A DNA stretch of 38,386 bases, taken from assembly GCA_020726265.1 (NCBI GenBank), contig DYSZ01000018.1, positions 1-38,386 on the forward strand, given 5' to 3'. The position numbers were made by a program, and so were the translations under genes. Source of the DNA: Draconibacterium orientale. GTDB lineage: Bacteria > Bacteroidota > Bacteroidia > Bacteroidales > Prolixibacteraceae. The notes beneath the pieces are model-generated. The model worked only from the letters and a program-made list of their open reading frames with translations. It had not been told where the DNA came from and ran no database searches. Below, piece by piece: positions 1 to 38,386 of the stretch (position 1 is its first letter; each line of letters begins with the position of its first letter).

Positions 1-397
1 TAGCGGCGTGTTTTGAGTTCCAGCCCTGCAAATCGCTGATGTGGTATGGCCATGCAAGTTTATCCTGAGCAATAGCTTGTTTCCATGCATCGGCAGTTTT
101 GTCGAGCGATGCTCCGAAAACTGTAAATCCTGTAGCATTGGTGAATTTTTTGTCTTTGTATTTGTTGTAAGCGCTAACCACGTTTGGGTTTTCACGGCGG
201 CAAGGACCACACCAGGCTGCCCAGAAATCGAGCAAAACCAGTTGTCCTTTGGTGTCAGATAATTTTACTGTTTTTCCATCGGGTGAGGTGCCTGAAAGTT
301 CAGGCGCTTTGTTGCCAATGTTTGTGCCTATGGTTTGAGCAATGGCAAAACTGCTGATAAACAACACAAATAAAACTGCTAATCCTGTTTTTTTCAT
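1..397 (-). CDS. TlpA/ResA-family thioredoxin-like protein (3' end cut by window edge)
   Basis: The reverse strand reads a signal peptide (MKKTGLAVLFVLFISSFAIA, cleavage near residue 20) followed by a thioredoxin-like domain with the redox motif W-C-G-P-C (Cys63, Cys66) in a DFWAAWCGPCR context. About 132 residues are visible and the C-terminus lies outside the window. The family comprises exported thiol-disulfide oxidoreductases that reduce or exchange disulfides in the periplasm, often for cytochrome c maturation or stress defence; the substrate cannot be inferred here. It follows murA on the same strand after a 130-nt gap in which I found no clear TAnnTTTG promoter, so transcription from the murA operon is possible. 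Confidence 0.85.
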   Translation of the reverse strand, partial: MKKTGLAVLFVLFISSFAIAQTIGTNIGNKAPELSGTSPDGKTVKLSDTKGQLVLLDFWAAWCGPCRRENPNVVSAYNKYKDKKFTNATGFTVFGASLDKTADAWKQAIAQDKLAWPYHISDLQGWNSKHAA

Positions 398-527
398 AAT
401 TACTTTATTCAATTTCTAGTATAATTTTTCTTTTTTATTTTATGGAAGCGGCTTTTACAAAAACCGTACCTGTTTCAAAACATTTTACTTACTGAAAAGT
501 TTACACTTTAAAATTCAGCCTGAACTT

Positions 528-1832
528 TTACCCGCGTGAAATTTTTGCACCGAGCATATTTAACCTCAAATCGATGCTTTCATAACCCCTGTCGATTTGT
601 TCAATATTTTCGATGGTGCTTTTCCCTTTTGCCGACATGGCAGCAATGAGCAGCGCAATCCCGGCGCGAATATCTGGCGAACTCATTTTTGTTCCGCGCA
701 GGCTGTGATTGCGGTCTAACCCGATAACCGTGGCGCGGTGCGGGTCGCAAAGAATAATCTGCGCGCCCATGTCAATCAGTTTATCCACAAAAAACAGGCG
801 GCTTTCAAACATTTTCTGGTGAACCAGTACACTTCCTTTGGCCTGTGTTGCCACAACAAGGAAAACACTCAAAAGGTCGGGGGTAAGCCCGGGCCACGGT
901 GCATCCGAGATTGTCATGATTGAACCATCGATATATGTATCGATTTCGTAATGGCGATTGCCCGAAATTAAAAGGTCATCGCCTTTTTGCTCCATTTTTA
1001 TCCCTAACTGCCTGAACGAATTTGGGATAATTCCCAAATGCTCGACCCCGGCATTTTTTATTGTCAGGTCGGAGTCGGTCATCGCTGCCAGACCAATAAA
1101 ACTGCCAACTTCAATCATATCAGGAAGTATGTGGTGTGTACAGCCTTTTAAGGAATTAACGCCTTCGATGGTGAGCAAATTGGAGCCGATACCTGAAATT
1201 TTTGCGCCCATCGAAACAAGCATTTTACTCAACTGTTGCAGATAGGGTTCGCAGGCTGCATTGTAAATTGTTGTTGTTCCTTCGGCTAAAACGGCTGCCA
1301 TCAGAATGTTGGCAGTTCCTGTAACTGAGGCTTCATCAAGTAACATATAGCATCCTTTCAGTTTTGAAGCTGAAACTGAATACCATTGTTTGTCGGTATC
1401 GAACTTAAATGTTGCACCAAGTTTTTGAAGCCCGATGAAATGTATGTCAACCCTGCGGCGACCGATTTTATCGCCTCCCGGTTGCGGAATTAATCCTTTG
1501 CCAAAACGGGTCAGCAACGGACCGATTATCATTATTGAACCGCGCAAACTGGATGCTTTTTTTGCATATTCCACGGTTTTCATAAAATCGATATTGACGT
1601 GTGCTGCGTTAAAACGGTAAATCCCCTTTTGCATTCTGTCAACCTGAACTCCCATGCTTCTGAGAATCTCAATCAGTTTCAAAACGTCGCTGATTTCGGG
1701 CAGGTTATTTATTAAAACATCCTGATCGGTAAGCAGGGTTGCACAAATCATCTGAAGTGCTTCGTTTTTTGCGCCCTGAGGTTCGAGTTCACCTTTCAGT
1801 TTACAACCTCCTTCGATGGTGAAAGTTGACAT
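528..1832 (-). CDS. murA: UDP-N-acetylglucosamine 1-carboxyvinyltransferase
   Basis: This cytoplasmic enzyme transfers enolpyruvate from PEP to UDP-GlcNAc, the first committed step of peptidoglycan synthesis. The 434-residue protein has the usual MurA length and the inside-out alpha/beta-barrel sequence pattern, with substrate-binding Lys22-Asn23 near the N-terminus. In the active-site loop, where E. coli MurA has Cys115 (P-G-G-C-x-I-G), this protein reads P-G-G-D-K-I-G-R-R-R with Asp121. A Cys-to-Asp change at this position is known to give fosfomycin insensitivity. It is the second gene of a DUF4290-murA pair (12-nt gap), expressed from the promoter at 2530-2559. Confidence 0.97.
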   Translation of the reverse strand: MSTFTIEGGCKLKGELEPQGAKNEALQMICATLLTDQDVLINNLPEISDVLKLIEILRSMGVQVDRMQKGIYRFNAAHVNIDFMKTVEYAKKASSLRGSIMIIGPLLTRFGKGLIPQPGGDKIGRRRVDIHFIGLQKLGATFKFDTDKQWYSVSASKLKGCYMLLDEASVTGTANILMAAVLAEGTTTIYNAACEPYLQQLSKMLVSMGAKISGIGSNLLTIEGVNSLKGCTHHILPDMIEVGSFIGLAAMTDSDLTIKNAGVEHLGIIPNSFRQLGIKMEQKGDDLLISGNRHYEIDTYIDGSIMTISDAPWPGLTPDLLSVFLVVATQAKGSVLVHQKMFESRLFFVDKLIDMGAQIILCDPHRATVIGLDRNHSLRGTKMSSPDIRAGIALLIAAMSAKGKSTIENIEQIDRGYESIDLRLNMLGAKISRG

Positions 1833-1844
1833 GTGATCGGACTG

Positions 1845-2459
1845 TTATTTTGATTGTTTCTTTTTAAACTGCTGCTGGGGTTGTGGTTTTTTCTTCTTGT
1901 TTGTATTTCCCATAATCGATTTGGCGTCGGCAAGTTGCACCAACTCTTTGTTTACCCGAACCTGTTTGCCTGAAAGCTCATAAAGATCCATAAATATTTT
2001 TTCATCCTCCACAGCATCTTTGTTCCACGAGAGGTACGATTTCTTCATGTGGTTGGCCACTTGTTCAATTAAAATCTCACGCTCTTCACCCTGAAGTTCC
2101 GAAATTTTATCAATCATCAGTTCCATGGTGTAACCGTAATGTTTGTAGGTGATGTTGTTTTGAGGATAGGGCACGCGGTTTGGTTTTTCGGTAAGAATAT
2201 CGGGCGTTGGCGGGTTGTAAGGGTAGTCGATATCGAGTTTGAAATCGGACATGATGGCAAGGTGATCCCAGAGTTTGTGTTTGAACTCAGCCACATCGCG
2301 AAGGTACGGATAGAGGTTGCCCATCACATCAATCACTACCTGAGCTGATTTGTTCCGCTTATCACGGTCATCAACAGTAAACAGGTAATCCACCATTTTC
2401 TGTATGTTTCTTCCGTATTCGGGGAGCGGTAATTTTTTACGTTGTGTATTGTAATCCAT
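1845..2459 (-). CDS. DUF4290 domain-containing protein
   Basis: A 204-residue soluble protein matching the Bacteroidota family DUF4290: the N-terminus MDYNTQRKKLPLPEYGRNIQ, helical segments, then a conserved D-Y-P-Y-N-P-P stretch near residue 80. The last 20 or so residues are a low-complexity Lys/Gln tail, suggesting nucleic-acid or ribosome contact (inference). No catalytic motif or signal peptide is visible and its function is unknown. It lies 12 nt upstream of murA and the two share a promoter. Confidence 0.9.
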   Translation of the reverse strand: MDYNTQRKKLPLPEYGRNIQKMVDYLFTVDDRDKRNKSAQVVIDVMGNLYPYLRDVAEFKHKLWDHLAIMSDFKLDIDYPYNPPTPDILTEKPNRVPYPQNNITYKHYGYTMELMIDKISELQGEEREILIEQVANHMKKSYLSWNKDAVEDEKIFMDLYELSGKQVRVNKELVQLADAKSIMGNTNKKKKPQPQQQFKKKQSK

Positions 2460-2529
2460 TTCTGTTTTTTTCTTTAATTTTATAGTATCAGCAGGAACCG
2501 GCAGTGTTTTGGTTTTGTGGATTTTGTTG

Positions 2530-2559
2530 CAAAACTAATGATTTCCGTGCAATGTGCAA
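2530..2559 (-). promoter_or_regulatory. Bacteroidota-type promoter of the DUF4290-murA operon
   Basis: On the minus strand TTG (2559-2557), a 19-nt spacer and TAGTTTTG (2537-2530) match the primary sigma-factor consensus TTG-N19-TAnnTTTG. The predicted start is near 2524, giving a leader of about 65 nt before the DUF4290 start codon. This separates the operon from the helicase gene upstream. Confidence 0.7.
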
Positions 2560-2575
2560 TTTTATTTTTGGGTTG

Positions 2576-4885
2576 CTAACCTTTGATTTTCAGTTTTGCA
2601 AACTTCAGCAGCAATTGTTTCTGCCCCAATGTCGGAAAAAAAATGGTCGCTTTTGTATTGGGCATAACGCCTTCAACGTGTATCACTTTTCCTTCGCCGA
2701 AACGCTGGTGTTCAACAGTCATTCCCTGTTGAATGGCGTTTGGATCGTCGCCTTCGAAATTGCTGCTTTCTGTATTCCGGCCAGCAGTCAACGGTCGCTT
2801 AGCCAGAAAATTCGGGGTTGAAGGAATCAGTGATTTTTTTATTGTGCGGTTAAAATGAAAACCGCTGTCTTCTAGTGGTTCAATATTTTTGTTTCTTGTA
2901 TTTCTGAGTGCCGATCCTGAAATATCAGTGTATTTTTCGTCTAACTCCTGAAGAAAACGGCTGGGTGTGCAAAAATCGAGGCTGCCCCAACGGTAGCGCT
3001 GACTGGCATAACTAAGCCAGGCATTTTCCTTAGCCCTGGTAACCGCAACATAAAACAAACGGCGTTCCTCTTCAATCGGATCATCTCCATGTTTTTGGTT
3101 CTCCCGCAACGACGGGAACAGGTTTTCTTCCATGCCAACAACAAACACATTTTTAAACTCGAGGCCCTTGGCTGAGTGAATTGTCATGAGTGTTACCTTA
3201 TCGCGGTCTTCCTCTTTTTCGTTATCCTGATCGGTTAACAAAGCCACATCTTCGAGATAGTTTGCCAGTTTTGATGGTTCGCCGGTTTCGAGCGAATTCA
3301 GACTGAATTCCTGAATGGCATTGAGCAACTCCTGAATATTTTCATACCGGCTAACTCCTTCAGGCGATTTGTCGTTATAAAGTTCTTTTAGTAAACCGGT
3401 TTGGTCGGTGATGATTTTAGCTGCTGAAAAAGCGTCGTTATTTGCTGCAATATCCATGAAACTGTTCATCAGCCTGTGGAAACCCAACAGTTTTGAAACG
3501 GTTCCCTTGTTCAGTCCAGCATCGTTTTGCAGTTCAAGGTTTCCGATAACCTGCCAAATCGATTTGTCGGAAGCTGCCGCCGCATTTTCAAGTTTATCGA
3601 GGGTTGTGTCTCCGATTCCACGCGCCGGGAAGTTGATAATGCGTTTTAATGCCTCGTTGTCGGCTGGGTTAATAGTGAGCCTGAAGTAGGAGAGGAGGAC
3701 ATTGATTTCCTTTCGCTGGTAAAAGCTGAGGCCGCCATAAATTTTGTACGGAATATTTCGTTTGCGCAACGCTTCTTCAAAAATGCGCGATTGTGCGTTG
3801 GTGCGGTACAAAATGGCGTAATCGGCATTTTTATAATGGTTTCGGAGCTGTGTTTCAGCAATCTCCTGTACCACCATAAAACCTTCTTCGTTATCGGTTA
3901 ATGCTGAGAGTATTTTTATTGGATTCCCCTTTTCGTTTTCCGAAAAAACAGTTTTCGGAATCTGACGTTTGTTATTCGAAATAATGCTGTTTGCCGCATT
4001 CACAATGGTTTGCGTTGAGCGATAGTTTTGTTCGAGCTTGAAAATTTTGTGGTCGGGGTAGTCGTTTTTGAAATTAAGAATGTTTTCAATCCGTGCTCCG
4101 CGAAATGAATAAATACTTTGTGCATCGTCGCCTACTACGCAAATATTGTTGGTTTTCGATGCCAGCTTTTTTACTATAAGATACTGGGCATAATTTGTAT
4201 CTTGGTATTCATCAACCAAAACATAGTTGAAACGCTCGTGGTATTTGGCCAGAACCTCTGGATAATCGCGGAACAAAACGTTTGTTTTCAGCAGCAGGTC
4301 GTCGAAGTCCATCGCCCCCGAAAGAAACGACCGTTTGGTGTATTCCTTATAAATCTCGGCAATAGCACTCATTCGCATACTTTTGTCAACCAGCCTTATT
4401 TCGGCTGAATTGGCGTAAACCACGGGTGTAATGAGGTTGTTTTTCGCCATCGAAATTCGCGATGCCACAATTCCGGGCTTGTAGGTTTTTTCGTCGAGGT
4501 CGAAACTTTTGATGATTGTTTTTATAAGGCTTTTACTGTCGGCGCTATCGTAAATTGTAAAGTTCGAAGGGTATCCGAGTATTTCGTGTTCTGTACGTAA
4601 AATGCGTGCAAAAACGCTGTGAAAAGTTCCCATCCACAAGTACCGCGCTGTGTTTTCGCCCACTACCGAAGAAATCCTTTCCTTCATTTCGCGGGCAGCT
4701 TTGTTGGTAAATGTAAGCGCAAGAATGGTGGATGGCCGCACGCCCTGTTTTAATAAATGAGCAATTCGGTAGGTTAAAACCCGTGTTTTCCCCGATCCCG
4801 CACCGGCAATAATCAGCGAAGGGCCTTCGGTTCGCACCACTGCCTCATGCTGTGCTTTATTCAGTTCATTTAAATAATTGTTCAA
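2576..4885 (-). CDS. UvrD/PcrA-type superfamily 1A ATP-dependent DNA helicase
   Basis: A 3'-5' DNA helicase for excision repair and replication-fork clearance. Numbered from the TTG start chosen here (769 aa): Walker A AGAGSGKT at 27-34, Walker B DEYQD at 225-229, motif III GDDAQSIYSFRG at 252-263, then motif IV (QNYRST), motif V (TIHSAKGLEF) and motif VI (RLFYVAVTRAK). The C-terminus carries the PcrA/UvrD Tudor-like segment (GMTVEHQRFGEGKV), known in the family to bind RNA polymerase. The first in-frame ATG is at 4996, but a perfect -7 box (4910-4917) lies downstream of it. The transcript would therefore exclude that ATG, and TTG at 4885 begins the family-like N-terminus (NNYLNELNKAQ). TTG at 4906 is an alternative. 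Confidence 0.95.
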   Translation of the reverse strand: MNNYLNELNKAQHEAVVRTEGPSLIIAGAGSGKTRVLTYRIAHLLKQGVRPSTILALTFTNKAAREMKERISSVVGENTARYLWMGTFHSVFARILRTEHEILGYPSNFTIYDSADSKSLIKTIIKSFDLDEKTYKPGIVASRISMAKNNLITPVVYANSAEIRLVDKSMRMSAIAEIYKEYTKRSFLSGAMDFDDLLLKTNVLFRDYPEVLAKYHERFNYVLVDEYQDTNYAQYLIVKKLASKTNNICVVGDDAQSIYSFRGARIENILNFKNDYPDHKIFKLEQNYRSTQTIVNAANSIISNNKRQIPKTVFSENEKGNPIKILSALTDNEEGFMVVQEIAETQLRNHYKNADYAILYRTNAQSRIFEEALRKRNIPYKIYGGLSFYQRKEINVLLSYFRLTINPADNEALKRIINFPARGIGDTTLDKLENAAAASDKSIWQVIGNLELQNDAGLNKGTVSKLLGFHRLMNSFMDIAANNDAFSAAKIITDQTGLLKELYNDKSPEGVSRYENIQELLNAIQEFSLNSLETGEPSKLANYLEDVALLTDQDNEKEEDRDKVTLMTIHSAKGLEFKNVFVVGMEENLFPSLRENQKHGDDPIEEERRLFYVAVTRAKENAWLSYASQRYRWGSLDFCTPSRFLQELDEKYTDISGSALRNTRNKNIEPLEDSGFHFNRTIKKSLIPSTPNFLAKRPLTAGRNTESSNFEGDDPNAIQQGMTVEHQRFGEGKVIHVEGVMPNTKATIFFPTLGQKQLLLKFAKLKIKG

Positions 4886-4909
4886 ATCTATTGTGTTTTC
4901 AATCAAACG

Positions 4910-4917
4910 CAAATGTA
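4910..4917 (-). promoter_or_regulatory. -7 promoter element of the helicase gene
   Basis: The minus strand reads TACATTTG, a perfect match to TAnnTTTG, with transcription expected to begin near 4903. No good TTG is seen at the -33 position. The site argues for a helicase start downstream of it rather than at 4996. Confidence 0.5.
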
Positions 4918-5042
4918 TATGATGTTCGTTGTAAACACCGTTTCGATGCACTTGTTTTATCAACAATATCAGGCTGGAATACTTTTGCCCGGGCAATTCA
5001 GATTTTTAGGCAGACGCAAACAATTTAATAAAAATTATACGT

Positions 5043-5050
5043 TAATATTG
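5043..5050 (+). promoter_or_regulatory. Possible -7 element of the T9SS cargo gene
   Basis: TAATATTG matches TAnnTTTG at 7 of 8 positions and lies 20 nt before the start codon at 5070. The -33 region is poor, so this is a weak call. The helicase and the cargo gene would be divergently transcribed from this interval. Confidence 0.3.
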
Positions 5051-5069
5051 CATCACAAACGGTTGTTAT

Positions 5070-6368
5070 ATGAATGTCAGCACCTTTTTGAAGCCACTTT
5101 TAATAATTATAGCAGTTGCTTTTTCTGCGATAGCCAATGCCCAGATTTCAGCGCCTGGTTTAACAGGATCGGATAAAACCAGTTACCCGGTTTTTACCGA
5201 AACCGACAGCATTTTTGTTTTTTGCAACCAGGCAGAAAACAGTGCAACTGGTTCGTTGCGTGTAACCACAAGTCTAACAGGTACAAAAACTTTTTTATGG
5301 GAAAAATACGACGCAGGAAATTTTGGTTTTTATTTTTCTGAAAGTGCCGATGCCGCTCAATCGACAATTAATAACCTCTCCGACGGGTGTTACCGGGTAA
5401 CTGTCACGCAAGGTGCCAATACAATGGTTTCCCGGGCCTGGATTTTTAACGACTGGTTCACGGCAGAAGCTGGAATAACAGAATCGAATTGTGATTTTTT
5501 TCAACTTACCTCGAAACACGAAACGGGCACATTTGAATACTATGACCTTTCGACCGGTGCGACGGTTTTGCTGAATAAAGTTGTAAAAGTTCAATGGAAG
5601 AAAGGAAATGAGGTTATTGCCACCATTTCTGATCCGCAAATAACGAATCTACCAACAGCAAATACTGATTACACATTCAGGGTTTACGACCAATATGGGT
5701 GTGAGGCAGTGGTGCCGGTAACGTATGAATCGGTGGTTACCAAAGCATTTTTTACAGTTGATAAACCAAAAGGTGAAGCTCCGTTAACTGTTACATTTAC
5801 AAATAGTTCTGAAAATGGAACTGCTGGACAATATGAATGGTTTTTCTTTTATGATCTGGATTGGATAAAAGAGAATTCTAAGAGTTTTGACTCACCTGAA
5901 GATAGTATTGAGAATGTTTATGACCAAGAGAGTGTAGTATATACATATGAAAATTCAGGAACCTATATGGTAAAGCTTGTATCGAAAAAACTTTCGCCGG
6001 GGTTGGCGTGTGTCGATACTTTTTATCTCGAAGATTACATCGTTGCCGATACTTCGTTTATAAATGTCCCTAATGTATTTACGCCGAATGGCGATGGAAC
6101 AAACGATGAGTTTGTGGTGAAATTCTGGTCGATGCAAAGTGTTGAAATTGATATTTATAATCGCTGGGGAAAACGTTTGCATTCGTGGAAAAGCGGCGAT
6201 GTGCGCGGTTTTGAACAAACCTGGACCCAAACCGTTTGGGATGGCCGCGGAATGGGTGGCCGAATGGCAAGTCCGGGAGTATATTTTTATAATGTAACCG
6301 GTATTGGCCGCGATGGGGTAAAACGCCACAAAGACGGGTTTTTCCACCTGTTCAGGGAAAAGGACTAA
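5070..6368 (+). CDS. T9SS type B sorting-domain (gliding-motility C-terminal domain) surface protein with PKD domain
   Basis: A 432-residue exported protein. Residues 1-24 are a signal peptide ending A-N-A. Residues 225-325 look like a PKD beta-sandwich (PLTVTFTNSS, ending in a YTYENSGTYMVKL strand). Residues 333-432 form the CHU_C/type B sorting domain, recognised by N-V-F-T-P-N-G-D-G-T-N-D, I-Y-N-R-W-G, W-D-G-R and the G-V-Y-F-Y-N-V strand. Such proteins cross the inner membrane by Sec and the outer membrane by the type IX system, then are released or anchored at the surface. No enzymatic domain is visible, so an adhesin or structural role is an inference. The gene ends head-on against the next gene with interlocked stop codons. 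Confidence 0.9.
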   Translation: MNVSTFLKPLLIIIAVAFSAIANAQISAPGLTGSDKTSYPVFTETDSIFVFCNQAENSATGSLRVTTSLTGTKTFLWEKYDAGNFGFYFSESADAAQSTINNLSDGCYRVTVTQGANTMVSRAWIFNDWFTAEAGITESNCDFFQLTSKHETGTFEYYDLSTGATVLLNKVVKVQWKKGNEVIATISDPQITNLPTANTDYTFRVYDQYGCEAVVPVTYESVVTKAFFTVDKPKGEAPLTVTFTNSSENGTAGQYEWFFFYDLDWIKENSKSFDSPEDSIENVYDQESVVYTYENSGTYMVKLVSKKLSPGLACVDTFYLEDYIVADTSFINVPNVFTPNGDGTNDEFVVKFWSMQSVEIDIYNRWGKRLHSWKSGDVRGFEQTWTQTVWDGRGMGGRMASPGVYFYNVTGIGRDGVKRHKDGFFHLFREKD

Positions 6369-8089
6369 ATTCCTTCACTCAGCCTGAAAGTATTCAGGAT
6401 TTCATTTGTAATATCTTCGGTATTTGTCTCCTGAATATTGAAAATTTTCTCAGGCGAAATCCTGAATTTTTGAATTATTTCAGCCAGAACTTCCTGCCTG
6501 ACTGAGAAAATAACATGACAACTTTTATTTGCCAAAAGATGATGAATCGACGGCGCCCATCCGTTATCATTGAGTTCAAGCCACCCAGTTTCATCAATAA
6601 TTACAATTCTTGATTTGCAATTAAAAAGAACAGTATTCCCTTTTTCAAGAGCAGTTTCACTGATAAAATATTTGCCCACTTTATCCTGTCCGTCAATACC
6701 CGATGTACTCAGAAAAACCATCTCTTTCCCTGTTTTAATATCGAAAATATGATAACCTGTGGTTGTATTTTCCTGCATTTTTCGTAATGAAAGAATACCG
6801 GCAACCGAGATATTTTCTGAATTCAACCTGGTTACTAAATTCTTCAGCAAAGTGGTTTTTCCTGAACCAATTCCACCAGTTAAAATGTAAATTTTCTGTT
6901 CGTCGAGCCTGCTTTTTTTCAGTTCATCCAGCCTGAATTCGGCATAATTTATCAACTGACTGACAACCAAACCCGGATTTCGGAGAATGGTTTTCACATC
7001 GGGTGTATTGGCAATCACGGCAGGCAGCGTGTCAATCGAAATTTCGATGGCCAGCGGAAGTTGTTTGAAATAGCTGTTGCCAAAGAATTTTCTGATTCCG
7101 GGGTTGTACAATTCAGTTCCGATAGCGGTAAAACCCATGATAACCAGAATGGCGCGCAGGTTCATTTCTATTCCCATCAAAATGGCTTCTGAAACAGGTA
7201 CAGGTTCTGTTTCGAGTTGGGTAAAAACCACTGCTGTAAGCATGGTTATTAAAACAAAAAATACCCAGAAACGAGGCCGGATAATCTGTCGGTAAGCGCG
7301 TTTATATCTGAAAGCCCAGATTGTGGCAGATACTAAAACGAGTAAAGCCCAAATTTCAAAGATAATCCTCTCGGTAAACAACAGTAAACCAATCAAAAGG
7401 GACATATTTGCAAACAACCAGCCCAATGAATAGCTGAATTTGTTTTGTTTTCCGGTTCTGGGAGTATTTATTTCCTTGAATTGAATTGAAGCAGCCTGAA
7501 GCGTTTCCCCCGATTTTATTGCTTTTCCTGTTCTTATTCCGATGATTGCTGTCACACTGCCGAAAATTATATACAAACCGAGTAAAACAAAAATGGGCAT
7601 CCAAACAGCATCGAACTGAAGCCGGAGTTGTTGCTCCGCAAACTTCATCAGGTTGGTATATACTTCGATAATGTTATTTCCGTAGAAAATTATGAAATTG
7701 AAAATCTTCTGAAACAGATTCCACGACATTGCAAGTGCTGAACCTACGATAAACCCGGCCATATTACGCCCCAGCAACCGAACTGAAAATTCGAGTAACA
7801 AAGCTTCACTGAAAATGGCAATCATCGGTCCGAAAATGACTGCACTTGGCGACATTGTTTTCAGCAATGCACAAATTAAACCGGCCCGCCAGAACAAGCC
7901 TTTCTCAGTCCATTTATAACTTGCCGAAATAAGAATAATTAACCCAATTGCTGTTAAAATATTTCCGCTGAATGGAATACGCAGATTGTGCAGAAAACTT
8001 CCGAGAATGATTTCGGATGAAGCCCATGTTGTTCCAAGAAGTGCCGATTTTATCCATGTTTCGTTGAGCAGCTCGTTTGATTTTACCAT
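6365..8089 (-). CDS. Fused membrane protein: ECF-transporter-like membrane regions plus THEP1/NTPase_1-like P-loop domain
   Basis: A 574-residue protein in three parts. Residues 15-185 are polytopic and resemble an ECF S-component (small residues, R-I-P-F-S-G, then G-P-M-x-A-I-x-x-E-A). Residues 222-385 have further hydrophobic segments and a segment (R-A-I-L near 312 to I-D-T-L-P near 352-356) resembling EcfT/CbiQ coupling regions. Residues 398-574 are a P-loop domain with Walker A GGIGSGKTT (405-413) and Walker B IVIIDETG (495-502), closest to THEP1/NTPase_1 nucleoside-triphosphatases. The ABC signature LSGGQ is absent, so the NTPase is not a normal EcfA. The ECF assignments are from pattern; the P-loop call is firm. 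The substrate is unknown. It appears monocistronic. Confidence 0.7.
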   Translation of the reverse strand: MVKSNELLNETWIKSALLGTTWASSEIILGSFLHNLRIPFSGNILTAIGLIILISASYKWTEKGLFWRAGLICALLKTMSPSAVIFGPMIAIFSEALLLEFSVRLLGRNMAGFIVGSALAMSWNLFQKIFNFIIFYGNNIIEVYTNLMKFAEQQLRLQFDAVWMPIFVLLGLYIIFGSVTAIIGIRTGKAIKSGETLQAASIQFKEINTPRTGKQNKFSYSLGWLFANMSLLIGLLLFTERIIFEIWALLVLVSATIWAFRYKRAYRQIIRPRFWVFFVLITMLTAVVFTQLETEPVPVSEAILMGIEMNLRAILVIMGFTAIGTELYNPGIRKFFGNSYFKQLPLAIEISIDTLPAVIANTPDVKTILRNPGLVVSQLINYAEFRLDELKKSRLDEQKIYILTGGIGSGKTTLLKNLVTRLNSENISVAGILSLRKMQENTTTGYHIFDIKTGKEMVFLSTSGIDGQDKVGKYFISETALEKGNTVLFNCKSRIVIIDETGWLELNDNGWAPSIHHLLANKSCHVIFSVRQEVLAEIIQKFRISPEKIFNIQETNTEDITNEILNTFRLSEGI

Positions 8090-8150
8090 GCCAATGTTCC
8101 GCTTTTGAAGTACGATTTCTGAACCCGGTTTGTAAGAGAACGCGGGCTTG

Positions 8151-8158
8151 CAAAAATA
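8151..8158 (-). promoter_or_regulatory. -7 promoter element of the membrane-NTPase fusion gene
   Basis: The minus strand reads TATTTTTG, a perfect TAnnTTTG element, giving a leader of about 55 nt before the start codon at 8089. The -33 region is not convincing. It implies that the fusion gene is transcribed separately from the gene upstream (8251-9189). Confidence 0.45.
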
Positions 8159-8250
8159 GCAATTGAAAAGTTATTCCATCACGTGGAATGCACGAACGAG
8201 TGCAGATTGCTGTACAGATTGGCCGTAAGTTATTTTTGTTGCGGATTTAT

Positions 8251-9189
8251 CTACTCCGGCAAAACCCCGGCTGTTACGTCGGTTACTGAAAAATAATCGC
8301 CGAATTGTGCCAGAAACCCGATGCTGAATGCACGGAAAGTATAGCTTACAGGCAGCAAAATTACCGACCCTACATATGGAATTATTATCAGCAACAGCCC
8401 AATACAACAAGTTAACAGAGCAGCTAACAATATGAGAATTCCCACACCAATGCCAACTGCGAAAACAAAAAGTCCGTAAAGAATAAACGAACCCGGATGC
8501 TGTAGGGTGAGCGTCAGAAATTTAGACCAGGCTTGTGTTGCAGAAAAGTTATGTTTGTACATGATGGGAACAATAAAATCGTTCAGAAACAGAGAAATGT
8601 ACCCGAAAATAACCAGCAAAGCCACAATGGTGATTACAAAACTTACGATAAAACCGATTTTCGATACTTCGGGGACTACCCCTGTATGAATATTTTTTGC
8701 CACGCCAAAACCATAGATAGCCAGTAAAATAATCACGCCAAAAACCAGCCAGCCATAAAAAAATTGCCACCAGAAAAGCGAGTTTCCCTGTTTTCGGTAG
8801 TCATTCCAAGGTTTAACAACGGCATCGGCATTGTTTACCACGTTGTACAGAAACATAAATTTTCCGCGGGAGCTGACCCAGGTCAGCACAGTGGCAATTA
8901 CAAAAATTAAAACAAGGGCCACGATAATCAAACCAAGCCAAAGCGGGTGTTCCACCAGCCAGTCGCGGGCTATTTCAGGAAATGAAAAAATCTTGTCAAC
9001 GTTAAAATCATGAATGTTGTTGTTTATTTTTCCGTTGCTTCGGCCGCCGCCACTGCTGCATTCAGTTAACCCGGCAAGAAAGGCGGTAAATCCGACTGTT
9101 ATCCATTTCGGTAAATCGAAAGGTTGAAAAAGTGCTTTTTTCATGCGGTTGAAACCCTCTGAAAGAGGTTCGGCATAGTTTACGGTCAT
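8251..9189 (-). CDS. Polytopic inner-membrane protein of unknown function
   Basis: A 312-residue protein with a cytosolic-looking N-terminus followed by hydrophobic helices near residues 84-106, 140-161, 177-199, 234-258 and 259-282. A short N-terminal segment (residues 28-42) is also hydrophobic and precedes a Gly/Ser-rich loop. The motif L-N-D-F-I-V-P-I-M-Y (202-211) and the layout resemble the DUF4013/DUF7544-like group of uncharacterised membrane proteins, but I cannot assign a family with confidence. No catalytic residues stand out. It lies between the EF-G paralogue (terminator between them) and the fusion gene (161-nt gap), so it is probably transcribed alone. Confidence 0.75.
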   Translation of the reverse strand: MTVNYAEPLSEGFNRMKKALFQPFDLPKWITVGFTAFLAGLTECSSGGGRSNGKINNNIHDFNVDKIFSFPEIARDWLVEHPLWLGLIIVALVLIFVIATVLTWVSSRGKFMFLYNVVNNADAVVKPWNDYRKQGNSLFWWQFFYGWLVFGVIILLAIYGFGVAKNIHTGVVPEVSKIGFIVSFVITIVALLVIFGYISLFLNDFIVPIMYKHNFSATQAWSKFLTLTLQHPGSFILYGLFVFAVGIGVGILILLAALLTCCIGLLLIIIPYVGSVILLPVSYTFRAFSIGFLAQFGDYFSVTDVTAGVLPE

Positions 9190-9271
9190 GGTTAATAATT
9201 TTTCAGGTTCGTGGCAATTTACGAAAAATAAATGTTTGCGCAGTATGTTTCAGTGCAGTAAAATTAAACAT

Positions 9272-9303
9272 AAAAAAAGCCCCGACTCTTTCGAGCCGGG
9301 GCC
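9272..9303 (-). terminator. Rho-independent terminator after the EF-G paralogue
   Basis: Read on the minus strand, a 10-bp stem (GCCCCGGCTC pairing with GAGTCGGGGC, with one G-T pair) closes a GAAA tetraloop and is followed by seven T. The plus-strand side has no T-run, so it acts in one direction. Confidence 0.9.
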
Positions 9304-9340
9304 GTTCATTGGTTTATAGTGAAATGGATTAGAAAATGTT

Positions 9341-11497
9341 CTATTCTTCGTCTGCCTCTTCAGCGTAGGCTTTCAGCAGTTCTTCCTGTACATCGGCAGG
9401 TACTTTTTCGTATTCGCTGAATTCCATGTTAAATAAACCACGGCCACCGGTAATTGAACTCACAGCTGTAGTGTATTTGTACATTTCCTTTAACGGAACT
9501 TTTGCCGTAATTTTTTCAAGATTTTTTTCAGAGCCCATACCCATAATCATTGCACGGCGGCCCTGAAGGTCGCTCATGGCGTCACCCATTCTATCGGACG
9601 GAACCCAAACATTCAGATTATAAATTGGTTCCAGAATTTTTGCACCTGCATTTTTAAATGCTTTACTGAATGCGTTACGTCCTGCAAGCCTGAACGAAAT
9701 TTCGTTTGAGTCAACCGGGTGCATTTTGCCATCATAAACATAAACCCTGATGTCGCGGGCATACGAACCTGTTAGCGGGCCTTCTTCCATTTTTTCCATG
9801 ATACCTTTCAGAATCGCAGGCATAAAACGGGCATCGATTGAACCACCAACAATACAATTACAATAAATAAGTTTACCGCCCCATGGTAAAATGTGTTCTT
9901 GAACGTCGCGAACCGACATTTTTTGTTCTTTGTCGCCAAATTTGAACATTGTTTTGGGCTGACTGCCTTCTTCATAAGGTTCAATAATCAGGTGAACTTC
10001 GCCGAATTGACCGGCGCCACCTGATTGTTTTTTGTGGCGGTGATCGGCTTGTGCCGGTTTTGTAATTGTTTCGCGATATGGTATTTTAGGCTGATAAACT
10101 TCAACTTCAATTTTATACACATGGTCGAAAAACCATTTCAGAATATTGAGGTGGTATTCTCCCTGACCCTGTACAATTAATTGTTTGAGTTCTTTTGAGT
10201 ACTCAATAATATAGGTCGGGTCTTCGAACCTGATTTTATTTAAAACTTCGCCTACTTTTTCATCATCCGACTCATTCTTTGCTTTCATTGCAACAGTAAT
10301 GCGGGGTAATGGGAAAACAACAGGCTGGAATTTTGTATCTGCTTCCTTGGTTGTAAGTGTGTGGTTGTATTTTGTTTCTTTCAGTTTTACAGTACATCCG
10401 AGGTCGCCGGCAACCAGTTCTTCCACTTTTTCGCGGTTTTTACCAACCGACACAAAAATCTGTGATAGTCTTTCTTTGTTGGCTGTTGTGGCATTGATCA
10501 AGTCGAGGCCTTCGGTAATTTTTCCCGACATTACCTTGAAATAGGTGATTTCGCCAACGTGTGGTTCCACCGCTGTTTTGAAAACAAATAAACTAGGTTT
10601 TTCGTTTTCATCCATTTTGGGTTCTTTGCCACTGGCAATTTTTATGCGTGGTCGTTCGCATGGCGACGGAGCATTGTTGGCAATAAATTCGATTAAACGG
10701 CCAACACCGATGTTTTTCTTTGCACCTGTGCACAAAACAGGGTACAAACTGCGGTCGAGAATACCCAAACGGATGCCTTTGCGCATGTCTTCCTCAGAAA
10801 GTGAACCCTGTTCGAAATAGAGTTCCATAAGTGACTCTTCGTTTTCGGCAGCCATTTCCACAAGCTGGTTGTGCAGTTCGGCTGCCTTGTCGGCTTCCGA
10901 AGCAGGAATATCGATTATTTCAGGTTTGCCACCATCTTTCCCGTATTTGTACAATTTCATCTTCAAAACATCAACGATTGAAGAGAACCCCGGGCCGGCA
11001 TCAACCGGGTATTGAATAACAGTAACTTTATTTCCGAATAAATTTTTGCACTGTTCAAGGGTTGAGTCAAAGTTTGAGTTATCGTGGTCGAGTTGGTTAA
11101 ATATTAATCCTACCGGGATGTGCGCTGTGTCGGCATGACGGTTGGCTGCTTCGGTTCCGGCTTCAATTCCGTTTGAGGCATTTACCACTATAAAATTTAT
11201 GTCGGTTACATACAGCGAAGAAGCCACTCCTCCGCATAAATCGTCCATTCCGGGGGCATCAAGAATATTGATTTTTTTACCGTTAACTTCGGTGTACATC
11301 AGCGATGAATACACTGAGTTGCCGTAGTCCTGTTCAATATGAGTGTAATCTGAGGCTGTATTTTTTGCAGTGACTTCACCCCTGCGATTGATTATACCAC
11401 CCTCGAAAAGCATAGCTTCTGCAAGGGTGGTTTTCCCACTGCCGGCATTTCCTGATAAGGTAATGTTACGAATCTGATTCGTTTTAAAAATTTTCAT
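9341..11497 (-). CDS. Elongation factor G paralogue (EF-G2 type) with degenerate GTPase motifs
   Basis: A 718-residue protein with full EF-G architecture: G domain, domain II, and domains III-V (for example HKKQSGGAGQFGEV and SDLQGRRAMIMGM). P-loop GNAGSGKT (16-23) is intact, but G3 reads DAPGM (80-84) instead of DTPGH, so the catalytic switch II His is Met. The switch I stretch has lost the R-G-I-T motif (residues 57-62, D-Y-G-N-S-V), and G4 is NQLD (134-137) instead of NKMD. The true EF-G is at 21198-23309. A Bacteroides EF-G2 paralogue has been reported to support translation under nutrient limitation without GTP hydrolysis; this is probably its orthologue (inference). It has its own promoter and terminator. 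Confidence 0.9.
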   Translation of the reverse strand: MKIFKTNQIRNITLSGNAGSGKTTLAEAMLFEGGIINRRGEVTAKNTASDYTHIEQDYGNSVYSSLMYTEVNGKKINILDAPGMDDLCGGVASSLYVTDINFIVVNASNGIEAGTEAANRHADTAHIPVGLIFNQLDHDNSNFDSTLEQCKNLFGNKVTVIQYPVDAGPGFSSIVDVLKMKLYKYGKDGGKPEIIDIPASEADKAAELHNQLVEMAAENEESLMELYFEQGSLSEEDMRKGIRLGILDRSLYPVLCTGAKKNIGVGRLIEFIANNAPSPCERPRIKIASGKEPKMDENEKPSLFVFKTAVEPHVGEITYFKVMSGKITEGLDLINATTANKERLSQIFVSVGKNREKVEELVAGDLGCTVKLKETKYNHTLTTKEADTKFQPVVFPLPRITVAMKAKNESDDEKVGEVLNKIRFEDPTYIIEYSKELKQLIVQGQGEYHLNILKWFFDHVYKIEVEVYQPKIPYRETITKPAQADHRHKKQSGGAGQFGEVHLIIEPYEEGSQPKTMFKFGDKEQKMSVRDVQEHILPWGGKLIYCNCIVGGSIDARFMPAILKGIMEKMEEGPLTGSYARDIRVYVYDGKMHPVDSNEISFRLAGRNAFSKAFKNAGAKILEPIYNLNVWVPSDRMGDAMSDLQGRRAMIMGMGSEKNLEKITAKVPLKEMYKYTTAVSSITGGRGLFNMEFSEYEKVPADVQEELLKAYAEEADEE

Positions 11498-11559
11498 ATT
11501 GTTGTTCTTTTTTGATTTGTTTTATCTGCCGCCCGAACTGGTTTTTCGGAGAAGGCCAC

Positions 11560-11589
11560 CAAAAATAGTAATAATTTATTAACACACAA
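11560..11589 (-). promoter_or_regulatory. Promoter of the EF-G paralogue
   Basis: On the minus strand TTG (11589-11587), a 19-nt spacer and TATTTTTG (11567-11560) match the Bacteroidota consensus. The expected start is near 11553, a leader of about 55 nt. Confidence 0.7.
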
Positions 11590-11842
11590 GAGTACCCGGT
11601 TTTGTTAAAAAAGTAGTACGCAAAATGCCGTTTTCAGTTCAATTGTAACTATGTGTTTATGAGTAGTTTGTTAGTTCTTGATATGTGTGATGTTGTGTTA
11701 AATACCACATAATAAGTGTAGTATGAGAAATTACACATTTTTTTGAAAAACGATTTTTTATACCTGTTTCAGGACAGTGTGAGGCTGAAATATTACGTTT
11801 TTGTTACTTTTTACGGGTATCAGTATTCCATGATAATATTTC

Positions 11843-11850
11843 TACATTTG
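11843..11850 (+). promoter_or_regulatory. -7 promoter element of the TonB receptor operon
   Basis: TACATTTG is a perfect TAnnTTTG match ending 19 nt before the start codon at 11870, so the leader would be only about 14 nt. No TTG is seen at -33, which fits a promoter needing an activator or an ECF sigma factor (inference). Confidence 0.45.
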
Positions 11851-11869
11851 CCTGCCTTAAAAGGTTGCA

Positions 11870-14194
11870 ATGCTCCTGAAAAATATACACTTAATTACAA
11901 TTTTGTTGCTGATGATAAATCATTTATCAGCACAACAGAATTTTGTCATTAGCGGGCATATCAGCGATGCAGCTACTGGCGAAGATTTGCCTGGTGCATC
12001 AATCGTGGTTGAAGGTACTGTCACATCGGGAACAGCCACAAACAGTTATGGCTTTTATTCGCTCTCTCTTCCGGCAGGTAATTATCGGGTTCGTTTTCAG
12101 TATGTTGGCTACGAGCCTCAAAATATGCAGGTTGAATTGAATGGAAACAGGAAAATAGATATTGAACTGGGTGAAAAAACATTCGAATTAGGAAATATTG
12201 TGGTAACCGGCGAACGTGCCGACCGGAATATAACCTCGGTTGAGATGGGTAATGTAAAACTGGCGCCAAAGCAAATTGAAAAAATACCTGTGATTTTTGG
12301 AGAGCAGGATATTCTGAAAACCATGCAGTTGATGCCGGGAATAAAATCGGCAGGAGAGGGGAATTCGGGTTTTTATGTGCGTGGTGGAGGAATTGACCAA
12401 AACCTGATTTTGCTCGATGAGGCTCCAGTGTACAATGCCTCGCATTTACTTGGGTTTTTCTCCATTTTTAATTCGGAAGCAATTCGCGATGCGAGCCTGT
12501 TAAAAGGATCAATTCCGGCTGAATACGGAGGTCGTGCATCATCGGTTTTCGATGTTAAAATGAAAGAGGGAAATCTGAAAGAGTTTGGAGTTGCTGGCAG
12601 CGTTGGATTAATTTCTTCGAATGTTGCGCTGGAAGGGCCATTCGAAAAAGACCGTGGTTCGTTTATCGTCAGCGCACGGCGAACCTATGCCGACCTGTTT
12701 CTGGTCTTTTCAAAAAAAGAAGAGCTTCATCATACAAGCCTTTATTTTTACGATTTGAATCTGAAATCGAATTATAAAATCAACGAAAACAACCGCATTT
12801 ATCTTTCGGGCTATTTTGGTCGCGATAATTTCAGGTTTAACAATGAGTTTGGTTTCGACTGGGGCAACCTCACCGGAACGCTTCGATGGAATCACAATTT
12901 CAGTGAAAAACTGTTTTCGAATACCTCATTTATTCTGAGCAAATATTCATACGATGTTAATATTTTGGGTGATACCGAAATTACGATTGGGTCGCAAATT
13001 GATGATATTAACCTGAAACAGGATTTCACATGGTATGTTAATCCAGCGAATATGATGAAGTTTGGCGGGAATGTGATTTATCACAATATTCTGCCGGGCG
13101 AAATCACTGCCTCTGCAAATTCAGGAGTGAACCCCGAAATCATTACAAAACGAAAAGCCATTGAATGGGCTGGATATATTTCCAACTCGCAGCAAATCAG
13201 TAATAAACTGAAAATATACTACGGTTTACGACTCGCACTTTTCAGTAATGTGGGGCCTGGCGAATTCTATGAGTTTGGCGAAAATGGTCAGCTTAGTGAA
13301 ACCGTGAATATCGATGATTTTCAATTTGTAAAAACACAGGGCGGCCTTGAACCAAGACTCGGAATCAACTATATAATCAACTCGAAAAACTCGGTGAAAG
13401 CATCGTACAACCGCATTTACCAGTTTTTGCACCTGCTCTCGAATTCGACCACCACCACGCCCACCGATTTGTGGTTACCCAGCAGCAATAATGTTAAACC
13501 GCAGATTGCCGACCAGATTTCGGCCGGGTATTTCCGCAATTTCAAAGACAACGAATTTGAATCGTCGGTTGAAATATATTACAAAGACCTGAAAAACCAG
13601 ATTGACTACCGCAATGGTGCCGAACTTTTATTTAACTCAACTGTGGAAGCCGAACTTGTTTTTGGACGAGGTTGGGCGTACGGAGCCGAATTCTTTTTCA
13701 AACGAAATTTTGGCCGCGTAAATGGGTGGGTTAGTTACACCTGGTCGCGAACCATGCGTCAGTTCGACAAAATTAACAACGGAAATGCCTTTCCTGCACG
13801 CCAGGACCGGATCCACGACTTATCGCTTGTGGGAATGTACGATATTTCAAAGAAATGGAACTTTTCGGCAACATGGGTTTACTACACCGGGAATGCAGTA
13901 ACTTTTCCGAGCGGTAAATATGAAATTGGCGGACAGGTAACAGCGTACTATACCGAGAGAAACGGATGTCGCATGCCGCCTTATCACCGACTCGATCTTG
14001 CACTGACGTGGCAACGGAAAATAACAGAAAAATTTGAATCGAGCTGGAACTTCTCGGTGTATAATGCTTACGGGCGCGAGAATGCCTATTTTATACAATT
14101 CAGGGAAAACGAAGAGAATCCTGATGTGAGAGAAGCTGTGCAATTTGCTATTTTTAAGGCAATTCCATCAGTGAGTTATCGATTTAAGTTTTAA
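11870..14194 (+). CDS. TonB-dependent outer-membrane receptor with carboxypeptidase-regulatory-like N-terminal domain
   Basis: A 774-residue outer-membrane receptor. Residues 1-21 are a signal peptide ending L-S-A. Residues 26-110 form a carboxypeptidase-regulatory-like beta domain (ISGHISDAATGEDLPGASIV, then YGFYSLSLPAGNYRV). Residues 115-225 are the plug (QDILKTMQLMPGIKS, FYVRGGGIDQNLILLDEAPV, LLKGSIPAEYGGRASSVFDV). The rest is beta-barrel ending in an aromatic strand (SYRFKF). It is shorter than SusC proteins (about 1000 residues) and lacks a SusD partner. Paired with the DUF4249 lipoprotein that follows, it belongs to a common but little-studied Bacteroidota pairing; the substrate is unknown. 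Confidence 0.93.
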   Translation: MLLKNIHLITILLLMINHLSAQQNFVISGHISDAATGEDLPGASIVVEGTVTSGTATNSYGFYSLSLPAGNYRVRFQYVGYEPQNMQVELNGNRKIDIELGEKTFELGNIVVTGERADRNITSVEMGNVKLAPKQIEKIPVIFGEQDILKTMQLMPGIKSAGEGNSGFYVRGGGIDQNLILLDEAPVYNASHLLGFFSIFNSEAIRDASLLKGSIPAEYGGRASSVFDVKMKEGNLKEFGVAGSVGLISSNVALEGPFEKDRGSFIVSARRTYADLFLVFSKKEELHHTSLYFYDLNLKSNYKINENNRIYLSGYFGRDNFRFNNEFGFDWGNLTGTLRWNHNFSEKLFSNTSFILSKYSYDVNILGDTEITIGSQIDDINLKQDFTWYVNPANMMKFGGNVIYHNILPGEITASANSGVNPEIITKRKAIEWAGYISNSQQISNKLKIYYGLRLALFSNVGPGEFYEFGENGQLSETVNIDDFQFVKTQGGLEPRLGINYIINSKNSVKASYNRIYQFLHLLSNSTTTTPTDLWLPSSNNVKPQIADQISAGYFRNFKDNEFESSVEIYYKDLKNQIDYRNGAELLFNSTVEAELVFGRGWAYGAEFFFKRNFGRVNGWVSYTWSRTMRQFDKINNGNAFPARQDRIHDLSLVGMYDISKKWNFSATWVYYTGNAVTFPSGKYEIGGQVTAYYTERNGCRMPPYHRLDLALTWQRKITEKFESSWNFSVYNAYGRENAYFIQFRENEENPDVREAVQFAIFKAIPSVSYRFKF

Positions 14195-14250
14195 TGCGAG
14201 AATGATTAAATGATTAAATGAATGAAAAAACTAATGGCTACAATTTTGAA

Positions 14251-15048
14251 ATGAAGAATATTTATTATCTGCTGATTTTAACCTTCTTATTTTCGGGTTG
14301 CGAAAAGGTAATTGACGTGGATTTAAATGATGCCGATCCACAAATTGTTATCGAAGGAAAAATTGATGGTGATAATGGTTTGGCAGAGGTTAAGATTTCG
14401 ATGACATCAAGCTATTTTGATACCGTACCCGGTGCTAAAGTTTCTGATGCAATGGTTTTTGTGAACGACGAACATGGGAAAAAATTCAGATTTTATGAAA
14501 CGGCTCCAGGAGTTTACAGGTCGTTCGAAATCAGGCCCGAAACATATACCACCTATAAACTGACAGTGGAAACCGGTAGTGAAATTTATGAGGCTGAATC
14601 GACACTGAACCCTGTTGTACCGATTGATTCGGTTACTTGGTTTTACGATGAAGGCAGTTCTTTTTTTGATGCAGGTTATTATCTGAAAATACATTTAACC
14701 GATCCGCAGGACGAGCAAAATTTTTACCGGATTAAAGTTTATAAAAATGGCGTGTTACGAAACAGCAGCGACGATATTTTGCTTTTTAACGACAGGTATA
14801 TAAATGGAAATAAAATTGATGTTTCGTTGTTCAACGATCCGTATAAACTGAAAGACACCATTCTTGTACAGCTAGTTTCGCTTGATGAGAAAGTGTACGA
14901 TTACTACAAAACTTTTTCAGAATTACTAAATAATAATCCCGGTTCTGCTGCACCGGCCAACCCAAATTCAAACCTTTCAAACGGAGCACTCGGGTATTTT
15001 TCCGTCTGGACTTCGGATACAATGTCGGTAATTATCAGGGAGGAGTGA
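14251..15048 (+). CDS. DUF4249 lipoprotein
   Basis: A 265-residue lipoprotein with signal MKNIYYLLILTFLFSG-C and lipobox F-S-G-C, followed by the DUF4249 pattern (EKVIDVDLNDADPQIVIEG, then a beta-sandwich-like region with VYRSFEIRPETYTTYKLTV). I chose the ATG at 14251 because it starts directly at the lipoprotein signal; an upstream in-frame ATG at 14218 would add 11 polar residues before it. It follows the TonB receptor by 56 nt and is probably co-transcribed. Family members are presumed surface or periplasmic partners of TonB receptors; the exact role is unknown. Confidence 0.85.
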   Translation: MKNIYYLLILTFLFSGCEKVIDVDLNDADPQIVIEGKIDGDNGLAEVKISMTSSYFDTVPGAKVSDAMVFVNDEHGKKFRFYETAPGVYRSFEIRPETYTTYKLTVETGSEIYEAESTLNPVVPIDSVTWFYDEGSSFFDAGYYLKIHLTDPQDEQNFYRIKVYKNGVLRNSSDDILLFNDRYINGNKIDVSLFNDPYKLKDTILVQLVSLDEKVYDYYKTFSELLNNNPGSAAPANPNSNLSNGALGYFSVWTSDTMSVIIREE

Positions 15049-15117
15049 TTGGCTGTAAATCAAGTAATAATAATTTGTAATTCTTAATGAAGAAAAATTA
15101 TTCAGTGTATTGAGTGG

Positions 15118-15141
15118 TTTTACTCAATGCATTGAGTAAAA
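15118..15141. repeat. 24-bp perfect palindrome
   Basis: The half-site TTTTACTCAATG is followed directly by its exact reverse complement CATTGAGTAAAA. A further half-copy, ATTGAGT, lies at 15109-15115. There is no loop and no T-run after it, so it looks more like a dimeric protein-binding site or a recombination relic than a terminator. Confidence 0.8.
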
Positions 15142-15185
15142 TCTGACTTTATGTTTTAAGTGTTTTTATATGTTGTAATTACGAT

Positions 15186-15501
15186 ATGTGTATTGTTGAA
15201 ATCAGCAAAATCGAAATTGTTGAATCCGGCGACTTGATTTTGATTCGTGTTTCGGGCAGCCATTTTCTGTGGAAACAGGTTTGCCGGATGGTGGGCGTAA
15301 TGGTGGAAGCGGGCAGGGGAAAACTCAGTATCAGTGAAATAGAAGCCATTTTTACCAGCCCCTCTGAAATTGTGGCAAAACTAACTGCGCCACCCTCTGT
15401 GGCTGTATCTTGAAAAGGTTTGTTATGCAGGCGATAAGTCGCCGGAGGAATTAATTCCGGCGATTAGAGTGGAGAAAAATCAAAATAGCTCTGGTTATTA
15501 A
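15186..15501 (+). pseudogene. C-terminal remnant of a TruA-type tRNA pseudouridine synthase, frameshifted
   Basis: The first frame gives about 75 residues matching the C-terminal part of TruA-like pseudouridine synthases: S-G-S-H-F-L-W-K-Q-V-C-R-M-V-G, then an acidic/small-residue loop and A-P-P-S. It then stops at 15411-15413. Shifting by one base at about 15396-15400 restores the expected end (LYLEKVCYAGDKSPEELIPA) up to a stop at 15499-15501. The N-terminal catalytic half, including the catalytic Asp region, is absent upstream. It is therefore a truncated and frameshifted relic, presumably of a duplicate of the housekeeping gene. Confidence 0.8.
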
Positions 15502-15591
15502 CATATTTGCAGGATTTGATAATTGACTGACAAATCAGTTGTTTAAAACCAATTAGACTGAATTTAAAGGTTAATCAGTCAAATTATTATC

Positions 15592-15657
15592 TTTCGCCAA
15601 TAAAACAGAGCTATGCCAAAGTTTCCACATTATATGTAACCTGAAGTAGTTAGCTGC
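15592..15657 (+). repeat. Decayed copy of the 5' end of the C39-ABC exporter gene (direct repeat copy 1)
   Basis: This stretch aligns without gaps to 16255-16320 (offset 663 nt). The first eight codons (MPKFPHYM, 24 nt from 15613) are identical, the next codon is TAA where the intact gene has CAA, and similarity fades out by the codon matching the catalytic Cys15 (TGC at 15655). Part of the upstream leader (TTTCG, AATAAAA) is also shared. The toxin-antitoxin pair lies between the two copies. Confidence 0.85.
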
Positions 15658-15712
15658 AATCTTGTTTTTGAATGTTTTAACTAAACTTTGGATAATATTA
15701 AATTTTTGAAAA

Positions 15713-15958
15713 ATGAACACTGCGGAGATAAAATTGGAATTGTTCAGAAAAATAGATCGTCTTCCAGAAACCGACCTTGAAAATCTGTATCATCAATTTA
15801 TCGCTTTGTTGGATACTAATGCTAATTATAAATTGAATGATTTTGAGAAGAAGGCAATTGATGAAGCATTGGAGAAAAGTGAAGAAAATAAATTGGTTGA
15901 GCATTTGGATGTTCTAAACGAAGCAAGTGCAAAGTATCCCAATCTGAAATTCAAATGA
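15713..15958 (+). CDS. Putative antitoxin of a RelE/ParE-type toxin-antitoxin pair
   Basis: An 81-residue, highly charged helical protein (start MNTAEIKLELFRKIDRLPE) whose size and position fit the antitoxin of a type II module. The N-terminal half resembles the short helical antitoxins found with Bacteroidota RelE/ParE toxins, and the C-terminal half (KSEENKLVEHLDVLNEASAK) would wrap the toxin. Its stop overlaps the toxin start by 4 nt (ATGA), giving translational coupling. No DNA-binding domain is obvious, so autoregulation is uncertain. Confidence 0.65.
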   Translation: MNTAEIKLELFRKIDRLPETDLENLYHQFIALLDTNANYKLNDFEKKAIDEALEKSEENKLVEHLDVLNEASAKYPNLKFK

Positions 15959-16191
15959 GAAGAATCAGGTGGAATCCGGCTGCGGTAATTGATTATAATG
16001 AAAATATTGATTATTTACTTGAAAAATGGTTGGAAAAAGCAGCTCAACAATTCATCGATGAAGTGAACCACATTGAATTTATTCTTAGACAAGGAAATGT
16101 TGATTTTCAGGAAACAGAATTCGAGGGAGTAAAACGTATCGTTATCAGAAAGCAAATCAACCTGTTTTACAGAATTATTAATAATAACTAG
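15955..16191 (+). pseudogene. RelE/ParE-family toxin with premature amber stop
   Basis: The visible 78 residues show the ParE/RelE fold pattern: W-N-P-A-A at the start, a helix around 15-45, and the strand K-R-I-V-I-R-K-Q-I-N-L-F-Y-R-I-I. Translation then meets TAG at 16189-16191. The same frame continues beyond it for 18 more codons (VEFLRFWNNNKNIRKIIF) to TAA at 16246-16248. That is the expected last strand and tail of the family (usual length about 95-100 residues). The toxin is therefore probably inactivated by a nonsense mutation, unless the 78-residue form retains activity. Active ParE and RelE toxins poison gyrase or cleave mRNA, respectively. Confidence 0.75.
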
Positions 16192-16254
16192 GTTGAATTT
16201 TTACGTTTTTGGAACAACAATAAAAATATAAGAAAAATAATCTTTTAAGCTGAA

Positions 16255-16320
16255 TTTCGTTAATAAAAGATAATTATGCCAAAGTTTCCACATTATATGC
16301 AACCCGATGCAATGGACTGC
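16255..16320 (+). repeat. Direct repeat copy 2 (5' end of the intact exporter gene)
   Basis: This is the partner of 15592-15657. It covers the last 21 nt of leader and codons 1-15 of the exporter gene that starts at 16276. Confidence 0.85.
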
Positions 16321-18477
16321 GGACCAACCTGTCTGCGGATTGTGGCAAAACATTTCGGGCGGCATTACAACCTTGAAACTTTGCGCAACCTCACCTGGAA
16401 AACCCGCGAAGGCGTTTCGCTGCTTACCATCAGCGATGCTGCCGAAAAAATCGGTTTTCGTACACAGGGAGTCCGCATCACCTCTGAAAATTTACACGAG
16501 ATTTCGCTCCCGGCAATCATCCACTGGAACCAGAACCACTTTGTTGTACTATATAAAATAAAAAATAAAGGTAAGGCCAGTGCTGTCTATTGTATTTCTG
16601 ATCCCGCACACGGACTTGTGGAATACAACCAGCAGGAGTTTCTGAAATGCTGGGCTTCAACAGCGCAGGAAGGAACACCTGCCGGAATTGCGTTGCTGCT
16701 CGAACCAACCGCCGATTTTTACAAAGAGGAAGGTGAGGAAGTAAACAAAACAGGTTTCCGCTACCTTTTATCGTACCTGAAACCCTACCGAAAGCTGATT
16801 ACACAACTTATACTTGGTTTTCTCACAGGAAGTTTACTCAGCCTTATTTTCCCATTTCTTACCCAGGCCATTGTCGATGTGGGGATTGCCACAAACAACC
16901 TGAATTTTATTGTACTTGTGCTGGTTGCCCAGCTTGTTTTGGCAGTCAGTCAGACAGCAGTGGGTTTTATCCGCAGCTGGATTATGCTGCATACAAGTAC
17001 GCGTGTGAGTATTTCGCTGATTTCTGATTTTCTGATAAAACTGATGAAGCTCCCCATCCGGTTTTTCGATACAAAAATGATTGGCGACCTGCGACAACGC
17101 ATCGACGATAACCAACGCATTCAGTCGTTCCTTACCGGAAATCTTATCAGCATGTCGTTCGGCATTTTCATATTTATTATTTACAGTTTTGTGATGGCCT
17201 ACTACGACTGGACCATTTTGCTTATTTTTTATGCTGGAAGCGCTTTGTACATCGGGTGGATTTTGCTTTTTCTGAAAAAACGAAAAGAACTCGATTATAA
17301 ACGATTCACGGTTTCGGCAGCCAACCAGAGTAATGTCTATCAGTTAATTACCGGGATGCAGGAAATCAAACTCAACAACTGCGAAAAACAAAAACGGTGG
17401 GAGTGGGAGCGCATTCAGGCCAAACTTTTTAAGGTAAGTGTAAAAGGACTGATGTTGCAGCAAAACCAAATGGCAGGTTCAACGCTTATTAACCAGGCGA
17501 AAAATATCCTTATTTCATTTATTGCAGCCAAATCAGTTGTCGAAGGCGACATGACTTTGGGTATGATGATGGCAGTACAATATATAATAGGTCAGTTAAA
17601 CAGTCCAATTAACGAATTTATTGGTTTTATTCAAGCCGGGCAGGATGCCAAAATCAGCCTCGAAAGATTGGGCGAAATTCATAACCGGGAGGAAGAAGAA
17701 CAGGCTGGTATGGCAACACTCGACGAACTTCCGGTGCGTAGAGATATTGCAGTCACCAATCTTACTTTTCAGTACGAAGGGCCAAAATCGCCGCGTGTGC
17801 TTAAAAATATAAGCCTTGTAATTCCTGAAAAGAAAATCACCGCCATTGTCGGTGCAAGCGGAAGTGGTAAAACCACGCTGATAAAACTGTTGCTTGGTTT
17901 TTATCCGCCAGCCGAGGGAAAAATTGAAATCGACGGCATCAATTTAAACCAGCTGAACATGGAGATGTGGCGGCAAAACTGTGGAACTGTAATGCAGGAC
18001 GGATTTATTTTTTCCGATACTATTGCCAATAACATTGCCATCGGCACCGATTTGCCCGACCGAGCCAAACTGGCAAAAGCTGTAAAAACTGCCAATATCG
18101 AAGAATACATTGAAAGTTTACCGTTGCGGTATAATACAAAAATTGGTCAGGAGGGAGCAGGACTCAGCCAGGGACAGAAGCAAAGAATACTGATTGCCCG
18201 CGCAATTTACAAGAATCCGGAGTTTTTGTTTTTCGATGAGGCTACCAACTCACTCGACGCCAACAACGAAAAAGTGATTCTTGAAAATCTGAACGAGTTT
18301 TTTGAAGGGAAAACTGTGGTAACGGTTGCCCACCGGCTGAGTACTGTAAAAAATGCCCACCAGATTGTGGTGTTGGACAAAGGCGAAGTAGTTGAAGTTG
18401 GTACTCATGAAGAATTGACTCGAAAAAAAGGAGCCTATTATCAATTGGTGAAAAACCAGTTGGAATTGGGGAATTAG
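16276..18477 (+). CDS. Peptidase C39-containing ABC exporter (bacteriocin/peptide processing type)
   Basis: A 733-residue protein that would cleave a leader peptide after a double-glycine site and export the product across the inner membrane. Residues 1-130 are the C39 peptidase with Gln9, Cys15 (D-C-G-P-T-C), His88 (W-N-Q-N-H-F-V-V) and Asp109 (S-D-P-A-H-G), all in place. Residues 155-450 are six-helix transmembrane segments. The nucleotide-binding domain has Walker A GASGSGKTT (about 526), signature LSQGQ (about 630), Walker B LFFDEAT (about 652) and the H-loop His in V-A-H-R-L-S. The HlyD-type adaptor follows. No precursor peptide gene or TolC homologue is seen nearby. The gene starts inside a direct repeat. 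Confidence 0.95.
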   Translation: MPKFPHYMQPDAMDCGPTCLRIVAKHFGRHYNLETLRNLTWKTREGVSLLTISDAAEKIGFRTQGVRITSENLHEISLPAIIHWNQNHFVVLYKIKNKGKASAVYCISDPAHGLVEYNQQEFLKCWASTAQEGTPAGIALLLEPTADFYKEEGEEVNKTGFRYLLSYLKPYRKLITQLILGFLTGSLLSLIFPFLTQAIVDVGIATNNLNFIVLVLVAQLVLAVSQTAVGFIRSWIMLHTSTRVSISLISDFLIKLMKLPIRFFDTKMIGDLRQRIDDNQRIQSFLTGNLISMSFGIFIFIIYSFVMAYYDWTILLIFYAGSALYIGWILLFLKKRKELDYKRFTVSAANQSNVYQLITGMQEIKLNNCEKQKRWEWERIQAKLFKVSVKGLMLQQNQMAGSTLINQAKNILISFIAAKSVVEGDMTLGMMMAVQYIIGQLNSPINEFIGFIQAGQDAKISLERLGEIHNREEEEQAGMATLDELPVRRDIAVTNLTFQYEGPKSPRVLKNISLVIPEKKITAIVGASGSGKTTLIKLLLGFYPPAEGKIEIDGINLNQLNMEMWRQNCGTVMQDGFIFSDTIANNIAIGTDLPDRAKLAKAVKTANIEEYIESLPLRYNTKIGQEGAGLSQGQKQRILIARAIYKNPEFLFFDEATNSLDANNEKVILENLNEFFEGKTVVTVAHRLSTVKNAHQIVVLDKGEVVEVGTHEELTRKKGAYYQLVKNQLELGN

Positions 18478-18483
18478 AGATAG

Positions 18484-18524
18484 ACCCCATCCCGGCCTTC
18501 CCCGAGAGGAGTAAGGGAAAGAAC
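18484..18524. repeat. G/C-rich imperfect palindromic repeat between exporter and adaptor genes
   Basis: This short stretch (begins ACCCCATCCCGGCC, then TTCCCC and GGAG/AAGGGAAAG) is unlike its AT-rich surroundings. It resembles dispersed intergenic repeats of Bacteroidota genomes. It shares the AAGGGAAAG end with the repeat at 18571-18612. Dispersal cannot be tested within this window. Confidence 0.5.
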
Positions 18525-18537
18525 TTGAAAGAGTAAA

Positions 18538-19908
18538 ATGAATTTTAAAAAAAAAGATATCGAGAATTCCAAAGTTTCCCCCTTGGGGGAAAAGCCCGAA
18601 GGGAAAGGGAGCCTGATAGAATTACGTTCCGATGAGGTTCAGGAAATCATGGGAACTCCACCGGCCTGGATTGTCCGTTGGGGGATTACTATTATATTAT
18701 TGGTAGTACTTGTTTTGCTTTCCGGAAGTTTTTTCTATAAATACCCCGACCTGATTGATGCCCGGGTTACTATTCTTTCCGAAAATCCACCGGTGCAGGT
18801 GGTTGCCCGCTCTGATGGAAAACTGGTGAATATTCTTATTGCCGACAAACAAAAGGTTTCGGCAAACCAATTGCTTGGGATTATTGAAAACCCGGCGAAT
18901 TTTGAAGATGTTTACCAATTGGCTGAAGAATTAGATTCAATAAAAGGTTATTTTGATGAGCCACAATTGTTTAATAATCTGGTATTTGACAAAGAATACA
19001 GCCTCGGACAAAATCATCCCTATTATACTTCGTGGGTTAGCCAGTTGTGCGATTACCAGACATTTGTACGGTTCAATACCATCAGCCAACGCATTCTTTC
19101 GCTCGAAAAACAGGTAGTTGATTACAGAAATTACATTGAAAAACTGCGACAGCAAATAGCTGTTTTAAATAAAGATTACATTCTAGCAACCAATCAGTTT
19201 AAACGCGACTCGACGCTTCATGTACGAAAAGTGATGTCGGATGTTGATTTTGAAAAATCGGAAGCTGCCATGCTTAAACAAAAATACAACTACGAAAATG
19301 CGATGACCAACTTGGCAAGTACGCAAATTACGGTTAATCAGTTGGTTCAGCAAATTCAGGAACAAAAAGTTATGAATGGCGAAACCGAGAATAGACTGTT
19401 AGCGGTTTTGAAGGAACGATACGATAATCTTGTGAGTCAGTTAAAAGCCTGGGAGCAATCTTTTGTGTTGAAAACTCCGGTTGAAGGAATGGTTACTTTC
19501 AATAATTTCTGGAGTGTTAACCAGTTTGTGGGCAATGGGAACGTGGTTTTCACAGTCGTTCCCTTCAGCGTGCAGAAAATAATCGGCAAAGCGATGGTTC
19601 CGCTGGCAGGGGCAGGTAAAGTAGAAGTGGGGCAGCGGGTTAATATTAAACTCGATAATTACCCGTACATGGAATTTGGCCTGTTGGAAGGTAAAATCAT
19701 CAACATTTCGATGGTGCCGGTTGCCACAGAAAAAGGCGGATATTATACTGCCGAAATTGAGTTAACACAAAAGCTTGTTACCAATTATAAAAATGAACTT
19801 CCTTTTAATCAGGAAATGCAGGGAGTTGCCGAAATAATAACCAAAGACCGCCGGTTAATTGAAAGACTGATTGATCCTGTCGTATCAATTTTCAGGGAAC
19901 GGTTCTGA
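18538..19908 (+). CDS. HlyD/membrane-fusion-type adaptor of the C39-ABC exporter
   Basis: A 456-residue periplasmic adaptor. A cytosolic N-terminus of about 43 residues is followed by one transmembrane helix (about 44-67, WIVRWGITIILLVVLVLLSG). Next come a biotinyl-lipoyl-like half (PPVQVVARSDGKLVNILIAD), a long coiled coil (about 170-295) and the second lipoyl/beta-barrel part (LKTPVEGMVTFNNF, VPLAGAGKVEVGQRVNI). It would link the exporter to an outer-membrane channel. Residues 11-26 (S-K-V-S-P-L-G-E-K-P-E-G-K-G-S-L) are encoded by a palindromic repeat that appears to be inserted in frame between I-E-N and I-E-L-R-S-D-E-V. It lies 60 nt after the exporter gene. Confidence 0.9.
   Translation: MNFKKKDIENSKVSPLGEKPEGKGSLIELRSDEVQEIMGTPPAWIVRWGITIILLVVLVLLSGSFFYKYPDLIDARVTILSENPPVQVVARSDGKLVNILIADKQKVSANQLLGIIENPANFEDVYQLAEELDSIKGYFDEPQLFNNLVFDKEYSLGQNHPYYTSWVSQLCDYQTFVRFNTISQRILSLEKQVVDYRNYIEKLRQQIAVLNKDYILATNQFKRDSTLHVRKVMSDVDFEKSEAAMLKQKYNYENAMTNLASTQITVNQLVQQIQEQKVMNGETENRLLAVLKERYDNLVSQLKAWEQSFVLKTPVEGMVTFNNFWSVNQFVGNGNVVFTVVPFSVQKIIGKAMVPLAGAGKVEVGQRVNIKLDNYPYMEFGLLEGKIINISMVPVATEKGGYYTAEIELTQKLVTNYKNELPFNQEMQGVAEIITKDRRLIERLIDPVVSIFRERF
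18571..18612. repeat. Palindromic repeat inside the adaptor coding sequence
   Basis: TTTCCCCC, a 2-nt centre and GGGGGAAA (18575-18592) form a perfect inverted repeat, followed by GCCCGAAGGGAAAGGGA. Composition and shape match the repeat 50-90 nt upstream. It is read through in frame as about 14 residues of the adaptor N-terminus. Confidence 0.65.
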
Positions 19909-19987
19909 TTTTGTTTAAATTCATTTTAAATCAATCGAAATCAACTCATTTCAATCTTAATTTTTTGAAAAAAAAGTAAGATACCTA

Positions 19988-20016
19988 TTGTATTTTCATT
20001 AGAATTTGTACTTTTG
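19988..20016 (+). promoter_or_regulatory. Upstream promoter (P1) of the ribosomal supercluster
   Basis: TTG (19988-19990), an 18-nt spacer and TACTTTTG (20009-20016) match the Bacteroidota promoter consensus. The transcript would begin near 20022 and carry a leader of about 115 nt with a hairpin. Confidence 0.75.
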
Positions 20017-20027
20017 CGCACCGTTTT

Positions 20028-20054
20028 TAGGGGGATGCTATGCTTTTCCCTCTA
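20028..20054 (+). promoter_or_regulatory. Leader hairpin between the two rpsL promoters
   Basis: TAGGGGGA (20028-20035) pairs with TCCCTCTA (20047-20054) in an 8-bp stem with one G-T pair and an 11-nt loop. No T-run follows, so it is not a classic terminator. It would be present only in transcripts from the upstream promoter; a regulatory role is inference. Confidence 0.4.
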
Positions 20055-20062
20055 AGAATGAG

Positions 20063-20091
20063 TTGTTTGTAAGGATTTTTGCATACTTTTG
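20063..20091 (+). promoter_or_regulatory. Downstream promoter (P2) of the ribosomal supercluster
   Basis: TTG (20063-20065), an 18-nt spacer and TACTTTTG (20084-20091) repeat the same architecture as P1, 75 nt further down. The transcript would begin near 20097, about 42 nt before rpsL. Confidence 0.75.
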
Positions 20092-20138
20092 CAGTCCGAT
20101 TTTGAAACGATTATTAACTATATAAAAAAGAGGTATTT

Positions 20139-20546
20139 ATGCCAACTATTCAACAATTAGTTAGGAAAGGAAGACAAAGTAAAGCCGAAAAGAGTAAATC
20201 TCCGGCTTTAGATTCATGCCCGCAACGTCGCGGAGTATGTGTTCGCGTTTACACTACAACTCCAAAGAAACCAAACTCGGCAATGCGTAAAGTTGCCAGG
20301 GTAAGGTTAACCAACGGAAAAGAGGTGAATGCCTACATTCCGGGAGAAGGCCACAACCTGCAGGAGCACTCAATCGTGCTGGTTCGCGGGGGCAGGGTAA
20401 AAGACCTTCCGGGGGTACGTTATCACCTTATTCGTGGTGCACTCGACACAGCCGGCGTTAGTGGCCGCTTGCAGCGTCGCTCGAAATACGGAGCTAAACG
20501 ACCAAAACCGGGTCAGGCAGCAGCAGCACCCGCTAAGAAGAAATAA
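20139..20546 (+). CDS. rpsL: 30S ribosomal protein S12
   Basis: The decoding-centre protein of the small subunit and first gene of the supercluster (135 aa). The conserved loop [12 protein letters not shown] (39-50) and [11 protein letters not shown] (86-96) are intact; Lys43/Lys44 and Lys88 are the wild-type residues at positions where substitutions give streptomycin resistance. The C-terminus carries a short Ala/Lys-rich tail beyond the usual 124 residues. Confidence 0.99.
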
Positions 20547-20605
20547 TTAATTAAGTAAAACCTGTTATTTTCAGTGGTTTGGTTGAGTAAATCTGACTCT
20601 CTAAT

Positions 20606-20630
20606 GTCTTCCAGAGTTCAGGCTGAAGAC
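20606..20630 (+). promoter_or_regulatory. Stem-loop in the rpsL-rpsG spacer
   Basis: GTCTTC (20606-20611) pairs with GAAGAC (20625-20630) around a 13-nt loop, in a 127-nt spacer that is much longer than most other gaps in the cluster. In E. coli S7 represses its own operon by binding the S12-S7 spacer; a similar role here is only an inference from position. Confidence 0.35.
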
Positions 20631-20673
20631 CGCCGAAGGGCAACCAATTTGGATAACACTAAAAAAGTTTAAA

Positions 20674-21150
20674 ATGAGAAAGTCGAAACCAAAGAAAAGA
20701 CATCTGTTACCGGACCCAAAGTTCAACGATACATTGGTAACCCGGTTTGTCAACGATTTAATGGTGGATGGTAAAAAATCAACAGCTTACACTGTTTTTT
20801 ACGATTCATTGGAGATGGTGAGTAAAAAGGTGAAAGATACCGAAGTACAACCTCTTGATGTTTGGAAAAAAGCACTCGAAAACATTACCCCGAATGTGGA
20901 AGTAAAAAGCCGCAGGGTTGGTGGTGCTACATTCCAGGTGCCTATGGAAATCAGGCCCGAAAGAAAAGAATCAATCAGTATTAAAAACATGATTTTGTAC
21001 GCACGCAAACGTTCAGGCAAATCAATGGCCGATAAATTATCAGCCGAAATTGTAGCTGCCTATAACGAAGAAGGAGGCGCTTACAAAAAGAAAGAAGATA
21101 CACACAGGATGGCTGATGCAAACCGTGCGTTCGCTCATTTCAGATTTTAG
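20674..21150 (+). CDS. rpsG: 30S ribosomal protein S7
   Basis: A primary 16S rRNA-binding protein that nucleates the small-subunit head (158 aa, normal length). It has the basic N-terminus MRKSKPKKR, the [13 protein letters not shown] hairpin, and the end [12 protein letters not shown]. It lies between rpsL and fusA as in other bacterial str operons. Confidence 0.99.
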
Positions 21151-21197
21151 TTTAGCAGGTTTATTGGTTTAAAATTGGATTAGAAAATATTATTGAA

Positions 21198-23309
21198 ATG
21201 GCTAAACAAGATTTGAATTATACCAGAAACATTGGTATCATGGCGCACATCGATGCAGGAAAGACCACTGTTTCAGAGCGTATATTGTATTACACAGGTT
21301 TAACGCACCGTATTGGCGAAGTTCATGACGGTGCTGCGACTATGGACTGGATGGAGCAGGAACAGGAACGTGGAATTACCATTACCTCGGCTGCAACCAC
21401 CACCTTCTGGAAATATAAAGATGTTGACCACAAAATCAACATTATTGATACACCCGGCCACGTTGACTTTACAGTTGAAGTGGAACGTTCACTCCGTATT
21501 TTGGACGGTAGTGTTGCGTTATTCTGCGCTGTTGGCGGGGTAGAGGCTCAGTCGGAAACCGTTTGGCGTCAGGCCGAGAAATACGGTGTTCCGCGTATTG
21601 CTTTTGTAAATAAAATGGACCGTTCAGGTGCTGACTTTTTTAAAGTTTACGGCGAAATCAAAGAAAAACTGGGTGCGAATCCGGTTCCGATTCAGATTCC
21701 GATTGGCGCTGAGGAAAAATTCGAAGGCGTTATCGACTTAATCGAGATGAAAGCTGTACGCTGGTACGAAGACGGCGAAAAAGGAACCAACTACCATTTG
21801 GAAGATATTCCTGCTGATTTGGTTGAACTGGCTGAAGAATGGAGAGGAAAACTGATGGAATCTGTTGCTGAAGTTGATGATGAACTTCTCGAACGTTATT
21901 TCGAAGACCCGGATTTAATCACCAAAGATGAAATGCTTGCCGTTATCCGCAAAGCAACCATTGCACGTGTTATCATCCCTATGATGTGTGGTTCGGCTTT
22001 CAAAAATAAAGGAGTTCAGCGTTTGCTCGATTCAGTTTGTGCATTCCTGCCCAACCCGCTTGATAAAGGCGAAGTTGTTGGTGTAAATCCATGGACTGAA
22101 AAAGAGGAAAAACGAAGTGCTGATTCAACTCAGCCACTGGCTGCGCTGGCATTTAAAATTGCTACCGACCCGTTTGTAGGTCGTTTGGCTTATATCAGGG
22201 TTTACTCTGGCAAACTCGAAGGTGGTTGCACCGTACTGAATACCCGTACCGGGAAAAAAGAAAGAATCTCGCGTCTGTACCAGATGCATTCGAATAAACA
22301 AAATCCGAAGGAAGAAATTGAAGCAGGTGATATTTGTGCAGCTGTTGGTTTTAAAGACATCCGCACAGGCGATACACTTTGCGATATTTCGCACCCGATT
22401 GTGCTCGAAAGTATGGATTTCCCGCAACCGGTAATTGGTATTGCCATCGAACCGAAATCTCAAAAAGATATCGACAAACTAGCACAGGGACTATCAAAAT
22501 TAGCTGAAGAAGACCCTACATTCCAGGTAAATACCGATCCTGATTCAGGTCAGACAGTTATCCGCGGAATGGGTGAACTTCACCTCGAAATTCTTGTTGA
22601 CCGTTTACGTCGCGAGTTTAAAGTTGAGTGTAACCAGGGAGCTCCTCAGGTGGCTTACAAAGAAGCAATCAGCAAAGTAGTTGAACTTCGCGAAGTATTT
22701 AAAAAACAATCTGGCGGTCGCGGTAAATTTGCCGACATCATTGTTAAAATTGAACCGGCCGACGAAGGTGTTACAGGATTGCAATTTATTGATGCTGTTA
22801 AGGGAGGGAGAATTCCAAAAGAATTTATACCACCGGTACAAAAAGGTTTTGAAAGCGCGTTGCTTAATGGTCCGCTTGCAGGATTCCCTGTTGACAGTTT
22901 AAAAGTTACACTGTTAGACGGTTCGTTCCATGCGGTTGACTCCGACCAGTTATCATTCGAAATTTGTGCACGCCAGGCATTCAGAAGCGCTGCTTCTAAA
23001 GCATCGCCAAAATTACTTGAGCCAATCATGAAACTCGAAATTGTAACGCCTGAAGAATATATGGGCGAAATTATTGGTGACCTTAACCGCCGTCGCGGTG
23101 AGGTTAGCGGTATGGAAACCAAAGGCGGTGCGAAAGTTATCGGTGCAAAAGTTCCGCTCTCAGAGCAATTTGGATATGTAACAGTATTGCGAACACTATC
23201 ATCGGGAAGGGCAACTTCTTCGATGGAATTCAGCCATTACCAGGAAGTGCCAAAATTATTGGCCGAAAAGGTATTGGAAGGTTTTAAAGGAAGAACTGAT
23301 TTATTATAA
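21198..23309 (+). CDS. fusA: Elongation factor G
   Basis: The ribosomal translocase GTPase, 703 aa, with all canonical G motifs: AHIDAGKT (16-23), R-G-I-T-I switch I, DTPGH switch II with the catalytic His, and NKMD. Domains II-V follow, with G-G-R-G-K-F and the C-terminal [11 protein letters not shown]. It serves as the canonical partner against which the degenerate paralogue at 9341-11497 can be compared. It follows rpsG by 47 nt. A tuf gene does not follow; rpsJ does, which joins the str and S10 operons. Confidence 0.99.
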
Positions 23310-23332
23310 ATAATTTATAACAATTTCTCATC

Positions 23333-23638
23333 ATGAGTCAAAAGATCAGGATTAAGCTTAAATCGTACGACCATAATTTGGTTGACAAATCGGCTGAAAA
23401 GATCGTTAAAACGGTGAAAACCACTGGGGCTATTGTTAGCGGACCTATTCCGCTTCCAACACATCGCAGGGTATTTACTGTTTTGCGTTCAACCTTCGTA
23501 AATAAAAAATCGAGGGAGCAGTTTCAGTTGTCGTCATACAAACGATTGATCGACATTTACAGCTCAACCGCAAAAACAATCGACGCCTTAATGAAGCTGG
23601 AATTACCCAGTGGTGTTGAAGTAGAAATTAAAGTGTGA
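23333..23638 (+). CDS. rpsJ: 30S ribosomal protein S10
   Basis: A head protein of the small subunit (101 aa), also known as NusE in transcription antitermination. Recognised by [10 protein letters not shown], the G-P-I-P-L-P-T segment and the C-terminal [10 protein letters not shown]. It begins the S10 part of the cluster, 23 nt after fusA, with no separate promoter seen. Confidence 0.98.
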
Positions 23639-23656
23639 TAATTTAAAGTAGTCAAA

Positions 23657-24286
23657 ATGGCTGGTATTATTGGAAAAAAAATCGGAATGACATCCGTATT
23701 CAGTGTTGAGGGGAAAAACATCCCATGCACTGTTATTGAAGCCGGTCCCTGTGTAATCACACAGGTTAAGACCGTGGAAACCGACGGCTATGATGCGCTG
23801 CAGCTTGCTTACGACGATAAAAAGGATAAGCATGCAACAAAAGCAGAGATTGGTCACTTCAAAAAAGCAGGAACCAATCCAAAACGCAAAGTCGTTGAGT
23901 TTAAAAACACCTACCAGGAAGAGTTCGTATTGGGACAGGAAATCGATGTTAACATTTTTCAGGAAAATGATTTTGTTGACGTTGACGGAGTTTCAAAAGG
24001 AAAGGGTTTCCAGGGAGTAGTGAAACGCCATAAATTCAGTGGTGTTAACGATGCAACTCACGGGCAGCACAACAGGCTGCGCGCACCGGGTTCGGTGGGT
24101 GCATCATCGTGGCCATCACGCGTATTTAAGGGAATGAGAATGGCAGGAAGAGATGGCGGAAAAACCGTTACTATTGAAAACCTGCTAATCGTAAAAATTA
24201 TTCCGGAACAAAATTTAATTGTGGTTAAGGGATCAGTACCTGGCGCCAAAGGTTCATATTTAATGCTGAGAAAACAATGGAATTAA
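23657..24286 (+). CDS. rplC: 50S ribosomal protein L3
   Basis: An early assembly protein of the large subunit that reaches the peptidyl-transferase centre (209 aa). It has [10 protein letters not shown] at the start and the central loop with [12 protein letters not shown] and the Q-methylation-type site region [11 protein letters not shown]. Its last codons overlap the start of rplD by 10 nt in another frame, which suggests translational coupling. Confidence 0.98.
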
Positions 24287-24906
24287 GCGTATTAAATAAA
24301 GAAGGAAAAGAAACCGGAAGAAAAGTTACGTTAGACGAACAAATTTTCGGTATCGAGCCAAGCGATCACGCTATTTACCTCGATGTAAAACAATACCTGG
24401 CTAACCAACGTCAGGGCACGCATAAATCGAAAGAACGCGCCGAAGTATCAGGAAGTACCCGTAAGATTAAAAAACAAAAAGGTACAGGTGGAGCACGCGC
24501 CGGCAGCATTAAATCGCCAACCATTCGTGGTGGAGGTCGTATCTTCGGTCCGCGTCCTCATACTTATGAGTTCAAACTAAACAAAAAAGTAAAACAACTT
24601 GCACGTATGTCAGCACTTTCATATAAGGCAGCTGAAAACAGCATTGTTGTTCTTGAGGATTTTAATATGGAAGCACCGAAAACAAAGGAAATGGTGGCAA
24701 TTCAAAGTAATCTGAAAATTGCTGATAAAAAGTCACTTTTCGTTTTACCAGCCGAAAATAATAGCATATATTTGTCCTCCAGAAATTTGAAGGATGTCTC
24801 GGTTGTAATTGCTTCAGAATTAAATACTTATCAGATTCTCAACGCAAAAACTGTTGTTATTCTGGAAGGTTCGGTTCAGAAAATTGAAGAAGCGTTTAAA
24901 CTTTAA
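24277..24906 (+). CDS. rplD: 50S ribosomal protein L4
   Basis: Large-subunit exit-tunnel protein (209 aa) with the tunnel loop [12 protein letters not shown] and [10 protein letters not shown]. In E. coli L4 represses the S10 operon through a leader; no equivalent leader precedes rpsJ here, since rpsJ follows fusA directly. It starts inside rplC. Confidence 0.98.
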
Positions 24907-24918
24907 GGCGATTATAAG

Positions 24919-25209
24919 ATGGATATTATCATTAAACCATTGGTTACCGAAAAAATGACCCAGCAAACCGAACGCTATCAGCGTTACGGTTTTATGGTTG
25001 ATCGCAGAGCAACAAAACCGCAAATTAAGGCAGCAGTTGAAAGCCTTTACAGCGTGAATGTTGAGTCTGTTAATACCCTGGTTCATGGTGGAAAAGTGAA
25101 GTCGAGATATACCAAGGGCGGTGTAATTACCGGAAAAACAAACTCGTATAAAAAAGCGATTGTTACCCTTGCCGACGGACAAAGTATTGACTTTTATAGT
25201 AATATTTAA
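24919..25209 (+). CDS. rplW: 50S ribosomal protein L23
   Basis: A tunnel-exit protein that forms the docking site for trigger factor and SRP (96 aa). Recognised by [11 protein letters not shown] and the Y[14 protein letters not shown] core. It lies between rplD and rplB with short gaps (12 and 6 nt). Confidence 0.97.
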
Positions 25210-25215
25210 TATAAA

Positions 25216-26040
25216 ATGGCAGTAAGAAAATTAAAACCAGTAACTCCGGGTCAGAGGCACAAAATTATCGGTGCTTTTGATACCATTACTGCAACTACGC
25301 CTGAAAAATCATTGTTGGAGCCCGTGCGTAAAACTGGCGGACGAAACAACCAGGGTCGCATGACAATGAGGTATATAGGTGGGGGACACAAACGCAAATA
25401 CCGTATTATCGATTTTAAACGCGATAAAGACGGAGTTGCTGCTGTTGTCGATTCTATTCAGTACGACCCGAATCGTACCGCCCGTATTGCACTGTTGCAA
25501 TACGAAGACGGCGAAAAACGCTACATTGTTGCACCTAACGGGTTGCAAGTTGGTCAAACAATCAATAGCGGTTCGGGTATCGATCCTGAAGTTGGAAACA
25601 CGCTCCCTCTTGCCGAAATACCTCTCGGTACATTGGTTCACAACATTGAATTGCACCCCGGTCAAGGTGGTGTAATGGCTCGTAGTGCAGGTGCTTATGC
25701 ACAGCTGACCTCTCGTGACGGCAAATTCGCAATTTTGAAATTGCCTTCAGGCGAATCTCGTATGGTACTTACGTCCTGCAGGGCTACAGTAGGTACAGTT
25801 GGAAATACAGAACACAACCTCGAAAAATCGGGTAAAGCCGGTCGCTCAAGGTGGTTAGGAAGAAGGCCACGCGTACGTGGTGTTGTTATGAACCCGGTTG
25901 ATCACCCGATGGGTGGTGGTGAAGGAAGGGCCTCAGGAGGTCATCCGAGATCACGCAAAGGATTATTGGCCAAAGGTTATAAAACACGTACACCGAAAAA
26001 GGCTTCCAACAAGTATATTGTAGAACGTAGGAAAAAATAA
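25216..26040 (+). CDS. rplB: 50S ribosomal protein L2
   Basis: A primary 23S rRNA-binding protein needed for subunit joining and peptidyl transfer (274 aa, normal). It has [11 protein letters not shown] in the N-terminal region and the C-terminal loop [15 protein letters not shown] with the conserved histidine. Confidence 0.99.
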
Positions 26041-26055
26041 AAAGAGGAATAAATT

Positions 26056-26325
26056 ATGAGTCGTTCATTAAAAAAAGGTCCTTTTATCGATTTCAAACTG
26101 GAAAGAAAAGTTTTGACTTTAAATGATACCAACAAGAAATCGGTTGTGAAAACCTGGGCCAGAGCATCAGTAATTTCTCCGGATTTTGTTGGTCATACAA
26201 TTGCTGTACACAACGGAAATAAATTCATTCCGGTTTATGTTACCGAAAATATGGTAGGACACAAACTAGGCGAATTTGCGCCAACGCGTACATTCAGGGG
26301 TCATGCTGGTAATAAAAAGAAATAG
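26056..26325 (+). CDS. rpsS: 30S ribosomal protein S19
   Basis: Small-subunit head protein contacting S13 and tRNA (89 aa). It starts [10 protein letters not shown] and contains [16 protein letters not shown] and [13 protein letters not shown]. The upstream GAGGAA at 26043-26048 resembles a weak Shine-Dalgarno. Confidence 0.98.
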
Positions 26326-26360
26326 GCATAATTGCATTAATTGATTAAAAGAAAAAGACA

Positions 26361-26780
26361 ATGGGTGCCAGGAAAAGACTAGCAGCTGACAAAAGAAAAG
26401 AAGAGAAAAAGCAACAATATTTTGCTGTTTTAAAAAACTGTCCAACATCTCCACGGAAAATGAGGCTTGTAGCCGATTTGGTTCGCGGAATGGAGGTTAA
26501 CAAAGCGCTCGATGTGTTAAAATACTCATCGAAAGAAGCCTCAGGCAGGGTTGAAAAACTTCTTCTTTCGGCCGTTGCCAATTGGCAGGCTAAAAACGAA
26601 GGAGTTCGTTTGGAAGAAAATGAACTTGTTGTAAAAACGATAATGGTAGATTCAGGCAGAATTCTGAAAAGGTTACGTCCGGCTCCACAGGGTCGCGCAC
26701 ACCGTATCAGAAAACGCTCGAACCACGTAACTATATTCGTTGACAGGAAAGAAAGTGTTGAAGAAAAAATTAATTCGTAA
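26361..26780 (+). CDS. rplV: 50S ribosomal protein L22
   Basis: A tunnel-lining protein (139 aa) with a longer basic N-terminus ([19 protein letters not shown]) than E. coli L22 (110 aa). The core reads [14 protein letters not shown], and the beta-hairpin tip ends [16 protein letters not shown]. The N-terminal extension is common in this phylum. Confidence 0.97.
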
Positions 26781-26783
26781 TTC

Positions 26784-27506
26784 ATGGGACAAAAAGTAAA
26801 TCCGATTTCAAATCGCTTGGGTTTCATTAAAGGATGGGATTCAAACTGGTTCGGTGGTGACGATTACGGTGATAAACTGGTTGAAGACGCAAAAATCAGG
26901 GAATACCTGAATGCACGTTTGGCAAAAGCCAGTATTTCAAAAATCGTAATCGAACGTACCTTGAAACTTATTACAATCACGGTACACACTTCGCGCCCCG
27001 GAATTATTATTGGTAAAGGAGGTCAGGAAGTTGACAAACTGAAAGAAGAACTCAAAAAAATTACCAGTAAAGAAGTACAAATCAACATTTTCGAGATCAA
27101 ACGCCCGGAACTCGATGCTCAGATCGTAGCAATTAACATTGCACGTCAGATCGAGGGTAAAATTGCTTACCGCAGGGCTACCAAAATGGCCATCGCTTCA
27201 ACCATGAGAATGGGAGCCGAAGGAATCAAAGTATTGGTTTCAGGCAGGCTCAACGGAGCAGAAATGGCTCGTTCGGAAATGTATAAAGATGGCCGTACCC
27301 CGCTGCATACTTTGCGTGCCGATATCGACTACGCATTGGCTGAAGCATCGACAAAAACAGGACTTATCGGTGTGAAAGTCTGGATTTGTAAAGGTATGGT
27401 ATATGGAGTCCGCGATCTTTCGCCCAACTTTGGACAGAAACCCGGAAGGGTCGACAAACCAAGCGTTGGTAACGACAGGCCAAACCGTGGCAGGAAACGT
27501 AAATAA
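26784..27506 (+). CDS. rpsC: 30S ribosomal protein S3
   Basis: The mRNA-entry protein of the small subunit (240 aa). It has the start MGQKVNP, a KH domain with the motif G-I-I-I-G-K-G-G, and the C-terminal domain around the R-M-G-A-E-G-I-K-V segment. It follows rplV with a 3-nt gap. Confidence 0.99.
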
Positions 27507-27532
27507 TGGTATAACACTCATAAAGAAACAGG

Positions 27533-27967
27533 ATGTTACAGCCAAAAAAAGTAAAATTCAGAAGAGTACAAAAGGGCCGGATGAAAGGTAACGCACAACG
27601 CGGAAACCAGTTGGCATTCGGTTCATTTGGAATTAAGGCGTTGGAAGAAGAGTGGATTACTGGTCGTCAGATTGAAGCGGCCAGGGTTGCAGTTACTCGT
27701 TTTATGCAGCGTCAAGGACAAATTTGGATAAGGATTTTTCCAGATAAACCTATTACCAAAAAACCCGCCGAAGTTCGTATGGGTAAAGGTAAAGGTGCTC
27801 CAGAAGCATTTGTTGCTCCGGTTACACCCGGGCGTATACTCATCGAAGCCGAAGGCGTTCCGTTTGAAACGGCCAAAGAAGCTTTGCGTTTAGCCGCTCA
27901 GAAATTACCGATTAAAACAAAGTTTATTGTAAGACGTGATTATGTTGAAGAACAAAAAGGTGAATAA
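27533..27967 (+). CDS. rplP: 50S ribosomal protein L16
   Basis: A large-subunit protein near the A site (144 aa) starting [11 protein letters not shown], with [15 protein letters not shown] and the [10 protein letters not shown] loop. The stop and the next start overlap in TAATG (1 nt shared with rpmC). Confidence 0.98.
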
Positions 27968-28170
27968 TGAAAATTTCTGAAATCAAAGAACTGACGAAAA
28001 ACGAAATCGTCGAAAAGTTACAGCTTGAAAAAGAAAATCTTGTTCGGCTTAAATTAAACCATGCAGTAAGTCCGCTCGACAACCCGATGAAAATTCAGGT
28101 GAGCAAAAAGAATATTGCCATGATAAAAACTGTTCTTCGCGAAAGAGAATTAAATGCAAATCAGAATTAA
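27967..28170 (+). CDS. rpmC: 50S ribosomal protein L29
   Basis: A small helical tunnel-exit protein (67 aa) with an E-I-K-E-L-T-K-N-E-I-type start, L-K-L-N-H-A-V-S-P-L-D-N-P in the turn, and an I-A-M-I-K-T-V-L-R-E-R-E end. It is translationally coupled to rplP through TAATG. Confidence 0.96.
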   Translation: MKISEIKELTKNEIVEKLQLEKENLVRLKLNHAVSPLDNPMKIQVSKKNIAMIKTVLRERELNANQN

Positions 28171-28176
28171 TTCACG

Positions 28177-28443
28177 ATGGAAGAGAATCAAGTGAGAAAT
28201 CTCAGGAAAGAGAAAGTCGGTGTGGTGGTAAGCGATAAAATGGAAAAATCCATAATTGTTGCCGTTAAACGTAAGGTTAAACACCCGATTTATGGAAAAT
28301 TTGTGAATAAAACCACAAAATTTCACGCCCACGATGAGAGCAATACCTGTAACGTTGGCGATACTGTGCGGATTATGGAAACACGCCCGCTCAGCAAAAC
28401 CAAATGTTGGAGATTAGTTGAAATTATTGAAAGAGCTAAGTAA
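28177..28443 (+). CDS. rpsQ: 30S ribosomal protein S17
   Basis: A primary 16S rRNA-binding OB-fold protein (88 aa). Diagnostic segments are [21 protein letters not shown] and the C-terminal [11 protein letters not shown]. Confidence 0.97.
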
Positions 28444-28445
28444 TC

Positions 28446-28811
28446 ATGATACAACAAGAATCAAGATGTTCGGTAGCCGATAACAGCGGCGCAAAAGAGG
28501 TGCTTTGCATCAGGGTATTAGGCGGAACACGTAAACGTTACGCAACCCTTGGTGATACCATTATTGTTGCTGTTAAAAGTGCTATACCGGGAGCCGATGT
28601 TAAAAAAGGCGCCGTTTCGCGTGCCATTGTCGTTCGTACCGCAAAAGAAAACCGTCGTCCCGACGGATCTTATATCAGGTTCGACGATAATGCCGTTGTG
28701 CTCCTGAATGCTGCCAACGAAATGCGTGGAACACGTATTTTCGGACCGGTAGCCCGTGAATTGCGCGAAAAAAATATGAAAATTATTTCGCTCGCACCAG
28801 AAGTACTGTAA
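28446..28811 (+). CDS. rplN: 50S ribosomal protein L14
   Basis: An interface protein of the large subunit (121 aa) with [27 protein letters not shown] and [13 protein letters not shown]. It binds the silencing factor RsfS in other bacteria. The gap to rpsQ is 2 nt. Confidence 0.98.
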
Positions 28812-28826
28812 TAAAAAAAGCTCAAA

Positions 28827-29150
28827 ATGCAGAAGAAGTTACACATAAAAAAAGGTGACACTGTGGTGGTAATCGCAGGAAACAACAAAGGCAAAAAAGG
28901 CCGTGTCCTCGAAGTTGTCACCAGTACAGAAAGAGCACTCGTAGAAGGTGTGAATATGATGAAAAAAAGTACCAAACCCAATGCAAAAGCTCCGCAGGGT
29001 GGTATCGTCGAAAAAGAAGCACCTGTACACATCTCTAACCTCATGTTGTTCGATGCCAAAGCTGGCAAACCAACACGTGTGGGCAGAAGATTGAATGAAG
29101 AAGGTAAATTAGTTCGTTATTCCAAAAAATCAGGAGAGGAGATTAAGTAA
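28827..29150 (+). CDS. rplX: 50S ribosomal protein L24
   Basis: An assembly initiator of the large subunit (107 aa). It has the KOW motif ([18 protein letters not shown]) and the H-I-S-N-L-M-L-F-D segment. Stop and next start overlap in TAATG with rplE. Confidence 0.97.
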
Positions 29151-29707
29151 TGGCTCATACACCCACTCTGAAAAAGAAATATCAGGAAGAAGTAATTCCT
29201 GTTTTGAAAAAAGAGTTTTCCTACTCTTCTGTTATGCAAGTTCCAAAACTTGAGAAGATTGTTTTAAATCAGGGCGTTGGCGCTGCAATTGCCGATAAAA
29301 AACTTATCGACATTGCCACAACCGAAATGACAATGATTGCCGGTCAGAAAGCAATCCAGACCCTGTCAAAAAAAGACATCTCCAATTTTAAACTTCGCAG
29401 GAAAATGCCAATTGGCGTGCGTGTTACATTGCGTCGCGACCAAATGTACGAATTTCTCGACCGCTTAATCGCCGTAGCTTTGCCGCGTATTCGCGATTTC
29501 CAGGGAATTGAAAGCAAAATGGATGGCCGTGGTAATTATACCCTCGGTATTCCTGAGCAAATTGTTTTTCCCGAAATCGTGCTTGATAAAGTAAGCAAGA
29601 TCAACGGGATGAATATTACCTTCGTTACAACAGCAAAAACCGATGAAGAAGGTTATGCACTGTTGAAAGAGTTAGGTTTACCATTTAAAAACGTTAAAAA
29701 GAACTAA
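29150..29707 (+). CDS. rplE: 50S ribosomal protein L5
   Basis: A 5S rRNA-binding protein of the central protuberance (185 aa). It carries [29 protein letters not shown] and [12 protein letters not shown]. It starts in the stop codon of rplX. Confidence 0.98.
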
Positions 29708-29709
29708 TA

Positions 29710-29979
29710 ATGGCTAAAGAATCAATGAAAGCCCGCGAAGTTAAGCGCGCAAAATTAGTTGAGAAATATGCCGAAAAACGGGCCAGGCTGAAGGAAGAAG
29801 GCGATTGGACAGGTTTGCAAAAACTGCCTAAAAATTCGTCGAAAGTACGTTTGCACAACCGTTGCAAACTTACCGGAAGACCTAAAGGATATATGCGCCA
29901 ATTCGGAATCAGTCGTATCGATTTTAGGGAGATGGCTTCTGAAGGCCTGATCCCCGGAGTTAAAAAGGCAAGTTGGTAA
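29710..29979 (+). CDS. rpsN: 30S ribosomal protein S14, zinc-free form
   Basis: A late-assembling head protein (89 aa). The length and the segment [20 protein letters not shown] identify the long C-minus form. Only one Cys remains where the zinc-binding form has two CxxC pairs, so zinc is not needed. It lies 2 nt after rplE. Confidence 0.98.
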
Positions 29980-30001
29980 TCGTATAAAAGAACTTGAAAT
30001 A

Positions 30002-30409
30002 ATGAGTAAAGTAACAGATCCAATAGCAGATTATCTGACAAGATTGAGAAATGCAATTATGGCGAAACACCGCGTGGTAGATATTCCCGCTTCGGGTATT
30101 AAGAAAGAAATGACCCGTATTCTGAAAGAAAAAGGGTACATTCTCAACTACAAATTCGAAGAAGAAGTAGGTTACCAGGGAAACATTAAAATTGCATTGA
30201 AATACAATCCGGAAACAAAAATATCTGCAATAAAAGCGTTAGAACGCATCAGTAAACCAGGTTTACGCCAGTATTGCGATAGCGAAAATATACCGCGTGT
30301 ATTAAATGGTTTGGGAATTGCAATCATCTCAACATCGAAAGGTGTGATAACCGACAAAGAAGCTCACGAGCTGAATGTTGGTGGAGAAGTTTTGTGTTAC
30401 GTGTATTAA
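30002..30409 (+). CDS. rpsH: 30S ribosomal protein S8
   Basis: A central-domain 16S rRNA-binding protein (135 aa) with the start [14 protein letters not shown] and the C-terminal [13 protein letters not shown]. In E. coli S8 represses the spc operon by binding near rplE; no such site was examined in detail here. Confidence 0.98.
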
Positions 30410-30413
30410 TAAC

Positions 30414-30419
30414 AGGAGG
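30414..30419 (+). promoter_or_regulatory. Strong Shine-Dalgarno before rplF
   Basis: AGGAGG lies 9 nt before the rplF ATG at 30429. Most genes in this window have AT-rich leaders without such a motif, as is normal in Bacteroidota. It supports the start at 30429 over the in-frame ATG at 30375 inside rpsH. Confidence 0.7.
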
Positions 30420-30428
30420 AAAGAACAC

Positions 30429-30986
30429 ATGTCAAGAATAGGTAAATTACCCGTAGCAGTTCCGGCCGGAGTGCAAATTATGGTTAGCGACGAAAACGTT
30501 GTTACTGTAAAAGGCCCGCTTGGCGAACTGACTCAGAAAGTTGACCCTTCGATAAGCGTTGCCGTTGAAAACGGAAACGTTGAACTGAAAAGGGCAGGCG
30601 ATGAAAAACGCCACAAAGCAATGCATGGTCTCTACCGCTCGCTGGTTAATAACATGGTTGAAGGTGTATCAAAAGGATACGAAGTGAAGTTAGAACTTGT
30701 GGGAGTTGGATACAGGGCTGAAGTTTCTGCAAACAACGTACTCGACCTTGTGTTGGGTTTCTCCCACCATGTTTATATTCAGCTTCCTCCTGAAGTAAAT
30801 GTTGAAGCTAAATCTGATAAACGCAGTAACCCGATCGTAACATTGAAGAGCAACGACAAACAGCTCATTGGTCAGGTTGCGGCGAAAATCAGGTCGTTCC
30901 GTATGCCCGAACCTTACAAAGGAAAAGGTATTAAGTTTGTTGGTGAAGTGTTAAGGCGTAAAGCTGGTAAAACCTCGTCCAAATAA
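30429..30986 (+). CDS. rplF: 50S ribosomal protein L6
   Basis: Large-subunit protein near the factor-binding site (185 aa). It starts [12 protein letters not shown], as in the family, and carries the second-repeat signature [10 protein letters not shown]. An upstream ATG (30375) would add 18 residues overlapping rpsH and is not family-like. It has an unusually good Shine-Dalgarno for this phylum. Confidence 0.98.
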
Positions 30987-31006
30987 TTCTTAATCAATTA
31001 GAAATT

Positions 31007-31363
31007 ATGGCATTAACAAAATTAGAGAAACGCGTAAGAATTAAAAGCCGCGTACGTAAAATAGTTTCTGGTACAGCCGAACGTCCACGCATGAGTGTGT
31101 TCAGAAGCAACAAAGAAATCTACACACAATTAATCGACGATGTTCAGGGTGTTACCCTTTTATCAACATCTTCGAAAGCCAAAGAACTTGCAGGAACTAC
31201 CGGTACAAAAACCGAAAAAGCTGCATTGGTTGGAAAGCTTGTGGCAGAGAAAGCAGTTGCAGCAGGAATCACTACCGTTGTTTTCGACAGAAACGGATAC
31301 CTGTATCATGGAAGAGTAAAACAATTAGCTGATGCTGCCCGCGAAGGTGGCCTTAAATTCTAA
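31007..31363 (+). CDS. rplR: 50S ribosomal protein L18
   Basis: A 5S rRNA-binding protein (118 aa) with R-R-V-R-K-I-type basic N-terminus, [11 protein letters not shown] and the end [23 protein letters not shown]. It stands between rplF and rpsE. Confidence 0.97.
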
Positions 31364-31370
31364 TAAAATT

Positions 31371-31886
31371 ATGGCAAAAATTAGCAATAAAGTGAAAACC
31401 AGTGACCTCGAATTAAAAGACAGGTTGGTTGCCATTAACCGTGTTACCAAAGTTACAAAAGGAGGACGTACATTTAGTTTCTCTGCAATTGTGGTTGTAG
31501 GTAACGAAGACGGAATTGTAGGTTGGGGTCTTGGTAAAGCAAGCGAAGTAACAACTGCCATTTCGAAAGGCGTTGACGCAGCTAAAAAGAATCTCGTGAA
31601 AATTCCTGTGATTCACGGAACAATTCCACACGAACAAACCGCCAAATTTGGTGGAGCAAACGTATTGCTTAAACCTGCTACTTCGGGAACCGGAGTTAAA
31701 GCAGGTGGTGCTATGCGCGCTGTACTTGAAAGTGTTGGAGTACACGATATTCTTGCAAAATCAAAAGGTTCGTCGAACCCGCACAACCTGGTAAAAGCCA
31801 CCATGGCAGCATTGCTCGAATTGCGAGATGCTTACACTGTGGCGCAGCACAGAGGTGTTTCATTAGAAAAAGTTTTTAAAGGATAA
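31371..31886 (+). CDS. rpsE: 30S ribosomal protein S5
   Basis: A decoding-fidelity protein of the small subunit (171 aa from the ATG at 31371). The start is chosen because [20 protein letters not shown] is family-like and lies 7 nt after rplR; the in-frame ATG at 31332 overlaps rplR. It has [21 protein letters not shown]-x-E-V and [12 protein letters not shown]. Confidence 0.98.
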
Positions 31887-31893
31887 CACAGTT

Positions 31894-32076
31894 ATGGCTA
31901 AAATAAAAATTACACAGGTAAAAAGCAGCATCGGTTCAACAAGTCACCAGAAAAAGGTGTTGGAGTCGCTCGGTTTGAAAAAGCTGAACCGGCCGATTGT
32001 TCACGAAGCAACTCCTCAGATTATGGGCATGGTCGATAAAATGAGGCATTTAATTAGTGTTGAAGAAGTTAAATAA
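31894..32076 (+). CDS. rpmD: 50S ribosomal protein L30
   Basis: A small large-subunit protein (60 aa) with I-K-I-T-Q-V-K-S-S-I-G, the Q-K-K-V-L-E-S-L-G-L-K-K-L-N-R segment and the M-V-x-K-M-R-H-L-I end. It lies between rpsE and rplO as usual. Confidence 0.97.
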   Translation: MAKIKITQVKSSIGSTSHQKKVLESLGLKKLNRPIVHEATPQIMGMVDKMRHLISVEEVK

Positions 32077-32096
32077 TATTTCAAACAGCTGAAAAT

Positions 32097-32543
32097 ATGA
32101 ATTTAAGTAACTTACAACCTGCAACAGGATCTACACATTCTCAGGATCGCAGAGGAAGAGGCCAGGGATCAGGCGGTGGCGGTACAGCCAAACGTGGTCA
32201 CAAAGGTCAAAAATCAAGATCAGGTTATTCAAAAAAAGTGGGCTTCGAAGGAGGCCAGATGCCTTTGCAGCGTGTTGTTCCAAAATCAGGTTTTAAAAAT
32301 GTCAACCGTGTGGAGTATAAAGGAATCAACCTTGATGTTCTGCAGCAATTGGCTGAAAAAGAAAACCTCACTTTGATTGACAAACAAACCTTGGTTTCGG
32401 CAGGCATGGCATCGAGAAACGACAGGATTAAAATCCTTGGAAACGGAGCATTAAGCACAAAACTTGATGTGAAAGCCAATGCTTTTTCGAAAAGTGCTAA
32501 AGAGGCAATTGAGAAATTACAAGGAACAACCGAAATACTGTAA
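32097..32543 (+). CDS. rplO: 50S ribosomal protein L15
   Basis: A large-subunit assembly protein (148 aa). The Gly/Arg/Lys-rich N-terminal half (R-R-G-R-G-Q-G-S-G-G-G, then K-S-R-S-G-Y) threads through rRNA; G-F-E-G-G-Q-M-P-L-Q-R and the C-terminal L-G-N-G-A-L-S complete the signature. secY follows by 6 nt. Confidence 0.98.
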   Translation: MNLSNLQPATGSTHSQDRRGRGQGSGGGGTAKRGHKGQKSRSGYSKKVGFEGGQMPLQRVVPKSGFKNVNRVEYKGINLDVLQQLAEKENLTLIDKQTLVSAGMASRNDRIKILGNGALSTKLDVKANAFSKSAKEAIEKLQGTTEIL

Positions 32544-32549
32544 TAAGTA

Positions 32550-33884
32550 ATGAAACGATTTATTGAGACCCTAAAGAATATTTACAAGATTGAAGACCTG
32601 AGGTTCCGAATTGGTACAACACTTCTCCTCCTGTTAATTTACAGGTTGGGGTCGTTTGTTTCATTGCCTGGAATCGATCCTGCCCAGTTGGAAAATCTGA
32701 AGTCACAAACTTCAGATGGTTTGATGGGGTTGATCAATATGTTCTCAGGAGGAGCTTTCTCTCAAGCTTCTGTCTTTGCTTTAGGAATTATGCCGTATAT
32801 ATCTGCCTCAATTGTGGTCCAGTTACTTGGTATCGCAGTGCCCTATTTCCAGAGGTTGCAGAAAGAGGGTGAGTCGGGTAGGCGGAAAATTAACCAGATT
32901 ACCCGGTACTTAACTGTACTGATCCTGGTTCCGCAAGCTTCAGCATATTTGGCCAATTTACATTATCAGTTGCCCGAAACGGCTTTTGCACAAAGTGGCT
33001 GGATGTTTAACATCCCGTCGATTGTGATGTTAACAGCCGGATCGATGTTCGTTCTTTGGTTAGGCGAACGTATTACCGATAAAGGAATCGGTAACGGTAT
33101 TTCACTAATAATTATGATTGGTATCATTGCCCGTTTACCGCAGGCTGTGGTGCAGGAATTTGCTTCCCGCATTAACCAGCAAGGTGGTGGATTGGTAATG
33201 TTCCTGATAGAGTTTGTAATCCTCTTCTTCGTTTTTGTTGCATCAATTCTGTTGGTTCAGGGAACCCGCAAAATACCAGTGCAGTATGCAAAACGAATTG
33301 TGGGTAACAAACAGTACGGCGGTGTTCGTCAGTACATTCCTTTGAAGGTAAACGCTGCTGGTGTTATGCCTATCATTTTTGCTCAGGCAATTATGATGGT
33401 GCCTATTACCCTTGTTGGTGTAGCCAATTCTGAAAATCTCCGTGGTGTTGCGGCTGCTCTCACAAACATCAACGGATTTTGGTACAATGCAACTCAGTTT
33501 TTACTTGTGGTGGCTTTTACATATTTTTATACAGCTATTACAGTAAATCCAACGCAAATGGCCGAAGACATGAAGAAAAACGGTGGTTTTATACCAGGGG
33601 TTAAACCTGGTAAAAGAACCGTCGAATACCTCGACACAGTGATGTCGAGAATAACTTTACCGGGATCAATTTTCCTTGGTTTGGTTACCATTCTTCCGGC
33701 TTTTGCAATGCTTATCGGAATCAACCAGTCGTTTGCCTATTTTTATGGAGGAACTTCGTTGCTGATTTTGGTTGGGGTAGTATTGGACACATTACAACAA
33801 ATTGAAAGTCACCTATTGATGCGTCATTATGACGGACTGATGAAATCAGGACGGATTAAAGGGCGTTCAGGTGGTTCGATGTAA
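32550..33884 (+). CDS. secY: Preprotein translocase subunit SecY
   Basis: The channel subunit of the Sec translocon in the inner membrane (444 aa, ten expected transmembrane helices). Helix 2 region G-G-A-F-S-Q-A-S-V-F-A-L-G-I-M-P-Y-I-S-A and G-N-G-I-S-L-I-I-M are diagnostic, as are the cytosolic loop K-R-I-V-G-N-K-Q-Y-G-G and the C-terminal L-M-R-H-Y-D-G-L-M-K-S-G-R. The next gene is infA, with no map between. Confidence 0.99.
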   Translation: MKRFIETLKNIYKIEDLRFRIGTTLLLLLIYRLGSFVSLPGIDPAQLENLKSQTSDGLMGLINMFSGGAFSQASVFALGIMPYISASIVVQLLGIAVPYFQRLQKEGESGRRKINQITRYLTVLILVPQASAYLANLHYQLPETAFAQSGWMFNIPSIVMLTAGSMFVLWLGERITDKGIGNGISLIIMIGIIARLPQAVVQEFASRINQQGGGLVMFLIEFVILFFVFVASILLVQGTRKIPVQYAKRIVGNKQYGGVRQYIPLKVNAAGVMPIIFAQAIMMVPITLVGVANSENLRGVAAALTNINGFWYNATQFLLVVAFTYFYTAITVNPTQMAEDMKKNGGFIPGVKPGKRTVEYLDTVMSRITLPGSIFLGLVTILPAFAMLIGINQSFAYFYGGTSLLILVGVVLDTLQQIESHLLMRHYDGLMKSGRIKGRSGGSM

Positions 33885-33939
33885 TGAGGAAAGAGGAATT
33901 AACCACTTGTAGAACTATTTAAAGGCAATTAAAAATTTT

Positions 33940-34161
33940 ATGTCAAAGCAATCATCAATCGAACAGGATGGGACCATTATTGAAGCATTGTCAAATGCAA
34001 TGTTCAGGGTGGAACTTGAAAATGGCCATGTAATAACCGGTCATATTTCGGGAAAAATGAGGATGCACTACATTAAGATTCTGCCTGGCGATAAGGTAAA
34101 AGTGGAGATGTCACCTTACGATTTAACTAAGGGTAGAATTACTTTTAGATATAAAAACTAA
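33940..34161 (+). CDS. infA: Translation initiation factor IF-1
   Basis: An OB-fold factor that occupies the A site during initiation (73 aa). It has the family segments [38 protein letters not shown] and the end T-F-R-Y-K. It follows secY by 55 nt. Confidence 0.98.
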
Positions 34162-34169
34162 TATGAAAT

Positions 34170-34210
34170 ATGAAACGAAGTCCCGGTGATTCAGTTGGGA
34201 TGGGTTTCAT
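34170..34210 (+). promoter_or_regulatory. Two-part stem-loop before rpmJ
   Basis: In the 82-nt infA-rpmJ spacer, ATGAAAC (34170-34176) pairs with GTTTCAT (34204-34210). Inside it TCCC (34181-34184) pairs with GGGA (34197-34200). There is no T-run after it. It could be an r-protein-binding or mRNA-processing structure; no known family was recognised. Confidence 0.4.
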
Positions 34211-34243
34211 CGAATACAGTAACGATTTAAAACGAATAATGAG

Positions 34244-34360
34244 ATGAAAACTCGTGTTTCAGTTAAAAAACGTAGCGCCGACTGCAAAATTATCCGCAGA
34301 AAAGGCCGTTTGTATGTGATTAATAAAAAGAACCCTAAGTTTAAACAACGTCAGGGGTAA
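34244..34360 (+). CDS. rpmJ: 50S ribosomal protein L36, zinc-free form
   Basis: A 38-residue protein, [20 protein letters not shown] followed by [18 protein letters not shown]. It is the smallest large-subunit protein and sits in its usual place between infA and rpsM. Only one Cys is present, whereas the zinc-binding form has three Cys and one His, so this is the C-minus type. Confidence 0.96.
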
Positions 34361-34383
34361 TTAATCTGAAAAATTAAAAATTT

Positions 34384-34761
34384 ATGGCACGTATTGTTGG
34401 TGTTGATATTCCAGATAATAAAAGAGGTGAAATAGCACTCACCTATATTTACGGTATTGGCCGCAGCAGGTCAAACCAGGTTTTACAGGAAGCCGGGGTT
34501 GACAAAGACCTGAAAGTACGCGAATGGAACGATGAGCAGTTTGCTGCTGTTCGTACAGTAATTAACAACAGCTTTAAAGTTGAAGGTGAATTGCGTTCGG
34601 AAGTTCAGTTGAATATTAAACGACTGATGGATATTGGTTGTTATCGTGGTATTCGTCACCGTATCGGGTTACCGGTTCGCGGACAAAGTACCAAAAACAA
34701 CTCGCGTACCCGTAAAGGTAAACGTAAAACTGTTGCTAATAAGAAAATGGCCACTAAATAA
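34384..34761 (+). CDS. rpsM: 30S ribosomal protein S13
   Basis: A head protein bridging the subunits and contacting tRNA (125 aa). It shows the start [24 protein letters not shown], and the basic tail [22 protein letters not shown]. It begins the alpha part of the cluster. Confidence 0.98.
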
Positions 34762-34773
34762 GGAATTTGAATT

Positions 34774-35163
34774 ATGGCAAAAAAAACAGTCAGTAACAAA
34801 AAAAGAGTTGTTGTGGTTGAAGCCAACGGAATGGCTCACGTACACTCATCGTTTAACAATATCATTGTAACGCTGACAAATATGAACGGCGAGGTAATCT
34901 CGTGGTCGTCAGCAGGTAAAAAAGGATTCCGTGGTTCAAAAAAGAATACTCCGTATGCAGCCCAGGTGGCTTCTGAAGAGTGCTCTAAAACAGCTTATGA
35001 CCTTGGACTTCGTAAAGTAAAAGTATTCGTTAAAGGACCGGGCAATGGTCGTGAATCAGCAATCAGGGCAATGGCAACCGTAGGGTTGCAGGTAACCGAG
35101 ATTGTTGACGCAACGCCGCTTCCACACAATGGTTGTCGTCCGGCTAAAAGACGTCGTGTTTAA
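34774..35163 (+). CDS. rpsK: 30S ribosomal protein S11
   Basis: A platform protein contacting mRNA in the E-site region (129 aa). It has [35 protein letters not shown] and the C-terminal [15 protein letters not shown], including the Asn-Gly that forms isoaspartate in E. coli. Confidence 0.98.
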
Positions 35164-35181
35164 TTTTAAAACGAAAAGGTA

Positions 35182-35790
35182 ATGGCAAGATACATTGGAC
35201 CAAAATCAAAAATCGCCCGTAAATTCGGAGAACCTATTTTCGGGCCGGATAAAGCTTTTGAGCAAAAAAACTATCCACCTGGAATGCACGGTTTGGCTTC
35301 TAAGAGAAGAAAAAAATCGGAGTACGGGTTACAGTTACGCGAAAAGCAAAAAGCAAAATATACCTATGGCATTTTGGAACGCCAGTTCCGCGGTCTGTTC
35401 CACAAAGCACAGGCCTCGAAAGGTGTTACCGGTGAAGTACTGTTGCAGTTACTCGAGTCGAGGCTCGATAACGTGGTCTTCCGTTTAGGTATTGCAAAAA
35501 CACGGGCTGCAGCCCGTCAGTTTGTTTCACACAAACATATTGTAGTTAACGGCGACGTGGTAAATATTCCATCCTATCAGGTTAAACCCGGCGACGTTAT
35601 CGGCGTAAGGGAAAAATCAAAATCGATGGAAGAAATTACATCCTCATTGCATTCGCGCAGGAGCAATCGTTACGAGTGGCTGGAATGGTCGGCAGAACAA
35701 ATGGCCGGTAAGTTCCTAAACCGCCCCGAACGCGAAGAAATACCAGAAAACATCAAAGAACAACTTATCGTAGAGTTGTATTCAAAATAA
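35182..35790 (+). CDS. rpsD: 30S ribosomal protein S4, zinc-free form
   Basis: A primary 16S rRNA-binding protein and mRNA-unwinding factor (202 aa). The N-terminal part ([13 protein letters not shown]) lacks the Cys cluster of zinc-binding S4. The S4 RNA-binding domain has [23 protein letters not shown] and [12 protein letters not shown]. Confidence 0.98.
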
Positions 35791-35807
35791 TAAAATTTAA
35801 GGTCATT

Positions 35808-36800
35808 ATGGCAATATTAGCATTCCAGAAGCCTGACAAGGTGATCATGTTGGAATCCGATGATAAATTCGGAAAATTCGAGTTTCGTCCGCTTGAACCC
35901 GGTTATGGGATTACTGTAGGTAACGCCTTGCGCCGTATCCTGCTTTCGTCGCTCGAAGGTTATGCAATCACTACCGTTAAAATCGAAGGCGTTGACCATG
36001 AATTTTCTACGATTAAAGGGGTTATTGAAGATGTAACCGAAATTATCCTTAATCTGAAGCAGATTCGGTTTAAAAACGAAGTTGACGAATTCGACAGTGA
36101 AAAAGTGTCAATCACCATCACTGGACAGGAAGAGTTTACAGCCGGCGACATCAACAAATATATGACGGGTTTTAGGGTTCTTAACCCAAAACTGGTTATT
36201 TGCCGCATGGAACCCGATGTGAAACTACACATCGAAATTACCATCAGCAAAGGTCGTGGTTACGTTCCGTCGGTCGAAAACAAACCGGCTGAAGCCGAGT
36301 TTGGCTTAATCCCGATAGACTCGATCTTTACACCGATTAAATTGGTTAAATACACCGTTGAAAATTATCGTGTTGAACAAAAAACCGACTACGAAAAACT
36401 CATCCTTGATATCACCACCGATGGGTCAATTCAACCGAAAGATGCGCTGAAAGAAGCAGCAAAAATCCTTATTTATCACTTCATGCTCTTTTCGGACGAA
36501 AAGATTACACTCGATTCGGACGAAAAGTTTGCAAACGAAGAGTTTGACGAGGAAGTGCTTCATATGCGCCAGCTCCTGAAAACTAAATTAGTTGATATGG
36601 ATTTGTCTGTCAGGGCATTAAACTGCCTTAAAGCCGCCGATGTTGATACACTTGGCGACCTTGTGACATACAACCGGAACGATTTACTTAAATTCAGGAA
36701 TTTTGGTAAAAAATCGCTTACAGAGTTAGACGACCTTCTGGATAACATGGGATTAAATTTTGGAATGGATATTTCAAAGTATAAATTGGACAAGGAGTAA
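35808..36800 (+). CDS. rpoA: RNA polymerase subunit alpha
   Basis: The assembly scaffold of RNA polymerase (330 aa). The N-terminal domain (1-235) has F[22 protein letters not shown]. After an acidic linker, the C-terminal domain (from about 257) has helix-hairpin-helix [12 protein letters not shown] and F-G-K-K-S-L-T-E-L for UP-element and activator contacts. It lies between rpsD and rplQ as in most bacteria. Confidence 0.99.
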
Positions 36801-36806
36801 TAAGCA

Positions 36807-37367
36807 ATGAGACATAATAAAAAAGTAAACCATCTGGGCCGTAAAAGCGCACATCGCAAAGCGATGTTGTCGAATATGGCCAGTTCACTCTTGGTTCACA
36901 AGAGAATTTCAACAACATTGGCAAAAGCACGCGCTTTGCGTTCGTATGTTGAACCTTTAATTACCAAGGCTAAAGACGACACAACTCACTCGCGCAGGGT
37001 GGTTTTCAGTTATCTGCAGGATAAAGATGCAGTTTCTGAACTCTACCGCAACATTGCGGCAAAAATTGCTGATCGTCCGGGTGGATACACCCGGATACTT
37101 AAAACAGGTAACCGTTTGGGCGACAATGCTGAAATGTGTATCATCGAATTAGTCGATTACAACGAAGCAATGCTCGCAGCAAAAGACGATGCAGCCAAAG
37201 GCAAAAAACGCCGCTCGCGTCGTGCTTCAGGTAAAAAAGCTGACGTTGAAACTGTTGCACCAGCAAAAGCTAAAGCAACTGAAAAAGCAAAACCAGTGGC
37301 AAAAGAAGAAGTAAAAGTGGTTGAAGAACCTAAAGCTGAAAGTGCTGCTGAAGAAACAAAAGAATAA
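36807..37367 (+). CDS. rplQ: 50S ribosomal protein L17 with low-complexity C-terminal extension
   Basis: The last gene of the cluster. Residues 1-120 are the L17 domain ([17 protein letters not shown], then G-G-Y-T-R-I-L-K). Residues 125-186 are a basic stretch (K-G-K-K-R-R-S-R-R) followed by an Ala/Lys/Glu-rich tail. The total of 186 residues compares with about 127 in E. coli. Such tails are common in Bacteroidota. A terminator follows directly. Confidence 0.97.
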
Positions 37368-37387
37368 TAACAGATTCTTTATGATAG

Positions 37388-37420
37388 AAAAACCGGATTG
37401 TAAAGTCCGGTTTTTTTTTG
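37388..37420 (+). terminator. Rho-independent terminator of the ribosomal supercluster
   Basis: AAAAACCGGA (37388-37397) pairs with TCCGGTTTTT (37406-37415) around an 8-nt loop, and the T-run continues to 37419. It lies 20 nt after rplQ. Confidence 0.95.
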
Positions 37421-37472
37421 CCGTTAATTCAAATACACGGTCAAATTTTCTTTAAGAATGCAATTATAAATT

Positions 37473-37501
37473 TTGTTATTTCACGAAGCATGTTAATTTT
37501 A
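37473..37501 (+). promoter_or_regulatory. Possible promoter of the nfnA-like gene
   Basis: TTG (37473-37475), an 18-nt spacer and TAATTTTA (37494-37501) match the consensus except for the last base. The predicted start near 37507 leaves a 26-nt leader before the ATG at 37533. Confidence 0.5.
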
Positions 37502-37532
37502 GCCGCTCAATCAGAAATACTAAAGTAAAAAT

Positions 37533-38360
37533 ATGAACCTGATTACTGAAAAAACCTGGTTTTCCGATAAAGTATTTAAAATGGAGGTCGAAGCGCCACG
37601 TATTGCGAAATCGCGCAAGCCCGGCCATTTTATTATTCTTCGTGTTGATGAAAAAGGAGAACGTATTCCGCTTACCATAACCGGCTCTGATCCTGAAAAA
37701 GGCACAATAACACTGGTTGTTCAAACTATGGGCGTAAGCTCAACCAAGCTTTCGCAAATGAACCCGGGAGAATATATTCACGATATGGTTGGCCCGCTTG
37801 GTCAGGCCACTCATATTTATAACGCCGGAACCATCCTTGCCTGTGGTGGTGGTGTTGGCGTAGCTCCAATGTTACCGATTGTTGAAGGTTTTAAGAAAGC
37901 CGGCAATCGTGTTATATCCATTCTTGCTGCCCGAAATAAAAATTTAATCATTCTCGAAGACGAAATCAGAAAATGGTCGGATGAAGTTATCATTATGACC
38001 GATGATGGTTCTTATGGAAAAAAAGGACTGGTAACTGCAGGTGCAGAGGAAGTGATCCTTCGCGAAAAAGTTGACGAATGTGTTACCATTGGCCCGGCAG
38101 TAATGATGAAATTTATGTCGTTGCTGACAAAGAAATATGAAATTCCGACGCAGGCAAGCTTAAATGCGATAATGGTTGACGGAACCGGAATGTGTGGCGC
38201 CTGCCGGGTTTCGGTTGGTGGACAAACCAAATTCACTTGTGTCGATGGTCCGGAGTTTGATGCTCATCAGGTTGATTTTGATGAACTTATACTTAGGTTG
38301 AATGGTTACCGCGATGAAGAAAAAGAGGCTACTGGATGTATGTCAAACACTCAAGTTTAA
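37533..38360 (+). CDS. Ferredoxin-NADP reductase / NfnA-like subunit (sulfide dehydrogenase SudB type)
   Basis: A 275-residue FAD- and NAD(P)-binding protein. Residues 1-95 are the flavin domain with R-I-P-L-T-I (44-49). Residues 100-200 are the pyridine-nucleotide domain with A-C-G-G-G-V-G-V-A-P. Near the C-terminus Asp216, Cys221, Cys224 and Cys236 (pattern D-x4-C-x2-C-x11-C) match the unusual Asp/Cys3 [2Fe-2S] site of NfnA. With NfnB it would form a soluble NADH-dependent reduced-ferredoxin:NADP oxidoreductase performing electron bifurcation. A dihydroorotate dehydrogenase PyrK-like role is less likely given the next gene. The next ATG comes 6 nt after the stop. Confidence 0.9.
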   Translation: MNLITEKTWFSDKVFKMEVEAPRIAKSRKPGHFIILRVDEKGERIPLTITGSDPEKGTITLVVQTMGVSSTKLSQMNPGEYIHDMVGPLGQATHIYNAGTILACGGGVGVAPMLPIVEGFKKAGNRVISILAARNKNLIILEDEIRKWSDEVIIMTDDGSYGKKGLVTAGAEEVILREKVDECVTIGPAVMMKFMSLLTKKYEIPTQASLNAIMVDGTGMCGACRVSVGGQTKFTCVDGPEFDAHQVDFDELILRLNGYRDEEKEATGCMSNTQV

Positions 38361-38366
38361 ACTTAA

Positions 38367-38386
38367 ATGGCAGATTACAAAGAATA
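38367..38386 (+). CDS. Start of the next gene, probably the NfnB/GltA-like large subunit (cut by window edge)
   Basis: Only MADYKE is visible, 6 nt after the nfnA-like stop. Its assignment rests on the usual nfnA-nfnB order, not on sequence. Confidence 0.4.

Follow-up and report, generated by a model that had tools for sequence, protein, structure and literature searches.

Energy-coupling factor (ECF) transporters combine S and T membrane modules with a pair of ABC-type ATPases (EcfA) that carry the LSGGQ signature, and metal importers exist within this class. Molybdate and tungstate are taken up by ABC importers, ModABC among them. An NTPase from outside the ABC class, THEP1 of Aquifex, is a single-domain protein, and the accessible part of its structure paper (PMC1079890) gives its cellular function as not known. 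In the open-licence literature we found no report of a protein like the one described below or of a bacterial molybdenum-cofactor importer; the available portion of one paper mentions 'molybdenum cofactor transporters' for a fungal genome, citing other work.

The stretch of DNA analyzed here, hereafter the window, comprises 38,386 nucleotides of Draconibacterium orientale (assembly GCA_020726265.1, contig DYSZ01000018.1). A preliminary description had proposed that one of its genes encodes the parts of an ECF transporter, namely an S-component-like module (S), an EcfT/CbiQ-like coupling module (T) and a P-loop NTPase (N), on a single chain. The 574-codon open reading frame is present and lies on the minus strand, reading from 8089 down to 6365; the plus strand of this interval contains many stops in the same frame. 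The features of the gene are the following.

6365..8089, minus strand: S-T-N fusion protein P0001, 574 aa, stop codon included (ORF reading and homologues)
7490..8089, minus strand: S-like membrane module, residues 1-200 (solo genes in relatives; weak Pfam S-component matches in relatives only)
6902..7447, minus strand: T-like (EcfT/CbiQ-related) membrane module, residues 215-396 (family hhalign comparison with CbiQ; separate T genes)
6368..6904, minus strand: THEP1/NTPase_1 domain, residues 396-574 (Pfam match 402-565)
6851..6877, minus strand: Walker A motif GGIGSGKTT, residues 405-413
6584..6601, minus strand: Walker B-like motif IIDETG, residues 497-502

Homologues were found in 21 of 61 relatives' genomes (S-module match, own genome counted; two more gave an NTPase-only match), and the S profile was found in 34 of 395 genomes of the phylum. 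Twelve loci taken from contigs of the relatives' genomes, together with 40 fetched stretches, gave 52 loci that were scored for S, T and N; 51 of these contain S and one (L091) N only, and some genomes contribute two loci. Mean pairwise identity, calculated over the 12 alignment rows that reach the end of the protein, was 70% for S, 60% for T and 42% for N. A single scan of viral contigs revealed no relative. The matches in two genomes (G009 and G049) each contain one in-frame stop (TAA and TAG, respectively).

Several other genes of the window were noted. A DUF7544 membrane protein is encoded upstream on the same strand (8251-9189), and in L002 and L015 a relative of it adjoins S-T-N. A second EF-G-like protein (9341-11497, minus strand) is present besides the EF-G of the ribosomal operon (21198-23309), and an ABC exporter, seemingly peptidase-containing, is followed by an HlyD-like protein (16276-19908).

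Membership of the N domain in the THEP1/NTPase_1 family, as originally proposed, was confirmed. Residues 402-565 matched Pfam NTPase_1 (PF03266) with an E-value of 3e-23 and 82.9 bits (gathering cut-off 23.9), the structures 1ye8 (E 5e-7) and 2i3b (E 6e-4) were found by sequence, and Foldseek searches with a model of the whole protein returned 1ye8 (THEP1; E 3e-4) as the only match below 0.001. The score against the NCBIfam equivalog PRK13695 was 90.7 bits, under its cut-off of 156. Both Walker motifs listed above had been named in the preliminary description; of the 37 N domains of relatives, 36 preserve the Walker A pattern (the exception, L101, retains GKT) and all have the Asp-Glu of the Walker B-like motif. 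We rejected the possibility that the P-loop belongs to an ABC ATPase, since NTPase_1 is a far better match and ABC_tran reached 17.8 bits, below its cut-off of 25. A motor contributed by a neighbouring ABC ATPase was likewise rejected: the ABC signature pattern occurs in 3 of 608 genes across the 52 loci, and these were read as putative lipid, phosphate and ABC-2 exporter ATPases, none as EcfA. Searches of the own genome with CbiQ and ECF_trnsprt gave no match. The THEP1-like domain would drive transport by NTP hydrolysis.

The relationship of the T module to EcfT/CbiQ was assessed by gathering CbiQ (PF02361) sequences and comparing T-family profiles with them by hhalign. The profile of T modules encoded by separate genes scored 93.6% (E 2.2e-7), all T sequences together 58.3%, the fused T modules of the window's own clade alone 25.6% (E 7.5e-4), and the T-like tails of a group of S proteins of 310-365 aa 0.1%. 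Six membrane controls (NrfD, two YeeE sets, NapH, cytochrome b and one LysE-like protein) reached at most 1.2% with any T set, and the separate T genes scored at most 1.1% against these controls, the S profiles and the ECF_trnsprt set. The T-CbiQ alignment stops short of the second conserved Ala-Arg-Gly region of CbiQ, which we take to be the EcfA-docking motif. When a wide T profile was compared with the PDB, EcfT (5d3m) ranked top, with an E-value of 0.16. Among Pfam families, CbiQ was also the one that fitted the largest number of T members (5 of 22, with 0.23 as the best E-value), matches that prove little alone because single T members fit unrelated Pfam families at lower E-values. The proposed coupling module is supported by profile, by way of the separate T genes and with just 25.6% for the own clade, and we regard the T module as reasonably placed among the relatives of EcfT/CbiQ.

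The S module is probably ECF S-component-like. ABC_cobalt and Trep_Strep, both presumably S-component families, were the only Pfam families that matched more than one of 27 S members; they matched six (best E 4e-4) and five (best E 2e-4), respectively, below the Pfam cut-offs, and some of these matches span nearly the whole model. This support comes from relatives, but the window's own S gave no match to the S-component Pfam families. Within residues 1-390 no Pfam family scored above its cut-off, nor did any NCBIfam model for the membrane part. The mixed ECF_trnsprt set gave no hhalign match to the S module, and gathering of Trep_Strep for profile comparison yielded one weak match in 148 genomes. 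No ECF chain was retrieved from the PDB with S and T module profiles built nearly entirely from fused proteins, or with a wider S profile. Structure prediction, suggested in the preliminary description, recovered the THEP1 fold but yielded low-confidence membrane models and no ECF fold: the mean pLDDT of the AlphaFold models was 59 for the whole protein and 52 for the S module alone, the S module was helical in both, and a Foldseek search with the latter model gave no match at E below 0.001. Since AlphaFold gave no confident membrane part, the S fold is unproven.

The division into three parts was borne out by the arrangements observed in relatives, in which S, T and N can each be encoded separately or be fused in a different order. 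Standalone S genes encode about 195-235 aa. S and T are fused without an attached N in L092 and L093, and N precedes S in L078, L079 and L081, where the tail scores as T in one of the three. Thirteen proteins of about 310-365 aa consist of S and a tail that is alignable to T and gave no T match; an N gene lies alongside four of them (L083, L084, L107, L109) and none was found for the other nine. In eight loci (L070-L077) the order is S, T and a TonB-dependent receptor of about 640-670 aa (in L071 and L074 the T gene was identified from its BLAST cluster or from alignment rather than with the HMM). The receptors of L070, L072 and L076, as well as that of L039, are TonB-dependent by Pfam, and the others of this group were labelled by BLAST. 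An N gene comes next after the receptor in L070, L071, L074, L075 and L076, not in L072, L073 and L077.

The preliminary description would have been contradicted by homologues whose NTPase is unfused and never co-occurs with the membrane part. This is not the case: we found a separate N gene that adjoins S or lies three genes off in ten loci (the five with N after the receptor, the four with N beside the 310-365 aa proteins, and L090). No N gene was present on the stretch in 15 of the 51 S loci, or in 14 of 50 when L038, which ends inside the gene, is left out, so that N may lie elsewhere or may not always be the motor, which makes us slightly less confident of the proposed role. An apparent natural split into S-T and T-N in G017 (L099, 7121-8823) was rejected, because the overlapping frames cut T mid-module, and an assembly frameshift is the likelier cause. 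Three of the loci with the S-T-receptor operon contain, about 9 kb from it, a second, more divergent S-only gene (L072, 2852-3436; L073, 15888-16469; L077, 2762-3352), with a cytochrome b-like gene two genes away.

The own genome carries, at C300, an operon encoding a MobA-like protein, a 784-aa molybdopterin oxidoreductase, a ferredoxin-like subunit, NrfD, two sulfur-transport-like proteins and a rhodanese-like protein; four of these genes were identified by Pfam, and the operon contains no S-T-N. In two genus members, genes similar to those of sulfide-quinone reductase, DsrE and TusE lie near the oxidoreductase operon (L181, 4508-7293; L189, 871-3648), a hint of a sulfur substrate for the oxidoreductase.

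A survey of the gene neighbours of homologues, which the preliminary description had also suggested, revealed recurrent molybdenum-enzyme genes and TonB receptors. At least one of MopB, MobA, MocA, Xdh, XdhC, TrsS and a dicluster protein was found in 16 of the 52 loci, a TonB receptor in 12 and a DUF364 gene in 10 (raw counts with no background rate, which exclude the oxidoreductases truncated by the ends of L076, L083 and L107). The cofactor genes recur in unlike loci: beside a MobA-like and an oxidoreductase gene, with xanthine-dehydrogenase-like and XdhC genes, and in a TrsS cluster. In G043 and G050 an S-T gene is flanked by a MobA-like and a molybdopterin-oxidoreductase gene, in the same kind of operon as that of the own genome (the G043 protein matched MobA models below their curated cut-offs). 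In L028 and L036 the S-T-N gene lies inside a TrsS-type maturation cluster as defined by NCBIfam, with matches above the cut-offs for the dicluster protein (L036) and for TrsS, the DVU_1556 methyltransferase and the DVU_1553 ligase (L028), and below them for MocA-, XdhC- and ModE-like genes (L028). It is distinctly improbable that the protein imports something else, for instance a sulfur compound or a different vitamin-like molecule, and that its link to molybdoenzymes is indirect; the sulfur-transport and rhodanese-like genes of the oxidoreductase operon and the 36 of 52 loci with no labelled cofactor gene would fit such a role, and the recurrence of cofactor genes in unlike loci (sulfur genes were not counted) speaks against it.

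Maturation genes among the neighbours, and a faint similarity of the THEP1-like motor domain to MobB (E 0.01, below the cut-off), would also fit a protein that is not a transporter, namely a chaperone or nucleotide-switched device, bound to the membrane, that delivers the cofactor to molybdoenzymes which reside in the membrane or are exported. We consider this quite unlikely, as the homology of T to an importer subunit and the TonB receptors adjoining in some relatives point to uptake.

ModE-like genes occur near S-T-N in L028, L036, L039 and L101, and in the latter two the gene order is ModE-like, TonB receptor, DUF364 and S-T-N. DUF364 is described by Pfam as putative heavy-metal chelation. 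The ModE-like gene directly before the receptor and the DUF364 neighbours would suit a metal-ion substrate too, and ECF importers of metals are known, as noted above; nevertheless, an ECF-like importer of molybdate, tungstate or their chelate, not of finished cofactor, seems unlikely in view of the distribution of the cofactor synthesis genes. Among 198 phylum genomes, in which MoaC was found in 117 and MoeA in 116, MoaC is present in 8 of 22 S-positive and 109 of 176 S-negative genomes (p 0.036, kinship not accounted for). The 14 S-positive genomes without MoaC, which argue against the import of metal, include two with MoeA and 12 with a Molydop_binding match; among all MoaC-negative genomes the latter match occurs in 12 of 14 S-positive and 25 of 67 S-negative ones (p 0.001, kinship not accounted for), counts that are not pure, since PF01568 (Molydop_binding) also matches long ORFs, some of which we take to be cofactor-free homologues. 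MoaE was absent from all of twelve further S-positive genomes, from all of seven more that had been picked for absent MoaC, and from 20 of 21 S-positive relatives (the exception being G058), and was present in 16 of the 40 other relatives (p 0.003 if independent). Searches of the own genome, which is 99.6% complete, for MoaC, MoeA and MoaE gave no match, so metal alone would not be convertible to cofactor there by the known route. The retention of MoaC in the eight S-positive genomes counts against cofactor import. A search for ModB gave matches in 167 of the 198 genomes, 62 of them above its cut-off.

Within the genus (37 genomes) S-T-N occurs in 12 genomes, MoaE in 14, both in none and neither in 11 (p 0.0009 if independent). 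The oxidoreductase (over 700 bits) is present in 33 of these genomes, nine of which have neither MoaE nor S-T-N, a finding that speaks against cofactor import; they include G003, G007, G013 and G022, each at least 99% complete. On a tree of 34 oxidoreductase sequences, 32 of them from the genus (G017 has none and G028 pieces only), the S label needs five changes and the S versus MoaE states three, and an independent-pairs test gave a median p of 1. The pattern agrees with the idea of cofactor import; it is not independent proof of it and is not significant after kinship is considered.

The architecture is best explained by an ECF-like importer that a THEP1-class motor drives, and the neighbours and missing synthesis genes by the cofactor or molybdopterin as its substrate. 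Our leading proposal, put forward tentatively, is therefore an ECF-like importer of molybdenum cofactor or molybdopterin that is powered by a THEP1-class NTPase; uptake as the direction, NTP hydrolysis for transport and the identity of the substrate are what we infer. S-T-N would be a one-chain, ECF-like inner-membrane importer in which the S module binds the substrate, the EcfT-related T module couples movement to nucleotide hydrolysis, and the THEP1-class P-loop NTPase replaces the two ABC-type EcfA ATPases. The likeliest substrate, molybdenum cofactor or molybdopterin, would be imported preformed, completed by MobA- or MocA-like proteins and inserted into enzymes, for example the polysulfide/thiosulfate-reductase-like oxidoreductase that the own genome encodes. 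In several relatives the adjoining TonB-dependent receptor may move the substrate across the outer membrane. It is possible, if rather doubtful, that outer-membrane receptor, inner-membrane S-T and THEP1-family motor together form a novel class of primary importers that take in a whole metal-pterin cofactor.

If the proposal is true, bacteria can use molybdoenzymes without making the cofactor, and bacterial groups depend on neighbours for it. It would further mean that a transporter can follow the ECF layout yet run on a non-ABC motor, and that THEP1-type NTPases, whose function the Aquifex structure paper, in its accessible part, leaves open (PMC1079890), can act in transport.

Compared with known systems, the S-T-N protein shares with ECF transporters the S-like and T-like membrane modules, T being related to CbiQ by profile. 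It differs from them in that all parts lie on one chain, that a THEP1-class NTPase is fused or encoded nearby and no ABC-type EcfA was found, and that a TonB receptor adjoins in some relatives; since the pair of ABC-type ATPases with LSGGQ is replaced by NTPase_1, we refrain from classing it among the ECF transporters, although it may work like them. With ModABC it has the molybdenum-related gene context in common, and is set apart by the lack of an ABC ATPase and by the absence of MoaC from 14 of the 22 S-positive phylum genomes. The TrsS / DVU_1551-type clusters for aldehyde-oxidoreductase maturation (NCBIfam) enclose S-T-N in two loci, whereas its membrane part fits none of the NCBIfam models above cut-off. 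To THEP1/NTPase_1 proteins (PF03266; Aquifex 1ye8, human 2i3b) it is linked by sequence family, fold and Walker motifs; in contrast to the single domain of Aquifex THEP1, as given in the accessible text of its structure paper, the NTPase is here joined to an importer-like membrane part.
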